Source: Defluviimonas salinarum
Lineage (GTDB): Bacteria; Pseudomonadota; Alphaproteobacteria; Rhodobacterales; Rhodobacteraceae
Reading direction: 5' to 3'
NCBI RefSeq assembly: GCF_026013545.1
Contig: NZ_JAPDOG010000003.1
Span: 124,001-188,000 of the forward strand
Length of the DNA: 64,000 bases
Shown: one piece after another, positions 1 to 64,000 of the stretch
Numbering within the stretch: the stretch's first letter is position 1
Layout of the letters: each line of letters opens with the position of its first letter
The notes under the pieces: model-generated
Database searches by the model: none
The model's input: the letters and a program-made list of their open reading frames with translations, nothing else
Told to the model about the DNA's origin: nothing
Translations under genes and position numbers: made by a program

Positions 1-1
1 G

Positions 2-310
2 GGCTGCATCAATGCCTGCGGCCATCACCATGTCGGCCATATCGGCATCCTCGGCCTCGACCGGGCGGGCGTGGAGAACTACCAGATCACGCTCGGCGGC
101 GACCACACCGAGAACATGGTGATCGGCGAGCGTGCCGGGCCGGGCTTTGCCTATGACGAGATCGTCCCGGCGATCGAGCGGATCCTGCGCGCCTATCTCG
201 AGGTCCGCGAGGACGCGTCCGAGACTTTCCTCGACGCCTATCGCCGCCTTGGGCCCGCGCCCTTCAAGGCCGCGCTCTATCCGGCCGAGGCCGAACGCGA
301 TGCCGCTTGA
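2..310 (+). CDS. cysI: Nitrite/sulfite reductase, C-terminal end (partial)
   Basis: This is the last 102 residues of a siroheme/[4Fe-4S] nitrite or sulfite reductase; the gene begins before the window. The visible part opens with GCINACGHH, whose two Cys (C-X3-C) are the last two cluster ligands, one bridging the cluster to the siroheme. The family reduces sulfite to sulfide (or nitrite to ammonia) with six electrons. Because it is coupled to cysH by a stop/start overlap (the cysH ATG at 300 lies inside the end of this gene), the sulfite role is far more likely. The tail after the cluster motif is the usual ferredoxin-like end of the protein. Only the substrate assignment is inferred. Confidence 0.9.
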   Translation, partial: GCINACGHHHVGHIGILGLDRAGVENYQITLGGDHTENMVIGERAGPGFAYDEIVPAIERILRAYLEVREDASETFLDAYRRLGPAPFKAALYPAEAERDAA

Positions 311-1070
311 GGCACCGCTTCCCTCCCTCGATGCGCGCGTGGCCGCGCTCAACGACCGCTATCGCCACCATTCGGCGACGGCGGTCCTAGAGCGCGCGCT
401 CTACGACCCCGAAGTGGGCAACGTGGCGCTGGTTTCCTCCTTCGGGGCGGAATCGGTGGTGCTTCTGCACCTCGTCTCGGTGATCGCGCCCGGCACGCCG
501 GTGATCTTCATCGACACCCAGATGCTGTTCCCCGAGACGCTGGAATACCAGCGCGAACTGGCCGAAAAACTGAACCTGACGGACATCCGCACGATCCGCG
601 CCGACCGGCGCGACACCGAGTTCGAGGATCCGGACGGGACGCTGCACCAGTTCAGCACCGATGCCTGCTGCGCGCTGCGCAAGGTCGTGCCCTTGGAACG
701 CGCGCTGCAGGGCTTCGACGGCTGGATCACCGGCCGCAAGCGGTTCCAGGCCGGCACCCGCGCCGCGCTGGAGTTCTTCGAGAACGAGGAGAACAAGCGC
801 CTCAAGGTCAATCCGCTCGCCCATTGGGGCCGCGAGGATCTCGAGGACTACATGGTCAACAACCGCCTGCCGCGCCATCCTCTGGTCGCGAAGGGCTATC
901 CTTCGATCGGCTGCGCGCCCTGCACAAGCCCGGTCAAGGAAGGTGAAGATCCCCGCGCAGGACGTTGGCGCGGAACGCAGAAACAGGAATGCGGCATTCA
1001 CTTCGTCAACGGGAAGGCCGTGCGCGGCCCCGTGCCGCAGGACGACGACACGAAGGAGACGGCAGCATGA
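300..1070 (+). CDS. cysH: APS/PAPS reductase, [4Fe-4S] type
   Basis: Cytosolic enzyme of assimilatory sulfate reduction that releases sulfite from adenylylated sulfate, using thioredoxin or glutathione as reductant. The 256-residue protein has the PP-loop motif SSFGAES (about 46-52), a Cys pair at 123-124 and CAPC at 205-208. These four Cys are the [4Fe-4S] ligands that mark the APS-reducing type rather than the cluster-free enterobacterial PAPS reductase. The catalytic Cys is in ECGIH (Cys 231). The start at 300 overlaps the stop of the preceding reductase and the stop overlaps the next start (ATGA at 1067), so the three genes are translationally coupled. Its product feeds directly into the upstream sulfite reductase. 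Confidence 0.95.
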   Translation: MPLEAPLPSLDARVAALNDRYRHHSATAVLERALYDPEVGNVALVSSFGAESVVLLHLVSVIAPGTPVIFIDTQMLFPETLEYQRELAEKLNLTDIRTIRADRRDTEFEDPDGTLHQFSTDACCALRKVVPLERALQGFDGWITGRKRFQAGTRAALEFFENEENKRLKVNPLAHWGREDLEDYMVNNRLPRHPLVAKGYPSIGCAPCTSPVKEGEDPRAGRWRGTQKQECGIHFVNGKAVRGPVPQDDDTKETAA

Positions 1071-1441
1071 GCGTGATCGTGCGCGACGACGGCTTTCACG
1101 CCGAGGACTACACCGGCGAGGCCGTGCTCGACATCGCCCAGGACACCAGGCCCGACGCGCTGCCGGAAAGCTTCGACGGTGTCGACCTGGTCCGCGTGGC
1201 CTTCCCCGCCGCCTCCGACGGGCGCGGCTTCAGCCTCGCCCGCCAGCTCCGTGCGAGGGGCTATGCTGGGCGGCTGCGCGCCAAGGGTCATGTCATCGCC
1301 GACCAGTACGCGATGGCGCGGCGCTGCGGCTTCGATGAAGTGGAAATTTCCGACGACCTGGCTGCGCGCCAGCCGGCCGAGCAGTGGATCTTCCGCGCCG
1401 ACTGGCAGGAGCACGATTACCGGGCGCGGCTGAAAGCCTGA
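1067..1441 (+). CDS. DUF934 protein of the sulfur assimilation operon
   Basis: A 124-residue soluble protein of the DUF934 family, which is found almost only next to cysI/cysH in alpha- and betaproteobacteria. The recognisable core is the stretch around GRGFSLARQLR and the following GHVIADQYAMARRCGFDEVE. It starts at an ATG that overlaps the cysH stop (ATGA). No catalytic motif or cofactor site is evident. The strict coupling suggests an accessory role for sulfite reduction or cysteine synthesis, perhaps as an electron-delivery or assembly partner, but this is inference from position only. Confidence 0.85.
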   Translation: MSVIVRDDGFHAEDYTGEAVLDIAQDTRPDALPESFDGVDLVRVAFPAASDGRGFSLARQLRARGYAGRLRAKGHVIADQYAMARRCGFDEVEISDDLAARQPAEQWIFRADWQEHDYRARLKA

Positions 1442-1476
1442 TCACAGGGGTTTTCCCCACACCGAAACGTCAATAG

Positions 1477-1512
1477 AAGGAGGGGTGCGAACGCGCGCCC
1501 CTGTAACAGATG
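1477..1512 (+). promoter_or_regulatory. Distant Shine-Dalgarno and stem-loop before fpr
   Basis: A strong AAGGAGG (1477-1483) lies 26 bases before the only possible fpr start (ATG 1510; an in-frame TAA at 1504 excludes earlier starts). Between them a 9-bp stem with one G-U pair can form: 1481-1489 with 1494-1502, loop AACG. If the stem folds, AAGG (1477-1480) is left 7 bases from the ATG across the helix; if it does not, the start has no close Shine-Dalgarno. The pairing is read directly; a role in translation control is inference. Confidence 0.45.
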
Positions 1513-2337
1513 AACGACGCCAGTACCGTGAACGAAGTCCAGGCCACCCCTGTCCGCATGCTGCCGGACGCTCAGGAAGTCACCTCGGTCCAGCACTGGA
1601 CCGACCGGCTCTTTTCCTTCCGCGTGACGCGGCCGCAGAGCTTGCGGTTCCGCTCGGGCGAGTTCGTGATGATCGGGCTTCTCGGCGACAACGGCAAGCC
1701 GCTCCTGCGCGCCTATTCCATTGCCTCGCCGTCGTGGGACGAGGAGCTGGAATTCTACTCGATCAAGGTGCCGGACGGGCCGCTGACCTCGAAGCTCCAG
1801 CACATCCAGCCGGGCGACCAGATCATCCTGCGCCCGAAGCCGGTGGGCACGCTGGTGCTTGACGCGCTCCTGCCCGGCAAGAGGCTCTGGTTCCTCGCCA
1901 CCGGCACCGGGATCGCGCCCTTCGCCTCGCTCATGCGCGACCCGGAGACCTACGAGAAATACGACCAGGTCATCATGATGCATACCTGCCGCGAGAAGGC
2001 CGAGCTCGAATACGGCCGCCAGCTCGTGGAGAGCCTGAAGGACGACCCGCTGATCGGCGAGATGGTCGGCGACAAGCTCAAGTACTACCCGACCACGACG
2101 CGGGAAGAGAGCGAGCGCATGGGCCGGATCACCGACAACCTCGCCTCGGGCAAGGTCTTCGAGGATCTTGGCATCCCGTCGATGTCGGCCGAGAACGACC
2201 GGGCGATGGTCTGCGGCTCGATGGCCTTCAACATCGATGTGAAGGCGGTTCTCGAGAGCTTCGGCCTGCGCGAGGGTGCGAATTCGGACCCGCTCGAATA
2301 CGTGGTCGAGAAGGCCTTCGTCGGCGACGGTATCTGA
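1510..2337 (+). CDS. fpr: Ferredoxin/flavodoxin-NADP(+) reductase
   Basis: A 275-residue FAD enzyme that exchanges electrons between NADP(H) and ferredoxin or flavodoxin. It has the FAD-binding RAYS motif (67-70), followed by the NADP-site glycine-rich ATGTGIAPF (130-138), and ends in AFVGDGI, the C-terminal extension known from the bacterial Rhodobacter-type reductases that contacts the flavin. It follows the cys genes in the same direction after a 68-base gap, consistent with supplying reduced ferredoxin for siroheme sulfite reduction, though these enzymes also act in oxidative-stress defence. ATG 1510 is the only start downstream of an in-frame TAA. Confidence 0.94.
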   Translation: MNDASTVNEVQATPVRMLPDAQEVTSVQHWTDRLFSFRVTRPQSLRFRSGEFVMIGLLGDNGKPLLRAYSIASPSWDEELEFYSIKVPDGPLTSKLQHIQPGDQIILRPKPVGTLVLDALLPGKRLWFLATGTGIAPFASLMRDPETYEKYDQVIMMHTCREKAELEYGRQLVESLKDDPLIGEMVGDKLKYYPTTTREESERMGRITDNLASGKVFEDLGIPSMSAENDRAMVCGSMAFNIDVKAVLESFGLREGANSDPLEYVVEKAFVGDGI

Positions 2338-2353
2338 CTTGACGACCACCCCG

Positions 2354-2379
2354 GCGCATGGCGGAATCCCGCCATGCGC
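2354..2379 (+). promoter_or_regulatory. Perfect stem-loop between fpr and chaC covering the start codon
   Basis: GCGCATGGCGG (2354-2364) pairs perfectly with CCGCCATGCGC (2369-2379) around an AATC loop. It starts 17 bases after the fpr stop. The 3' arm contains the ATG (2374-2376) taken as the chaC start. There is no T-run, so it is not a standard terminator. It may end or stabilise the fpr message, or hide the downstream start; a later chaC start (for example GTG 2425) is possible. Confidence 0.5.
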
Positions 2380-3069
2380 GCTCTGTCCCTGACCGAAGAC
2401 CATGTCGCCCGCGCCACGCGCACGGTGCCCGAGTCCCTGTCCTCGACAGCCTTCACGCGCTGCAATGAGGACGACTTTGCGGTGCGGAGCCGGCGCATCC
2501 TCGAAAGCCGGCCCGACGGGCCGCTTCTCGTCTTCGCCTATGGCTCGCTGATCTGGAACCCGACCTTCGCGGCGAGGGCGCGGCATCATGCCGTGGCGCG
2601 CGGCTGGCACCGGCAGTTCTGCATCGAAATTCGCGGTTTTCGCGGCACGCCAGACGCGCCTGGCCTGATGATGGCGCTGATGGCCGGCGGCCGGTGCTCA
2701 GGCGTCGCGCTCGAAGTTCCGGAGACGGACGTCGAGGCGGTGGTCGACGGCCTCGTGCGCCGGGAAACACCTTTTGTCGAGAACGACCCGGACTGGCGAT
2801 GGATCACCGTCGACACCGAGACGGGAAGGGCCCGGTCGCTGGTGTTCTGGGCCGGACCGAACGGGCCGTCGATCCGCCGGAGCCTGCCGCTCGACCAGGT
2901 GGCGCGGCAACTGGCCCGCGCCTGTGGCTATCGGGGATCCTCGGCGGAATACCTGCGCAATACGGTGCTGTCGCTCGAGGAGCACGGGATCCGCGACCGG
3001 AACCTCTGGACGCTGCAGGCGCTCGTCGCGGCCGAGATAGACCGGACCTACCCCGCCGCGTCCGGATGA
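2374..3069 (+). CDS. chaC: ChaC-like gamma-glutamylcyclotransferase
   Basis: A 231-residue cytosolic protein of the gamma-glutamylcyclotransferase fold, ChaC branch, which cleaves glutathione to 5-oxoproline and Cys-Gly. The signature glycine-containing loop YGSLIW is at about 56-61, within FAYGSLIWNP, and the acidic catalytic position is expected in the RRETPFVEND stretch near 130. The length fits bacterial ChaC proteins. It follows fpr and the cysteine genes, so sulfur and glutathione turnover sit together here. The N-terminal 45 residues before the domain are poorly conserved in character, and the true start may be further downstream because ATG 2374 lies inside a perfect hairpin. Confidence 0.88.
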   Translation: MRALSLTEDHVARATRTVPESLSSTAFTRCNEDDFAVRSRRILESRPDGPLLVFAYGSLIWNPTFAARARHHAVARGWHRQFCIEIRGFRGTPDAPGLMMALMAGGRCSGVALEVPETDVEAVVDGLVRRETPFVENDPDWRWITVDTETGRARSLVFWAGPNGPSIRRSLPLDQVARQLARACGYRGSSAEYLRNTVLSLEEHGIRDRNLWTLQALVAAEIDRTYPAASG

Positions 3070-3104
3070 CCGGACCGACGCGCGGCGGTCGCGGGGAAGG
3101 ATGT

Positions 3105-3132
3105 CCGGGCCGCGCGGTGACGCGCGGCCCGG
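3105..3132. terminator. GC hairpin between two convergent genes
   Basis: CCGGGCCGCGC (3105-3115) pairs perfectly over 11 bases with GCGCGGCCCGG (3122-3132), loop GGTGAC. It lies between the ends of the ChaC gene and the oppositely directed alanine-rich protein gene. No T-run follows on either strand, so it is best seen as a bidirectional transcript-end stabiliser or weak terminator. Confidence 0.5.
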
Positions 3133-3150
3133 CTCATGTTTGAACCGGCG

Positions 3151-3711
3151 TCAGAGCCCGAGCGCGGACTTGACCTCGGCAAGCGCGGCGCCGAGCAGTT
3201 CGGGGCTGTCCTTGGCGGTTTCCACCGCGGCCTTCAGCGTCATCTTCGTGGCGTCGTCGAGCGTCGAGCCGTCGATCGCGGCATTGACCGCCTCGGCGTC
3301 GTAGGTCGCGGGGTCGAAGATGTCGGCGGCCATGTCGGCCGCGGCTTCGCCGGCGGCCCCCGCTGCCTCGGTCGCACTGTCCACAGCCTCGGCCGCGCTG
3401 TCCACAGCCTCGGTGGCGGCTTCGGTCGCCGCGTCCACGGCTTCTTCGGCGGCTGCGGCAGCTTCCGCGGCGGCCGCTTCAGCGGCAGCGGCCTCGGCTG
3501 CGGCGGCCGCTTCGGCGGCAGCGGCTTCCTCGGCGGCCTTGGCGGCAGCTTCCTCGGCCGCCTTCGCCGCGGCTTCCTCGGCGGCCTTGGCCTCTTCCAC
3601 GGCCTTCATCGCTGCGGCCTCCTCGGCGGCCTTCTGGGCCGCAGAGTAGTACCAGTAGCCGCCACCGGCCAGGGCGGCAACGATCACAGCGATGATGAGA
3701 TTCCTGTTCAT
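3151..3711 (-). CDS. Alanine-rich membrane-anchored coiled-coil protein
   Basis: A 186-residue protein with one N-terminal hydrophobic segment (about 5-20, NLIIAVIVAALAGGGYWYY), followed by a long Ala/Glu/Lys-rich stretch with repeated AAEEAAAKAAEEAAA units (about 25-120), then a short acidic, less repetitive C-terminal domain ending near KSALGL. This looks like an inner-membrane anchor with a periplasmic alpha-helical rod, comparable in shape only to TolA-like spacers. ATG 3711 is chosen because the membrane segment begins directly after it; a longer form from 3738 would precede the anchor with charged residues. No family can be named and no function is assigned. Confidence 0.65.
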   Translation of the reverse strand: MNRNLIIAVIVAALAGGGYWYYSAAQKAAEEAAAMKAVEEAKAAEEAAAKAAEEAAAKAAEEAAAAEAAAAAEAAAAEAAAAEAAAAAEEAVDAATEAATEAVDSAAEAVDSATEAAGAAGEAAADMAADIFDPATYDAEAVNAAIDGSTLDDATKMTLKAAVETAKDSPELLGAALAEVKSALGL

Positions 3712-3813
3712 GGCATGATCCTTCGCAATGCGGAACAACGATATGTACCGGACCGCTATGACAGAATCCCGTCGATCAGGGAAGCATCACCGTAGCCGGG
3801 CGCGGAATCCTGC

Positions 3814-3842
3814 TTGAATCAGACCGTCCGCACGACTAGTTT
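3814..3842 (+). promoter_or_regulatory. Possible sigma-70 promoter of infC
   Basis: TTGAAT (3814-3819) and TAGTTT (3837-3842) are separated by 17 bases and lie about 40 bases upstream of the infC start. The -35 is good, the -10 only partial. Confidence 0.35.
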
Positions 3843-3882
3843 GCCGCCCACCCGAAATGGCAACGACAGAAGGAGTGCCACC

Positions 3883-4422
3883 ATAGCCCGCAGACCGCAT
3901 AACGCCCCGCCGCAACGCGACACGGGACCCCGCGTCAACGACCGCATCCGCGCCCCGGAGATCCGCCTGATCGGCGCCGACGGCGAGAATGTCGGGGTCG
4001 TTACCCCGGCCCGCGCCATGGCCCTCGCCGAAGAAGCCGGGCTCGATCTCGTCGAGATCTCGCCGAATGCGGTGCCGCCAGTCTGCAAGATCATGGACTT
4101 CGGCAAGTTCAAGTACGAACAGCAGAAGAAAGAGGCCGAGGCGCGCAAGAAGCAGAAGATCATCGAGATCAAGGAGATCAAGTTCCGCCCCGGCACCGAC
4201 ACGCATGACTACGAGGTCAAGATGCGCTCGGTCGTCAAGTTCCTCGAGGGCGGCGACAAGGTGAAGGTCACGCTGCGCTTCCGCGGCCGCGAGATGGCGC
4301 ACCAGGAACTCGGTCTCGATCTCCTCAAGCGGGTTGCGGCCGATGTCGAGGAAATCGGCAAGATCGAGAACATGCCGAAGCTCGAGGGCCGGCAGATGGT
4401 GATGATGATCGGCCCGAAATAG
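3883..4422 (+). CDS. infC: Translation initiation factor IF-3, AUA start
   Basis: IF-3 binds the 30S subunit, prevents early 50S joining and checks the start codon. The 179-residue protein has both halves: the N-terminal domain ([33 protein letters not shown]), the lysine-rich linker helix ([16 protein letters not shown]) and the C-terminal domain beginning at IKEIKFRPG. No ATG, GTG or TTG fits the expected N-terminus [19 protein letters not shown] consensus GGAG (3872-3875) lies seven bases before an in-frame ATA (3883), which I take as the start. IF-3 genes often use rare starts such as AUU so that IF-3 represses its own synthesis. A TTG at 3814 in the same frame would add 23 unlikely residues. 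Confidence 0.93.
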
Positions 4423-4446
4423 GCCGCCATCGCCCGATCACGATGG

Positions 4447-4476
4447 GCCCTCCCCGACGGGAGGGCTTTTTCTTTT
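4447..4476 (+). terminator. Rho-independent terminator after infC
   Basis: GCCCTCCC (4447-4454), loop CGAC, GGGAGGGC (4459-4466), then TTTTTCTTTT (4467-4476). This is the clearest intrinsic terminator in the window and ends infC before rlmJ. Confidence 0.93.
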
Positions 4477-4487
4477 CCGGGGGCGCG

Positions 4488-5270
4488 ATGCTTTCCTACC
4501 AGCACATCTATCACGCCGGGAACCTTGCCGACGTCCACAAGCACGCGCTCCTGGCGGTGATGCTCGACTACCTGACGCGCAAGGACAAGCCGCTCAGCTA
4601 CCTCGAGACCCATGCCGGCCGCGGCCTTTACGCGCTCGACGCGGCCGAGGCGGTGAAGACCGGCGAGGCGGCGGCCGGGATCGGCCGCGCCGAGGCGCTG
4701 TTTCCGGCCGACCATCCCTATCGCCGCGCGCTCGACCAGATCCGCGCGGACCACGGCGCGACCGCCTATCCCGGCTCGCCGCTCGTCGCCGCGCTCTCGC
4801 TCCGGCCCGGCGACCGGATCCAGCTCGCTGAACTCCATCCCCGCGAATTCGCGGCGCTGGAGGCGACGATGACGCCCTACGGCGCCATCTGCCGCCAAGA
4901 GGACGGCCTCGGCTTCGCGCTGGCCCGCACCCCGCCCGAGCCGCGGCGGGGCCTGATGCTGATCGACCCGAGCTACGAGGTGAAGGCCGACTACGCCGCG
5001 CTGCCGCCGCTCATCGCGAAGCTCCACGCGAAATGGAATGTCGGCGTCCTGGCACTCTGGTACCCGATCCTGAAGAGCGGCACCCATGCCCCGATGCTCG
5101 CCGCGCTGGAGGCGGCGGACCTGCCGAAGGCGCTGCGCCACGAGATCAGCTTCCCGCCCGCGCGCGAGGGGCACGGCATGGTCGGCTCGGGCATGTTCGT
5201 CGTCAACGCCCCCTTCGGCACCGAAGAGGCGGCGCGCGACATCGCCACACGGCTCGCCCGTCTCAGCTGA
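4488..5270 (+). CDS. rlmJ: 23S rRNA (adenine-2030-N6)-methyltransferase RlmJ
   Basis: A 260-residue SAM-dependent methyltransferase that modifies A2030 of 23S rRNA. It opens with the family signature YQHIYHAGNLADVHKH, has THAGRG (41-46) as the SAM glycine-rich loop, AYPGSP (93-98), and the catalytic DPSYE (160-164), a variant of the usual DPPYE. ATG 4488 lies just after the infC terminator and gives the standard N-terminus MLSYQHIYH. The gene ends inside the sequence TCAGCTGA, which also provides the stop for the convergent xdhC-like gene, so the two coding regions overlap by 8 bases. Confidence 0.93.
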   Translation: MLSYQHIYHAGNLADVHKHALLAVMLDYLTRKDKPLSYLETHAGRGLYALDAAEAVKTGEAAAGIGRAEALFPADHPYRRALDQIRADHGATAYPGSPLVAALSLRPGDRIQLAELHPREFAALEATMTPYGAICRQEDGLGFALARTPPEPRRGLMLIDPSYEVKADYAALPPLIAKLHAKWNVGVLALWYPILKSGTHAPMLAALEAADLPKALRHEISFPPAREGHGMVGSGMFVVNAPFGTEEAARDIATRLARLS

Positions 5271-6243
5271 CGCCACCCCGCCGCAGCACCTCGGTGATCT
5301 CGGCCATGATCGAGACCGCGATCTCGGCGGGAGAGCGCGCACCGATATCGGCACCGACCGGGGCATGGATCCGCGCGATCGCCGCCTCGGCGACACCCGT
5401 GGCCCTAAGACGCTCCACCCGCTTCGCATGGGTCCGGGTCGAGCCGAGGCAACCAAGGTAGAATACCTCCGCCCCGAGCGCCGAAAGGATCGCCGGATCG
5501 TCGATCTTAGCGTCATGGGTCAGCGTCACCACGGCGGTCCGCGCATCAAGCCCGAGCGCCGCCATCGCCTCGTCCGGCCAGTCATGCGAGATCGCCTCGC
5601 CGGGGAACCGCGCTGAGGAGCCGAACGCCTCGCGCGGGTCGATCAGGACGGGATCATAGCCACAGGCCCGCGCCATCGGCAGCAGCGCCTGGGCGATGTG
5701 GACCGCCCCCACGACGACGAGCCTGAGCGGCGGATTGTGGATCGCGACGAACCGCCCCTCCTCGACCCCCGACCTGTCGGCCCGGAACCGCTCGGCCAGC
5801 TCCGCATCGGGTGCCACGAGCCGCCTTGCCCAGGTCTCGAGATCGACGACATAGGCCACTGGCCGCCGTTCCGCGCGCGCCGCCGCCAGATCGGCCAGAA
5901 GCGCCTCGGGCATCGCCGACCCGACGGGCTCCACCAGCACCCGGATCGTGCCGCCACAGGCGAGGCCCACCGCGAAGGCGTCCTCGTCGCTGACCCCGAA
6001 GGTCAGCATCCGCGGGCGTCCGTCTCCGAGCGCTGCGCAGGCCTCCTCGGTGACCGCCCCCTCGACGCAGCCCCCGGAAACCGAGCCCATCATCTCGCCC
6101 GTCCCGGACACGACGAGCTGGCTGCCCACCGGCCGCGGCGCCGAGCCCCAGGTCTCGATTACTGTCGCAAGCGCGGCGCCTCGGCCGGCGCGATGCCAGC
6201 CGAGCGCAATCTCCGGAACCCGTTCGTGCTCGCCGCTGCCCAT
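5263..6243 (-). CDS. XdhC/CoxI family protein
   Basis: A 326-residue protein with the XdhC arrangement: an N-terminal CoxI-like domain with the signature MMGSVSGGCVEG (51-62), and a C-terminal Rossmann domain around LRLVVVGAVHIAQALLPMA. XdhC proteins bind molybdenum cofactor, promote its sulfuration and insert it into xanthine dehydrogenase-type enzymes. No xdhA/xdhB or CO dehydrogenase genes are visible nearby, so the client is unknown. Ahead of the gene is a 219-base gap holding one of the ATCTTGCC repeats. It converges on rlmJ with an 8-base overlap of the stops. Confidence 0.88.
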   Translation of the reverse strand: MGSGEHERVPEIALGWHRAGRGAALATVIETWGSAPRPVGSQLVVSGTGEMMGSVSGGCVEGAVTEEACAALGDGRPRMLTFGVSDEDAFAVGLACGGTIRVLVEPVGSAMPEALLADLAAARAERRPVAYVVDLETWARRLVAPDAELAERFRADRSGVEEGRFVAIHNPPLRLVVVGAVHIAQALLPMARACGYDPVLIDPREAFGSSARFPGEAISHDWPDEAMAALGLDARTAVVTLTHDAKIDDPAILSALGAEVFYLGCLGSTRTHAKRVERLRATGVAEAAIARIHAPVGADIGARSPAEIAVSIMAEITEVLRRGGVS

Positions 6244-6315
6244 GCCTCACCTCCCGCGCCACTATGCGCGGCGGGCAACGCCCCCACCAGTGGCAAAGCC
6301 GCTCCCCGCCCCTTC

Positions 6316-6376
6316 ATCTTGCCGAAAGTATCCGCGCCGAAGGCGCCTGAGCGCCCCTTTCGCCAGAAAGGGGCGC
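6316..6376 (+). repeat. ATCTTGCC repeat plus hairpins, copy A
   Basis: ATCTTGCCGAAAGTATCC (6316-6333) is a copy of a repeat also found at 14783, 28488 and 36601. It is followed by the palindrome GCGCCGAAGGCGCC (6334-6347) and by a perfect 10-bp hairpin, GCGCCCCTTT (6351-6360) with AAAGGGGCGC (6367-6376). It lies about 90 bases beyond the 3' end of the OmpA-family gene and may serve as its transcript end, although its box points the opposite way. Confidence 0.7.
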
Positions 6377-6462
6377 GAGGCAAGGACAATGGCCCCGGAA
6401 CGGGGCCGCGACCGGATCGCGCCAGACCGCACTCGCGTGCGGCCCCGGCGCCTTGGCACGCG

Positions 6463-8163
6463 TCAGTTCGAGGCCTGACGCAAGAGGTCGGTGATCCGCC
6501 GCACGCTCGCCCGGCGATTGGCGCGCTCGGCCTCCTGCGTGTCGATCTTCAGGAACTCCTCGCCATAGCCCTGCACCACCATGTTCTCCGGCGGCACAGC
6601 GAAATACTCGGTCAGCGCCAGCGCCACCGATTCCGCCCGCCGGTCCGACAGCGCGAGGTTGTAGGCGGCCGAGCCCACCGCGTCGGTATGGCCCTCGATC
6701 AGGAACAGTTCGCGCGGATTGTCGGCGACATAGCTCTGGATCAGCCGCCCGAGGCGCGACAGCGCCTTGGCCTGGTCGGGCCGGATCGCCGCGGAACCGG
6801 TCTCGAAGGTGATCGCGTCGAGGTCGATCACCGGCACCAGCGCCCGTACCTCGGCGATGTCGCGCACCTGGGCGAGCGAGAAGCGGCGGTCGAGCGCGGA
6901 TTCGCGGGCGAGCGCCGCGCGCAGGTCCGCCTCGTCGGCATCGGCCGAGATCACTCGCTGCGAGGCCGGCGGCGGCAGCAGGCTGACATCGACCGGCTCG
7001 TAGGCGGCGGTATCGTCGATCAGAAGCGTCTCGTAGCCGTCCGGCGCGACATGCGAGCGGCGCAGCACCCGGTACTCGGCGTCGCGGATCGTGACGATGC
7101 TCGATCCGTCGGGACGCGTCACCGTTGTCCGGGTCGAGCCGTCGGCGAAGGTCTCGGTGCGCACCGTCGACCCCGGCTGGCGCAGAAGCGCGTTGTCGTC
7201 CTTGATGATCTGGTAGCTGCCGTCATCGCGCGTCACGACGACGCGGTCGCCCGAGTTCAGTTCGACCTTGCGGTTGTTCGACAGCATCGCGCCGACCGCG
7301 ACCGCACCGAGGCCGAGCAGGATCGCCTTCTCGGTCTTCGAGAGCCCGTCCTTCTTCTGCGCGGTCGCCGGAGCCGGCGCCGCGGCGGCGGCCGTCTCGT
7401 TGACCTTGTTGGCGAAATCCTCGTCCGAGGACCGCGCCGTCGCCTCGGTCACGACCTCCTCGCTGACTTCGGCGGTGGCTTCGGCCGCTGCAGGGGCGGA
7501 GGCCGCAGCCGCAACTGGCGCCTCGCCGGAGGCCGCATCGGGCTGAACCGGCAGTTCCGGAACCGGCGCCGCTTCAGCGGCAGCCGCCGCAGCCTCGGCT
7601 TCGAGCGCCTTCGCCAGATCGTCATCGCTGATTGTGGCGCCGGCGTCGGTCCCTGCTTCCCCGGAGGCGGCTTCGGCGGCAGGCTCCTCAGCCACGGGCT
7701 CCTCGACGACGACCTCGGCAGCGGGTTCCTCAGCCACGGGCTCCTCGACCACGACCTCGGCAGCGGGTTCCTCAGCCACGGGCTCCTCGACCACGACCTC
7801 GGCGGCAGGTTCCTCAGCCACGGGCTCCTCGACCACGACCTCGGCGGCAGGCTCTTCAGCCACGGGCTCCTCGACCACGACCTCGGCGGCAGGTTCTTCG
7901 GCCACGGGCTCCTCGACCACGACCTCGGCGGCAGGTTCTTCAGCCACGGGCTCCTCGACCACGACCTCGGCGGCAGGCTCTTCAGCCGCGGGCTCAGCGG
8001 CGGGGGCCGGGATCGGTTCGACGCCCTCCGGGCAGGGCAGCGCCGAGCCGTCGGGGCAGATCATCGCGGTCTCGGCACCGGTGTCCTGCGACATCGCGGG
8101 CGCCGGTGCAATCAGCGAGAGGCTCGCGATCAAGGCGGTGGTGGTGTTCAGTCTGCTTCGCAT
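6463..8163 (-). CDS. OmpA-domain outer-membrane protein with acidic repeats
   Basis: A 566-residue exported protein. A signal peptide covers about 1-25 (hydrophobic TALIASLSLIAPAPAMS). Residues about 58-163 are seven 14-residue repeats of the type AEEPAAEVVVEEPV, then another Ala/Glu-rich stretch. A hydrophobic segment near 276-292 (AILLGLGAVAVGAML) may be a membrane helix. A middle region with RVVVTRDDGSYQIIKDD-like beta repeats precedes an OmpA/MotB C-terminal domain (about 450-560) with the peptidoglycan-binding motif IEGHTDAVGSAAYN and RRAESVA. The family ties the outer membrane to peptidoglycan. The extended acidic repeat probably spans periplasmic space. ATG 8163 gives an intact signal peptide. 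Confidence 0.88.
   Translation of the reverse strand: MRSRLNTTTALIASLSLIAPAPAMSQDTGAETAMICPDGSALPCPEGVEPIPAPAAEPAAEEPAAEVVVEEPVAEEPAAEVVVEEPVAEEPAAEVVVEEPVAEEPAAEVVVEEPVAEEPAAEVVVEEPVAEEPAAEVVVEEPVAEEPAAEVVVEEPVAEEPAAEAASGEAGTDAGATISDDDLAKALEAEAAAAAAEAAPVPELPVQPDAASGEAPVAAAASAPAAAEATAEVSEEVVTEATARSSDEDFANKVNETAAAAAPAPATAQKKDGLSKTEKAILLGLGAVAVGAMLSNNRKVELNSGDRVVVTRDDGSYQIIKDDNALLRQPGSTVRTETFADGSTRTTVTRPDGSSIVTIRDAEYRVLRRSHVAPDGYETLLIDDTAAYEPVDVSLLPPPASQRVISADADEADLRAALARESALDRRFSLAQVRDIAEVRALVPVIDLDAITFETGSAAIRPDQAKALSRLGRLIQSYVADNPRELFLIEGHTDAVGSAAYNLALSDRRAESVALALTEYFAVPPENMVVQGYGEEFLKIDTQEAERANRRASVRRITDLLRQASN
7673..7988. repeat. 42-base tandem repeats inside the OmpA-family gene
   Basis: Seven nearly identical 42-base units plus a partial one, each encoding a 14-residue AEEPAAEVVVEEPV block. 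Units differ by few bases (for example gacgac/gaccac, ggttcct/ggctctt), so copy number could vary between strains by slippage without a frameshift. Confidence 0.85.
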
Positions 8164-8342
8164 GGGTACCTCGAATCTGCAGCGTTCTGGCCGCTGTCGC
8201 CACTCTATTAAACGAATCTCGGCCGCTCAGGTTTCCCCTCGGCATCACGCTTGCGTCATCGTGCGGCGCTCCGCCGATCCGGCGGTGTCAGGCTCCTGTC
8301 AGGCTCCGGAGTGCAAGCCGGACGGCGGGATAGAGGGGTCAC

Positions 8343-9383
8343 ATGATGCCGGTCCGCGGCGCCAGACTGCGAACGCTCGCAGCCGCCCTGCTCGGGGCGG
8401 GCGGGTTCCTGCTGGCGGGCTGGCCGCTGCCGCTTCTCCTCGGCCCGATGCTCGGTTGCCTCGCTGCGGCACTCGCCCGCGTCCCTCTCGCCGGAATGGG
8501 CGCAACCGGGACCTTCATGCGCAGCTATCTCGGCGTGGCGATCGGATCCACCGTCACGCCCGGACTGATCGCCGCCCTTCCGGCGCAGGGCCTCTCGCTC
8601 GCGCTCGTTCCGCTCTACGTCATCACCATCGGCGCTCTTGGCTATCCATACTTCCGCCGCGTCGCGGGGTTCGACCGGCCAACCGCCTTTTACGCGGCAA
8701 TGCCGGGCGGACTGCAGGACATGCTCGTCTTCGGCGAGGAGGCGGGCGGAGACGTCCGCACCATGAGCCTTGTCCATGCCACCCGCGTCCTTGTCATCGT
8801 CACCGTCGCGCCGTTCCTCCTGATGGCGGCGTGGGGTTTGGACCTCAGCCGCCCTCCGGGGCTTCACCTTGGCGATATCCCGGCGACCGAAATGCTCCTG
8901 ATGCTGATCGCCGGCCCGGCCGGCTGGAAGCTCGCCGAACGCGCCCGCCTCTTCGGTGCCTCGATCCTCGGGCCGCTGATCCTCACCGCGGGCCTCAGCC
9001 TTGCGGGCTTCATCGAGCACCGCCCGCCCGCCGAGATGATCTGGGCGGCGCAGTTCTTCATCGGCATTTCGGTCGGGGCGAAATACACCGGCATCACGGC
9101 GCGCGAGCTGCGCGTTACGGTCGGGGCCGGAATCGGCTTCGCGGTGCTGCTCGCGCTGGTCTCCACGGGCTTCGTCGCCATCGCCGCCAGCGTCTCGACG
9201 GCGCCGCTTCCCGATATCCTCCTGTCGTTCCTGCCCGGCGGCCAGGCCGAGATGGCGGTGATCGCGATCGTCGCCGGGGCCGATGTCGGCTTCGTCGTCG
9301 CCCATCACCTGACCCGGATCTTCTTCGTCATCCTCGTGGCGCCGCTCGTCGGGCGCTGCGGGCCGACGCGCCGCCCCGATTGA
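8343..9383 (+). CDS. AbrB-family membrane protein
   Basis: A 346-residue polytopic membrane protein with about ten hydrophobic segments. The two family signatures, AAMPGGLQDM in the first half and SFLPGGQAEM in the second, show the internal duplication of the bacterial AbrB family (also called putative ammonia monooxygenase-type in older annotations; there is no evidence for oxygenase activity). A transport or membrane-regulatory role is usually presumed. It is divergent from the OmpA-family gene across a 179-base region that must carry both promoters; that region has the direct repeat GTCAGGCTCC twice. A start at ATG 8346 is equally possible. Confidence 0.82.
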   Translation: MMPVRGARLRTLAAALLGAGGFLLAGWPLPLLLGPMLGCLAAALARVPLAGMGATGTFMRSYLGVAIGSTVTPGLIAALPAQGLSLALVPLYVITIGALGYPYFRRVAGFDRPTAFYAAMPGGLQDMLVFGEEAGGDVRTMSLVHATRVLVIVTVAPFLLMAAWGLDLSRPPGLHLGDIPATEMLLMLIAGPAGWKLAERARLFGASILGPLILTAGLSLAGFIEHRPPAEMIWAAQFFIGISVGAKYTGITARELRVTVGAGIGFAVLLALVSTGFVAIAASVSTAPLPDILLSFLPGGQAEMAVIAIVAGADVGFVVAHHLTRIFFVILVAPLVGRCGPTRRPD

Positions 9384-9480
9384 CGGCGGCGCGCCCGCGT
9401 GACGTTCTTGCCCCGCCCCAGAGGAGTGGCGCCGTTGTCCGTCGATCCCCGGCCCGACTCCGCAGGAACCACGCAGCCGC

Positions 9481-10233
9481 CGCGATCGGCCTGACAACCT
9501 GACGATCGCGCTGGCGCTTCAAGCCTTCGACCGCGCCGTTGCCGAAGGCGAACTCGGCCTCGGCTTCGCGCTTGTCCTCAAGATGGTGGCCTATGTCACG
9601 CCCGCCCCGGTGGCCAATGTGCTTCTCGGCGGATTGCCCCGGCGCGGGCTTCTAAGAACGCACGACCTGGTCCACGCCCTGGTCTTCGTGCTGCAACCGG
9701 CCTCGGTCGCCTTCACACCGACCTTCCACGCGACAATCCCCGACATCCTTCCCGACGAGCGTCGGTATGCCCACGCGCTGAAGCTGTCGCGGCTCACGAT
9801 GAATCTCGAGAACATCGCGAGCCCGGCGCTCGCCGACCTGGAGCCGCCTCGTCTCCTCTACCGAACGCCCGAACGGAAGGTGATGCTCACCAGCGGCTCG
9901 GCGCTCGGGCTTGCATTGCCGGTCGGCACGGCGATCCTCGCGCTCACGCCCGGATCCGAGGCGGAGTTCTGGCCGATCTGTTTGGGATGGATGACCACGA
10001 CCGGCTTAGCCAGTTCGACGATCCTGACGCCCACAGGACGGCTGTTGCGCCGCTCGGCCGGAGCCTCGAAACGTCCCGCCCTGTTCGCCGCGCAGTTCGC
10101 GCTCTAGCATGGAAGCTGGCTTGTCACCTACCCCCTTTCGGGTTGGCTCGGCGCCCGCTTGGGCATGGCGACAGCGGCTGTGCTGCTCGGTCTGCTCGCG
10201 GCCCTCTTGGTCGCGGCCACCGCCTGGCTCTGA
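9481..10233 (+). pseudogene. Decayed MFS transporter
   Basis: One reading frame holds recognisable pieces of a major facilitator transporter. There is an N-terminal fragment (IALALQAF to LKMVAYVTPAPVANVLLGGLPRR), a middle fragment (FTPTFHATIPDILPDE to LSRLTMNLENIASPALA) and C-terminal helices (ILTPTGRLLRRSAG to FALHGSWLVTYPLSGWLG region). It lacks any start codon upstream in frame (a TGA is at 9400), seems to have lost the segment between ASPALA and DLEPPRLLY (several helices), and has an in-frame TAG at 10105-10107. Codons resume after the TAG with a normal MFS C-terminus ending in TGA at 10231. A single C-to-A change of a serine TCG would explain the TAG. Function is lost unless read through. 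Confidence 0.75.
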
Positions 10234-10519
10234 CCACGGTGGCGGACCGATCCGGCGTCCGGAGACGCCTGAGGCCTTTACTCGGACGCCTGCCGCGGCT
10301 GCGCCCGACAGCGTGCGCGGCACGGTTCTCATGAGCGCAACTCACCCAGGCAGCCCGCGCCGATCGGAAACAGATCGTCCACGAACAGCCCTTAACGAAT
10401 TCGGACGAAACAGATTGGCCGGGAAAAGCCAACAAAAACAGCTTACCCTTTCTGATATCTTGCACAACGGACCCTTCCGGGCGCAAACTGTGAGCGGGAC
10501 GAGTATGGATGTAATGTGA
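10234..10519. other. Intergenic region after the MFS pseudogene
   Basis: 286 bases without a supported gene. The first half is GC-rich and may be remnant of the MFS tail. The second half (about 10370-10515) is visibly richer in A and T and probably contains the promoter for the next gene, but no clear -35/-10 pair or operator stands out. Confidence 0.5.
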
Positions 10520-11476
10520 ATGCAGGACATCGGCGCAGGCCCATCGGACTTGCGATCCCTGTCCGATGTGGAATGGTTTGCCGGGATCAGCGATTTGGGC
10601 AAGGCGGAGGGAGAGTGTCACCGTCTGGGCCATTCGCACGCTGCCCTGTTCCTCGACCGCGGCCCGACCCTGATCGTCACCTTCGAGTCATCCGACGAAA
10701 TCGCGAACCGCCATCCCGATAGCCTGCCGGTAGGCTTCGATCTGGCGAAGGAACGCAAATGGTCGCATCTGTGCCTTCTCGCCCGCAGCGACACCTGGTT
10801 CCGCGACAAGACCGTCTACGCGTATTTCGACCAGCTCGTTGACGCGGCTTTCTTCGAAGAATTCGACCAGGTCGTATTCTACGGCGCCGGCATGGCAGGC
10901 TATGCGGCGGCGGCCTATTCCGCCACCGCGCCGGGCGCGACCGTGATCCTCGCCGCGCCGCAGGCGACGCTCGACCCGCGCATCACCGGCTGGGATCCGC
11001 GCTTCACCGAGTTCCGGCGCCTGTGCTTCACCGACCGGTATGGCTACGCGCCCGAAATGACCGAAGGCGCCGGCGACGTCTATGTGATCTTCGACCCCGA
11101 ACAGAACCTCGACGCGATGCACGCGGCGCTGTTCGCACGCGCCCATGTCACCCTGCTGCCGTGCCGCAATCTCGGCCGCGACATCGGTCGCGCACTCGAG
11201 GAGATGCGGATCATCCGCGCCATCTTGTCCGCGATCGGAGCCGGAGAGTTCGACGCGACGCGGTTCCGGACCATCTATCGCGCGCGCCGCAACTACATTC
11301 CCTATTTGCAGAACCTTCTCGCCCGGCTCGACAGGGATGGGCGTCCCTACCTTGCCGCTCTCCTGTGCCGCTCGGTTGCCGAGCGTCTCAATGTTCCGGC
11401 TTTCGCCATGCGCCTCGCCCGGCTCCGCCAGGATCTCGAAGCTCAGGGCCGGAAGCTACCGAGTCGCCGACGCTGA
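10520..11476 (+). CDS. Conserved Rhodobacterales protein, function unknown
   Basis: A 318-residue soluble protein. A central segment EFDQVVFYGAGMAGYAAAAYS (about 114-134) resembles a strand-loop-helix of an alpha/beta fold with Gly-X-Gly-X-X-Gly, followed by ATVILAAPQATLDPRITGWD. Similar proteins in Rhodobacterales are sometimes labelled phosphoadenosine phosphosulfate reductase, but no PP-loop or reductase Cys motif is present here, so I do not adopt that name. The C-terminal third is rich in Arg and Leu (RRNYIPYLQNLLARLDRDGR). It converges on the next gene with only six bases between stops. An active site cannot be named with confidence. Confidence 0.7.
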   Translation: MQDIGAGPSDLRSLSDVEWFAGISDLGKAEGECHRLGHSHAALFLDRGPTLIVTFESSDEIANRHPDSLPVGFDLAKERKWSHLCLLARSDTWFRDKTVYAYFDQLVDAAFFEEFDQVVFYGAGMAGYAAAAYSATAPGATVILAAPQATLDPRITGWDPRFTEFRRLCFTDRYGYAPEMTEGAGDVYVIFDPEQNLDAMHAALFARAHVTLLPCRNLGRDIGRALEEMRIIRAILSAIGAGEFDATRFRTIYRARRNYIPYLQNLLARLDRDGRPYLAALLCRSVAERLNVPAFAMRLARLRQDLEAQGRKLPSRRR

Positions 11477-11482
11477 GCAGCT

Positions 11483-12136
11483 TCAGCGTGGCAGCCGTAT
11501 CAGCCTGGCGAGCGCCCGCCCCGAAGGCCGCTCCGCACCCGCGACACGGCGCGCGGTCGGCACGGCGATCCCGATATCTGTGAAGTAGATGAAGTCCTGC
11601 GCCACCCAGTCGACGGGGCCGATGAAGCTCGCCTTGACCGCAAGCGTGGCATAGCGGCATCCGCCGATCTCGCGGTCGCTGGCCGAGCCGAAGACATAGA
11701 CTGCGGTGTCGGTATCGATGGCGCCGCCGGGAAAGACGGTGTCAACCGTGCCGAGCCACGCCCCGCCGGGTTCCGGGTTCGGCAGGTCCTCCTCCGGCTC
11801 GGAATAGACAAGCGTGAGGCTGCGCTCGGGGTCGTTCACGCCGTTCTGCCGACGCGCGACCACCAGATCGTAAAGCCCCGCCCGGCTGAGGAAGACGAGG
11901 CCGCTCGAAGACCCATCCGAGTCCGGCTCGAAGATCGCGATGCGGCCCTCCCCGGCGTCGCGATACTCGACGCGGCCGCCATCGGCGTACTCGGCGGCTA
12001 TGCCGGTCGACAGGTCGGCCGCAACCGGGCAGTCCGCCGCCAGGGCACCCCCCGCGGCGAGCGTCACGGCGGCGAGCGCCGCGCCGGACACGCGTCGCGC
12101 CTGCTCCATGCCGGACATGTTGCTGCCGCTCATCAT
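11483..12136 (-). CDS. Exported protein of unknown function
   Basis: A protein of up to 217 residues with a cleavable signal peptide (hydrophobic AALAAVTLAAGGALA, probable cleavage before ADCP near residue 34). The mature part is a compact beta-rich domain with two Cys (in ADCP and GGCRYATL) that could form a disulfide. It has features such as VEYRDAGEGRIAIFEPD and a C-terminal stretch FIGPVDWVAQDFIYFTD. Several Met codons lie at the N-terminus (positions 1, 2, 7, 10); any of them gives the signal peptide. It is probably periplasmic. No family recognised. Confidence 0.65.
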   Translation of the reverse strand: MMSGSNMSGMEQARRVSGAALAAVTLAAGGALAADCPVAADLSTGIAAEYADGGRVEYRDAGEGRIAIFEPDSDGSSSGLVFLSRAGLYDLVVARRQNGVNDPERSLTLVYSEPEEDLPNPEPGGAWLGTVDTVFPGGAIDTDTAVYVFGSASDREIGGCRYATLAVKASFIGPVDWVAQDFIYFTDIGIAVPTARRVAGAERPSGRALARLIRLPR

Positions 12137-12194
12137 GGGAGGAGGGCATCGCAGGAAATGCTGTCAGCGACAAGCTCGGCCGCCCGCGGATCGT

Positions 12195-12500
12195 TCAGCA
12201 CCGATAGGCGGCGGCGTTGAGCTCGTAGACATCCGCTCCCGGTGTTACCGGATCGAACACGATCGCGTTCGCGCCGGCGTCGCGGGCATCGGCCATCATG
12301 CGGTTGCGCGCGTATTTCACGCCCTGCCCCGCCAGCGGCCCGTAGGCGGCCGGCGCCATCCGGATATTGGTGACGTAGGCGCATTGCGCGACCTCCGCCG
12401 CAGACGCGTCACGTACGCCCGCCACCCCGAAAAAGCCGGGATCCTGCGCGCAACCGGCAAGAAGCACCGCGGTCGCCGCGGCGACAAGAAAGTATTTCAT
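12195..12500 (-). CDS. Small lipoprotein
   Basis: A 101-residue lipoprotein: the signal sequence MKYFLVAAATAVLLAGC has a lipobox LAGC with the lipidated Cys at 17. The mature part has one further Cys pair (QCAYVTN, AYRC at the very end), a motif YARNRMMADARDAGANAIVFDP and ends in YELNAAAYRC, an arrangement reminiscent of small enterobacterial lipoproteins of the DUF4156 kind (weak resemblance, by eye). ATG 12500 is chosen for the signal sequence. It is probably anchored in the outer membrane. It runs in the same direction as the exported protein downstream, 58 bases apart. Confidence 0.7.
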   Translation of the reverse strand: MKYFLVAAATAVLLAGCAQDPGFFGVAGVRDASAAEVAQCAYVTNIRMAPAAYGPLAGQGVKYARNRMMADARDAGANAIVFDPVTPGADVYELNAAAYRC

Positions 12501-12643
12501 CAGACTGCTCGATCTCTCATGGGCGCATTGATGCGCTCTCGCGGCGGAGTCTGCGCGTTTGCGAAAGCCGACGCAAGCGCCGCCGCCTGCCGACAATCAG
12601 GATCGGCGGGTTTCTTCGCATGCCCCTCCGGCCGCTCGCCCGT

Positions 12644-13504
12644 TCAGACCGGGGTCACCGCGCGGCGGTAGAGATGCCAGGTCGCGTGGCCGAGGATCGG
12701 CATCGCCACCGCGAGCCCGAGCAGCAGCGGCAAGGATCCGAGCACCAGCGCCCCCGCCACGATCAGCCCCCAGAGCGCCATCGTCGCGGGATTGGTCCTT
12801 GCCACCCGGACCGAGGTCACGACGGCGACGGGCAGGCCGACATTGCGGTCGATCAGCAGCGGAAACGACACCGCGCTCGTGGCGAGCACGAAGACCGCGA
12901 ACAGGAAACCCGCCGGAATGCCGAGCAGGATCATCGCCCAGCCCGCGCCGGTGGACATCACGTCCCGGAAGAAGACCGTCGCCGAGGCCGGGATCTCCGG
13001 TCCCATCGTGACCAGGAAGATGCCATAGGCGACGAGGATCCACAGGAAGAAGACGAAGAAATGCGCGGCGGCAAGCACAAGGATCGCGCCGAACCGCGGC
13101 GAGGCGAGGACCGAGAAGCCGGTCGACCAACCTGCGGGCTTGCCCTGTTCGCGGCGCCGGCTCATCTCGTACAGCCCCACGGCCGCCGCGGGCCCGAGCA
13201 GCGCGAAGCCCGAGACCAGCGGAAACACCAGCGGCAGGAGGTTGCGATTGAAGGCGACCCACACCAGGCAGACGCCGATGATCGGATAGAGCAGGCACGC
13301 CATGATGACGTCGGACCTGAGCGCCATGAAGTCGGCCGCACCGAGCCTCAGCGCCGCGCGAAGGTCGCTCACGCCAATCCTTCTCACCGTCGGCGGCGCC
13401 GCGGCCGCCCCCCCGAGTTCGCGGGTAACCTCGCCCACATCGTGGCCCGCCTCGCCCAGAATGTGTGCACCCCAGGACAGCGGATTGCCGATCGTCTTGA
13501 CCAT
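12644..13504 (-). CDS. DUF2189 integral membrane protein
   Basis: A 286-residue protein with six or so hydrophobic segments. After a soluble N-terminus (IRRIGVSDLRAALRLGAADFMALRSD-type pattern, here VRRIGVSDLRAALRLGAADF) come helices around IIGVCLVWVAFN, LLPLVFPLVSGFALLGP, FGAILVLAAAHFFVFFLW, AGWAMILLGIPAGFLFAVFV and ALWGLIVAGALVLGSLPLL. The VGLYEMSRRREQG stretch between helices and the late SAVSFPLLIDR are typical of DUF2189. The family has no known biochemical role. ATG 13504 starts MVKTIGNP. A 231-base divergent region separates it from pyrC and should carry both promoters. Confidence 0.83.
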   Translation of the reverse strand: MVKTIGNPLSWGAHILGEAGHDVGEVTRELGGAAAAPPTVRRIGVSDLRAALRLGAADFMALRSDVIMACLLYPIIGVCLVWVAFNRNLLPLVFPLVSGFALLGPAAAVGLYEMSRRREQGKPAGWSTGFSVLASPRFGAILVLAAAHFFVFFLWILVAYGIFLVTMGPEIPASATVFFRDVMSTGAGWAMILLGIPAGFLFAVFVLATSAVSFPLLIDRNVGLPVAVVTSVRVARTNPATMALWGLIVAGALVLGSLPLLLGLAVAMPILGHATWHLYRRAVTPV

Positions 13505-13735
13505 GGATTCCACTCCGCTCTGCCAAACTGGCGGCGCGGCCGGCATTGGGCCCGGCGCAATCGTCGCCCGCCGGGCAAACCTGGCAGCGCCGATCCAACA
13601 TTCTACCACGATATCCGCTCGCACCCATTCGCAAATGCGTGACGCACCGCGCGCTCCCCCGGACCGCCGCAGGAAAATCGCGCGCGGCACCTGCGGACAG
13701 TGGAAACCCGCTCCCGGAGGGTGTAGGGCAGAGCC

Positions 13736-14776
13736 ATGACCGACACGCTCTCGCTCCGCCGCCCCGACGACATGCATCTGCACCTGCGCGACGGCGCGAT
13801 GCTGGAGGCCGTCCTGCCCGAAACCGCGCGCCACTTCGCCCGCGCGATTATCATGCCGAACCTCGTGCCGCCGGTCGTGACCGCGCGCGACGCGGCGGCC
13901 TACCGCGACCGCATCATGGCGGCCCTTCCCGATGGCATGACGTTCGAGCCGCTGATGACGCTCTACCTGACCGAGGCGACCGACCCCGGGGACGTCGCCG
14001 CCGCCCATGCTTCGGGGCTCATAAAGGCGGTGAAGCTCTACCCGGCCGGCGCCACCACGAATTCGCAGTCGGGCGTGCGGGACTTCGACAAGGTCCGCGG
14101 CGTGCTCGAGACGATGGCCGAGATCGGCCTGCCGCTCTGCGTCCACGGCGAGGTCACGGCTTCCGAGGTCGACATCTTCGACCGCGAGGCGGTGTTCATC
14201 GAGCGCGTTCTCGACCCGGTCCGCCGCGGAACGCCGGGCCTGCGTGTGGTGATGGAACACATCACCACCGAGGAAGGCGTCGCCTACGCCCGTGCCGGCG
14301 GCGACGACCTCGGCGCGACGATCACCACTCACCACCTCGTGATCAACCGCAATCACATCCTCGCGGGCGGGATCAAGCCGCACTACTACTGCCTGCCGGT
14401 CGCCAAGCGCGAAAAACACCGGCTGGCGCTCCGCGAGGCCGCGACGAGCGGAGAGCCGCGCTTCTTCCTCGGCACTGACAGCGCCCCCCATGCCGATCAC
14501 CTCAAGGAACATGCCTGCGGCTGCGCCGGCTGCTTCACCGCGACCAACACGCTCTCGATCCTCGCCCATGTCTTCGAGGAAGAAAACGCGCTGGACCGGC
14601 TCGAGGCCTTCACGTCGCTGAACGGCGCCGCCTTCTACCGGCTCGCGCCGAACGACGCGCGGATCCGTCTCACCAAGGGGCCGGCGATCGACTACCCGGC
14701 CAAGATCGAGACCGGCGCGGGCCCCGTCACGGTGTTCGACCCGGGCTTTCCGCTGAACTGGAAAGTCGAGGATTGA
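13736..14776 (+). CDS. pyrC: Dihydroorotase, class II
   Basis: Cytosolic zinc enzyme that closes carbamoyl aspartate to dihydroorotate in pyrimidine synthesis. The 346-residue length and the motifs match the homodimeric E. coli-type enzyme: HLHLR with His 14 and His 16, the Lys to be carboxylated in [14 protein letters not shown] (Lys 100), a metal His in CVHGE, another in VMEHITT, and the catalytic Asp in GTDSAPH. pyrE follows 104 bases later in the same direction, past a large inverted repeat, so the two may be separate transcripts of one pathway. Confidence 0.95.
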
Positions 14777-14782
14777 CCATTC

Positions 14783-14860
14783 ATCTTGCCCCAAATATCC
14801 CCACCGGAGGCTCCCGGCCCCGCCACCTGATGCCTCCGGCGGGGATATTTGGGGCAAGAC
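14783..14860 (+). repeat. Large inverted repeat with two ATCTTGCC boxes, copy B
   Basis: The left arm 14785-14811 (CTTGCCCCAAATATCCCC then ACCGGAGGC) and right arm 14832-14858 (GCCTCCGG then C, then GGGGATATTTGGGGCAAG) pair over 27 bases with one mismatch and a 20-base loop. It begins six bases after the pyrC stop. Such a strong hairpin would halt exonucleases or help termination and would separate pyrC from pyrE. It shares its box with the copies at 6316, 28488 and 36601. Confidence 0.9.
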
Positions 14861-14880
14861 GAAGCTGAAGAGGTAAGCCC

Positions 14881-15561
14881 ATGATCCCCACGTCCTTCCC
14901 CCCGAAAGAAGAGATCGCGCGCCTTACCGCGCGGATGCTTCTGGAGATCAAGGCGGTGCATTTCAACGCGGTCGAGCCTTTCACGCTCGCCTCGGGACTG
15001 CCCTCTCCCACCTATATCGACTGCCGCAAGCTCATCTCCTATCCCCGCATCCGCGCGACGCTGATGGATTTCCTCGCCGTCACGGTGATGCGCGAGGCGG
15101 GCTTCGAGGCCTTCGACAACATCGCCGGCGGCGAGACCGCGGGCATCCCCTTCGCCGCGATGGTCGCCGAGCGCCTTGCGCTGCCGATGACCTATGTCCG
15201 CAAGAAGCCGAAGGGCTACGGCCGGAACGCGCGGATCGAGGGCGCGATGGCGGAAGGCGAGCGTGTACTTCTCGTCGAGGATCTGACGACCGATGGCGGC
15301 TCGAAGCTCTCCTTCGTCGACGCGATCCGCGAAACGGGCGCCACCTGCGCCCACACCGCGGTGATTTTCTATTACGGAATCTTCCCCGAGACGATCGAGA
15401 CCCTCGGCCGGCACGGCGTCAGCCTCCATCACCTCTGCACCTGGTGGGACGTCCTCGCCGAGGCGCGCGAATCGGGCGCCTTCGATTCCGCGACACTGTC
15501 GGAAGTCGAGGCCTTCCTTACCCAGCCACGGGCCTGGCAAGACGCCCGCGCCAAAATCTGA
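14881..15561 (+). CDS. pyrE: Orotate phosphoribosyltransferase
   Basis: Joins orotate and PRPP to give OMP, the step after dihydroorotate dehydrogenase in pyrimidine synthesis. The 226-residue protein carries the PRPP-binding motif [14 protein letters not shown] (about 130-143), the conserved [12 protein letters not shown] loop and the PKGYG flexible catalytic loop with its Lys residues (RKKPKGYG). A GAGG Shine-Dalgarno lies seven bases before ATG 14881, directly after the inverted repeat. Length is normal for the family. Confidence 0.95.
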
Positions 15562-15615
15562 CGCTACGTCAAGTATCGCCGAAAGTCGCAATCGCCGGTT
15601 GAGGCGATCAAGATA

Positions 15616-15645
15616 TTGACAGCGAGCGCCGCCATCTCACATCAT
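15616..15645 (+). promoter_or_regulatory. Possible promoter of dnaB
   Basis: TTGACA (15616-15621) is a perfect -35, with CATCAT (15640-15645) as a partial -10 after 18 bases. It lies about 100 bases before dnaB. Confidence 0.35.
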
Positions 15646-15659
15646 ATGCGCGGCGGCGC

Positions 15660-15679
15660 TTTTCCACAATTCATCCACA
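15660..15679 (+). promoter_or_regulatory. Two DnaA-box-like 9-mers upstream of dnaB
   Basis: TTTTCCACA (15660-15668) and TCATCCACA (15671-15679) each differ by one base from the DnaA box TTATCCACA. They are in the same orientation with starts 11 bases apart, about one helical turn. They lie 67 bases before the dnaB start, downstream of the possible promoter. Confidence 0.45.
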
Positions 15680-15746
15680 GCGATATACAATTTGCACCGC
15701 CCCGCGGCGGTGGCGCATATCCCGTCGCCAGCAATGAGGGACAAAG

Positions 15747-17234
15747 ATGAACGACCTGGCGACCATTCGGGCGATCAAGGATGTGCCCGAGACGGATACG
15801 CTTCCGCACAATATCGAGGCCGAGCAGCAGCTCCTCGGCGCGATCCTGACCAACAACGACATATACGACAGGATCGCGGCGCTCGTGAAAGCCGAGCACT
15901 TCTTCGAGCCCGTCCACCAGCGCATCTTCGAGATCGCCGTCGCGCGCATCCAGAAGAACGCGCTCGCCTCGCCGGTGACGCTGAAGGGCTATCTCGAGGA
16001 AGACGAGGGGCTGAAGGCGCTCGGCGGGCCCGCCTATCTGGCGCGGCTCGCCGGCGCCGCCATTTCCGCCTTCGCGGCGCGCGACTATGCGCAGATGATC
16101 TACGAACTCGCGGTCCGGCGCGAACTGATCCGGCTCGGCCAGGACATCTCGACCCGCGCCAAGACGATCGAGGTCGACAACGACCCCAAGGACCAGATCA
16201 CCGAAGCCGAACAGCGGCTTTACACGCTCGCAGAGCAGGGCACGGCCGAGAAGGGCTTCGTCTCGTTCCTCAAGGCCACGACCGAGGCGGTGCAGTCGGC
16301 CCTCGCCGCCTACCAGCGGGACGGCGGGCTTTCCGGCGTCTCGACCGGGCTTGTCGATCTCGACAAGAAGCTCGGGGGGCTGCATCCCTCCGACCTCCTG
16401 ATCCTCGCCGGCCGCCCCTCGATGGGCAAGACCTCGCTCGCCACCAACATCGCCTTCAACATCGCCAAGGCCTACAAGCGCGGCCGCCGGCACGACGGGA
16501 CGGAAGGCGCCGTCGAAGGCGGCGTGGTGGGCTTCTTCTCGCTCGAAATGTCGGCCGAGCAGCTTGCCGCGCGGATCCTCTCGGAAGCCTCCGAGGTTCC
16601 CTCCGAGCAGATCCGCCGCGGCGACATGTCCGAGCAGGAATTCCGCCGCTTCGTCGAGGCCGCAAAGGCACTGGAGACCTGCCCGCTCTATATCGACGAC
16701 ACCCCCGCCCTGCCGATCAGCCAGGTTACGGCCCGCTGCCGGCGCCTCAAGCGCACGCACGGGCTCGACGTCGTTTTCGTCGACTACCTCCAGCTTCTGC
16801 GCGGCACCGGCAAGGGCGACAACCGCGTGCTGGAAATCGGCGAGATCTCAATGGGTCTGAAAGCGCTTGCGAAGGAATTGAGCATTCCCGTCGTTGCGCT
16901 CTCGCAGCTCTCGCGCCAGGTCGAGAGCCGCGAGGACAAGCGGCCGCAGCTTTCGGACTTGCGGGAATCGGGCTCGATCGAACAGGACGCCGACGTCGTG
17001 ATGTTCGTCTACCGGGACGAATACTACAAGGAACGGGAGAAGCCGGCCGACCACGAGCTCGAGAAGATGGCCGCCTGGCAGGAGATCATGGAGCAGGTCC
17101 ACGGCAAGGCCGAGGTGATCATCGGCAAGCAGCGCCACGGGCCGATCGGCACGGTCGAACTCTCGTTCGAAGGTCGCTTCACCCGCTTCGGCAACCTCGT
17201 GAAGGCCTGGCAGCAGGGTGGCGACGGGTTCTGA
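15747..17234 (+). CDS. dnaB: Replicative DNA helicase DnaB
   Basis: Hexameric 5'-3' helicase of the replication fork. The 495-residue protein has the N-terminal primase-interacting domain ([16 protein letters not shown], residues about 14-29), a linker, and a RecA-like C-terminal domain with Walker [11 protein letters not shown] (about 222-231), Walker [11 protein letters not shown] and the arginine-finger region [19 protein letters not shown]. Residues about 248-262 ([16 protein letters not shown]) are the small insertion common in alphaproteobacterial DnaB. alr follows after 47 bases containing the palindrome CTTGCAGTGCAAG (17252-17264). Confidence 0.96.
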
Positions 17235-17281
17235 CGACGTTTGCGCTTGACCTTGCAGTGCAAGCTGGCAAAACCCGGCGC

Positions 17282-18331
17282 ATGGCACAGGCAATTCTCT
17301 CCATCGACCTCGACGCAATCGCCGCGAACTGGCGGGCACTCGCTTCCCTCTCGGCATCCTCGGTCGAAACCGCCGCAGTGGTGAAGGCCGATGCCTACGG
17401 GCTCGGCGCGGCACGGGTCGGACGGGCGCTCGCCGCGGCCGGAATGCGCCGCTTCTTCGTCGCCGAATGCAGCGAGGGCGTTGCCCTGCGCGCGGCCGTC
17501 GGCCCTGCACCCGAAATCTTCGTCTTTTCCGGCCACATGGCGGGGGACGCAGAGGCCATTTCCGGCACCGACCTGATCCCGCTCCTGAACTCGACCGAAC
17601 AGGTTGCCCGCCAGCGCAGCGTGCTACCCGGCCGCGCCTTCGGCATCCAGCTTGACAGCGGCATGAACCGGCTCGGGCTCGAAGAGGCCGACTGGCGCAC
17701 GCTCGCGCCCTCGGTGCTGGCCGAGGGTCCTGTACTTCTCATGTCGCACCTCGCCTGCGCCGACGAGCCGGAGCACGCGATGAACGCGGCCCAGCTCGCC
17801 ACCTTCCGCCGCATGACCGACGGCACCGGTGTAAAGCGCTCGCTGGCCGCGACCGGCGGCATTCTCCTCGGCCCCGACTATCACTTCGACCTCACCCGCC
17901 CCGGCGTCGGCCTCTATGGCGGCCTGCCCTTCGCGAAAGCCCGGCCGGTGGTGCGGCTCTCGCTGCCGGTGATCCAGATCCGCGACATCGCCGCGGGCGA
18001 GACGGTGGGTTATGGCGACGGCTGGGCGGCGAAGCGGCCGAGCCGCATCGCCACCCTCGGCGCGGGCTATGCCGATGGCCTCATCCGCGCGATGACCGGC
18101 CGCGCCACGCTCTATGCCGGAACCACGCCCTGCCCGCTCGCCGGCCGCGTGTCGATGGACATGATCGGCGTCGATGTCACCGACCTCGACCACGCGCCCG
18201 AGACGCTGGACATTCTCTGCACGGAACAGGGTGTCGACGCGCTCGCCGCCGCCGCCGGCACGATCGGTTACGAGATCCTGACCTCTCTCGGCCATCGCTA
18301 TGCGCGAGCCTACGAGGGCGGCGCGGGATGA
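17282..18331 (+). CDS. alr: Alanine racemase
   Basis: PLP enzyme that converts L- to D-alanine for peptidoglycan. The 349-residue protein has the PLP-binding Lys in [11 protein letters not shown] (Lys 35), SHLACADEP, the PGVGLYGG motif, the catalytic Tyr region LGAGYADGL and VSMDMIGVD. The conserved ending normally written YEILTSLG appears as [17 protein letters not shown] 17282 yields the canonical opening of a first beta strand ([13 protein letters not shown]). The stop overlaps the mlaE start (ATGA at 18328), so this cell-wall gene is coupled to a lipid-transport permease. Confidence 0.95.
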
Positions 18332-19110
18332 TCCTCCTGGCTCCGCTCGGCGCGCTCGGTCGTCTGGTCCTTACCGGGCTCGCGACACTCGGCCGGATGG
18401 CGATCTTCGGGGCCGAGACGTTGAGCCACCTCTTCCGCCCGCCCTTCTACCCGAAGGAATTCCTCGCGGCGCTGATGCAGATCGGCTGGTTCAGCCTGCC
18501 CGTCGTGGGCATGACCGCGCTTTTCACCGGCGGCGCGCTGGCTCTACAGATCTATGCCGGCGGCGCCCGGTTCTCGGCCGAGGCGGTGGTGCCCTCGATC
18601 GTCGCCATCGGCATGGTGCGCGAACTTGGCCCGGTCCTTGGCGGGCTCATGGTCGCGGCCCGCGTCGCCTCGTCGATCGCGGCCGAGATCGGCACGATGA
18701 AGGTGACCGAGCAGATCGACGCGCTGACGACGCTGTCCACCCATCCGATGAAATACCTCACCGTGCCGCGGGTCCTCGCCGCGACGCTCGCGGTGCCGGT
18801 CCTCGTCGCGGTCGGCGACAGCATCGGCATCTTCGGCGGCTACCTCGTCGGCGTGAACCGGCTCGGCTTCAACCCCGCGACCTATCTCAAGAACACCCGC
18901 GAATTCCTTGAACTCTGGGACATCGTCTCGGGCCTCTGGAAGGGCGCGGCCTTCGGCTTCATCGTGGCGCTGATGGGCTGCTATTTTGGCATGAACTCGG
19001 CGCGCGGCGCCCAAGGCGTCGGACGCGCGACGAAATCGGCGGTGGTCGCCGCCTCGGTACTGATCCTCGCCACGAACTACCTGATGACGGAGCTCTTCTT
19101 CTCGGCATGA
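18328..19110 (+). CDS. mlaE: MlaE-type ABC transporter permease
   Basis: Inner-membrane permease of an MCE/Mla phospholipid-transport ABC system, 260 residues with five or six hydrophobic segments. The MlaE core is plain: [44 protein letters not shown], the coupling-helix stretch [20 protein letters not shown], and the C-terminal [19 protein letters not shown]. It overlaps alr and mlaF by four bases each. No MlaD (MCE-domain) gene is adjacent in the window, so the substrate-binding partner must be encoded elsewhere or the system differs from the classical order. Confidence 0.92.
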
Positions 19111-19853
19111 TCACGCTGTCGCAAGTTCACAAGGCGTTCGGCAAGAACCGCGTCCTCAGGGGCGTGGACCTGACCGTGCCGACCGGCGAGAGCATGGTGA
19201 TCATCGGCGGGTCCGGCACCGGAAAATCGGTTCTTCTCAAATGCATCCTCGGGCTTGTCCAACCCGACAGCGGTACGATCGCGCTCGATGGCGAGGATGT
19301 TGGCACCGCCGCGCGCGACGCCTTCCTCGCGCGCTTCGGGATGCTCTTCCAGGGCGGCGCTCTCTTCGACTCGCTGCCGGTCTGGCAGAACGTCGCCTTC
19401 CGGCTCCTCCGCGGCTCGCTGAAGCGCCCGAAGGGTGAGGCGCGCGAGATCGCCATCGAAAAGCTCCGCCGCGTCGGGCTGAAACCGGAGGTGGCCGACC
19501 TCTTCCCCGCCGAACTGTCGGGCGGCATGCAGAAGCGCGTCGGTCTCGCCCGCGCCATCGCGGCGGAGCCCGAGATCATCTTCTTCGACGAACCCACGAC
19601 CGGGCTCGACCCGATCATGGCCGGCGTTATCAACGAACTGATCCGCGAGATCGTGACCGAGATGGGCGCAACCGCAATGGCGATCACCCATGACATGAGC
19701 TCGGTCCGCGCCATCGCCGACCGGGTGGCGATGCTCCATGACGGGGTCATCCAGTGGACCGGTCCGATCGCGGAAATGGACGAAACATCAGACCCTTACG
19801 TCCAGCAATTCATCCACGGCCGCGCCGAGGGTCCGATCGCGGCCGTCCGCTGA
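19107..19853 (+). CDS. mlaF: MlaF-type ABC transporter ATPase
   Basis: ATPase partner of the MlaE permease, 248 residues. Walker A GGSGTGKSVLL (34-44), signature LSGGMQKRVGLARA (about 133-146), Walker B IIFFDEPTTGLDP and the switch His in AITHDMSS are all intact. The replacement of Q by M-Q-K in the signature (GGMQKR) is characteristic of MlaF/Ttg2A ATPases. The start overlaps the mlaE stop (ATGA at 19107). The next gene, a PqiA-like membrane protein, follows 69 bases later. Confidence 0.93.
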   Translation: MITLSQVHKAFGKNRVLRGVDLTVPTGESMVIIGGSGTGKSVLLKCILGLVQPDSGTIALDGEDVGTAARDAFLARFGMLFQGGALFDSLPVWQNVAFRLLRGSLKRPKGEAREIAIEKLRRVGLKPEVADLFPAELSGGMQKRVGLARAIAAEPEIIFFDEPTTGLDPIMAGVINELIREIVTEMGATAMAITHDMSSVRAIADRVAMLHDGVIQWTGPIAEMDETSDPYVQQFIHGRAEGPIAAVR

Positions 19854-19922
19854 GCCAGCGCGTACAAGCGCGGTGGACACGCCCCCTTGGTGCCACCCGC
19901 GCGATCCTGTATCACGAGCGTC

Positions 19923-20369
19923 ATGCTGCGTGTCGCGAACATTTCGCTCCTGATCCTGTTTCCGGTCTCCTGGTTCGCGCCGCTCCTGCGCGCGGGTCTT
20001 CTTCCCTTCTTCGATCTCGACGCGATCTCGGTGGTGACCGGCCTCCAGGCGCTTTGGGAAAAGGACGCGGTCCTCGCGCTCCTCGTCACCTTCCTCGCGA
20101 TCTTCGCGCCCTATCTCAAGACGATCGGCCTCGCGCTGGTGCAGTTCCGCCTCGCCTCGCCGCGCATCCTCGCCGGCCTTCACCTGCTCGGCCGCCTCGC
20201 AATGGCCGACATCTTCCTCATCGCGCTCTACATCGTCATCGCCAAGGGCGTCGGCGTCGGCCGGATCGAGACCGCTTGGGGCCTCTACCTCTTCACCGGC
20301 TGCATTCTCGCGAGCCTCGCGATCTCGCATCTGACAGAGCGCGCGCGCGCCCCGTCGAAGGGTCGCTGA
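19923..20369 (+). CDS. PqiA-like (paraquat-inducible A) membrane protein
   Basis: A 148-residue protein with four hydrophobic segments, corresponding to a single half of the duplicated PqiA protein: FPVSWFAPLLRAGLLP, VVTGLQALWEKDAVLALLVTFLAIFAPYLK, and RLAMADIFLIALYIVIAKGVGVGRIE, where MADIFLIA is the family hallmark. The zinc-ribbon Cys pairs of full PqiA are absent. PqiA proteins work with PqiB MCE tunnels in lipid transfer, so a place after mlaE-mlaF is sensible. ATG 19923 removes 12 improbable residues from a longer frame. It may share the mla transcript. Confidence 0.8.
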   Translation: MLRVANISLLILFPVSWFAPLLRAGLLPFFDLDAISVVTGLQALWEKDAVLALLVTFLAIFAPYLKTIGLALVQFRLASPRILAGLHLLGRLAMADIFLIALYIVIAKGVGVGRIETAWGLYLFTGCILASLAISHLTERARAPSKGR

Positions 20370-20592
20370 CTCGGCCAGCCATCGGCGGGGATGCTTGCGG
20401 CAGGATGAACTGGAAGGAAGCCGTTGAGGTGTTCCCGCGGGATGCGCCCGTCGGTGCCGGGGCGTCGTCGATGACCGTCATGGTCGTCGTGCCCTTTCGC
20501 GATCGGATTACGGACTCGGCGCAGGCTCGGAATGAGTGGTCATGCGTACATGACGGTCTCCAAAAGGCGGCCTAGGGCCGGCGCCCCCCCTG
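20370..20592. other. Region between the PqiA-like gene and the sulfotransferase-like gene
   Basis: 223 bases between convergent genes. A 56-codon frame (20405-20575, +) beginning MNWKEAVEVFPRD is open but has no recognisable domain and no clear Shine-Dalgarno, so I do not call it a gene. No terminator with a T-run is visible. Confidence 0.4.
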
Positions 20593-21372
20593 TTATTCCG
20601 TGAAGACCTGATCGACTTCGGCTTCTTGACTTGCGAGTTCCGCCACCGGGGGTGGGAGAGTGATTTCGGACGCAAGCCCGATCTTGGGGTTCTGATTCCG
20701 GGAGAGGACGGCGGCAGCCCCGACCGTGTCGATTGACGGGTCGGACCGGCCCGTTATGAACTGGGCAAGTCGCGGCAAAGTTGAGGGTTCCTGGAGCTCG
20801 GTCAGCTCAACCCGGAAAACCTCGCAGCCCTGGCTCAGAAGCCAGTGTTCGTAGGCAGTTTGACGCCGTTCAATTTCCTTGGCGTACCAATAGCAGAGTT
20901 GATAATCGCTCCGGTGTTGCCAATCGCCTGCAGTCTGAACATTCGAATCCGTTGGGCCAAGAAGTACCAGACGCCCGATGCCAGTGCGCTCCGGCACGCA
21001 GCCAATCGAGAACAGGCTGGACGCCACCTCGCGGGCGGGGCGCGTCAGGATCACGAAACTCGGCCGAAGGCCTAGATCCAGGGTCGGTTCGATAAAGCCC
21101 TTGCAGAAGAGGTGAGAGGTCTCGAAGAAAGCCGTGCCTTCAAGGTGGCTTGCAATCGCCGGAAACATCTCGCTTTCCAGCCACCACCGAGCCGCCGGCG
21201 GATGGTCGCAGATTCCGCGCAGGACATAGTTCATCCTCGGTGGGCCTTCATGTACGGCCTGAACACCAGAGATGCATTGACCAAGCGCGGTGAGAAGCTT
21301 GCTGCCACTGCGGCCGGGGGTAATCGTGAAGATGAGACGGTGGGCGCGCAGCTTCTCAAATGCGTCCATCAT
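20593..21372 (-). CDS. Sulfotransferase-like P-loop protein
   Basis: About 259 residues. The N-terminal LIFTITPGRSGSKLLTAL matches the PAPS 5'-phosphosulfate-binding loop (GRSGS/T) of sulfotransferases, and VILTRPAREVASSLFS matches the 3'-phosphate-binding strand with Arg and Ser. Acceptor unknown (sugar, lipid or peptide). The start is uncertain: ATG 21372 follows GGGA by six bases; 21390 or 21417 are alternatives, and the frame stays open into the start of radA. Base composition differs: two 60-base samples here are 53-55% GC against 65% for a sample of the neighbouring radA, suggesting acquisition by transfer. It is a lone cargo gene without visible mobile sequences. Confidence 0.68.
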   Translation of the reverse strand: MMDAFEKLRAHRLIFTITPGRSGSKLLTALGQCISGVQAVHEGPPRMNYVLRGICDHPPAARWWLESEMFPAIASHLEGTAFFETSHLFCKGFIEPTLDLGLRPSFVILTRPAREVASSLFSIGCVPERTGIGRLVLLGPTDSNVQTAGDWQHRSDYQLCYWYAKEIERRQTAYEHWLLSQGCEVFRVELTELQEPSTLPRLAQFITGRSDPSIDTVGAAAVLSRNQNPKIGLASEITLPPPVAELASQEAEVDQVFTE

Positions 21373-21508
21373 CCGCAGTCCCAACCTCATGTTGCAAATT
21401 CGTCCGCCCGCGCTCATTCGTGGGTCTAATGCATGGCAAGACCCATTGCTAGGCCCGGCGGCGGCGCCCCCCCTTGCCGCTACGCGCGGCATCGGGCAGG
21501 AAGGGCGC

Positions 21509-22876
21509 ATGGCGAAAACGGGCCCGTCCTACACATGCTCGGAATGCGGCGCGGTCCACAAGAAATGGACCGGGCGTTGCGACTCCTGTGGCTCCTGGAA
21601 CTCGATCGTCGAGGAGGCCCCGCTCTCGGCTGGTCCGGCGGCGAAGACGCTCGGCGCCGCGAAGGGCCGCCAGATCGAACTCACCACGCTCGCCACGACG
21701 GAAGTCCCGCCGCCGCGGGCCGCCTCCGGCATGGGCGAGCTCGATCGCGTTCTTGGCGGCGGGCTGGTGCCGGCTTCGGCGATCCTCGTCGGCGGCGATC
21801 CCGGCATCGGCAAGTCGACCCTGCTTCTGCAAGCCGCGGCGAGTTTCGCGCGCACCGGTCTTTCCTGCCTCTATCTCTCCGGCGAGGAGGCCTCTGCCCA
21901 GGTCAGGATGCGCGCCCAGCGGCTCGGCCTTGCCGATGCGCCGGTGCGGCTCGGCGCCGAGACCAACCTGCGCGACATCCTGACCACGCTCGACGGTGCC
22001 CGCCCCGATCTCGTGATCATCGACTCGATCCAGACCATGTGGGCCGACCATGTCGAGGCCGCACCGGGCTCGGTCTCCCAGGTCCGCGCCGCCGCGCACG
22101 AGCTGGTGAGCTTTGCCAAGAAGCGCGGCACCTCGGTAATTCTCGTCGGGCATGTCACCAAGGAGGGCCAGATCGCCGGCCCCCGCGTCGTCGAGCACAT
22201 GGTCGACACCGTTCTCTATTTCGAGGGCGAGCGCGGCCACCAGTTCCGCATCCTGCGCGCGGTCAAGAACCGTTTCGGCCCGGCCGACGAGATCGGCGTC
22301 TTCGAGATGACCGGCGCCGGCCTTGCCGAGGTCGCCAATCCCTCGGCGCTCTTTCTCTCCGAGCGCGGCCAGGCCCACCCGGGCTCGGCGGTATTCGCCG
22401 GGATAGAGGGCACGCGGCCGGTGCTGACCGAGATCCAGGCGCTTGTCGCGCCCTCGCCGCTTGGCACTCCGCGCCGCACCGTGGTCGGGCTCGACAGCGG
22501 CCGGCTCTCCACAATCCTCGCGGTACTCGAATCCCGCTGCGGCATCCCCTTCGCCGGGCTCGACGTCTTCCTCAACGTCGCGGGCGGGATGCGCGTCGCC
22601 GAACCCGCCGCCGATCTCGCGGTCGCGGCGGCGCTCCTTTCGGCGCGCGAGGATGTTGCTCTGCCGCCCGACATGGTGATTTTCGGCGAAATTTCACTCT
22701 CCGGCGCGCTCCGCCCTGTGGGTCAGACCGAAAACAGGTTGAAAGAAGCGCGAAAACTTGGTTTCTCACAAGCAGTCGCCCCGGAACGCAGCAAGACGGA
22801 GGGCGAAGACGGGATCAGGGTGCGAAAGATGCCCGATCTGACGACGTTCGTCGGCGAGATGTTCGCCGCGGGCTGA
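21509..22876 (+). CDS. radA: DNA repair protein RadA
   Basis: Helicase-like branch-migration protein in recombination, 455 residues. N-terminal C4 zinc finger with Cys 10, 13, 24 and 27 (CSECG and CDSCGSW), RecA-like ATPase with Walker A GGDPGIGKSTLL (about 95-106), the RadA-specific KNRFG motif (about residue 253) and a C-terminal Lon protease-like domain without catalytic residues (GLDVFLNVAGGMRV onward). ATG 21509 gives the standard start MAKTGPSYTC. cvpA follows after 17 bases. Confidence 0.96.
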   Translation: MAKTGPSYTCSECGAVHKKWTGRCDSCGSWNSIVEEAPLSAGPAAKTLGAAKGRQIELTTLATTEVPPPRAASGMGELDRVLGGGLVPASAILVGGDPGIGKSTLLLQAAASFARTGLSCLYLSGEEASAQVRMRAQRLGLADAPVRLGAETNLRDILTTLDGARPDLVIIDSIQTMWADHVEAAPGSVSQVRAAAHELVSFAKKRGTSVILVGHVTKEGQIAGPRVVEHMVDTVLYFEGERGHQFRILRAVKNRFGPADEIGVFEMTGAGLAEVANPSALFLSERGQAHPGSAVFAGIEGTRPVLTEIQALVAPSPLGTPRRTVVGLDSGRLSTILAVLESRCGIPFAGLDVFLNVAGGMRVAEPAADLAVAAALLSAREDVALPPDMVIFGEISLSGALRPVGQTENRLKEARKLGFSQAVAPERSKTEGEDGIRVRKMPDLTTFVGEMFAAG

Positions 22877-22893
22877 GAGCGAGGAGCAGGAAC

Positions 22894-23529
22894 ATGGAAG
22901 GTTTCACAATCGTCGACGCCGTCGTTGCCGTGGTCATTCTGGTCTCGGCGGTACTGGCCTACAGCCGCGGATTCGTCCGCGAGTCGCTGGCGATCCTCGG
23001 CTGGGTCGCCGCTGCGGTGCTCGCCTTCATCTTCGCGCCGCAGGCCGAGCCGCTGGTCAAGCAGATCCCGGTCCTTGACACCTATCTCGGCGAAAGCTGC
23101 GAACTGTCGATCATCGCCTCCTTCGCCGCGGTCTTCGCGCTGGCACTGATCGTGATGTCGGTCTTCACGCCGCTCTTTGCCTCCGCGGTCCAGCGCTCGG
23201 CGCTCGGCGGCGTCGATCAGGGGCTCGGCTTCCTCTTCGGCGTCCTGCGCGGCATCCTCCTCGTCGCGGTGGCCTTCGTGGTCTACAACCGCGTGCTCGT
23301 GGCCGCGACGGTTCCGGTCGTCGACCAGTCCCGCTCGGCGGTCGTGTTCGCCTCGATCGAGGACAAGCTCAACAAGGAGATGCCGCAGGACGCGCCGGCC
23401 TGGGTGATGGCGCGGTACGAGGAGCTTGTCGGCGGTTGCGTCGCCGCCGCCCCCGCCGAGCCGGCCCCGACCGAGGAAGCGAACGGGACCGGTGCGAAGA
23501 CCCTGACCGCGCCTTCGACCGCCAACTGA
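22894..23529 (+). CDS. cvpA: CvpA family membrane protein
   Basis: A 211-residue inner-membrane protein with four hydrophobic segments: DAVVAVVILVSAVLAYSRGF, SLAILGWVAAAVLAFIFAP, LSIIASFAAVFALALIVMSVF and LGFLFGVLRGILLVAVAFVVYN. This is the CvpA pattern, followed by a soluble tail rich in Ala and Pro from about residue 185. E. coli CvpA is needed for colicin V production and purF expression context; its biochemical function is unsettled. Here too it stands directly before purF, a conserved arrangement. AGGAG ahead of ATG 22894 supports the start. Confidence 0.92.
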   Translation: MEGFTIVDAVVAVVILVSAVLAYSRGFVRESLAILGWVAAAVLAFIFAPQAEPLVKQIPVLDTYLGESCELSIIASFAAVFALALIVMSVFTPLFASAVQRSALGGVDQGLGFLFGVLRGILLVAVAFVVYNRVLVAATVPVVDQSRSAVVFASIEDKLNKEMPQDAPAWVMARYEELVGGCVAAAPAEPAPTEEANGTGAKTLTAPSTAN

Positions 23530-23563
23530 ACCTCGCATCCGGACGATTGTGATCGCTCGCGCC

Positions 23564-23602
23564 GTCACATGGGCGTGACATGTGGCCGGCTTGGCTCTAA
23601 AT
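23564..23602 (+). promoter_or_regulatory. Inverted repeat and possible promoter before purF
   Basis: GTCAC (23564-23568) and GTGAC (23575-23579) form an inverted repeat with a six-base spacer. GTGACA (23575-23580) and CTAAAT (23597-23602) could be a weak -35/-10 pair with 16-base spacing. The overlap of the two is suggestive of regulation, but the repeat is short. Confidence 0.25.
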
Positions 23603-23636
23603 GGGGGGCAAATCCCGGAATCGGAGCCAGGCCCCC

Positions 23637-25100
23637 ATGCGTCCCTTCCTCGCCCACCCCTTCGATGATGACAAGTTGAAGGAGGAATGCGGCGTCTTCG
23701 GCGTGATCGGCGTTCCCGATGCGGCAAACTTCGTCGCCCTCGGACTGCACGCTCTCCAGCATCGCGGCCAGGAGGCGGGCGGCATCGTCGCCTACGACCC
23801 GAAGGACGGCTTCAACAACGTCCGCCGCTTCGGCTACATCCGCGACAACTTCACCAAGCCCGACGTGATGCAGATGCTGCCCGGCCCGCTCGCCATCGGT
23901 CATGTGCGCTACTCCACCGCCGGCTCCAAGGGCAACACCGCGATCCGTGACGTCCAGCCCTTCTTCGGCGAGTTTGCGATGGGCGGCGCGGCGATCGCCC
24001 ACAACGGCAACCTCACCAATGCCGCGCAGCTCCGCCGCGACCTGATCGAGCGTGGCGCGATCTTCCAGTCCTCCTCGGACTCGGAATGCATCATCCATCT
24101 CATGGCCCGCTCGATCCAGAAGTCGATCCCCGAGCGGATGAAGGACGCGCTTCGCGCCGTCGAGGGCGCCTTCTCGGTCATCGCCATGACCCGCACCAAG
24201 CTCATCGGCGTGCGCGATCCCCTGGGCGTGCGCCCGCTCGTCCTCGGCAAGGTCGGCGATGAAGGCTATGCGCTCTCGTCGGAGACCTGCGGGCTCGACA
24301 TCATCGGCGCGGAGTTCCTGCGCGAGGTCGAGCCGGGCGAGATGGTGGTGATCTCCAAGGGCAAGGTCGAAAGCTCGCGGCCCTTCGGCCCAGCGAAATC
24401 GCGCTTCTGCATCTTCGAGCAGGTCTATTTCTCGCGACCCGACTCGATCCTCGGCGGCCGCTCGGTCTACGAGACGCGGCGCCAGATCGGCGTGGAGCTT
24501 GCCCGCGAGGCGCCGGTCGAGGCCGACCTCGTCTGCCCGGTGCCGGATTCGGGTACACCGGCGGCGATCGGCTTTGCCGCCGAAAGCGGCATCCCCTTCG
24601 GGATGGGCATCATCCGCAACCAGTATATGGGGCGTACCTTCATCGAGCCGACCGAGCAGATCCGCAACATGGGGGTGCGGCTCAAGCTCAACGTCAACCG
24701 GGCGCTGATTAAGGGCAAGCGGGTGATCCTCGTCGACGACTCGGTCGTGCGCGGCACGACGAGCCGCAAGATCAAGGACATGATCCTCGACGCGGGCGCC
24801 GCCGAGGTGCATTTCCGCATCGCCTCGCCCCCGACCGCCTGGCCGTGCTTCTACGGCGTCGACACGCCCGACCGCGAGAAACTCCTCGCCGCGACGATGA
24901 CCGAGGAAGAGATGCGCGCCTGGATCGGCATCGACAGCCTCAAGTTCATCTCGCTCGACGGGCTCTACCGTGCGGCGGGAGAGGCCGGGGGCCGCGACAC
25001 CAAATGCCCGCAATTCTGCGACGCCTGCTTCTCGGGCGACTATCCGGTTGCACCCTCGGACCAGATCGCCAAGGGCTTCGCGATGAAGGCGGCCGAATAG
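23637..25100 (+). CDS. purF: Amidophosphoribosyltransferase
   Basis: First committed enzyme of purine synthesis: transfers the glutamine amide to PRPP. The 487-residue protein has an N-terminal glutaminase (Ntn) domain whose nucleophile is Cys 18 in EECGVFG, so the preceding residues must be a cleaved propeptide, as in B. subtilis-type enzymes. HALQHRGQEAGGI follows, and the PRPP-binding motif VILVDDSVVRGTTSR is at about 363. The CFSGDYP near the end and CQFCDACF-like Cys pairs (KCPQFCDACF) suggest a possible Fe-S cluster, as in the Bacillus form. ATG 23637 has GGAG ten bases upstream; an ATG at 23601 would only lengthen the propeptide. Confidence 0.94.
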   Translation: MRPFLAHPFDDDKLKEECGVFGVIGVPDAANFVALGLHALQHRGQEAGGIVAYDPKDGFNNVRRFGYIRDNFTKPDVMQMLPGPLAIGHVRYSTAGSKGNTAIRDVQPFFGEFAMGGAAIAHNGNLTNAAQLRRDLIERGAIFQSSSDSECIIHLMARSIQKSIPERMKDALRAVEGAFSVIAMTRTKLIGVRDPLGVRPLVLGKVGDEGYALSSETCGLDIIGAEFLREVEPGEMVVISKGKVESSRPFGPAKSRFCIFEQVYFSRPDSILGGRSVYETRRQIGVELAREAPVEADLVCPVPDSGTPAAIGFAAESGIPFGMGIIRNQYMGRTFIEPTEQIRNMGVRLKLNVNRALIKGKRVILVDDSVVRGTTSRKIKDMILDAGAAEVHFRIASPPTAWPCFYGVDTPDREKLLAATMTEEEMRAWIGIDSLKFISLDGLYRAAGEAGGRDTKCPQFCDACFSGDYPVAPSDQIAKGFAMKAAE

Positions 25101-25101
25101 G

Positions 25102-25752
25102 GTGTCGGGCTGGCGCGACCGGCTGTTCGGCATAGGGAGCGGCACGACCGAGCCACCCGGCGCCGAACGGCAATCGCTCCAAGCCGATGCGCGCTGGCGC
25201 CGGCTCCATGACAGGAACTGGACCTGCCCGGCTTGCGATCAGGTCCACAACGGCGTCTTCGACCTCGCCTATGCCCGCCCCGATCCTTACCAGGGGCCGG
25301 AAGATTACGAGCCGAACGGCGCGGTCCCCGACGCCCTCGCCGCCGGGCGGGATATCCTGACCGAGGACTTCTGCCTTCTCGGCCCCCACCGCATCCTGCG
25401 CTGCGTACTGCCGATTCCCATCATCGGCAGCGATACGCAGTTCGCCTTCGGTGTCTGGGGCACGATCAAGCCGGACCACTTCGACGAGGTCCTGGAGCAT
25501 TTCGACAGCGGGACGGCGGCAGACACCGGGCCTTACTTCAGCTGGCTCATGAACCAGTTGCCCGGCGCTTCCCGCGATCCCGCGCGCTGCACGATGACGA
25601 TGCAGAATGGCCGCCAGCGCCCGATGCTGGCGATCGACGACGAAAGCCACCCCTTCCACGCCGCCCAGCGGGACGGCATCACCTTCGACGCGCTGCTTGA
25701 CCTCTATGCCCGATATGGCCACGACATCCGGCCCTACCTGACCGATGCCTGA
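25102..25752 (+). CDS. DUF2199 protein
   Basis: A 216-residue soluble protein of the DUF2199 family. Residues about 40-46 contain WTCPACD, a possible zinc knuckle; further landmarks are DLAYARPDPY, LTEDFCLL and FGVWGTIKPDHFDEVLEHFD, all typical of the family. Its function is unknown. It starts with GTG one base after the purF stop and overlaps the next gene by eight bases, so purF, this gene and the DUF1284 gene are probably one transcript. The N-terminal 30 residues before the zinc knuckle are not conserved in character. Confidence 0.85.
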   Translation: MSGWRDRLFGIGSGTTEPPGAERQSLQADARWRRLHDRNWTCPACDQVHNGVFDLAYARPDPYQGPEDYEPNGAVPDALAAGRDILTEDFCLLGPHRILRCVLPIPIIGSDTQFAFGVWGTIKPDHFDEVLEHFDSGTAADTGPYFSWLMNQLPGASRDPARCTMTMQNGRQRPMLAIDDESHPFHAAQRDGITFDALLDLYARYGHDIRPYLTDA

Positions 25753-26167
25753 TCCGATCCGCTATCGCCCGCACCATTTCCTCTGCTCGCTCGGTTTCGA
25801 GGGCAAGGGCTACTCACCCGACTTCACCGCCAACATGACGGCGATCGTCATGGGCCGGCTTCGGGCCGAGAATGGCGACGCGACCGAGATCGAGGTCACG
25901 GGCGCCACCGACGATATCTGCGGCGCCTGCCCCAAGCGGCGTGGCCGGGCCTGTACCAACGAGCCGAAGATCAAGGTCCTCGACCGCGCCCATGCCGGCG
26001 CTCTGAAGCTTGAGCCGCGCGAGCGGCTGACCTGGGGCGAGGCCAAGGCACGGATCCTGGAGAACGTGCCGCCCGGCAGTCTCAGGACGCTGTGCCAGGG
26101 CTGCGAATGGGAACCCTACGGCATGTGCGAGGCCGCCCTGACACGGCTTCACCTGGCGACCCGATAA
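25745..26167 (+). CDS. DUF1284 protein, cysteine-rich
   Basis: A 140-residue protein with the DUF1284 signature YRPHHFLCSLGFEGKGYS at the N-terminus. It has seven Cys: CSL, CGACPKRRGRAC and CQGC...MC, an arrangement that could hold an iron-sulfur cluster or zinc. Families of this kind are annotated as possible metal-binding or iron-sulfur proteins without proven role. It overlaps the DUF2199 gene by eight bases in another frame, suggesting translational coupling. The next gene is convergent after 99 bases with no clear terminator. Confidence 0.85.
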   Translation: MPDPIRYRPHHFLCSLGFEGKGYSPDFTANMTAIVMGRLRAENGDATEIEVTGATDDICGACPKRRGRACTNEPKIKVLDRAHAGALKLEPRERLTWGEAKARILENVPPGSLRTLCQGCEWEPYGMCEAALTRLHLATR

Positions 26168-26266
26168 GCGGCCCCGAGGGGACCTGATGCCGCGGCCGAT
26201 GCCAGCGCGTCACCCGCCGCAAGAGGCGTCGTTCGCGTCGGCGCAACCCGATGCGACGCGAGTCGA

Positions 26267-26953
26267 TCACCCTGCCAGCGAAACCAGCAGGTCGGCCAGT
26301 TCCCGCGGCTTAAACGTGAAAGCCGCGTGGACGGACGCGATCTCGACGGGACGGACACCCAACCTGGCCGCGAAGGCCCGCTGCATGTCCGGGGGAATGA
26401 TCTGATCCTCGGTGCACAGGATGTAGTTGCGCGGGACAGCCGGGATCGCTCCACCGGGCCAGGGCTGGTTGATCGCCAGCCAGCCCTGGCGCCGCTGCGT
26501 GTTGGACAGGAATTCCAGATACGCGGCCCGCTCCTCCGGCGGCACCAGAGAGGCGAGCAGGTCCAAGTTGAACGACCGGGTTCCGTCGCCGTTGTCGATG
26601 GTGACCGCAAGGATCGTTGCCGCGACGTCCGGCCCCAGGGCCTCGGAAATCGACTGCCCCGGTTCCGGCACGATGGCCGCGACGAAGATCAGCTGGTCGA
26701 CCGGCAGCAGGGACGCGGCAAGGGGGGTGGTCGCACCGCCCGCGGAATGGGCGACAAGGACACGAGGAAGGCCAGTTCCCTCCATCGCGCGCGCGACCGT
26801 GGCGGCATAATCCTCCAGCGTCGCTTCGGCGCGTTCGCACGGCAGATCGACGTTGACCACCCGGTGCCCGCGGGCCTCGAGATAGGGCACGACCGGAGCC
26901 AGTTCCGCTGGAGATCCAAAGCCACCATGAACAAGCACGAACGACGTTGGCAT
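26267..26953 (-). CDS. Alpha/beta hydrolase
   Basis: A 228-residue esterase-like protein. The opening FVLVHGGFG is the oxyanion-hole strand, VLVAHSAGGATT holds the nucleophilic Ser, an acid is likely in CTEDQIIPPD and the catalytic His in IASVHAAF. This matches the salicylate esterase/hydroxynitrile lyase-like branch of alpha/beta hydrolases. Substrate unknown. ATG 26953 gives the natural start of the first strand; the frame is open to 27109, giving a 52-residue longer form with no domain signal. It is flanked by ordinary genes and by 166 bases before bioY that hold nothing else recognisable. Confidence 0.85.
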   Translation of the reverse strand: MPTSFVLVHGGFGSPAELAPVVPYLEARGHRVVNVDLPCERAEATLEDYAATVARAMEGTGLPRVLVAHSAGGATTPLAASLLPVDQLIFVAAIVPEPGQSISEALGPDVAATILAVTIDNGDGTRSFNLDLLASLVPPEERAAYLEFLSNTQRRQGWLAINQPWPGGAIPAVPRNYILCTEDQIIPPDMQRAFAARLGVRPVEIASVHAAFTFKPRELADLLVSLAG

Positions 26954-27119
26954 GATCGCAACTCCAGGGGTGGATGCCGTCTTCGGCCGAATGAAAGCGC
27001 GCTTCGAACCGGCGCGAAGCCTCGGCGAAACGGGAACGCCCCGACTGGCTGAAAGGTAGCAAGGCTGCGGATTCCCCAATAGAGAAAACGCCGCCCGGCC
27101 ACCGAACAAGGCCGGAACG

Positions 27120-27707
27120 TCAGGCCTTGCGGTTCTTCACCGCGGCCCAGCCGCCAGAGACGACGAGCGCCGCGATCACCGCCTTGACCGCGTCGCCGAT
27201 CAGGAAGGGCGCCACGAAGCCCGCCCAGATCTTGTCAGCCGGCAGGCCGACCCAGCCGGCCTCGATCCCCAAGGTGCCGGCAAGACCCATCGGCCAGGCC
27301 ACGCCCGGCAGGTAGAGGAGCGCCGAGGCGGCGATGCCCGCGAGCGACAGGCCGAAGATGCCCCGCACGCCCCGGTCGGCGGCGAAGCCCGCGAGCCAGG
27401 CGAGCCCGACGAAGCCCACGAGGAACCCCGCCGTGGGCCCGGCGAAGGCCACGAAGTTGAGGCCGTTCGCGAAGACCGGCAGCCCCGTCGCACCCTCGGC
27501 AAGATAGGTCAGCAGTGTCAGCGCGCCCATCCGCGCGCCATAGGTGAAGCCAACGATCAGGATCGCCAGCGTCTGCAACGTCATCGGCGTCGGCACCATC
27601 GGCACCGAGACCTGCGCCGCCAGCGCGATGAAGAGCGAACCTCCGAGCACCATGAGCGAGCGAGAGAGCCATGAGCGGGTCGGGAAGACAGCGTCTGAAA
27701 GTGTCAT
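27120..27707 (-). CDS. bioY: Biotin transporter BioY
   Basis: Substrate-binding (S) component of biotin ECF transport, 195 residues with six hydrophobic segments. The family core is present: QVSVPMVPTPMTLQTLAILIVG, YGARMGALTLLTYLAEGATGLPVF and FLVGFVGLAWLAGFA. No bioM/bioN genes are nearby; a solitary BioY can bring in biotin with shared ECF units or alone. The biotin ligase gene birA is elsewhere in the window (49036). No BioR-type palindrome (TTATnnATAA) was seen upstream, so biotin regulation is not evident here. Confidence 0.92.
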   Translation of the reverse strand: MTLSDAVFPTRSWLSRSLMVLGGSLFIALAAQVSVPMVPTPMTLQTLAILIVGFTYGARMGALTLLTYLAEGATGLPVFANGLNFVAFAGPTAGFLVGFVGLAWLAGFAADRGVRGIFGLSLAGIAASALLYLPGVAWPMGLAGTLGIEAGWVGLPADKIWAGFVAPFLIGDAVKAVIAALVVSGGWAAVKNRKA

Positions 27708-27739
27708 GATCGGACCTTTCCCCGGTTCTGTTCGCCCGG

Positions 27740-27768
27740 AATCTCGACCCTACCCGGCCATGAGTCAA
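27740..27768 (-). promoter_or_regulatory. Possible promoter of bioY
   Basis: On the minus strand TTGACT (27768-27763) and GAGATT (27745-27740) are 17 bases apart and lie about 35 bases before the bioY start. The -10 is poor. Confidence 0.3.
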
Positions 27769-27812
27769 CAATATCCGTTGCAAGCCCCCGCGCGGGGTGC
27801 GAAACGGGCGCC

Positions 27813-28478
27813 ATGACCGTAGCCTCCGATCCCACCACCAAACCGCTCGCCCTCGTCACTGGCGCCTCGCGCGGGCTCGGCTTCGCGCTTGCCGCCGCGC
27901 TGGCGGAAGCCGGCTGGCATGTCCTCGCCGTCGCCCGCACCTCGGGCGGGCTCGAAGAACTCGACGACCGTATCCAGACGGCCGGCGGCAGCGCCACGCT
28001 CGCGCCGATGGATGTGACCGACGACAAGGCGATGGCGCATCTCGCCGCCTCGATCGCGCATCGCTGGGGCAAGCTCGGCCTCTGGGTCCATGCCGCGATC
28101 CATGCCGCGCCGCTGAGCCCGGCCGGCCATATCGCCGCCAAGGACATGGACAAGTCAATCGCCTGCAATCTACGCGCCACCGCGACGCTGACCCCGCTCC
28201 TCGAACCACTGCTTCGCGCCGCCGAGGGCACCGCGCTCTTCCTCGATGATCCGCGCGGCGGCGAGAAGTTTTTCGGCGCCTACGGCGCCACCAAGGCGGC
28301 GCAGATCGCGCTCGCCCGAAGCTGGCAGGCCGAGACCGCCAAGATCGGCCCGCGCGTCGTGATCGAGACACCGCGCCCGATGGCCACCGCGACCCGCGCC
28401 CGCTTCTTCCCGGGCGAGGACCGCGCGAGCCTCGCCGATATCCACGAGGAAGCCGCGCGGCTGCTCGCCGCCCTCTGA
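27813..28478 (+). CDS. Short-chain dehydrogenase/reductase
   Basis: A 221-residue NAD(P)-dependent SDR. Cofactor motif TGASRGLGFALA (about 16-27), with R in AVARTS after the second strand suggesting NADPH; the catalytic pair is YGATK near residue 157 and the segment LFLDDPRGGEKFF lies where the catalytic Ser is usually found, but no obvious Ser precedes the Tyr. Typical SDR length. The substrate cannot be told. It is divergent from bioY over 105 bases. Its stop is followed ten bases later by an ATCTTGCC repeat. Confidence 0.83.
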   Translation: MTVASDPTTKPLALVTGASRGLGFALAAALAEAGWHVLAVARTSGGLEELDDRIQTAGGSATLAPMDVTDDKAMAHLAASIAHRWGKLGLWVHAAIHAAPLSPAGHIAAKDMDKSIACNLRATATLTPLLEPLLRAAEGTALFLDDPRGGEKFFGAYGATKAAQIALARSWQAETAKIGPRVVIETPRPMATATRARFFPGEDRASLADIHEEAARLLAAL

Positions 28479-28487
28479 GCGGCTATC

Positions 28488-28507
28488 ATCTTGCCCCAAG
28501 TATTCCC
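28488..28507 (+). repeat. ATCTTGCC repeat, copy C
   Basis: ATCTTGCCCCAAGTATTCCC lies ten bases after the SDR stop, in the same orientation as the gene. No full inverted partner follows, but a GC-rich stretch CGGGCCTGCCCGGGCGCGC comes next and can fold. Confidence 0.7.
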
Positions 28508-28604
28508 GCGCCGATCGACTCGGGCCTGCCCGGGCGCGCGGCCATCGCCGCTTTACGCCCCGCCGCCGGTCGTCTAATCAGGGGCAAAGCAGCACGGGGC
28601 GGGC

Positions 28605-29390
28605 ATGCGCATCCTCATCACCAATGACGACGGCATCAACGCGCCGGGGCTCGATATCCTGACCGCGATTGCCGAGGAGATCGCCGGGCCGGACGGAGAG
28701 GTCTGGACCGTCGCCCCCGCCTTCGAGCAGTCAGGCGTCGGCCACTGCATCTCCTACACCCATCCGATGATGATCCTGAAGCTTGGTCCCCGCCGCTACG
28801 CGGCCGAGGGCAGCCCGGCCGACTGCGTACTCGCCGGGCTCTACGATGTCCTTCAGGGCGGTCGGCCCGACCTCGTCCTCTCCGGCGTCAACCGCGGCAA
28901 TAACGCGGCCGAGAACGTGCTCTATTCCGGCACGGTCGGCGGCGCGATGGAGGCCGCGCTCCAGGGCCTTCCGGCGATCGCGCTCTCGCAGTTCATGGGG
29001 CCGAGGACCGAAGATCTCGAAACCCCGTTCGAAGCCGCCCGCGACCATGGCATCAGGGTGGTGCGCGCGCTTCTCGACAAGGGGATCTGGGACAAGGGCG
29101 ACTACCGGCTCTTCTACAACGTCAACTTCCCGCCCGTGGCCGGCAGGGACGTGAAGGGCATCAAGGTCACCGCCCAGGGCTACCGCACCGACACCTTCTT
29201 CGGGGTCGAGCCGCATGTCTCGCCCTCCGGGCGCAAGTTCCTCTGGATCACCGGCGGGCCGCAGCACCTGCCGACCGCGCCCGGCACCGATGTCGCGGCC
29301 AATCTCGACGGCTGGATCTCGGTCACGCCGATGCGCGCTGACCTCACGGCGCATGACACGCTCGCCGAGCTCGAGGCGCGGCTCGCATGA
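28605..29390 (+). CDS. surE: 5'/3'-nucleotidase SurE
   Basis: Metal-dependent phosphatase acting on nucleoside monophosphates, 261 residues. The metal ligands are in [11 protein letters not shown] (Asp 8, Asp 9), and [20 protein letters not shown] is the second metal/substrate signature. It begins the conserved stationary-phase cluster surE-pcm-nlpD; its stop overlaps the pcm start by four bases (ATGA at 29387). The gene is 16 bases downstream of AGCAGCACGGGGCGGGC, which offers only a weak Shine-Dalgarno. Confidence 0.95.
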
Positions 29391-30028
29391 CGGAACCGGC
29401 CGAGCGGAAGATGCGCTTTCTCTACGGGCTCCGCTCGAAGGGCGTGACGGACGCGCGCGTGCTGACCGCGATGGAGCGGATCGACCGCGGCGCTTTCGTC
29501 CGCGGCATCTTTGCCGAGCGCGCCTATGAGGACATGCCGCTGCCCATCGCCTGCGGCCAGACCATCAGCCAGCCCTCGGTTGTCGGGCTGATGACCCAGG
29601 CGCTGGCCGTGAGCCCGCGCGACAAGGTGCTCGAGGTCGGCACCGGCTCGGGCTACCAGGCCGCGATCCTCAGCCAGCTCGCGCGGCGGGTCTACACCGT
29701 CGACCGCCACCGCCGCCTCGTGCGCGAGGCCGAGGCGGTGTTCCAGAGCCTCGGCCTCACCAACATCACCGCGATCGCCGCCGACGGCAGCCACGGCCTG
29801 CCGGACCAGGCGCCGTTCGACCGGATTCTGGTCACGGCCGCCCCCGAGGATCCCCCCGGGCCGCTCTTGGCTCAGCTCAGGATCGGCGGTATCATGGTGG
29901 TGCCGGTGGGGCAGTCGGATACGGTGCAGAGCCTGATCAAGGTGACGCGGCAGCCTCACGGATACGATTACGATGAACTTCGCCCGGTGCGCTTCGTGCC
30001 GCTGGTCGAGGGGCTGGCGCAGGATTGA
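29387..30028 (+). CDS. pcm: Protein-L-isoaspartate O-methyltransferase
   Basis: Repairs damaged aspartate in proteins by methylating isoaspartyl residues with SAM. The 213-residue protein has the family opening [34 protein letters not shown], the SAM loop [15 protein letters not shown] and [10 protein letters not shown]. It is coupled to surE by a four-base overlap and followed after 59 bases by the NlpD-like gene, preserving the surE-pcm-nlpD order seen in enterobacteria without rpoS. Confidence 0.95.
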
Positions 30029-30087
30029 GGCGCCGCCCGAACCCACCGAGGCCCGGCCAACAGGGCCAGCGAACTGAGGATGCGAGC

Positions 30088-31311
30088 ATGACCACCTCCC
30101 GCCCGATCTCGATGATCCGCGTGGCCCTTCTGGGAACCAGCCTCGTCGCGCTGGCCGCCTGCGAGCCGGGCGGCGGCTTCGATCCGGATCTGCGAAACTA
30201 CAGCCAGATCGGCCTCGACACCTCCGCCGCCGCGATGCAGGCGAGCGCGGCGCGACCGACCCCGGACGCGCGCGGCATAATCTCTTACCCGAACTACCAG
30301 GTCGCAGTGGCGCGCCGCGGCGACACCGTCGACAGCGTCGCCGCCCGCGTCGGCCTGCCCGCGGCCGAGCTCGCGAGCTACAACGCGCTCCAGCCCGGCA
30401 TGCCGCTCCGCGAAGGTGAGATCGTCGCGCTGCCGCGCCGGGTCGCGGGCGCGGCGCCCGCGGTCGCCGCGCCGGTGTATGGCGCACCGGCAACCGGTGC
30501 TCCGGCGACCGCCTCCGGCGGCCGCATCGACGTGACCACGATTGCCTCCGGCGCGCTCGACCGCGCGTCGGCCACATCGGCGCCCCAGCCCGCCGCTGCC
30601 GCTCCGGCACCGGCGGCAGCCCCTGTGACTGCCACCGAACCGGTTCGCCACCGTGTCCAGCGTGGTGAGACCGCCTATTCCGTGGCCCGGCTTTACAACG
30701 TCGACGTCAAGGCGCTTGCCGACTGGAACGGGCTCGGTCCCGATCTCGGTCTCCGCGAGGGCCAGACCCTGCTGATCCCGGTCGCGAACGCCACCCGCCC
30801 CGCGCCGGTCGCGGTGACCGCGCCCGGACAGGGCTCGCCGACGCCGACGCCTCCGTCGGCCGCCAAGCCGCTGCCGGCGGAGAAGACCACGCCGACCGCC
30901 GCGCCGGTCAAGACCCCGCCCCCGGCGGATCTCGGGGCAGAGAAGACCGCGGCCTCCTCGGGCTCGAAGCTGGCCATGCCGGTCCAGGGAAAGATCATCC
31001 GCGGCTACCAGAAGAAGAAGAACGAAGGCATCGACATTTCGGCGAGCGCCGGCTCCTCGGTCACCGCCGCGGGCGATGGCACCGTCGCCGCGATCACCAA
31101 GGACACCGAGCAGGTGCCGATCCTGGTGATCCGCCACGAGGGCAACCTGCTCACCGTCTACGCCAATATTGACGGGATCGCGGTCGCCAAGGGCGCCAAG
31201 GTCTCGCGCGGCCAGACGATCGCAAAGGTCCGCTCCTCCGACCCGGCCTTCCTGCATTTCGAGGTACGCCAAGGCTTCGACAGCGTCGATCCGATGCCCT
31301 ACCTGCAGTAA
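30088..31311 (+). CDS. NlpD-like lipoprotein: two LysM domains and degenerate M23 domain
   Basis: A 407-residue lipoprotein (Cys 25 in LAAC). Two LysM peptidoglycan-binding domains follow: around ARRGDTVDSVAARVGL (about 70-115) and VQRGETAYSVARLYNV (about 190-235), joined by Ala/Pro-rich linkers. A C-terminal LytM/M23 domain (about 295-405) begins MPVQGKIIRGYQ. The metal ligands are not conserved: the usual H-x3-D region reads NEGIDI, and the H-x-H reads LHFEV with the first His replaced. This is the pattern of NlpD/EnvC, which activate cell-wall amidases rather than cut peptidoglycan themselves. Position after surE-pcm supports the assignment. Confidence 0.9.
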   Translation: MTTSRPISMIRVALLGTSLVALAACEPGGGFDPDLRNYSQIGLDTSAAAMQASAARPTPDARGIISYPNYQVAVARRGDTVDSVAARVGLPAAELASYNALQPGMPLREGEIVALPRRVAGAAPAVAAPVYGAPATGAPATASGGRIDVTTIASGALDRASATSAPQPAAAAPAPAAAPVTATEPVRHRVQRGETAYSVARLYNVDVKALADWNGLGPDLGLREGQTLLIPVANATRPAPVAVTAPGQGSPTPTPPSAAKPLPAEKTTPTAAPVKTPPPADLGAEKTAASSGSKLAMPVQGKIIRGYQKKKNEGIDISASAGSSVTAAGDGTVAAITKDTEQVPILVIRHEGNLLTVYANIDGIAVAKGAKVSRGQTIAKVRSSDPAFLHFEVRQGFDSVDPMPYLQ

Positions 31312-31393
31312 CGGACTTGGCGGCCGGACCGGAACCCCGGAGCCCGGCCCGCCATTATCGCCAGGTCCCGCGCCAACCTCGTCTGGAGAACGG

Positions 31394-31963
31394 ATGCCGA
31401 AGTTTTTTGCATCTCTGCTGGTTGCGGCAGCGGTCCTGCTGATCGGCGGCTGCGCGGCAAAACCAACCGTGACCCAAGGCGATATCGACGCTCTTACGCG
31501 CGAGATAAAAAGGCTTGGACCTGACGTCGCGCCCGAGGAAGCCGAACGCGCCGCCAGCATCGCCTACCTTTACTCGCTGCAACTCGCGCGAGAGTACGAG
31601 ATCACGGATCCACCAATCATTCACAATGACAAGGTCCTCCACGGCCTTCGCGAGCGCGGGCTCTGCAATGACTGGACTGAGGATCTTCTCAAGCGCCTGA
31701 ACCAGGAGAACTTCCGCACCCTGTCGCTGCACTGGGCCACCTCGCCCCCGGCCACGTTCCGGATCATCCACCACACGGCCGTCATCAGCCGGCGGGGGGA
31801 TACCTTGTACGACGGGATCATCCTCGACCCCTGGCGCTACGGCGGCACACTCTACTGGTCACGCCCGCAGGCTGACAGGCGCTACGACTGGCGGCCGCGG
31901 CTGGAGGTCCGAGAAAACCAGATCAGGATACAGGAGGCTGAGGCTGCCGCGGCGGTGGGCTGA
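31394..31963 (+). CDS. Predicted lipoprotein
   Basis: A 189-residue protein with a lipoprotein signal (MPKFFASLLVAAAVLLIGGC, Cys 20). The mature part has an N-terminal helical region (IDALTREIKRLGPDVAPEEAERAASIAYLYS), a single further Cys in RERGLCNDWTEDLLKRL, and a C-terminal beta portion with HHTAVISRRGDTLYDGIILDPWRYGG. The histidine-rich HHTAV and LDPWR motifs resemble an NlpC/P60-like or transglutaminase-like ending (Cys, His, Asp in order), which makes a papain-fold enzyme conceivable. This is by eye and uncertain. Downstream gene is convergent after 42 bases. Confidence 0.65.
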   Translation: MPKFFASLLVAAAVLLIGGCAAKPTVTQGDIDALTREIKRLGPDVAPEEAERAASIAYLYSLQLAREYEITDPPIIHNDKVLHGLRERGLCNDWTEDLLKRLNQENFRTLSLHWATSPPATFRIIHHTAVISRRGDTLYDGIILDPWRYGGTLYWSRPQADRRYDWRPRLEVRENQIRIQEAEAAAAVG

Positions 31964-32005
31964 TATCAGCACCGGGTCCGAAATTCCTGCGGGGGCAAGG
32001 GCTTG

Positions 32006-32848
32006 TCAGAGCGTAACGCCCCGCCGCCCGGCAAGATCGGTGAAGTACTGCCAGGCCACGCGGCCCGAGCGCGCCCCCCGCGTCGCCTGCCATTCGATGG
32101 CCTCGGCGCGCAAGCTGGCATCGTCGATCGCCACGCCGTAAGCGTCGCAATAGCCGCGGATCATCGCCAGGTATTCGTCCTGATTGCAGGGATGGAAGCC
32201 GAGCCAGAGCCCGAACCGGTCGGAGAGCGAAACCTTTTCTTCCACCGCCTCCGAAGGATTGATCGCGCTCGACCGCTCGTTCTCGATCATGTCGCGCGGC
32301 ATCAGGTGGCGGCGGTTCGAGGTGGCGTAGAACACCACGTTCGCGGGCCGCCCCTCGATCCCGCCATCGAGCACCGCCTTGAGGCTCTTGTAGTGCTGGT
32401 CGTCATGGCTGAACGACAGGTCGTCGCAGAAAAGCACGAAACGATGGCCGCTCGCGGCGCGCAGATGGGTCAGGAGACGGCCGACCGTGGGCAGGTCCTC
32501 GCGGCTCAGCTCGACGATCTTGAGCGGCAGACCCTGACGCAGTACCTCGGCGTGGACCGCCTTCACGAGCGAGGACTTCCCCATCCCGCGCGCGCCCCAG
32601 AGCAGCGCGTTGTTCGCGGGCAGGCCGCGCGCGAACTGGAGCGTATTGGCCAGAAGCGTGTCGCGCGACCGGTCGATGCCGACGAGTAGCGGCAGGTCGA
32701 CGCGGTTCACCTCCGCCACCGGCTCCATCCGGTCGGGGTTCACATGCCAGGCGAAAGCGTCCGCAGCGGCGAAGTCCGGTGCCTGAAGCGGTGCCGGAGC
32801 GATCCGCTCCAGCGCCTCGGCGATCCGGGCCAGCAGCGCCGCGCTCAT
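32006..32848 (-). CDS. DUF815 AAA+ ATPase
   Basis: A 280-residue ATPase of the DUF815 family: Walker [10 protein letters not shown] (85-93), Walker [11 protein letters not shown] (about 130-139), and an arginine-rich sensor region [13 protein letters not shown]. An N-terminal helical segment and [13 protein letters not shown] precede it. DUF815 ATPases are of unknown function. It overlaps the tatC stop by four bases, so it is the last gene of the tat operon. A role in handling Tat substrates or their cofactors would fit position but is unsupported otherwise. It converges on the lipoprotein gene. Confidence 0.88.
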
Positions 32849-33726
32849 TGCTTGGCCGCGCCTTCGCCCGGCGCCTCCTCCGCGTCCTCTTCCTCGTCGT
32901 CAAACCAGAGGCCCTCGGCCCTGAGCTGCGCCTCGCGCTTCTTCTCGACCCGCGCGACGAGGAAGATTGACACCTCGTAGAGCCCGTAGACCACAACGAA
33001 GAGGATCACCTGGCTCACGACGTCGGGCGGCGTTGCGATCGCGGCGAGGCAGAGGATGCCGACGACGGCATATTTCCGCACCGCACCCAGCCCCGCGCTC
33101 GACACCAGCCCCGCCTTTCCCATCAGCGTCAGGAGCACCGGGAGCTGGAAGCAGAGCCCGAAGGCGAGAATGAACTTGATGGTGAGCGCGAGATATTCCT
33201 CGATCGAGCCGAAGAAGGCGATACCCGCGGCCGTGCTCGCCGCCGGATCGAGCGCGCCTTCAGCCGGGACCGGGCCGGATTTCTGGAAGCCGAGGAAGAA
33301 CGAGAAGGCCAAGGGCAGGATCGCATAGTAGGCGAAGGCCGCGCCGGCAAGGAACATACCCGGCGAGGCGACGAGGAACGGCAGGAACGCGTTCTTCTCC
33401 GACTTGTAGAGACCGGGCGCGACGAAGCGCCAAAGCTGGTAGCCAATGAACGGGAACGAGAGCGCGAAGCCTCCCAGGAACGAGATCCGGATCGCGACAA
33501 AGAAGCCCTCCTGCAGCTTGATCATCGCTAGCGAGCAGTCCTGCCCGCGGTCGGCGAGTGCCGCACAGATCGGCTTGGTCAGGAAGGTGAAGATCGGGTC
33601 GGCCACCGAGAAACAGGCGACCATCGCCACGATGAAGGCCAGCACCGACCAGATCAGGCGCGACCGGAGCTCCGTCAGATGTTCGATCAGCGGCGCCGTC
33701 GAGTCGTCGATCTCGTCCTTCATCAT
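32845..33726 (-). CDS. tatC: Sec-independent translocase TatC
   Basis: Core receptor of the twin-arginine export system, 293 residues with six membrane helices. N-terminal [17 protein letters not shown] is the family signature, including the Glu of the signal-peptide binding site, and [16 protein letters not shown] and [12 protein letters not shown] are also conserved. The loop between helices 3 and 4 is long and acidic ([15 protein letters not shown]). The C-terminus is extended, acidic and charged ([17 protein letters not shown]). Start 33726 overlaps the tatB stop (ATGA). Confidence 0.95.
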
Positions 33727-34289
33727 GCCTCGCCCTTCTTGGTTGCGGGCTTGGCCTTGGCCGCCGCCGTCTTCGGCTTCGGCTTGGCGGCCGGTTTCGC
33801 CTCCGTCTTGGGCTTCGGCTTTGCCGGAACCTTCGTCGCGGTCGTGGCCGCCGGCTTCGGCGCGGCCGGCTTGGTCTCGGCGAGCTTCGTTTCGGCGGGC
33901 TTCTCCGCGGCCGGCTGCGAGGCGGACTTGGCCTCGGTGCGTACCGCGGCATCCGCCGCCTTCTTGTCGGCCAGAGCCTGCGTCGCCGGTCCCTTCGACG
34001 CCGCCGGTTTGGTCGGCTGCCACTTCTCGAACTTCGAGGCCGCCTGTTCGAGCGCGTCGAGTCCGAGGCTCTTCTTCGTCGTCATCGCCTTCAGCTCGTC
34101 GGCGGTTTCCTTGACGCCGGTCTCGCGCGCCGCGTCGTCCATTGCGCGTTGGAACTCGCGTCCCATTGCTCGCGCCTTCGCGGTGAAGCGCCCGAGCGTG
34201 CGGAACATCGCGGGCAGGTCTTTCGGACCCACCACGATCAGCGCCACGATGCCGATGAGCAGAAGCTCACTCCAGCCGATATCCAACAT
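33723..34289 (-). CDS. tatB: Twin-arginine translocase subunit TatB
   Basis: A 188-residue TatB: one N-terminal membrane helix ([16 protein letters not shown], after MLDIGW), then an amphipathic helix ([31 protein letters not shown]) and a very long Lys/Ala/Pro tail (from about residue 100) with repeated PAxKP units. The tail is low-complexity and is typical of alphaproteobacteria. TatB couples substrate binding at TatC to assembly of TatA. It lies between tatA (33 bases upstream) and tatC. Confidence 0.94.
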
Positions 34290-34322
34290 GTCCGCGCCGC
34301 CCCTTCAGGCGAAGGCCAAGGC

Positions 34323-34538
34323 TCAGGCCTTGTCCTTCTTCGGTTTCGGCGTCACGTCACGGGCCGCCTCGGCGGTGTCGTTCTCGATCTCCTCGGTGCC
34401 GTCCTTCACGCCCTTCTTGAAGGCGGTGATGCCCTTGCCGACCTCGCCCATGAGCGAGGAGACCTTGCCGCGACCGAAAAGCACCAGAACCACGACGGCG
34501 ATCAGAAGAAGGCCAGGAATGCCGATGTTGTTGAGCAT
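34323..34538 (-). CDS. tatA: Twin-arginine translocase subunit TatA
   Basis: A 71-residue pore-forming subunit: membrane helix [20 protein letters not shown], then the amphipathic helix [21 protein letters not shown] and a short charged tail ([21 protein letters not shown]). The FGRGK turn after the helix is the TatA hallmark. It is first in the tatA-tatB-tatC-DUF815 operon. Promoter should lie in the 171 bases before it, which also hold the WYL-regulator operator on the other side. Confidence 0.95.
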
Positions 34539-34649
34539 GTTCGTCTCCCTCGGGCACCTCCGCAGCGCCCGTTCTGCTACCCGTCCGATGTAGTCCGTCC
34601 GGGGTCCCAGTCAAAGCCCCTTCCGCACGCCGGACGGCCGGTTCAGGCC

Positions 34650-34679
34650 TTGAACCTGCGGTGCAACTGACAGTATTTT
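34650..34679 (+). promoter_or_regulatory. Possible promoter overlapping the operator
   Basis: TTGAAC (34650-34655) and TATTTT (34674-34679) with an 18-base spacer. The -10 lies in the middle of the palindrome at 34661-34690, an arrangement expected for autorepression. Confidence 0.45.
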
Positions 34680-34690
34680 GTCAGTTGCAC
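34661..34690. promoter_or_regulatory. Perfect 12-bp inverted repeat, operator-like
   Basis: GTGCAACTGACA (34661-34672) and TGTCAGTTGCAC (34679-34690) are exact reverse complements, spaced by GTATTT. It ends 19 bases before the WYL-regulator start. It is the most perfect operator-like palindrome in the window and not a terminator, having no T-run. Confidence 0.75.
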
Positions 34691-34709
34691 CCCCTCGATC
34701 CGGGACCTG

Positions 34710-35372
34710 ATGCGCCGCAACGACCGCCTGTTCCAGCTTCTGCGCATCCTGCGCGACGGCAAGCTCCACCGTGCCGCCGACCTCGCCTCGGCGCTCGGGG
34801 TCTCGCCCCGCACGATCTGGCGCGATATGGCGGTCTTGATGGAACGCGGCCTGCCGGTCAGTGGCGAGCGTGGCATCGGCTATCTCCTGCGCGACCCGGT
34901 CACCCTGCCCCCGATGGCGATCACCAAGGACGAGTTCGAGGTGCTGCGGCTCGGCATCACGCTGGTCGCCGGTGCAGCCGACCCGGTGCTGGCGCGTGCG
35001 GCCGAGAGCCTGCGCGCCAAGATCGCCGCGGTCTCGCTCGCCGATGCCGGCGACACCGGCTCCGACACCTTCGTCTTCTCGAGCGCCGAGGCGGCGCGCG
35101 CCGCGCCGCATCTCGGCCTGATCCGGCGCGCGGTGCGCGAGCACCTGACACTCGCGCTGTCCTATCGCGGCGCGCCGGCGACGCGTGTCCGCCCCCTGCA
35201 TCTCGATTACTGGGGTAAGCTCTGGACGCTGACGTCGTGGTGCGAAAACGCGCATGGATTCAAGGTGTTCCGCGTCGATCTTGTGACGTCTCTCAAGCAT
35301 GACGGCGGCGCCTTCCTGCCCGAGCCGGGCAAGACGGTAGAGGACTACCTCGCCCGGATCGCGCCGGCCTGA
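34710..35372 (+). CDS. HTH/WYL transcriptional regulator (YafY type)
   Basis: A 220-residue regulator: N-terminal winged helix-turn-helix (RLFQLLRILRDGKLHRAADLASALGVSPRTIWRDMAVL, residues 6-43), then a linker (GLPVSGERGIGYLLRD) and a C-terminal WYL domain (about 130-215), in which WYL-type positions appear as LDYWGKLWTLTSWCE. WYL domains bind nucleic acids or small ligands. The gene is preceded by a perfect palindrome with a -10 inside, so autorepression is likely. Its other targets are not evident here; the divergent tat operon is near but probably coincidental. Convergent with the ABC gene, three bases apart. Confidence 0.88.
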   Translation: MRRNDRLFQLLRILRDGKLHRAADLASALGVSPRTIWRDMAVLMERGLPVSGERGIGYLLRDPVTLPPMAITKDEFEVLRLGITLVAGAADPVLARAAESLRAKIAAVSLADAGDTGSDTFVFSSAEAARAAPHLGLIRRAVREHLTLALSYRGAPATRVRPLHLDYWGKLWTLTSWCENAHGFKVFRVDLVTSLKHDGGAFLPEPGKTVEDYLARIAPA

Positions 35373-35375
35373 GCC

Positions 35376-36470
35376 TCAGCCCCGACGCGGGAAGACGAAA
35401 CAGCGGTCGCGGCGGATCATCAGCCACATCACCGTACCGGGCTTGGGCAGGAACACCGCCGGCACCGTCGCCTTGAGGATGTCGCCGCCATAGTCGAGGC
35501 GGAACTCGACGAGGCTCTCGCGGCCGAGGAACCGCGCCCGCACCACCTCGGCCCGCGCCGCGGTGCCGTCGCTCGGCGTCGGATTCGGGCCGCGCCCGGC
35601 CCGGTCGAAGTCGATCTTGAGATGCTGCGGCCGGATCACGATCTCGACCTCGGTGCCGTCGGGCACGCCGGGGGCGAGGAACTCGCCGAAGGCGGTCTCG
35701 GTCAGGGCGCCCTGAACTTCGCCGCGCAGGATGTTGATATCAGAGAAGAAAGCTGCCGCCTCGCGGTCGACCGGCGCATTGTAGATATTGTAGGGCGCGC
35801 CGCGCTGGACAACCCTGCCCCGGCGCATCAGCGCGATCTCGTCGGCCATGCGCATCGCCTCGTGCGGCTCGTGCGTGACGAGGAGGACCGCCGTACCCTC
35901 CTCCTTCAGGAGCGCCAGCGTGTCGTCGCGGATGCCGTCGCGGAGCCGCTCGTCGAGGCCCGAGAACGGCTCGTCCATGAGAAGGATGCGCGGATTGGGT
36001 GCGAGAGCGCGGGCAAGCGCCACCCGTTGCTGCTCGCCGCCCGAAAGCTCGTGGGGATATTTCGGCCCGAAGCCCGAGAGCGAAACCCGTTCCAGCAGCG
36101 CGTCGACCCGCCGCGCCTGGGCGGCATCGCCACGGGTAAGTCCGAAGGCGATGTTCTCGGCGACGCTGAGATGGGGAAACAGCGCGAAATCCTGGAACAT
36201 CAGCCCGATCGAGCGCCGCTCGGGCGGGATCCGGAACACGGTGTCGCAGATCAGCCGCCCGTCGACGAGGATGCGGCCCCGGTCCTGCATGTCGACCCCG
36301 GCGATCATCCGCAGCGTCGTCGACTTGCCGCAACCCGAGGGACCGAGGAGGCAGGTCACCTGCCCGGCCGGAATCGTCAGCGAGACGTCGTCGACCACGG
36401 TCTGGCCGTCAAATCGGCGGACGAGGTTCTGGACCTCAAGTCGCGGCGGTGTCTCTGTCAGGTCGCGCAT
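35376..36470 (-). CDS. FbpC-like ABC transporter ATPase, orphan
   Basis: A 364-residue ATPase of the iron(III)/spermidine-type import family. Walker A GPSGCGKST (43-51), the Q-loop in LMFQDFALFPHLSVAENIAFGL, signature LSGGEQQRVALARA (about 138-151), Walker B ILLMDEPFSGLD and LVTHEPHEAMRMADEIALMRRG are present, followed by a regulatory TOBE-type domain (about 240-360) with IVIRPQHLKI. These features match iron transporter ATPases. No permease or binding protein lies beside it, so the partner genes are elsewhere. The gene stands alone on this strand; start at 36470 is followed upstream by the repeat copy D. Confidence 0.87.
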   Translation of the reverse strand: MRDLTETPPRLEVQNLVRRFDGQTVVDDVSLTIPAGQVTCLLGPSGCGKSTTLRMIAGVDMQDRGRILVDGRLICDTVFRIPPERRSIGLMFQDFALFPHLSVAENIAFGLTRGDAAQARRVDALLERVSLSGFGPKYPHELSGGEQQRVALARALAPNPRILLMDEPFSGLDERLRDGIRDDTLALLKEEGTAVLLVTHEPHEAMRMADEIALMRRGRVVQRGAPYNIYNAPVDREAAAFFSDINILRGEVQGALTETAFGEFLAPGVPDGTEVEIVIRPQHLKIDFDRAGRGPNPTPSDGTAARAEVVRARFLGRESLVEFRLDYGGDILKATVPAVFLPKPGTVMWLMIRRDRCFVFPRRG

Positions 36471-36570
36471 GCCCGTGCCCGAGAAAATTGGTCAGGTTTT
36501 GGACCGGATAGCAGCCCCGCCGGCTGGCCGCAAGCATCGCAGGTTTCGGCCCCGGCTGCGCCTAGGCCGA

Positions 36571-36621
36571 CCCGCCGGGGGTTTCACCCCCGAACCCCCA
36601 GGATACTTTCGGCAAGATGAT
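36571..36621 (-). repeat. ATCTTGCC repeat with hairpin, copy D
   Basis: Read on the minus strand: ATCATCTTGCCGAAAGTATCC (36621-36601), followed by GGGGGTTCGGGGGTG and the hairpin CGGGGG-TTTCA-type fold CCCCCG (on the plus strand near 36575-36592). It starts 12 bases after the SDR stop, in the direction of that gene, as copies B and C do. Confidence 0.75.
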
Positions 36622-36632
36622 GGCGAACCGCG

Positions 36633-37412
36633 TTACAGGGTCGCGTTCATCGCGCCGCCGTCGAGCAGGAGATTCTGGCCGACGATGAAGCCGGCGTGAA
36701 CCGAGCACAGGAAGGCGCAGGTGGCGCCGAACTCCTCCGCCGTGCCGTAGCGCCGCACCGGGATCGTGGCGGCGCGGCGGGCGCGCGCCTCCTCGAGGGG
36801 GATTCCGTCGCTCGTGGCAACGCCGGAATCGAGCGAGGTCGCTCGGTCGGTGTCGTGGATGCCGGGCAGGAGGTTGTTGATCGTGACACCGTCCGGCGCA
36901 ACCTGCCGGGCGGTACCGGCGACGAAGCCGGTGAGGCCGGTCCGCGCGGCGTTCGAGAGGCCGAGAGTGGCGATCGGCGCCTTCACCGATTGCGAGGTGA
37001 TGTTGACGATCCGTCCCCAGCGCCGTGCGATCATTCCCGGCAGAACCGCCTGCATCAGCGCGATCGGGGTCAGCATGTTGGCGTCGAGCGCGCGGATGAA
37101 GTCATCGCGACCCCAGTCGCTCCAATGCCCCGGCGGCGGTCCGCCGGCATTGGTGACGAGGATGTCGACGGCGCCAGCCGCGGCGAGCACCGCGGCGCGG
37201 CCGGCCTCACTGGTGATATCGGCGGCGACCTCGGTGACGTTGACGCCATGCGCGGCGCGAATCTCCGCCGCGGTTCTCGCGAGGGCCTCGGCGCCGCGGG
37301 CATTGATCACGAGGTCGACCCCGGCCGCGGCCAACGCCTCGGCGCAGCCCCGTCCGAGGCCTTTCGATGCCGCCGCGACCAGCGCCCGGCGTCCGCGAAT
37401 TCCCAGGTCCAT
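36633..37412 (-). CDS. Atypical SDR oxidoreductase
   Basis: A 259-residue protein with the SDR fold: cofactor motif AAASKGLGRGCAEAL (about 12-26), ILVTNAGGPPPGHW (NAGG) and IVNITSQSVKAP with the usual catalytic Ser. The catalytic YxxxK is missing: the position reads LSNAARTGL, with neither Tyr nor Lys. This matches a known group of 3-oxoacyl-ACP reductase-like SDRs with an atypical active site. The C-terminus LLLDGGAMNATL is normal. It lies 63 bases downstream of the cupin gene in the same direction, so they may form an operon. ATG 37412 is chosen over 37442 because it opens directly into MDLGIRGRRALV. Confidence 0.88.
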   Translation of the reverse strand: MDLGIRGRRALVAAASKGLGRGCAEALAAAGVDLVINARGAEALARTAAEIRAAHGVNVTEVAADITSEAGRAAVLAAAGAVDILVTNAGGPPPGHWSDWGRDDFIRALDANMLTPIALMQAVLPGMIARRWGRIVNITSQSVKAPIATLGLSNAARTGLTGFVAGTARQVAPDGVTINNLLPGIHDTDRATSLDSGVATSDGIPLEEARARRAATIPVRRYGTAEEFGATCAFLCSVHAGFIVGQNLLLDGGAMNATL

Positions 37413-37475
37413 CCTGTTTTCCTCCCGTTGCGGGGCGAGCATAGGGATTTTGCTGACGCTGGCCAGTGGCGGCGC

Positions 37476-37958
37476 TCAGGCTGCCGCCGAGGAGAAGCGG
37501 TAGGCCACGCCGGAGAAGGCCGCCTCGGCGAAACCATAGGCGAAGCGCAGGCCCGTCGGTCCGGCGATCACGCCGTGCTCGGCATTGCCGGGAATATAGA
37601 CGGCCACGCCGGGCACCAGCGCATGGGCGATGCCGTCGATCGTGACCGTGCCGCCGCCCTCGATGCAGAGATAGAACTCGGCCGGCGCGTGCCGATGCGG
37701 GTGCAGGGTGCCCGCGGGCCCGAATTCGGCGATCCCGAGCACGAATTCCTGCGTCTGGGTGCGGTCGGCGCAGATCAGCGTCCGCCAGGTGACACTGCCG
37801 AAGACCGGATCGGTGCCGCCCTCGAGTGCGACCTCGGCCGCGTCGACCGAGAAGCCCTGGGGCGCGGGCGGCGCCGGTGAATTCACCGGTTCCGGCAGGT
37901 CGGTCGCGCCGATCATCAGCGCTTCGGCCGCATCGGGGATCATCATCGGTTCAGTCAT
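37476..37958 (-). CDS. Cupin-domain protein
   Basis: A 160-residue single-cupin protein. The first cupin motif is LHPHRHAPAEFYLCIEGGG (His, His, Glu metal ligands) and the second is PGVAVYIPGNAEHGV (with the ligand His). An N-terminal region of about 80 residues precedes it. Cupins of this sort are dioxygenases, isomerases or DMSP lyases; the family cannot be fixed by eye. It is divergent from a LysR gene 91 bases away and followed by an SDR, which suggests a small catabolic unit under that LysR regulator. Confidence 0.82.
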   Translation of the reverse strand: MTEPMMIPDAAEALMIGATDLPEPVNSPAPPAPQGFSVDAAEVALEGGTDPVFGSVTWRTLICADRTQTQEFVLGIAEFGPAGTLHPHRHAPAEFYLCIEGGGTVTIDGIAHALVPGVAVYIPGNAEHGVIAGPTGLRFAYGFAEAAFSGVAYRFSSAAA

Positions 37959-38049
37959 TGCGGGGCTCCTCCTCTTTCCGGCCGCATCTAACCGGCTTCA
38001 CCAGCCCGCCTCAATGCGCTAAAGCTGATCTACATTATACGCTGGGGTT

Positions 38050-38982
38050 ATGATTCAATTGCGCCTTCCGAGCTTCTCCGGCCTCACCGCCTTCTATGCC
38101 GCCGTCCGCCACGGTACGCTGACCGGGGCGGCGCGCGAGCTCAACGTCTCGCAGCCGGCGATTAGCCGCCGCATCGCGGCGCTCGAGGCGGATCTCGGCT
38201 GCCCGCTCTTCGACCGGACGCACAAGCCGGTGCGCCTGACCAAGCAGGGCCGCGAACTTTCGGTCGCGCTGCGCGGCGGCTTCGACATGATCGAGACCGC
38301 GACCGACCGCATCCGCCGTGCTGCGAGCGGCTGGACGGTGTCCGTCTCGGCGCCATCGGGCTTTGTCGCCTACTGGCTGATCCCGCGGCTCGGCGACCTG
38401 CAGTCTGCGTTCCCTGAAACGACGATCCGAATCATAAGCCTGGAACATGACGAACCCGGCCGGCGCGGCGACATCGCGATCCGTTTCGGCGCGCCGGACG
38501 CGGCGCAACCCGACGAGGCCAAGATCCTCGGCGAGGACGTGTTCCCGGCCGCGAGCCCGCTTTACCTGAGCCGCGTTCGCCAGCCCGGAACTGTGCACGA
38601 CCTTGGCGGCCACACGCTCCTGACGACCGCGTCGGGCCGGCGCCACTGGTACGACTGGGACAGCTGGTTCGACGCCGTCGGGGTGCCGCGCCCGGCCGGC
38701 ACGCGCACCCTCGATTTCAGTGCCTATGCGATGCTGGTCAGCGCCGCGCTCGCCGGCCAGGGGGTCTGCCTGTGCTGGTCGGGCCTGCTCGACAGCTTCC
38801 TCGACACCGGCGCGCTGATCCGGCTGACCGAGGTCTCGGCCGGTTCCGGGCGGGGTTATTTCCTCGACCTGCGCGAGGGCAGGGCCGCGCCGCGCATGGT
38901 GCAGGCAGTTGCGGACTGGATCCGCGACCGCGCGACAACCCCGGAGCCGGGACGCGCGTTGACGCGGACGACCGCGATTTGA
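38050..38982 (+). CDS. LysR-family transcriptional regulator
   Basis: A 310-residue regulator. The helix-turn-helix is at GTLTGAARELNVSQPAISRRIAALEADLG (residues about 22-50), followed by the GcvA-type effector domain (APSGFVAYWLIPRLGDLQ, EPGRRGDIAIRFG, AALAGQGVCLCW). It is divergently arranged with the cupin-SDR pair across 91 bases, the standard layout for a LysR regulator and its target. In the gap, ATGCGCTAAAGC-type sequence and T-N11-A (TAAAGCTGATCTA, 38021-38033) are possible binding sites, too common to prove. Effector unknown. Confidence 0.9.
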   Translation: MIQLRLPSFSGLTAFYAAVRHGTLTGAARELNVSQPAISRRIAALEADLGCPLFDRTHKPVRLTKQGRELSVALRGGFDMIETATDRIRRAASGWTVSVSAPSGFVAYWLIPRLGDLQSAFPETTIRIISLEHDEPGRRGDIAIRFGAPDAAQPDEAKILGEDVFPAASPLYLSRVRQPGTVHDLGGHTLLTTASGRRHWYDWDSWFDAVGVPRPAGTRTLDFSAYAMLVSAALAGQGVCLCWSGLLDSFLDTGALIRLTEVSAGSGRGYFLDLREGRAAPRMVQAVADWIRDRATTPEPGRALTRTTAI

Positions 38983-39027
38983 TAGGCCTGTGCGGCCCGC
39001 CCCCGGGACGTCATGCGAGGTCAGACG

Positions 39028-40038
39028 ATGAGCGACGGCGCGCAGCCCTTTCCGGCCCATACGGTGCATGTTTACGAGGCGTCGGCGCTGCGCGTGAGGC
39101 GCGGAGTCAATCTGCGCGACGCCATTGCGGAAGCGGCGGCCTGCGAGCCCGGCGACGTTTACCGGCTCGACCCCGCGGCGCGGGCGTGGCGGATGCTGCT
39201 GCGTCCGGCCGCCGACCGGCAACCGCATGCTGCGATCGCGGAGGGCTCCGAGATCGGCGCGCCGGGCGAGCGGGTCGATCTCGTGTCCTTGTTCACGCTG
39301 ATGACCGAGGACGGCGAGCGGCTGGAACTTCTTTTCGCGCGACACGCGGCCTCGGGCGCGGGCATCGCGCTGCCGCTGTCGCCGATCACACCCGGCGCCG
39401 ATTACACGCTTCTGGCCGCGACCGAAGACTTCGGCGACATGAGGATCGCTGACGTGGTGTGCGTCTCCTTCGGCGCAGGCACGATGGTCACGCTTCCCGG
39501 CGGCTCGCAGCGCCCGATCGAATCCCTCGCACCCGGCGACCAGGTGCTGACCCGGGACCACGGGCCGCAGCCGGTCCGCTGGATCGGCAGATCGACGATG
39601 CGCGCGAACGGCGCCTTCGCGCCGGTGGTGATCACCGCCGGTACTCTCGGGAATGCGGGCGATCTCGTGGTCAGCCCGCACCACCGGGTCTTTCTCTACC
39701 AGCGCGGCGTCCACCGGGTCGGCGGCGTGGCCGAGATCCTCGTTCAGGCCAAGCATCTCGTCGACGGCGAGGCGGTGGTGCGCCGCGAAGGCGGCTTCGT
39801 CGACTATTACAGCCTCGTCTTCGACCGGCACGAGATCATCTATGCCGAGGGGATCCCGGCGGAAAGCCTCATGGTCAACGAGGCCACGACTGGCCATCTG
39901 CCGCCCGATCTCGCCGAGGAGATCCGCGCCCGCTTCCCCGGCCTGAACCAGCACCAGCATTTCGGCACCGAGGCCGGGCGCGAGCTTCTCGACGAGGCGG
40001 CTCGGGCCGCGCTTCTCGCCCGCTACCGTCAGGGGTAA
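39028..40038 (+). CDS. Hint-domain protein (Rhodobacterales type)
   Basis: A 336-residue protein with an N-terminal region of about 140 residues and a Hedgehog/intein (Hint) domain from about 145: SFGAGTMVTLPGG, RPIESLAPGDQVLTRDHGPQPVRWIGRS, then GDLVVSPHHRVFLYQ (the HxxH-like block), and IPAESLMVNEATT. In most relatives the first residue of this domain is a Cys (CFxxGT); here it is Ser 147, with a Cys two residues earlier (Cys 145). Such proteins are abundant in Rhodobacterales, sometimes as tails of surface proteins, with no proven target. ATG 39028 has GAGG seven bases upstream. Confidence 0.85.
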   Translation: MSDGAQPFPAHTVHVYEASALRVRRGVNLRDAIAEAAACEPGDVYRLDPAARAWRMLLRPAADRQPHAAIAEGSEIGAPGERVDLVSLFTLMTEDGERLELLFARHAASGAGIALPLSPITPGADYTLLAATEDFGDMRIADVVCVSFGAGTMVTLPGGSQRPIESLAPGDQVLTRDHGPQPVRWIGRSTMRANGAFAPVVITAGTLGNAGDLVVSPHHRVFLYQRGVHRVGGVAEILVQAKHLVDGEAVVRREGGFVDYYSLVFDRHEIIYAEGIPAESLMVNEATTGHLPPDLAEEIRARFPGLNQHQHFGTEAGRELLDEAARAALLARYRQG

Positions 40039-40131
40039 GCCGCGCTTGGTCTGGTCAGAAAATGGTGCCGGTTGTAGGATTGAACAGGGTTACACGAACC
40101 GAGCCCAGTGACCCGAAGAAGAGGAGACCGC

Positions 40132-40704
40132 ATGACCCGCCCCGCTCCCGTTGTCACCCCTCTGCCGATGGAGGAACTGCGCCAAGCACTGCCGCAGATC
40201 CTCGCCGCCCCGAAGGACGAGGGTGAGGTCAAGGCGATCGTCATTCGCCCAGCTCCGGGCGAACGGCGGATGGTTGATCAGGCTGAGCTGAGCCTCGCCG
40301 GCGGGGTCCACGGCGACCACTGGGCGAAGGGATGCTGGATGTCGACCGAGGACGGCCAGCCCCATCCCGACGTCCAGATCTGCATGATGAACGCGCGCTG
40401 CATCGAGGCGATCGCGGGCGAGCCCGAAAACTGGGCGCCAGCAGGCGACAACCTCTTCATTGACATGGACCTTTCGCCGGCCAATCTGCCGCCCGGAACG
40501 CGGCTGGCGCTCGGGACCGTCGAACTCGTGACGACCGACAAGCTCCATGCAGGCTGCCAAGATTTCATCGACCGCTACGGCCGCGACGCCTGCCTGTTCG
40601 TGAACACGGGCGAGGGAAAGACGCACCGGCTGCGTGGCATCTACGCGCGGGTGACGAAGGACGGCACCGTGAAACGCGGCGACCGGATGCGCAAGATCGG
40701 CTGA
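40132..40704 (+). CDS. MOSC-domain protein
   Basis: A 190-residue molybdenum cofactor sulfurase C-terminal (MOSC) domain protein. The conserved Cys is in LHAGCQDF (Cys 142), next to DRYGRDACLFVN; LAGGVHGDHW and VKAIVIRPAPGERR mark the N-terminal strands. MOSC proteins bind Moco or carry sulfur from a persulfide to various acceptors. Here it stands alone without a NifS-like desulfurase domain. An XdhC-family gene (5263), also a Moco protein, is far away. A good Shine-Dalgarno (AGAGGAG) lies seven bases before ATG 40132. Confidence 0.87.
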   Translation: MTRPAPVVTPLPMEELRQALPQILAAPKDEGEVKAIVIRPAPGERRMVDQAELSLAGGVHGDHWAKGCWMSTEDGQPHPDVQICMMNARCIEAIAGEPENWAPAGDNLFIDMDLSPANLPPGTRLALGTVELVTTDKLHAGCQDFIDRYGRDACLFVNTGEGKTHRLRGIYARVTKDGTVKRGDRMRKIG

Positions 40705-40814
40705 ACCGGCCAATCTCGCACGGTTGATCTGGCGCAGATCGTTTGGCGGCGGCTTCCGCTATGGTTCCACCGAACGGCCGCCCCACCCGGCGGCCCGGCA
40801 CAACGGAGCACGCC

Positions 40815-41636
40815 ATGCCGGTTTACCTCGTCGCCACCGACCTTTCCGCCCGCGGCGACCGCGCCGTGCGCCGCGCCTTCGCGCTCGCCCGCGCGCATCA
40901 GGCCCGCCTGATCGTGGCCAGCGCCGTCGACGACGACCTGCCACAGGCGCTAGCGGCCGAACTGGCGGCGGGTGCCGAGCGGACGCTCGCCGACGTCGTC
41001 GCAGTCGATCCCGACCGGGACGCGGTGGAGTACGAGACACGGATGCTGCGCGGCGATCCGAGCCTCGCCATCGCCACGCTGGCCGCGACGGAGGCGGTGG
41101 ATCTCCTCATTCTTGGCGCTCACCGCGTGCGCCCGGTCGCCGACATCTTCCGCGACACCACGATGCTGCGGATCCTGCGCCAGGTCACCTGCCCGGTCCT
41201 TCTGGTCCGCAATCCGGTCGCCCATCCCTATCGCGGCATCCTCGCCGCGACGGATTTCTCGCCCGCTTCGGCGGCGGCGCTGCGTACGGCGGCCGCGCTT
41301 GTCCCGGACGCTTCCATCGCGGCGATCCATGCGTTCCACGTGCCGTTCAAGGGGCTGATGCCGCGCGAGACCGCCGCCCCCTTCCTCGCCGAGGCGCGCT
41401 CTCACGAGGCGGAGTGGCGCGGGCGCGAACGCCTGCCCGAGCGGCTCGGCCCGGTGACCTTCGAAGAAGGCCCGGCGACCGAGGTGATCTCCGAAGCTCT
41501 CGCCGCGACCGGCGCCGACCTGATCGCGGTCGGGGCGCACTCCCGCGCCGGGATGGCCGCGCGCCTGCTCGGCAGCTTCGCGACCATGCTCATCGAGGCC
41601 GCGCCGACCGACCTGATCGTGGCCCGCCCCGGCTAG
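40815..41636 (+). CDS. Tandem universal stress protein (UspA family)
   Basis: A 273-residue protein of two USP domains. The first (about 1-135) has YLVATDLSARGDRAVRRAFALA and LLILGAHRV, and ends RQVTCPVLLVR; the second (about 140-273) has ILAATDFSPASAAALRTAAAL and LIAVGAHSRAGMAARLLGSFATMLIEAAP, the ATP-binding G-x2-G-x9-G(S)-type motif. Cytosolic stress-response protein. ATG 40815 is chosen because it starts the first strand (MPVYLVATDLS). prfC follows after 41 bases. Confidence 0.9.
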   Translation: MPVYLVATDLSARGDRAVRRAFALARAHQARLIVASAVDDDLPQALAAELAAGAERTLADVVAVDPDRDAVEYETRMLRGDPSLAIATLAATEAVDLLILGAHRVRPVADIFRDTTMLRILRQVTCPVLLVRNPVAHPYRGILAATDFSPASAAALRTAAALVPDASIAAIHAFHVPFKGLMPRETAAPFLAEARSHEAEWRGRERLPERLGPVTFEEGPATEVISEALAATGADLIAVGAHSRAGMAARLLGSFATMLIEAAPTDLIVARPG

Positions 41637-41677
41637 CGCCATTGCGGCGGCCCCGCGCCGCCGCTATATCGCGCGCC

Positions 41678-43282
41678 ATGATGGACCAGCCGAACCGCCC
41701 CGCCCTTCCCGCCGAAATCGCCCGGCGCCGCACCTTCGCGATCATCTCGCATCCGGATGCGGGCAAGACCACGCTGACAGAGAAGTTCCTCCTGTTCGGC
41801 GGCGCGATCCAGATGGCCGGCCAGGTCCGCGCCAAGGGCGAGGCGCGGCGCACGCGCTCGGACTTCATGAAGCTCGAACAGGACCGCGGCATCTCGGTCT
41901 CGGCCTCGGCGATGTCTTTCGACTTCGGCCCCTACCGCTTCAACCTCGTCGACACGCCAGGCCACTCGGACTTCTCCGAGGACACCTACCGCACGCTGAC
42001 CGCCGTCGATGCCGCGATCATGGTGATCGACGGGGCGAAGGGCGTCGAAAGCCAGACGCGGAAGCTCTTCGAGGTCTGCCGCCTGCGCGACCTGCCGATC
42101 CTCACCTTCTGCAACAAGATGGACCGCGAGGCGCGCGACACGTTCGAGATCATCGACGAGATCCAGGAAAACCTCGCCATCGACGTGACGCCCGCAAGCT
42201 GGCCGATCGGCATGGGGCGCGACTTCCTCGGCTGCTACGACATTCTCAATGACCGGCTCGAACTGATGGACCGCGCCGACCGCAACCGGGTCGCGGAATC
42301 GATCCGGATCGCCGGGCTGGACGATCCGAAACTGGCCGAACACGTCCCCGCCGAGCAGTTGAAGAAGCTTCGTGAAGAGCTTGAAATGGCGAGGGAACTC
42401 CTGCCACCCTTCGACCGTCAGGCGTTCCTCGAAGGCCATCTGACACCGATCTGGTTCGGTTCGGCGATCAACTCCTTCGGCGTCAAGGAACTGATGTCCG
42501 GCATGGGCGATTACGGCCCCGAGCCGCAGCCGCAGAAGGCGACCGAGCGCCAGATCGCGCCCGAGGAGGGCAAGGTCGCGGGCTTCGTCTTCAAGGTTCA
42601 GGCCAACATGGACCCCAAGCACCGCGACCGGGTGGCCTTCGTGCGCCTCGCCTCGGGCCATTTCGAACGCGGCATGAAGCTTCTCCATGTCCGCTCGAAG
42701 AAGCCGATGGCGATCTCCAACCCTGTCCTGTTCCTCGCCGCCGACCGCGAGCTGGCCGAGGAGGCCTGGGCGGGCGACATCATCGGCATCCCGAACCACG
42801 GCCAGCTCCGCATCGGCGACGCGCTGACCGAGGGTGAGGCGCTGCGCTTCACCGGCATCCCCTCGTTCGCGCCCGAGCTTCTGCAAACCGTGCGCGCGGG
42901 CGATCCGCTGAAGGCCAAGCATCTCGAAAAGGCACTGATGCAGTTCGCCGAGGAAGGGGCCGCCAAGGTCTTCAAGCCCGCCATCGGCTCGGGCTTCATC
43001 GTCGGCGTCGTCGGTGCCCTCCAGTTCGACGTGCTCGCGAGCCGGATCGAGATTGAATACTCGCTCCCCGTGCGCTTCGAAAGCTCGCAGTTCACCTCGG
43101 CCCGCTGGGTCACCGGCCCGAAGGCGGACGTGGAGAAATTCGTCAACGCCAACAAGGGCCATATCGCCCACGACCATGACGGCGACATCGTCTACCTGAC
43201 GCGGCTGCAATGGGATATCGACCGGATTACCCGCGACCATCCCACGCTGAAGCTGTCGGCGACGAAGGAAATGATGATCTGA
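41678..43282 (+). CDS. prfC: Peptide chain release factor 3
   Basis: GTPase that removes RF1/RF2 from the ribosome after termination. The 534-residue protein has all the translational GTPase motifs: G1 SHPDAGKTTLT (24-34), switch region RGISVSASAM, G3 DTPGHSDFSEDTYR, and G4 NKMDRE, plus the RF3-specific central insert and C-terminal domain (FESSQFTSARWVTGP). The length is typical. ATG 41678 (MMDQPNRPALP) is the first of two adjacent Met codons. The gene converges on a glycosyltransferase gene with 9 bases between. Confidence 0.95.
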   Translation: MMDQPNRPALPAEIARRRTFAIISHPDAGKTTLTEKFLLFGGAIQMAGQVRAKGEARRTRSDFMKLEQDRGISVSASAMSFDFGPYRFNLVDTPGHSDFSEDTYRTLTAVDAAIMVIDGAKGVESQTRKLFEVCRLRDLPILTFCNKMDREARDTFEIIDEIQENLAIDVTPASWPIGMGRDFLGCYDILNDRLELMDRADRNRVAESIRIAGLDDPKLAEHVPAEQLKKLREELEMARELLPPFDRQAFLEGHLTPIWFGSAINSFGVKELMSGMGDYGPEPQPQKATERQIAPEEGKVAGFVFKVQANMDPKHRDRVAFVRLASGHFERGMKLLHVRSKKPMAISNPVLFLAADRELAEEAWAGDIIGIPNHGQLRIGDALTEGEALRFTGIPSFAPELLQTVRAGDPLKAKHLEKALMQFAEEGAAKVFKPAIGSGFIVGVVGALQFDVLASRIEIEYSLPVRFESSQFTSARWVTGPKADVEKFVNANKGHIAHDHDGDIVYLTRLQWDIDRITRDHPTLKLSATKEMMI

Positions 43283-43291
43283 CGCAGGGGT

Positions 43292-44089
43292 TTACCCGGC
43301 GAAGTGCATCTCGACACGGACACTCTTGCCACGGCCAAGCTCGGCCTCCTGCCGCTTCCGGTGGCGGTGGTCCCTGAGCCGCCGGCGCCAGCCGCGCGGC
43401 CCGTTCATGCCCGCCTCGCGCTCGGCGCCGATATCGGAACCAAAGGTTTCCACGTCATGCAGGACCGGCGCGGGGTTGAGAAAACCCGGCCTGAGCAGCC
43501 GATATCCGCGCCCCGCCTCGGCGCCGAACAGGAAATGGTCGACCGGCACGCCGAGCCTCGGATAGCGCGTCAGCAGGCGCTCCGCCGCCTCGCGGGTCAC
43601 GACATAGCCGCAAGTGCCGAGAAAGCTGCTCCGCATCCGGAAAAGCCCCGTCCCGCTTTCGACCGGGCCGAGCGCCTCGCCCAGGGGGAATCGGCGACTG
43701 CGCTGCGGGCCGGGCCAGAATTCGAGCTTCAGAGCCCCCATCCCGTTCCGCTCCATCAGCCCGGCGAGATCGCAGGCGGCGAGCGCCGCGAAGCCCGCCG
43801 CCAGCCGGGCATCGTCCTCGAGCACGATCGCGGCCTCGGCCTCGCCGCCGGCGATCTCGCCCCAAAGGCACTGATGGGTAAGCGAGCAGGCCATGTCGCC
43901 AAGCGTTGCCGGAAACATCCGCGCGAGAGGTCCCGCGCCGAACGCGCGGGCAAGCGTCGCAGGGTCGCTCTCTGCTGAGTCGATGGCCTCTACCCGCTGC
44001 CATGGTAGGCCGAGCCCGTCGAGTTCCGCGCCGATCCGCACCAGCCGGTCCGGCCGCCGGGCAAGGTTGATGACATGGATTGGCAGCAT
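43292..44089 (-). CDS. Glycosyltransferase family 25 protein (LPS-type)
   Basis: A 265-residue glycosyltransferase of the GT25 family, the LgtA/Lex-type lipooligosaccharide galactosyl/glucosyl transferases. Signatures: IHVINLARRPDRL at the start, LGDMACSLTHQCLWGEI, and AAIVLEDDARL with the metal-binding acidic pair. The C-terminal 60 residues are rich in Arg and may be unstructured. Probable substrate: sugar on a cell-surface glycolipid or protein. ATG 44089 is chosen to start at MLPIHVIN. It is isolated from other polysaccharide genes in this window. Confidence 0.85.
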   Translation of the reverse strand: MLPIHVINLARRPDRLVRIGAELDGLGLPWQRVEAIDSAESDPATLARAFGAGPLARMFPATLGDMACSLTHQCLWGEIAGGEAEAAIVLEDDARLAAGFAALAACDLAGLMERNGMGALKLEFWPGPQRSRRFPLGEALGPVESGTGLFRMRSSFLGTCGYVVTREAAERLLTRYPRLGVPVDHFLFGAEAGRGYRLLRPGFLNPAPVLHDVETFGSDIGAEREAGMNGPRGWRRRLRDHRHRKRQEAELGRGKSVRVEMHFAG

Positions 44090-44311
44090 CCGCTCCGCCC
44101 TTTGCCGGCCCCGTTTTCCGCAGCCTAGACCGCGTCCGGACAAGTTGGAACTGGCATTTCAGAGCATGGGCCAGAAACGGCTTGCGCTGATTGACCTTTC
44201 GGCGGCTTTGCAGTAGGGCCATGAGGCCTGCATCCGGCGGGCACTCGCCGGGGCGCCCGGAAGTCGCGTCCCTTCACCCTTGCGGTGCCATACCGCATTC
44301 GATGGACGCTG

Positions 44312-45889
44312 ATGACCAAGTTTTCCGATCTGAAGCTGGACCCCAAGGTCCTGCAAGCCATTGCCGAAGCCGGCTATGAGACCCCCACCCCGATCCAGGC
44401 GGGTGCCATTCCCCACGCGCTCGAAGGCCGCGACGTGCTCGGCATCGCCCAGACCGGGACCGGCAAGACCGCCTCGTTCACGCTACCGATGATCACGCTC
44501 CTCGGCCGCGGCCGGGCGCGGGCGCGGATGCCGCGCAGCCTCGTGCTGGCGCCGACGCGCGAACTCGCCGCCCAGGTGGCGGAGAACTTCGACACCTACT
44601 CGAAGCACACCAAGCTCACGAAGGCGCTCCTCATCGGTGGCGTCAGCTTCGCCGAGCAGGACAAGCTCATCGACCGCGGCGTCGACGTCCTGATCGCGAC
44701 GCCGGGCCGCCTGCTCGATCATTTCGAGCGCGGCAAGCTCCTCCTCACCGGCGTGCAGATCATGGTGGTGGACGAGGCCGACCGGATGCTCGACATGGGC
44801 TTCATCCCGGATATCGAGCGGATCTTCCAGCTCACGCCCTTCACCCGCCAGACGCTCTTTTTCTCGGCCACGATGGCGCCCGAGATCGAGCGAATCACCA
44901 ACACCTTCCTGCACAACCCGGCGAAGATCGAGGTCGCGCGCCAGGCGACGACCTCCGAGACGATCGAGCAGCGGCTGATCGAGCTCACGCCCACCCGCAA
45001 GGACCAGTCGGCCAAGCAGAAGCGCGAACTTCTGCGCGCGGTGATCGACGCCGAGGGTGAGGCCTGCACCAACGCGATCCTCTTCTGCAACCGCAAGACC
45101 GAAGTCGATATCCTCGCGAAATCGCTGAAGAAATACGGCTACAACGCGGCGCCGATCCACGGCGACCTCGACCAGAGCCAACGGATGAAGACGCTCGACG
45201 GCTTCCGCGACGGGAGCTTGCGCTTCCTCGTCGCCTCCGACGTCGCCGCGCGCGGGCTCGACATCCCGGCCGTCTCCCACGTCTTCAACTTCGACGTGCC
45301 CTCCCATGCCGAGGACTATGTCCACCGGATCGGCCGCACCGGCCGCGCCGGCCGCAAGGGCGTAGCCGTGACCATCGCCACTCCGGCCGATCAGAAATAT
45401 CTCGACGCGATCGAATCGCTGGTGAAGAAACCGATCCCGCGCGGCGCGATCCCCGAGGGGTTCGAGATCAGCGAAGCCGCGCAGCGCCCCGCGCGCAAGG
45501 ACGACGACAAGGGCAAGGGTCGCGGACGTGGCCGTGGTGGCCGCGAGGACCGCAAACCGCGTCCGGTGAAACCGCATGGCGAAGAAGCCTCGATGGCGCC
45601 GCTCGAACAGCCGGTGGCCGCCGCGAAAGCCGAGACCAGACCGGAACCCCGGCCCGAGCCGGCGGCCGAACCGCGGCCCGAGCCGGCGGCCGAACCGCGG
45701 CCCGAGCCGGCGGCCGAACCGCGGCCCGAACGTGCCGAGCGTCCCGAGCGTCGCGACGATCGCAAGTCTGACCGCAAGGGCAAGGGCGAGGGCCGCGGCC
45801 GCCGCGAGGACCGCGACGCGCCAGTGGTCGGCATGGGCGACCATGTGCCCGACTTCCTGATGCGCGGGCTGAAGAGCGAAAAGGCGTAA
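44312..45889 (+). CDS. DEAD-box RNA helicase (RhlE-like)
   Basis: A 525-residue ATP-dependent RNA helicase. Q motif GYETPTPIQ (21-29), Walker A AQTGTGKT (46-53), PTRELA, VVDEADRMLD (DEAD), SAT, then the second RecA domain with HGDLDQSQR, ASDVAARGLDIP and HRIGRTGRAGR. The tail from about residue 390 is low complexity: an RGRGRGG arginine-glycine part, then PEPAAEPR repeats and a lysine/arginine-rich part, which probably bind RNA. RhlE, SrmB and CsdA are possible types; the tail fits RhlE. ATG 44312 follows a GGACGCTG spacer without a strong Shine-Dalgarno. Confidence 0.92.
   Translation: MTKFSDLKLDPKVLQAIAEAGYETPTPIQAGAIPHALEGRDVLGIAQTGTGKTASFTLPMITLLGRGRARARMPRSLVLAPTRELAAQVAENFDTYSKHTKLTKALLIGGVSFAEQDKLIDRGVDVLIATPGRLLDHFERGKLLLTGVQIMVVDEADRMLDMGFIPDIERIFQLTPFTRQTLFFSATMAPEIERITNTFLHNPAKIEVARQATTSETIEQRLIELTPTRKDQSAKQKRELLRAVIDAEGEACTNAILFCNRKTEVDILAKSLKKYGYNAAPIHGDLDQSQRMKTLDGFRDGSLRFLVASDVAARGLDIPAVSHVFNFDVPSHAEDYVHRIGRTGRAGRKGVAVTIATPADQKYLDAIESLVKKPIPRGAIPEGFEISEAAQRPARKDDDKGKGRGRGRGGREDRKPRPVKPHGEEASMAPLEQPVAAAKAETRPEPRPEPAAEPRPEPAAEPRPEPAAEPRPERAERPERRDDRKSDRKGKGEGRGRREDRDAPVVGMGDHVPDFLMRGLKSEKA
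45653..45724. repeat. Three exact 24-base tandem repeats in the helicase tail
   Basis: The 24-base unit is present three times without any difference (45653-45676, 45677-45700, 45701-45724), with a partial fourth copy. It encodes an 8-residue Pro/Glu/Ala/Arg unit. The exact identity suggests recent expansion. Confidence 0.9.
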
Positions 45890-45917
45890 CGCCGCTATTG
45901 CCGGTGGGCGGCGCGGG

Positions 45918-46499
45918 TCACCGCGCCGGTCGGCACATCGGATAGCGGCAGGGCGCGCCGTCGATCCGCACTTCGGCCAGAAGCTCGAACCCGTGGCGCT
46001 GGTAGATCGTGAGGTTCCTCCGGTTGGTCGATTCCAGGTAGACCGGCAACCCGTGCCGGTCGCAGGCCGCGAGACCGTGTGCCAGAAGCCGACTGCCGAG
46101 CCCCTTCCCACCCTGCACCGGATCGACTGCGACCAGCGACAGGTGCCAGTGCGGCTCGTCGAGGTGATAGGGCTCGCAAGCCTCAATCAGCGCCTGAAAG
46201 AGCGGCAGCCGATCCGGCTGGAAGGTGCGCGCCGCGTTCTCCGCCAACGCCTCAGCGTCGGGCACCACTCCCGGCGGGCGCCAGATCGCCATGCCGAGGC
46301 CGTCGCCGATAATATGGTTGGCGCCGTCGGCGAAGCCCGGTTCGGCATTGATCCGCGCGTAGCCGTAGTTCGACAGCGTGAACCGGTGCGGATCGGGCAG
46401 GATCCAGCGCGCGAAGGGGTCGCCCGCGAAGGCGACAGTCAGAAGCGCCCCCATCCGATCGAGATCGGCCGGTAAGGCGGCGCGAATATCGGCGTCCAT
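45918..46499 (-). CDS. GNAT-family N-acetyltransferase
   Basis: A 193-residue acetyltransferase. The acetyl-CoA-binding motif appears in HLSLVAVDPVQGGKGLGSRLLAHGLAA (about 118-145), and the ending LPVYLESTNRRNLTIYQRHGFELL is typical of the GNAT fold. The target is unknown. It lies between a helicase and RNase J genes on opposite strands, 27 bases downstream (on its strand, after) the helicase stop, so it is convergent with the helicase. No operon partner. Confidence 0.87.
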   Translation of the reverse strand: MDADIRAALPADLDRMGALLTVAFAGDPFARWILPDPHRFTLSNYGYARINAEPGFADGANHIIGDGLGMAIWRPPGVVPDAEALAENAARTFQPDRLPLFQALIEACEPYHLDEPHWHLSLVAVDPVQGGKGLGSRLLAHGLAACDRHGLPVYLESTNRRNLTIYQRHGFELLAEVRIDGAPCRYPMCRPAR

Positions 46500-46568
46500 C
46501 CCCTCGCTCCCTGCCGGTTTGCGAGGAAGAGTAACCCGGGATGCGCGCGGGAAGAAGCCGGACGCCGC

Positions 46569-48251
46569 CTATTCGGCGACAAGCCGGCTCGTCACCACGG
46601 TGACCTCGGGCTTCTTGCCGATCTCCTCAAGCGAGACCTGGCGGACGATGCGCTTGACCGCCTCCGCCAGCTTGTCGTCGTCCCTCAGCACCTTGTCGGC
46701 GGCCGAGCCGAGGTATTCGTTCACCTCCGCCTCGATCATGTCGGCAAGGTCGGCACCACGGCGCGTCGTCTCGGACAGACCCTTGAGCTCGACCCAGGCG
46801 TCGCCCAGAGGTTCGTCGTCCTCGTCGATGATCAGGCTCGCCATCACATGGCCGTTCAGCGCCATGCGGATCCGGTCCCGCACCACTCCGTCAAGCGCTC
46901 CGATCAGCACGCTGCCGTCGAGATAAGTCCGCCCGGTTTCGATGTATTCGACCACCTTGGGCTCATCGCCGGTCAGATCGACCACCGTGCCGTTCACCGC
47001 GAGCTCCGCTGCGATCCCCTTCTCGATGGCGATCCGGCAGTGCTCCCTCAGATGGCGGTGCTCGCCATGCATCGGCAGGAGTATCTTCGGCCTCAGGAGA
47101 TCGTGCACCGCCTCGAGGTCCGGCCGGTTGGCATGGCCCGAGACGTGATAGAGCCCGCCGCGGTCATCGACCACGTCGACCCCCATCTCGGAAAACGCGT
47201 TCATCACCCGGATCACACCGCGTTCGTTGCCGGGAATGGTCTTGGAGGAGAAAAGGAACGTATCCCCCTCCTTCATCTCCAGCCCGAGATACTTGCCGCG
47301 CGCCAGCTGCGCCGAGGCCGCGCGCCGCTCGCCCTGGCTGCCGGTGACGATCAGCATCAGTTTGCGGCGCGGCATTTCCACGGCTTCCTCGGGCGGGATC
47401 ACCGCCGGGAAGTCGGTCAGCACGCCGGTTTCCGCCGCCGCCGTGATCATCTTCTTCATCGCCCGGCCGAGCATGCAGACCGAGCGGCCCGCCGCCCGTC
47501 CCGCCTCGGCCAGCGTCTTCAGCCGCGCCACGTTCGAGGCGAAGGTGGTCGCGACCACCATCCCCTCCTGCGCCGCGATCAACTCGGACAAGGGCGCGGC
47601 CAGCGAGGCCTCGGACCGGCCCGGAAGCGGCGAGAAGACGTTGGTCGAGTCGCAGGTCAGCACCTTCACGCCCACGCCTTCGTTGGCGATCTCGTGCCAC
47701 TGGTTGGGGTCGAAAGGCTCGCCCACAATGGGCGTGCCGTCGAGCTTGAAATCGCCCGAATGGACGATCCGCCCCGCCGGCGTGTCGATGACGAGTGCCG
47801 CACTTTCGGGGATCGAGTGGCTCACCGGCACGAACTGGACCTTGAACGGCCCGGCCTCGACCGTCTCGGGGCGGGGCTTGACGACGCGGATCACGTCAAG
47901 CGGGTTGCCCTGCTCCTCCATCTTCAGATTGGCGATGGCGGCGGTGAAGGCCCGGGCATAGACCGGGGCCTTGATCTGCGGCCACAGAAGCCCGAGCGCG
48001 CCGACATGGTCCTCGTGCGCGTGGGTGATGAAGATCGCCTCGATACGGTTCGCATTCTCGGCGAGCCAGGCGATGTCGGCCATGATCAGGTCGACACCCG
48101 GCGAGGTCTCCATGTCCGGGAAGGTCACGCCGAGGTCGACGACGATCAGCCGTTCCTTGCCCGATGGCCCGTAGCCATAGACATAGGCGTTCATGCCGAT
48201 CTCGCCGGCGCCGCCGAGCGGCAGATAGATCAGGCGGTCTTTCGAGCTCAT
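46569..48251 (-). CDS. rnj: Ribonuclease J
   Basis: A 560-residue metallo-beta-lactamase/beta-CASP ribonuclease with endo- and 5'-exonuclease activity, acting in RNA processing. Motif 2 ITHAHEDH (75-82) carries zinc ligands; LPLGGAGEIGMN begins the fold; HSIPESAALVIDTPAGRIVHSGDFKLD has further ligands; and LPMHGEHRHLREH is the beta-CASP ending. The start overlaps the coaX stop by four bases (48248-48251), making coaX-rnj translationally coupled. The order nuoN-birA-coaX-rnj is probably conserved in relatives. Confidence 0.95.
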   Translation of the reverse strand: MSSKDRLIYLPLGGAGEIGMNAYVYGYGPSGKERLIVVDLGVTFPDMETSPGVDLIMADIAWLAENANRIEAIFITHAHEDHVGALGLLWPQIKAPVYARAFTAAIANLKMEEQGNPLDVIRVVKPRPETVEAGPFKVQFVPVSHSIPESAALVIDTPAGRIVHSGDFKLDGTPIVGEPFDPNQWHEIANEGVGVKVLTCDSTNVFSPLPGRSEASLAAPLSELIAAQEGMVVATTFASNVARLKTLAEAGRAAGRSVCMLGRAMKKMITAAAETGVLTDFPAVIPPEEAVEMPRRKLMLIVTGSQGERRAASAQLARGKYLGLEMKEGDTFLFSSKTIPGNERGVIRVMNAFSEMGVDVVDDRGGLYHVSGHANRPDLEAVHDLLRPKILLPMHGEHRHLREHCRIAIEKGIAAELAVNGTVVDLTGDEPKVVEYIETGRTYLDGSVLIGALDGVVRDRIRMALNGHVMASLIIDEDDEPLGDAWVELKGLSETTRRGADLADMIEAEVNEYLGSAADKVLRDDDKLAEAVKRIVRQVSLEEIGKKPEVTVVTSRLVAE

Positions 48252-49021
48252 CCGTTTTCCTTGTTGAATGCGTGGATGACCGTCAGGCCATGCATGGTCA
48301 GGTCGTCCTCGACCCAGTCGAAAACATCGGTGGCCTGCGCGAACAGGGGCGTGAGCCCGCCGGTGCCGATGATCTTCATCGGCCGGCCGAACTCCGTTCG
48401 GATCCGTGCGCAGATCCCCTCGACGAGGCCGATGTAGCCCCAGAACACACCCGACTGCATGCAGGCGACGGTGTTCTTGCCGATCACCGCCTCTGGCATC
48501 GAGACATCGACATGCGGCAGGGCCGCCGCTGCCATGTGCAGGGCTTCGAGGCTGAGGTTGACACCCGGCGAGATCACCCCGCCGATATAGGCGCCGTCCG
48601 CATCGACCACGTCGAAGGTCGTCGCGGTGCCGAAGTCCACCACCACGAGATCGCCGCCGTGGCGGTCGAAGGCGCCGGCGGCGTTGACCAGCCGGTCGGG
48701 GCCGACCTGGGTGCCCTGATCGACCCTCGGCGGCGCCGGCAGGAGGCAGTCGGGCTTGCCGACGACGAGCGGCCGGCAGCCGAAATAGCGGTCGCAGAGG
48801 ACGCGCAGGTTGAACACGACCCGCGGCACCGTCGAGGAGATGATGCAGGCGTCGATGTCAATGGCGATCTTGCGATGCGCCATCAGCGTCGAGAACCAGA
48901 CGAAATACTGGTCCGCCGTGCGCTGATGCTCGGTCGCGGTCCTAAGCGTACAGAGGAAGGTCGTCCCGTCCCAGACCGAGAAGACGGTGTTGGTATTGCC
49001 GCAGTCGATGCACAGGAGCAT
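48248..49021 (-). CDS. coaX: Type III pantothenate kinase
   Basis: First enzyme of coenzyme A synthesis (ATP-dependent phosphorylation of pantothenate), CoaX type. The 257-residue protein has the ASKHA-fold phosphate motifs: DCGNTNTVF (Asp 6 region), GPDRLVNAAGAF, VVDFGTATTFDVVD and IGTGGL. Unlike CoaA, it needs a monovalent cation and is not inhibited by CoA. ATG 49021 begins MLLCIDCGNTN. It lies 14 bases downstream of the birA stop and overlaps rnj. Confidence 0.95.
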   Translation of the reverse strand: MLLCIDCGNTNTVFSVWDGTTFLCTLRTATEHQRTADQYFVWFSTLMAHRKIAIDIDACIISSTVPRVVFNLRVLCDRYFGCRPLVVGKPDCLLPAPPRVDQGTQVGPDRLVNAAGAFDRHGGDLVVVDFGTATTFDVVDADGAYIGGVISPGVNLSLEALHMAAAALPHVDVSMPEAVIGKNTVACMQSGVFWGYIGLVEGICARIRTEFGRPMKIIGTGGLTPLFAQATDVFDWVEDDLTMHGLTVIHAFNKENG

Positions 49022-49035
49022 GGGACCCTCCTTCC

Positions 49036-49809
49036 TCAGAAGAACACGTCGGCGGCCGGGATATTGCGCCGCCCCTGCGACGTGGCGATGACGAGCGCGC
49101 CGTCCTCGGCGATGGTCTCGAACGTGCCCTCGATGGTCTCGGACGCGGTCCGCGCGGTGATCCGCTGGCCGAGCTTGGCCGCGCGGGCAAGCCAGGCGGT
49201 GCGGATCGGTCCGAAGCCGTAGGTGGCAAGCTGCGCCTCCCAGCGGGCGAAGGCGTTGGCGAGATAGGCGAGGAACTCCTCGGGCGCGATCCTCACACCG
49301 GTCTCGCCGAGGACCGAGACCGGCAGCGTCGCCTCGGGCTCGACCGCCTCCCTCGGCGGCGCGGCCACGAGGTTGACGCCGATGCCGACGGCAAGATGAC
49401 TCACATCGGCGCCGCGGCCCGCGCTTTCCAAGAGAATCCCCGCGACCTTGCCGCCGTTCAGGAGCACGTCGTTCGGCCATTTGAGCGACAACGTCGCACC
49501 GGGCCCGCAGACCGTCTCCAGGGCGTCGGCGAGCGCCAGCGCGGCGACGAAGCTTCTGAGCGCCGCCCGCGCGGGATCGCCCGTGGGCCGCATCACCAGC
49601 GTGGCAGCGAAATTGCCCTCGGGGCTGATCCACTCCCGGCCCCGCCGCCCGCGCGCCGCTGTCTGGCGGCGGGCGAGGATCCAGGTCGGCTGGGTCAGGC
49701 CGGGCGCGAGCCGCTGAGCCTCGGAATTGGTGCTGTCAACCTCGGCGAGGACGTGGCGCGCCACGCCCTCGGGCCAGGCCGAAGGGTCACCCGTCCGCTC
49801 AGCGGACAA
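49036..49809 (-). CDS. birA: Biotin-[acetyl-CoA-carboxylase] ligase
   Basis: Attaches biotin to carboxylase carrier proteins. The 257-residue protein is a class I ligase: it lacks the N-terminal helix-turn-helix, so it is no repressor. The active-site loop [13 protein letters not shown] (about 53-65), [21 protein letters not shown] and AVGIGVNL are plain. The start (49809) lies inside the end of nuoN (stop at 49799), an 11-base overlap, so it is in the nuo transcript or coupled to it. BioY (27120) would import its substrate. Confidence 0.93.
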
Positions 49810-51238
49810 GAACTTCGGCCGCCAGCGCCGCGGCCCCCTCGATGCCGAAGAGGTTGACGACGCCCACCACCATCACCACCGCCGAACCGACCAGCAGGAG
49901 CCACTGCGCCGGTACCATGCGGCTGTCGAGCGCGTCGGTCTCGGTGCCGAAGTACATGTAGTAGACGATGCGGATGTAGTAGAACGCGCCGATCACCGAG
50001 GCGACCGCGCCGGCCACCGCGAGCCAGACCATGCCGGCATTGACCGCGGCCAGCAGCACGCCGTACTTCGCGAAGAACCCGAGCATCGGCGGCACCCCGG
50101 CGAGCGAGAACAGGAGCACCAGCATGGCAAGTGCCTTCACCGGCTCGCGCTTCGAATAGAGGTTGAGCGCGTTGATGTCGGTCACCGGGGCGCCGTCGCG
50201 CTCCATCGACAGGATGAAGGCGAAGGTGCCGATGTTCATCGTCACATAGATCGCCATGTAGATCAGCATCGCCTGCACGCCGGCCTGCGTCCCCGAGGCG
50301 AGGCCCACCAGCGCGAAGCCCATGTGGGCGATCGAGGAATAGGCCATCAGCCGCTTGATGTTGCGCTGGCCGATCGCCGCGATCGCGCCGAGGAACATCG
50401 ACAGCGCGGCGAGCAGCGCGATCACCTGGCTCCAGTCGGCGACGGCGGCGCCGAAGGCGTCATGGACAAGCCGCGCGAACAAGGCCATCGCCGCAACCTT
50501 GGGCGCGGTGGCAAAGAAGGCGGTGACCGGCGTCGGCGAGCCTTCGTAGACGTCGGGCGTCCACATGTGGAACGGCACGGCCGAGACCTTGAAGGCGAGG
50601 CCCGTGATCAGGAACACGAGGCCGAACAGCAGGCCGATGGAGACATGGCCGTCCTGAATCGTCTCTATGATGCCCGAGAAGAGCGTCGTACCGGTGAAGC
50701 CGTACGTCAGCGAAGCACCGTAGAGGAGAAGCCCCGAAGAGAGAGCGCCTAGGACGAAGTATTTCAGACCGGCTTCGGTCGACTTCACGCTGTCGCGGCG
50801 GAGCGCAGCGACGACATAGAGCGAGAGCGACTGCAGCTCGAGCCCCATGTAGAGCGACATGAGGTCCCCGGCCGAGACCATGACCATCATGCCCGTCACC
50901 GCGAAGGCGACGAGGATCGGGAACTCGAACCGCGCGAGGCCGCGGCGCGCCATGTAGTCCTGGCTCATGACGAGGACCGCGGCGGCGGACAGAAGCACCG
51001 TGACCTTGGCGAAGCGCGCAAAGGCGTCATCGGCGAAGGAGCCGGAGAAGGCCATCGCGTCGGCCGAAGACGAGAGCCCGATCCAGGAGGCGATCGCCAC
51101 GAAGATCGCGGCGGTGGTCCATGTCAGGAGGCCGGTCAGTTCGTCCTTGCCGGAATAGACCGCGCCAATGAGCGCGGCCATGCCGTAGACGATCAGCACC
51201 ACTTCGGGAAGGACGGCGGAGAAATCGGAAGCGATCAT
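49799..51238 (-). CDS. nuoN: NADH-quinone oxidoreductase subunit N
   Basis: Antiporter-like proton-pumping membrane subunit of complex I, 479 residues with about 14 helices. Functional landmarks include [21 protein letters not shown] with its key Glu, [17 protein letters not shown], the central Lys/His helices ([26 protein letters not shown]) and [18 protein letters not shown]. It is the last complex I gene; birA overlaps its end. It starts 12 bases after the nuoM stop. Confidence 0.95.
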
Positions 51239-51250
51239 CGCGGGTTTTCC

Positions 51251-52789
51251 TCAGTGGCTGGCCAGCTGCACCGACGAGTCGGCGGGGATGGCGGCATGGT
51301 AGTCGGAGACGAGCGCCGCGACCGAAGGTCCGATCATGTCGGTCACGAGGCTCGGGTAGACGCCGAGGATCAGCGTCATCGCGACCAGCGGCGCGAAGAT
51401 CGCCTTCTCGCGGCGGGTCATGTCGGTGATGGTCTTCAGGCTCTCCTTGATGAGATCCCCAAAGACGACCCGGCGGTAGAGCCAGAGCGCATAGGCGGCA
51501 GAGAGGATCACGCCCGAAGTCGCGACCGCGGCAGCCCAGGTGTTGACCTGGAAGATGCCCATGAGGGTCAGGAACTCGCCGACGAAGCCGGAGGTTCCCG
51601 GCAGGCCGACATTGGCGAGCGTGAAGAACATGAAGATCAGCGCATAGGCGGGCATCCGGTTCACGAGCCCGCCATAGGCGTCGATCTCGCGGGTATGCAT
51701 CCGGTCGTAGATCACGCCGACGCAAAGGAAGAGCGCGCCGGAGATGAAGCCGTGGCTCAGCATCTGGAAGATCGCGCCGTCGATGCCCTGCTGGTTCGCC
51801 GCGAAGATGCCCATCGTGACGTAGCCCATGTGGGCGACCGAGGAATAGGCGATCAGCTTCTTCATGTCCGACTGCGCGAGCGCCACGAGCGAGGTGTAGA
51901 CGATCGCGATCGCCGACATCCAGAAGATGAGCCCGGCGAGAAGGTCCGAGGCGATCGGGAACATCGGCAAGCTGAAGCGCAGGAAGCCGTAGCCGCCCAT
52001 CTTCAGAAGGATCGCCGCCAGCACGACCGAGCCCGCCGTCGGCGCCTGGACGTGGGCGTCCGGCAGCCAGGTATGGACCGGCCACATCGGCATCTTCACC
52101 GCGAAGGAGGCGAAGAAGGCGAGCCACAGAAGCGTCTGCATGCCGCCGACGATGCGGAAACCAAGCACGTTCAGCGTCTCGGAGGCGAACTGGTGCGTGA
52201 GCAGCGTCGGGATGTCGGTCGTGCCGGCATCGACATACATCGCGATCATCGCGACCAGCATCAGGACCGAGCCGAGGAAGGTGTAGAGGAAGAACTTGAA
52301 GGCCGCGTAGATCCGGTCCTTGCCGCCCCAGATGCCGATGATCAGGAACATCGGGATGAGGCCCGCCTCGAAGAAGAGGTAGAAGAGCACGAGATCGAGC
52401 GCCACGAAGACGCCGATCATCAGCCCTTCGAGGACGAGGAAGGCGACCATGTATTCCTTTACCCGGGTCTCGACCTCCCAGCACGACAGGATCGTGATCG
52501 GCATCAGGAACGTGGTGAGCAGCACGAACAGGATCGAGATCCCGTCGACGCCGACCTTGTACTTGAAGCCCATGATCCATTCCCGCTCTTCCACGAACTG
52601 GAAGCCGGTGTCGTTCGGATTGAAGCCCGAGATGAGAAACAGCGAGACGAGGAACGTCACCGTGGTCGCGAGCAGCGCCACCCATTTGGCGTTCTTGCGC
52701 GCCGCGGCGTCGTCGCCCTTGAGGAACAGCGCCAGGATCGCTGCCGCGATCAGGGGCACGAAGGTGATGATGGAAAGCAGGTTTTCCAT
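51251..52789 (-). CDS. nuoM: NADH-quinone oxidoreductase subunit M
   Basis: Second large antiporter-like subunit of complex I, 512 residues. Helices contain [21 protein letters not shown] with the conserved Glu, [26 protein letters not shown] with the Lys/Asp region (helix 7-8 loop), and [17 protein letters not shown]. The start (52789) shares one base with the nuoL stop. Proton channel residues appear intact. Confidence 0.95.
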
Positions 52790-54951
52790 TAGTGCGCGCC
52801 CCCCGAGAGCGTCATCCAGGTGATCAGAAGCGCGATGCCGATGACCATCGCGAAGGCGTAGTGGAAGAGATATCCGGACTGCGCCCGGTTCACGATCCGC
52901 GTCAGCGTCGGGATGAAGCCCATCGCCACGCCGTTGATCGTGCCGTCGATGACATTGCCGTCACCGCGCTTCCACAGGAACGTGCCGAGCCGCTTCGCCG
53001 GATTCACGAAGATCGCGTCGAAGATCTCGTCGAAGTACCACTTGTTGAGCAGGAACCGGTAGAGGATCGGCTGCTGCGCCGCGAGGCGGCCGGGTATCGA
53101 GGGATCCTTGATGTAGAAGACCCAGGCGGTGAAGAACCCGATCAGCATCGCCACGAAGGGCGAGACCTTGACCCAGGCCGGTGCGTGGTGCGCCTCGTCG
53201 AGGACCGTGTTCGAGGCCTCCGACATGTAGATCGCCCCTTCCGGCGCATGGCCGGCGGCCGCAACGGCATGGCCCTCCTCGGCCGGTGCCTCGGCAGTGG
53301 CCGCGGCCTCGCCGTGACCCTCGGTCGCGGTCGCTTCCGCTGTCGTTGCCTCACCGTGGCCTTCGGTGGCCGTGGCCTCGGTCGCAGCCTCGCCGTGCCC
53401 GGCTTCGGCGCCGGCTTCGGCATGGGCGGGCATCGCGAAGAAGGTGACCATCCGGTCGTGATCGCCGAAAAATGGCTTGTACCAGAGCATGCCGGCGAAG
53501 ACCGCGCCGAGCGCCAGCACGCCGAGCGGCGCGATCATCGTCATCGGGCTCTCATGGGCGTGGTCATGGGCGTGGTGATCGCCGCGCGCCTCGCCGTAGA
53601 AGGTCATGAAGATGAGCCGCCAGGAGTAGAAGCTCGTGAAGAGCGCCGCGATGACAAGCGCCCAGAAGGCGAAGGAATTGCCGCTCGCGAACGCGCTCTC
53701 GATGATCGCATCCTTCGACAGGAAGCCCGCGAAGCCGATCGAGGTGAGCGGGATGCCGACGCCGGTGATGGCGAGCGTCCCGATCATCATCGCCCAGTAG
53801 GTATAGGGGATCTTCGTGCGCAGGGCGCCGTAGTTCCGCATGTCCTGCTCGTGGTGCATCGCGTGGATGACCGAGCCGGCACCGAGAAACAGCATCGCCT
53901 TGAAGAAGGCATGCGTGAAGAGGTGGAACATCGCCGCGCCGTAGACGCCCGCGCCCGCGGCCACGAACATGTAGCCGAGCTGCGAACAGGTCGAATAGGC
54001 GATGACGCGCTTGATGTCGTTCTGAACGAGACCCACCGTCGCCGCGAAGAACGCCGTCGCCGCGCCGATATACATCACGAAGGTCTTGGCCTCCGGTGCG
54101 TATTCGAAGAGGGGCGACATGCGGCAGACGAGGAACACGCCCGCCGTCACCATGGTCGCGGCGTGGATGAGCGCGGAAACCGGCGTCGGGCCCTCCATCG
54201 CGTCCGGCAGCCAGGTGTGCAGGAAGAGCTGCGCCGACTTGCCCATCGCGCCGACGAAAAGAAGGAACGCGAGGAGGTTCGCGGCGTTCCACTCGGTCCA
54301 GAGGAAGGTGAGCTGCGTCTCGGCCAGCGTCGGCGCGGCGGCGAAGACATCGTCCATGTTGATACTGTCGACGAGGTAGAACAGACCGAAGATGCCGAGC
54401 GCGAAGCCGAAGTCACCGACCCGGTTGACCACGAAGGCCTTGATCGCGGCGGCGTTGGCCGAGGCCTTCCGGTAGTAGAAGCCGATCAGCAGGTAGGACG
54501 CGACGCCCACGCCCTCCCAGCCGAAGAACATCTGGACGAGGTTGTCAGAGGTCACGAGCGCGAGCATCGCGAAGGTGAAGAACGAGAGATAGGCGAAGAA
54601 GCGCGGTTTGTAGACCTCCCCCTCGCGCCAGTTCTCGTCATGGGCCATGTAGCCCCAGGAATAGAGGTGGACGAGCGCCGATACCGTCGTCACCACGATC
54701 AGCATGATCGCGGTCAGCCGGTCGAGCCGGATCGCCCAGGAGGTGTCGAGCGAGCCAGACCGGATGAAATCCAGCACATGGACGTGGCTCGTCGTGCCAT
54801 CGAAGGTGAAGAACACGATCCAGCTGAGAAGACAGGCGAGGAACAGGAGGCCCGTCGTCACCGCCATCGCGCCGGTCTCGCCGATCACGCGCCAGCCGAA
54901 GCCGCCGATGATCGCGCCGACGAGGGGGGCAAGAAGGATGATCGTTTCCAT
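52789..54951 (-). CDS. nuoL: NADH-quinone oxidoreductase subunit L, with Ala/Glu/His insert
   Basis: Largest antiporter-like subunit, 720 residues, longer than E. coli NuoL (about 613). The core has [61 protein letters not shown] and the lateral helix near the end. Between about 507 and 587 an extra hydrophilic segment, rich in Ala, Glu, Thr, His and Gly with repeats [11 protein letters not shown] (twice), interrupts the loop before the lateral helix. This segment explains much of the extra length. The insert is probably on the periplasmic or cytoplasmic surface and could be a binding or regulatory loop. Confidence 0.94.
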
Positions 54952-54957
54952 TTGCCG

Positions 54958-55263
54958 TTACCCTTTCATCACGTTGACGTCTTCGACGTCGATGGTGCCG
55001 CGGTTGCGGAAGAAGCAGACGAGGATCGCGAGCCCGATCGCGGCCTCGGCGGCGGCGACGGTCAGGACGAACATCGTGAAGACCTGGCCGACGAGGTCGT
55101 GGAGGAACGACGAGAAGGCAACGAAGTTGATGTTGACGGCGAGCAGCATCAGCTCGATCGACATCAGGATGACGATGACGTTCTTCCGGTTGAGGAAGAT
55201 TCCGAAGATGCCGATCACGAACAAGGCGGCGGCAACGCCGAGGTAGTGAGTGAGACCGATCAT
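54958..55263 (-). CDS. nuoK: NADH-quinone oxidoreductase subunit K
   Basis: Small membrane subunit of complex I, 101 residues with three helices. The two conserved Glu are in [18 protein letters not shown] (Glu 37) and [15 protein letters not shown] (Glu 73 region), both in the proton path. It precedes nuoL by six bases. The 67 bases before it, between nuoJ and nuoK, are AT-rich and fold into alternative hairpins. Confidence 0.95.
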
Positions 55264-55294
55264 TTCATTGCCCCCGTCCGATTGCGATTCTTCG

Positions 55295-55327
55295 GCGAAA
55301 AATCGAGCAAATTTTCGCAGAAAATTT
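55295..55327 (-). promoter_or_regulatory. Two mutually exclusive hairpins in the nuoJ-nuoK gap
   Basis: On the plus-strand numbering, AAATTTTC (55309-55316) pairs with GAAAATTT (55320-55327) around loop GCA. Also GCGAAAA (55295-55301) pairs with TTTTCGC (55312-55318). The two stems share 55312-55316 so only one can form. The gap is AT-rich in a GC-rich operon. It may be an RNA processing or expression-balancing element. Confidence 0.5.
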
Positions 55328-55330
55328 GTG

Positions 55331-55935
55331 TCACAGCCCCTGCCCCGGCTTCACGTCCTTGAGCTCCATCGCCTTGGCCGGATCGCGCCACATCTGGGCG
55401 AGCACGTTCTGGCGCTTGACGTCCTTGCGGTGCCGCAGCGTCAGCACGATCGCGCCGATCATCGCCACGAGCAGGATCACCCCGGCGAGCTGGAACAGGA
55501 GGATGTACTTGTCGTAGATCAGCAACCCGAGCGCGGCGGTGTTCTGCACTCCCTCAGGCGTCACCGCGCCGCGCATGGCCTCGGCCGTCTCGGCCGTTTC
55601 CCAGGCGCCGAAGGCGATGCCGAGCTGCATCAGGATCACCACGCCGATGAGAAGCCCGAGCGGCATGTAGCGCGCCATCTCACCCTTCAGCTCGGCGAAA
55701 TCGACGTCGAGCATCATCACCACGAAGAGGAACAGCACCGCGACCGCGCCGACATAGACGATCATCAGGAGCATCGCCACAAACTCGGCCCCGAGGAGCA
55801 CGAAGAGCCCCGCCGAGGAGAGGAAGGCGAGGATCAGCCACAGCACCGAATGGACCGGGTTGCGGGCCATGACCACCATCAGGCCCGCGGCCACCGCCGT
55901 GATGGCGAAGAGGTAGAAGGCGAAGACCAGAACGC

Positions 55936-55939
<4 letters not shown>
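55331..55939 (-). CDS. nuoJ: NADH-quinone oxidoreductase subunit J
   Basis: Membrane subunit of complex I, 202 residues with five helices. Conserved parts: [53 protein letters not shown], with the pi-bulge helix (helix 3) that moves on quinone reduction. It lies between the CMD gene (four-base overlap, 55936-55939) and the nuoK leader. The soluble C-terminal tail is short. Confidence 0.95.
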
Positions 55940-57873
<1,934 letters not shown>

Positions 57874-57897
57874 TCTTTTTTCCTCAGCCCGTCCGAT

Positions 57898-58170
57898 CTA
57901 GACCGTTGGTATGCCGCGTTCGGCGCAGTCGGCCACCGCCGTTTCGGCATCGGTGGTCGTCAGCCTCCGGGGCAGCGTCGGCGTGATGCTGTAAACAGCA
58001 TCCGCGCTCCAAACGCCACCCTCTTCCTTCACTTTCCTGCGCATCTGCTGCGCGAATCTGCCGTACTTTTCCGCCGCGTAGCGGACGTGAGCATCCGCGG
58101 CCACGGCGCAGGCCAGGCGCCCGGCGGGACCGCCGGGAACATGTGCCTGACCGTGTGGCGGATGCGTCAT
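57898..58170 (-). CDS. Small protein between nuoG and nuoH
   Basis: A 90-residue soluble protein with no family that I recognise. It has a Pro/Gly/His-rich start (MTHPPHGQAHVPGGPAGR), a helical middle (RYAAEKYGRFAQQMRRKVKEE), and an ending TTDAETAVADCAERGIPTV with one of two Cys. ATG 58170 begins two bases after the nuoG stop. Small unidentified frames inside the nuo operon are known from Rhodobacter capsulatus. It may be an assembly factor or accessory subunit of complex I, or a residual gene. Confidence 0.6.
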   Translation of the reverse strand: MTHPPHGQAHVPGGPAGRLACAVAADAHVRYAAEKYGRFAQQMRRKVKEEGGVWSADAVYSITPTLPRRLTTTDAETAVADCAERGIPTV

Positions 58171-58172
58171 GC

Positions 58173-60191
58173 TCACTCCGCCGCCAGCGGCCGCTCGGCC
58201 CGCGCTCTGGCCAGCGCCGAGAGTTCGGCCATGACCTCGGAGGCGCGCGCGATCGGGTTCGTCAGGTAGAAGTCCTTGACCGCGGTCAGGAACTCCGCCT
58301 TGCCCGGCGCCCGGAGCTCGAGCGGCTGCCATTCGTTCTGGGCCACCTCGTCGATCGCACCCAGATGCGGATGCGCCTCGACCAGCGCGCGGCGGAGCCC
58401 CGCGAGCGTGTCCCAGGGCAGCACCGCGTCCAGCTCGGCCGAGAGCGCGCGCAGGATCGCCCAGTTTTCCTTCGCCTCGCCGGCGCCGAAGCCCGCGCGC
58501 ATCGCGAGTTGGGGCCGGCCCTCGGTGTTGACGAAGAGCCCGTTCTCCTCGGTATAGGCCGCCGCCGGCAGGATGATGTCGGCGCGGTGCGCGCCGCGGT
58601 CGCCGTGGCTGCCCTGGTAGATCACCGTGGCACCCTTGGCGATCTCCACCTCGTCGGCGCCGAGATTGTAGATGACCTCCGCGCCCTCGAGCGCCGCGAC
58701 AAGCCCGCCCTCGGTCACCGCGCCCACGTCCATCGCACCAACGCGGGAGGCCGCGGTGTGCAGGACGAGGAGCTTCGACTCGGTCATCTCCGCGAACTTC
58801 ATCGCATGGGCGAGCACCGCCTCGCCGTCGGCTTCGCGCAGCGCGCCCTGGCCGACGATGACCAGCGTCTCCTTGCCGAGCGCATCCTCATGCGGCTTCG
58901 AGGTCAGTTCCGTCAGCGCCTCGCGCCCGGTGCCGAGATGGAAATAGTCGTAGGTCAGATCCATCTTCGGCCCGATCACGCCGATCTTAGCGCCGTTGAT
59001 CCAGGCCTTGCGGATGCGCGCGTTCAGCACCGGCGCCTCGATCCGCGGATCGGTGCCGATCAGCATGATCGCGCGGGCCGTGTCGATGTCCTCGATCTTC
59101 GCGGTGCCGACATAGGCCGAGCGGTTGCCGGCGGGCAGACGCGCGCCGTCGGTGCGGCATTCGACCGTGCCGCCCTGCCCCTCGACGATCGCCTTGAGCG
59201 AGAACGCCGCCTCGACCGGGGCGAGATCGCCCACGAGGCCCACGACCTTCCTGCCCTTCATCGCGGCGGCAGCAGCGGCAAGCGCCTCGCCCCACGACGC
59301 CTTGCGCAGCTTGCCGTTCTCTCGGACATAGGGCGTGTCGAGCCGCTGGCGGCGCAGGCCGTCCCAGACGAAGCGGGTCTTGTCGGAGATCCACTCCTCG
59401 TTCACGCCGTCATGGTTGCGCGGCAGGATGCGCTTCACTTCGCGGCCCTTGGTGTCGACCCGGATGTTCGAGCCGAGCGCGTCCATCACATCGATCGTCT
59501 CGGTCTTGGTCAGTTCCCACGGACGCGCGGTGAAGGCGTAGGGCTTCGAGGTCAGCGCGCCGACCGGGCAGAGGTCGATGATGTTGCCCTGAAGGTTCGA
59601 ATCGAGCGTGGTGTTGAGATACGAGGTGATCTCCGAATCCTCGCCGCGCCCGGTCTGGCCCATCTGGGTGATGCCCGCGACCTCGGTCGTGAAGCGCACG
59701 CAGCGGGTGCAGGAGATGCAGCGGGTCATCGTCGTCGCGACCAGAGGCCCGAGATCGAGATCCTCCGAAGCCCGCTTAGGCTCCCGGTAGCGCGAGAAGT
59801 CCACGCCGTAAGCCATTGCCTGGTCTTGCAGATCGCACTCCCCGCCCTGGTCGCAGATCGGGCAGTCGAGCGGGTGGTTGATCAGGAGGAACTCCATCAC
59901 TCCCTCGCGGGCCTTCTTGACCATCGGCGAATTGGTCTTGATCACCGAGGGTTCGCCGTTCGGCCCCGGCCGCAGGTCCTTGACCTGCATCGCGCAGGAG
60001 GCGGCGGGCTTCGGCGGGCCGCCGACCACTTCGACCAGACACATCCGGCAGTTGCCGGCGATGGAAAGACGCTCGTGATAGCAGAAGCGCGGGATCTCGA
60101 CCCCAGCCTCCTCGCAGGCCTGGATCAGCGTCATCGAGGGATCCACCTCGACCTCGATATCGTCGATGATGATCTTGCGGAGGTTGGACAT
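58173..60191 (-). CDS. nuoG: NADH-quinone oxidoreductase subunit G
   Basis: Large iron-sulfur subunit, 672 residues. [2Fe-2S] ligands Cys 37, 48, 51 and 66 ([16 protein letters not shown]); His 106, Cys 110, 113 and 119 ([17 protein letters not shown]) for N5; Cys 158, 161 and 164 (RCISCTRC) and a later Cys ([10 protein letters not shown]) for N4. The C-terminal two thirds is a molybdopterin-oxidoreductase-like scaffold without Mo. The C-terminal end (about 580-672) is Ala-rich. The start is ATG 60191, two bases from the stop of the small membrane protein. Length is shorter than E. coli NuoG (908), as is usual for alphaproteobacteria. Confidence 0.95.
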
Positions 60192-60193
60192 CG

Positions 60194-60475
60194 TTATTTC
60201 TCCGTGGAAGTTCGGTCGGCCGGTGCGCCCACCGGCGGCCAGGCCATGAAGGCCAGAACGAAAAGCGGCGCGAGCGACAGCGCCGTCGGAATCAGGAACG
60301 CGAAGACCATGCCGCCCTCCATGTGGAGCGTGCCGATCAACGCGCGAGAGAGCAGCAGGCCGAGCACGGGCGCCGCGCAGACCGAGAGGATCGGCCCGCG
60401 AAAGCCCGCCTTCTGGAAGACGACGACGTAGAGGACCGAGGCGACCAGCGGACCGAGGAAGGAGAGGACCATCAT
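60194..60475 (-). CDS. Small membrane protein between nuoF and nuoG
   Basis: A 93-residue protein of three hydrophobic segments: [42 protein letters not shown] and [24 protein letters not shown]. It begins with two ATG codons and is followed by nuoG after two bases. No domain is recognised. It fits the class of uncharacterised small frames in Rhodobacterales nuo operons; it could be a supernumerary membrane subunit or assembly aid. The ATG overlaps the end of the 43-codon frame upstream (ATGA). Confidence 0.6.
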
Positions 60476-60603
60476 TCCGCCTTCTCCCCTCTGGTGCTGT
60501 GAAAACTAGACAGACCCATGGACACCACCGCGCGCGGATCATTCGGCAGGCGCCGGAGCTGCCCGCTGGTCGGTTCCGCGATATGGTGGCCGGTCGGGTG
60601 CAT
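60472..60603 (-). CDS. Candidate 43-codon ORF after nuoF
   Basis: An open frame of 43 codons starts at ATG 60603, three bases after the nuoF stop (60607-60609), and ends in TGA (60472-60474) overlapping the ATG of the membrane-protein gene (ATGA). The product would begin [18 protein letters not shown] and end [10 protein letters not shown]. It is too short for the usual length filters. It fills the only gap in a run of coupled genes. A GGCGGA about seven bases before the ATG is a plausible but weak Shine-Dalgarno. No family is recognisable, so the coding status rests on position and coupling alone. Confidence 0.35.
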
Positions 60604-60606
60604 GGG

Positions 60607-61902
60607 TTATTCCGCCGCCATCGCGCCCGTGCGGCCCGTACGCTTCGCCTTGATCCGGTCCTCGATCTCGCCGCGGAAATGGCGGATGAGGCCCTGGATC
60701 GGCCAGGCGGCGGCATCGCCGAGGGCGCAGATCGTGTGGCCCTCGACCTGCTTGGTGACGTCGAGGAGCATGTCGATCTCCTCGACCTCTGCCTCGCCCT
60801 TCACCAGCCGGTCCATGACCCGCATCATCCAGCCGGTGCCTTCGCGGCAGGGCGTGCACTGGCCGCAGGACTCGTGCTTGTAGAACTTCGAGAGCCGCCA
60901 GATCGCCTTGATGACGTCGGTCGACTGATCCATCACGATCACGGCGGCGGTACCGAGGCCCGAGCGCTGCTCCCTGAGCCAGTCGAAGTCCATGATCGCG
61001 TCGTCGCACTGGGCCGCGGTCAGCATCGGCACCGAGGAACCGCCGGGGATCACCGCCTTGAGGTTCTTCCAGCCGCCCCGGACCCCGCCGCAGTGCTTCT
61101 CCAGAAGCTCCTTCAGCGGGATCGACATCGCCTCCTCGACGACACAAGGGTTGGCGACATGGCCGGAGATGCCGAAGAGCTTGGTGCCGGTGTTGTTCGG
61201 CCGCCCGAAGGAGGCGAACCAGTCCGCGCCGCGGCGCAGGATCGTCGGCACGACGGCGATCGATTCCACGTTGTTCACCGTGGTCGGGCAGCCGTAAAGC
61301 CCCGCGCCGGCCGGGAACGGCGGCTTCATCCGCGGCATGCCCTTCTTGCCTTCGAGGCTTTCCAGAAGTGCCGTTTCCTCGCCGCAGATATAGGCGCCGG
61401 CGCCGTGGTGGACGTAGATGTCGAAGTCGAAGCCCGACTTGCAGGCGTTCTTGCCGACGAGCCCGGCGTCATAGGCCTCGTCGATCGCCGCCTGCAGCGC
61501 CTCGCGCTCGCGGATGTATTCGCCGCGGATGTAGATGTAGCAGGCGTTCGCGCCCATCGCGAACGAGGCGATCAGGCAGCCCTCGATCAGCGTATGGGGA
61601 TCATGGCGCATGATCTCCCGGTCCTTGCAGGTGCCGGGCTCGGATTCGTCGGCGTTGACGACGAGATAGGACGGGCGGCCATCCGACTGCTTCGGCATGA
61701 AGGACCACTTGAGGCCGGTGGGGAAGCCCGCCCCGCCCCGGCCGCGCAGGCCCGACGCCTTGATCTGGTCGATGATCCAGTCGCGGCCCTGCTTCAGGAT
61801 GCCGGCGGTGCCGTCCCAGTGGCCGCGCTTCTTCGCGCCGGCCAGGGTCCGGTCATGCATCCCGTAGAGGTTGGTAAAGATCCGGTCCTGATCTTTCAGC
61901 AT
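60607..61902 (-). CDS. nuoF: NADH-quinone oxidoreductase subunit F
   Basis: The FMN/NADH-binding subunit, 431 residues. NADH and FMN sites: [36 protein letters not shown] and [17 protein letters not shown]3 cluster ligands are in [13 protein letters not shown] and a later Cys (TICALGD). Receives electrons from NADH and passes them to NuoE/NuoG. Start ATG 61902 is followed by the DUF5337 gene upstream (stop at 61912). It is the last standard subunit before the accessory small genes. Confidence 0.96.
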
Positions 61903-61911
61903 GTCAAATCC

Positions 61912-62142
61912 TCATTCCCCCTGGCGCTTTTGACGCCGCCAGATCCGCCAGGTTACAACCAGCGCCCAGAAGAACGCGGCCAAAGCTGCCAGGTCGAACA
62001 GAACGGCGTAACGGTCGCCCGGCCCGACCAGCCATTGCGCGCCGAGCCACAGAAGACCCGTGGCGGCGATCACCACCGCCACCCCCCGCGCTTCCCGCGC
62101 GAGCCCCTGGTCCTTCTGGTTCGGTGCGCCCATCGAACTCAC
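61912..62142 (-). CDS. DUF5337-type membrane protein of the nuo operon
   Basis: A 76-residue protein with two hydrophobic segments (VAVVIAATGLLWLGAQWLV and YAVLFDLAALAAFFWALVVTWRIWR) and a short polar N-terminus. The overall pattern of two helices around a short loop with a conserved GxR is typical of the DUF5337 family, which I recall as Rhodobacterales-specific and located in nuo operons. A GTG start at 62142 overlaps the stop of the gene before (GTGA); an ATG at 62133 is equally possible. It may be an accessory membrane subunit of complex I; no direct evidence. Confidence 0.7.
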   Translation of the reverse strand: MSSMGAPNQKDQGLAREARGVAVVIAATGLLWLGAQWLVGPGDRYAVLFDLAALAAFFWALVVTWRIWRRQKRQGE

Positions 62143-62813
62143 TCACCGCGCGCCGCGCTCGCGGCGCGCTCTGAAAACTCGGTCTGGCCGCCACGGGCCA
62201 GGATCTTTGCCTGCTTCACCCACTCGTCGCGGGTGATGCGGCCGTGAAAGCCGACCATCAGGCTGTCGACGAAGGCGATATCCCGTGCCTTCCACGACGC
62301 GATCTGGTCGAAGTGCCAGATCCCGATCTCGTTCAGCTGCTCTTCAATCGCCGGCCCCACGCCCTTGATCAGCTGCAGATCGTCAGCCCGCCCGCGCCGC
62401 GGGGCCGCGAGCCGTTCCGGCGACGCGGCCGGCACCCGCTCCTTCGACTTGGCGAGCGCCGCATCGAGCCCCGTGCTCGCCGCGGAAACACCCTGCGCGA
62501 CCTTCCGCAGATCGTTGGCCACCGGCCGGGTCTCAACGGGCTCGTCCTCTTTCGCGTCCTTCTCAGGCTCCGGCCTTGCGTGCGTGACCGGCACGGCCGC
62601 GACCTGCTCCGCGCGGCCGCAGAATGACCAGACGAAGACCAGACCGAGCGCGGCGAAGACAGCGAGCCCCGCAACGAGGGAACCGGCGACGGGAATCTGC
62701 GCCACATACACGAGCACCAGCGCCACGAGCACACCGCCCGCGGCCGCCACGGCCCATGTTGTGCGGCGGCAAGCCGCCCGTGCAGTCCCCGACATCGCTC
62801 CCAATCCCGTCAC
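62139..62813 (-). CDS. Membrane protein with NuoE-type C-terminal module
   Basis: A 224-residue protein, N-terminal two membrane helices (WAVAAAGGVLVALVLVYVAQ and VAGLAVFAALGLVFVWSF, about 20-65), then a charged linker, and a C-terminal module of about 70 residues: LQLIKGVGPAIEEQLNEIG, then HFDQIASW, and DEWVKQAKILARGGQTEF. The same module ends NuoE. KGVGPxxE is a helix-hairpin-helix-like signature. The GTG start at 62813 is five bases after the nuoE stop; ATG 62795 with GGGAG upstream is an alternative. Probable partner or assembly factor of complex I. Confidence 0.75.
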   Translation of the reverse strand: MTGLGAMSGTARAACRRTTWAVAAAGGVLVALVLVYVAQIPVAGSLVAGLAVFAALGLVFVWSFCGRAEQVAAVPVTHARPEPEKDAKEDEPVETRPVANDLRKVAQGVSAASTGLDAALAKSKERVPAASPERLAAPRRGRADDLQLIKGVGPAIEEQLNEIGIWHFDQIASWKARDIAFVDSLMVGFHGRITRDEWVKQAKILARGGQTEFSERAASAARGE

Positions 62814-62818
62814 GATCC

Positions 62819-63886
62819 CTAGTAGACGTCGCCCTTCTCGACCCGCGCCGAGAACTCGGTATCACCGCCCGCGGCCAGAAGCTTCGCCTGCTCCACCCAG
62901 CCGTCGCGGCTCGCCCGCCCCTTGAAGCCCTCGAGGTTCTCGTCGACCCAGGCCAGTTCCTCGGCCGTCCAGGCGGCGATCTGGTCGAAATGGTAGAAGC
63001 CGAGGCTGTTCAGAAGCTCCTCGAGCTTCGGCCCGACGCCCTTGATCTTCTTGAGGTCGTCCGCCCCGCCCTCCCGCGCAACGTCGAGCGCCTGCGGCCG
63101 TTTCGCCGCGCCGGCAGCTTTCGCGGGCGCCGGTTTCGCTTCGGCCTTGGCGGCGGCCTTTGAGGCGGGCTTCGCTGCCTTGCCGAGCCACGGCGTCAGG
63201 AGCGGCACCTCGGTCCCGTCGATCCGCTTCAGCGTGTCGCCGATATCGGTCGCGAGCTGGACGGAGGCGTTGTGCTTCGCCTTGCCGGCCTCGTATTCGG
63301 TGAGGCTCGTCAGCCCCGAAAGCGGCTCGGAGGCGTAGCGGCCATTCTGCGGACCCGGCACCGGCACCTTGCCGGCGGCCATGTCGTCGAGGAGCTTCGC
63401 GAAGCTCTCCGCCGTCAGGTCCTCGTAATAGTCCTTGCCGATCTGGGCCATCGGCGCGTTGGTGCAGGCGCCAAGGCACTCGACCTCTTCCCAGGAGAAC
63501 TTGCCGTCGGCCGAGAGCTGATGCGCCTGAGGCGCGATCTTCTCCTTGCAGACCTTGATCAGGTCCTCGGCCCCGCAGATCATGCAGGACGTGGTGCCGC
63601 AGATCTGGATATGGGCAACAGAGCCAACGGGTTGCAGCTGGAACATGAAGTAGAACGTGGCCACTTCCAGCGCCCGGATATGCGCCAGCCCCAGCATGTC
63701 GGCGACATGCTCGATGGCTGCGCGGGAAAGCCAGCCCTCCTGCTCCTGCGCGCGCCACAGGAGCGGGATGACCGCCGAGGCCTGCCGGCCCTCGGGGTAT
63801 TTCGAAATCTGGCCCTCCGCCCAGGCGAGGTTCGCGGGCGTGAAGGCAAAGCTGTCCGGTTGAACCGGGTGAAGACGGCGCAACAT
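62819..63886 (-). CDS. nuoE: NADH-quinone oxidoreductase subunit E with C-terminal extension
   Basis: The 24-kDa-type subunit carrying the [2Fe-2S] N1a cluster, in a 355-residue form, much longer than E. coli NuoE (166). Ligands Cys 96, 101, 137 and 141 in CGTTSC and CLGAC. After about residue 190 comes a variable segment, an Ala/Lys/Pro-rich linker (about 245-272) and a C-terminal module (about 275-350): [27 protein letters not shown] and [15 protein letters not shown]. The module recurs in the next gene. Its start overlaps the nuoD stop (TGATG). Confidence 0.94.
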
Positions 63887-64000
63887 CAGCGATCCACCTC
63901 TCCGAAAACGATATCCATGGTGCCGATGATCGCGGCGACGTCCGCCAGGAGATGGCCCGAGGCCATCCAGTCGATCGACTGCAGATGCAGGTAGCCCGGC
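63886..64000 (-). CDS. nuoD: NADH-quinone oxidoreductase subunit D, C-terminus (partial)
   Basis: The last 37 residues of NuoD, ending [25 protein letters not shown]. The gene enters from beyond the right edge. DIVFGEVDR is the standard end of the 49-kDa subunit that forms the quinone cavity. The TGA overlaps the nuoE ATG by one base. Confidence 0.95.

Follow-up and report, generated by a model that had tools for sequence, protein, structure and literature searches.

A helix-hairpin-helix-like C-terminal module shared by NuoE and a neighbouring protein-O-type membrane hairpin protein in Defluviimonas salinarum and related Rhodobacteraceae

Protein-O is a subunit of the RC-LH1 complex of Dinoroseobacter shibae, and its gene lies between nuoE and nuoF. 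In the accessible text of its description (PMC12079452) a disulfide bond between Cys10 and Cys59 is placed on the cytoplasmic side, the C-terminal domain is said to resemble the C-terminus of NuoE, and function and origin are both given as unknown. A second relative is chain a of the LH1-RC structure 9wqv from Rhodovulum sulfidophilum, for which no paper was found in the open-access literature. Complex I of Paracoccus denitrificans has also been solved; the available part of the report (PMC11522691) names no hairpin protein of the protein-O type among its four added subunits, and the NuoE of that structure has 239 residues and ends without the module treated here. A module of this kind is found as well in the phasin PhaH of Caulobacter, for which the portion of a review at hand (PMC13052382) gives an N-terminal end that binds PHB granules and a helix-hairpin-helix (HhH) C-terminal end reported to bind DNA non-specifically.

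We analysed a window of 64,000 nucleotides, part of one contig (NZ_JAPDOG010000003.1, positions 124,001 to 188,000) of the 5.0 Mb genome of Defluviimonas salinarum. A gene located between nuoE and nuoF, here called the accessory gene, is the counterpart of the protein-O gene (Table 1). The GTG start of the accessory gene follows the nuoE stop after only 5 nt, and the gene ends in a 4-nt overlap (GTGA) with the GTG start of a DUF5337 gene. DUF5337 was present at 134 of the 145 nuo loci scored below and is more constant there than the accessory gene.

Table 1. Features of nuoE, the accessory gene and the genes that follow in the D. salinarum window; residue numbers are those of each protein.
Feature	Coordinates	Strand	Description or basis
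nuoE	62819-63886	(-)	355 aa; thioredoxin-like [2Fe-2S] core, then a disordered linker rich in A, K and P, then the C-terminal module
NuoE linker, about residues 236-275, A/K/P-rich	63062-63181	(-)	sequence and pLDDT
NuoE C-terminal HhH-like module, 66 aa	62864-63061	(-)	profile match E 2.6e-38
Accessory gene, protein-O orthologue, 224 aa	62139-62813	(-)	GTG start; ATG 18 nt further in
Two-helix membrane hairpin of accessory, residues 9-71	62601-62789	(-)	AlphaFold model and VIA-align
Accessory Cys15 to Cys65	62619-62771	(-)	where protein-O has its Cys10-Cys59 disulfide
Accessory linker, about residues 72-143	62385-62600	(-)	mostly low confidence
Accessory C-terminal HhH-like module, 66 aa	62187-62384	(-)	profile match E 5.3e-36
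DUF5337 gene, GTG start	61912-62142	(-)	PF17272 E 2e-24; between accessory gene and nuoF
nuoF	60607-61902	(-)	next after the DUF5337 gene

With 173.7 bits for TIGR01958 and 593 bits for NF009040, the window NuoE exceeds the membership cut-offs of both families (142.4 and 514), and its modelled core resembles chain 8qby_E (Z 15.4, rmsd 4.3 over 179). The model of the whole protein is weak (mean pLDDT 70.1, pTM 0.33), with a stretch of pLDDT below 50 at residues 234-258 of the linker and block values of 83-96 in the module region (residues 261-340). In the AlphaFold model of the accessory protein two helices, at residues 9-36 and 42-71, stand ahead of the module, and pLDDT by block is 91-97 at residues 11-60, 78 at 61-70, 51-60 along the linker (71-130) and again 91-97 in the module (131-220). 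An earlier note, made from the sequence of this stretch, had described NuoE and its downstream neighbour as ending in the same module, in the neighbour behind two membrane helices, and both the adjacency and the helices are borne out. The likeness itself is far beyond chance: the two proteins align by BLASTP with 51% identity over 115 aa (E 1e-33), an alignment that takes in part of both A/K/P-rich linkers, and the modules alone are 62% identical over 73 aa.

The note had also called the module HhH-like, and this agrees with what profile and structure searches returned. Pfam HHH_5 matches it with E 0.0014, although at 19.5 bits it stays below the gathering threshold of 27. The predicted fold of the module in the accessory model resembles the N-terminal HhH domain of RadA (Z 7.5, rmsd 2.6 over 61) and the AR2 repeat of NusA in complex with SuhB (Z 7.4, rmsd 2.5 over 63), bearing in mind that VIA Z values below 8, as both of these are, may mean merely a common arrangement. 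Sequence likeness to these two is weak: the module profile finds the RadA sequence with E 0.42, and NusA was absent among the matches listed by the profile search with the module. Foldseek alone gave no match to the accessory model at E 0.001 or better.

In sequence, the best PDB match of the accessory protein is the Rhodovulum chain 9wqv_a (phmmer E 5.8e-31), and chain O of the D. shibae RC-LH1, 8yy9_O, is matched with E 2.9e-28. VIA-align fits the hairpin to 8yy9_O at Z 8.1 (rmsd 0.8 over 52), pairing accessory residues 13-65 with 8-59 of 8yy9_O in a range that spans the Cys pair, and to 9wqv_a at Z 7.8 (rmsd 2.0 over 65). The accessory gene is orthologous to the protein-O gene, as it has the gene position, the hairpin with its Cys pair and the C-terminal module of that family; with the D. 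shibae protein it shares in addition the long linker. The core of the shared-module observation is therefore already in print for D. shibae, since PMC12079452 reports, in its accessible text, the same position and the likeness to NuoE. The two proteins are not the same in everything, however: the window accessory module is identical to that of D. shibae protein-O at 39 of 66 positions (the module found in one of the sampled genomes, G030, is identical at 66 of 66), the window genome has no match to the linker motif described below and, above all, it has no match to a reaction centre. PF00124 gave no match at E 0.001 in this genome, which is 99.97% complete, so that the accessory protein cannot serve an RC-LH1 there, and its being a photosynthetic subunit in this organism was ruled out. 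The Rhodovulum chain a is likewise similar to the accessory protein in sequence and hairpin and differs from it as a component of LH1-RC. Two cysteines spaced by 40-60 residues around the hairpin were seen in 61 of 93 accessory proteins, those of non-phototrophs included, and many of them show by eye a CxxxCW motif.

NCBIfam profiles tie the module to the tails of ribosomal proteins L21 (NF008915) and S2 (NF008966) and of PhaH (NF045508). In alphaproteobacterial L21 and S2 the same module is carried on an A/P/K-rich linker, in different genes and behind unrelated N-terminal parts. Both window modules are matched by the PhaH profile in its C-terminal part, that of NuoE with E 3.1e-21 and that of the accessory protein with E 7.6e-15, indicating homologous modules; the N-terminal part is unmatched in the window proteins, and the whole profile reaches 76.6 and 55.7 bits against a cut-off of 250 with only its C-terminal half matched. 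Of 134 genomes sampled across the class, 13 have the module (E 1e-6 or better). Its hosts there were, by eye, NuoE, L21, S2, proteins like protein-O and further proteins, most of them membrane proteins. Some caution is due with profiles such as NF009040 (NuoE), which match unrelated proteins, below the cut-off, via the module tail. A third copy in the D. salinarum genome was noticed in L006 (1147-1746, contig C6), in a protein with one hydrophobic N-terminal stretch.

The residues of the two hairpins are well kept. In each host class looked at, G8-x-G10-P11 of the first hairpin and G48, R49, R52, W55 and Q58 of the second are conserved at 80% or more, and conserved basic residues occur in the second hairpin in all host classes and in the first in most NuoE and accessory modules. 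The mean net charge of the module is mildly acidic (-2.2 in NuoE, -1.3 in the accessory protein and -2.7 in L21), which is unusual in a DNA-binding domain and comes closer to the acidic repeats of NusA.

We have surveyed 150 genomes of the same family, representing 149 genera. NuoE was found in 147 of them, the other three giving no match at E 1e-40. A total of 147 loci were read (146 regions plus the window), and 145 were scored after two that lie at contig ends (L127 and L262) had been dropped. Genomes with PF00124, 56 of the 150, were taken as phototrophs. Both tails were present at 83 loci, the NuoE tail only at 36, the accessory module only at 10 and neither at 16, an association with an odds ratio of 3.7 (Fisher p 0.006 for the 145 loci, kinship ignored). 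These counts support an evolutionary link between the NuoE tail and the accessory module that is not obligate, and they rule out a strict complex I rule by which the tails would always go together. The co-occurrence of the two, for which the earlier note had proposed a check, was thus found in part: the tails are linked beyond expectation and the accessory gene is by no means absent from most genomes with a long NuoE, since 83 of the 119 tailed NuoE have a module-bearing accessory, but the other 36 lack one. Counted with or without its module, the hairpin gene stands at 106 of the 145 nuo loci (44 of 54 in phototrophs and 62 of 91 in non-phototrophs), 13 of which, scored by eye, have a hairpin gene without module.

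Module-bearing accessories are commoner in phototrophs (42 of 54) than in non-phototrophs (51 of 91; Fisher p 0.012). Independent pairs were also drawn from a tree of NuoE plus NuoF, the values being means over 200 random choices. Among 36 pairs differing in phototrophy, the module-bearing accessory favours the phototroph in about 11.3 against 2.8, whereas the NuoE tail favours the non-phototroph in about 9.6 against 3.0; among 20 pairs differing in the NuoE tail, the accessory goes with the tail in 7.9 against 3.0. The accessory tracks phototrophy, then, and the NuoE tail does the reverse. This speaks against the proposal, made in the earlier note, that the pair is specific to complex I, as does the presence of the module at the end of L21, S2 and other membrane proteins, the fact that the solved relatives of the accessory protein are RC-LH1 subunits and the short, module-less NuoE in the solved complex I of P. 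denitrificans.

To compare the modules of the two genes we used 145 pairs, 83 from the family loci and 62 from the best 80 named loci among the matches listed. These 80 were ranked by their match to the full-length query, tail included, and for this reason they were used only for the pair statistics and for the structure alignments, to which 48 accessory and 45 NuoE sequences of the 62 pairs contributed. Module identity was 70.9% within genomes and 67.3% between genomes; in the 140 non-redundant pairs the values were 70.7% and 67.2% (z 10.8, with none of 20,000 permutations as high). In the same 140 pairs the within-genome identity exceeded the nearest-relative value by 2.5 points, 84 pairs being higher and 51 lower (Wilcoxon p 5e-4), and subtypes of hairpin length covary, with 111 concordant and 29 discordant pairs (odds ratio 5.7, p 4e-4). 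The clearest case by far among the eight most similar pairs, the only ones for which DNA tracts were viewed, is that of genome G094, where nuoE and the accessory gene are 97-100% identical in nine consecutive bins of 30 nt, a nearly identical tract of 270 nt that begins 60 nt ahead of the module and extends 210 nt into it. The edge bins are at 73% and 87%, and the five bins that cover 240 to 91 nt upstream are at 30-57%.

The NuoE module has its best accessory match in its own genome in just 14 of 145 pairs. In the module tree the NuoE and accessory modules fall partly into separate groups, with 47 label changes where shuffling gives 69, and own-genome pairs are sisters in 4 of 83 cases. Set against the within-genome excess, the few own-genome best matches and the partial split of the tree make the exchange look recurrent and not continuous. 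At locus L299 (G167) NuoE and the accessory protein both carry, by eye, a module of another subtype that resembles the one of L21, as though the two had been replaced together.

The likeness extends into the linkers. A motif of 21 residues, KPSxxLxGxxELAxRKGxWxY, is found in many accessory linkers, and a pattern search that allowed up to three mismatches recovered it in 28 of 93 module-bearing accessories, in 8 of 13 module-less hairpin proteins and in the NuoE linker at 8 of 147 loci. Where NuoE has the motif and an accessory gene is present, the accessory shares the motif in 7 cases out of 7 (Fisher p 3.4e-4). A profile search of the 150 genomes gave 49 matches in 37 genomes, 8 of them in NuoE and 40 in accessories, including the module-less hairpin gene of L199 in G052 and, in G120, a module-bearing hairpin protein that comes right after a NuoE-type tail. 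The single match elsewhere (L364, 1720-2721, G030 contig C1) lies near the N-terminus of what is by eye an ABC-transporter-like ATPase. The profile search of the window genome found its NuoE/accessory pair to be without the motif. Taken together, the likeness of modules and linker motif between the two genes exceeds what descent would give and, judged from sequence comparison, repeated exchange appears to be its best explanation. The excess seen within genomes is small, and gene conversion between neighbouring genes can be neutral. Two minor observations on this subject are a DxTG[IV] motif in 29 of 119 NuoE linkers and a permease-like frame (by eye) adjoining that of the ABC-transporter-like ATPase of G030.

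NuoE sits at the tip of the peripheral arm of complex I. We tentatively lean to the view that the mobile HhH module acts as a general cytosolic tether on two bioenergetic complexes and would most likely be a weak, non-specific binder of nucleic acid. The accessory protein is a hairpin in the membrane whose two ends would both lie in the cytosol, an orientation taken from the D. shibae structure, followed by a flexible linker and a putatively (HhH)2-like domain, and NuoE bears that domain too, on a flexible linker of its own at the tip of the arm. If the module binds nucleic acid weakly and without specificity like the PhaH tail, complex I would be tethered via NuoE, and RC-LH1, or some other membrane complex in non-phototrophs, via the hairpin protein, and the tethered complexes might be kept near the nucleoid or near transcription and translation. 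Both tails would then do the same job with the same partner, and they would not need to bind each other. Nucleic acid is suggested as the partner because the PhaH tail is homologous and ribosomal proteins L21 and S2 are hosts, and tethering is favoured by the conservation of hairpin residues across host classes and by the RadA-HhH-like fold.

A different partner is suggested by the acidic charge of the module together with its likeness to NusA AR2. The acidic repeats of NusA bind proteins, and the tail could act as an adaptor of the NusA-AR kind, recruiting a soluble partner protein common to NuoE, protein-O, L21, S2 and PhaH, a set of hosts whose diversity would suit such an adaptor. We find this unlikely, however, considering that the NusA and RadA matches are tied in Z, that basic residues are conserved in the hairpins and that DNA binding is what has been reported for the PhaH tail in the review text available. 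The docking or assembly pair proposed in the earlier note, in which the modules of NuoE and of the accessory protein would bind each other and the hairpin protein would hold complex I or help to assemble it, could account for the tight gene arrangement, the co-occurrence of the tails, the within-genome likeness of the modules and the motif shared in all seven cases. Against it stand the 36 tailed NuoE without a module-bearing accessory, the 10 accessories beside a tail-less NuoE and the 13 hairpin genes without module, to which are added the accessory's tracking of phototrophy, unlike the NuoE tail. The one-sided loci, the RC-LH1 home of the relatives and the many other hosts weaken a dedicated docking, and we regard it as improbable.

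It could also be argued that the accessory protein is a relic, an RC-LH1 subunit that by chance is encoded in the nuo operon and lingers after photosynthesis has been lost, its tail copied from NuoE by neutral gene conversion. The RC-LH1 membership of the relatives in D. shibae and R. sulfidophilum, the higher frequency of module-bearing accessories in phototrophs and the missing reaction centre of the window genome all fit with this origin. The window gene, however, keeps an intact frame, the hairpin fold and the Cys pair, the gene is retained in 62 of 91 non-phototrophs, and the Cys pair 40-60 residues apart is at least as frequent in accessories of non-phototrophs (39 of 51) as in those of phototrophs (22 of 42), which makes a mere relic doubtful. 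Going back to tethering by a nucleic-acid-binding tail, a more elaborate version would be an exchangeable kit of linker motif and HhH module that tethers complex I and a hairpin-anchored complex to the nucleoid or to a shared scaffold, with conversion keeping the tails matched. We consider this version quite improbable, more so than any of the alternatives above; were it true, the energy-converting membrane would be physically connected to the genome or the ribosomes.

What is new here is the within-genome likeness of the modules, the near-identical tract of 270 nt and the shared linker motif; no description of the exchange between nuoE and the accessory gene or of the motif was found in the accessible portion of the open-access literature. 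The hairpin gene of the protein-O type turns out to be widespread at nuo loci, non-phototrophs included, and its tail, which seems to be traded with NuoE, is a homologue of the reportedly DNA-binding one of PhaH. The function of protein-O now becomes a question for the bench, namely whether a respiratory or photosynthetic complex bears a tail that binds nucleic acid or a scaffold.

At 10 of the 145 loci (L119, L120, L122, L155, L168, L201, L220, L225, L226 and L244) a third protein with the module, not a hairpin protein, is encoded downstream of the accessory gene and before DUF5337 or nuoF. Its N-terminal half gave no clear Pfam family match at any of the 10 loci. By eye it had been taken as phasin-like, a label that we dropped as no phasin Pfam family matched any of the ten, and the NCBIfam PhaH profile matches only their linker and tail. 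Within the nuo operon of the window itself, a frame at 55936-56526 looks by eye like a carboxymuconolactone decarboxylase/AhpD-like protein.
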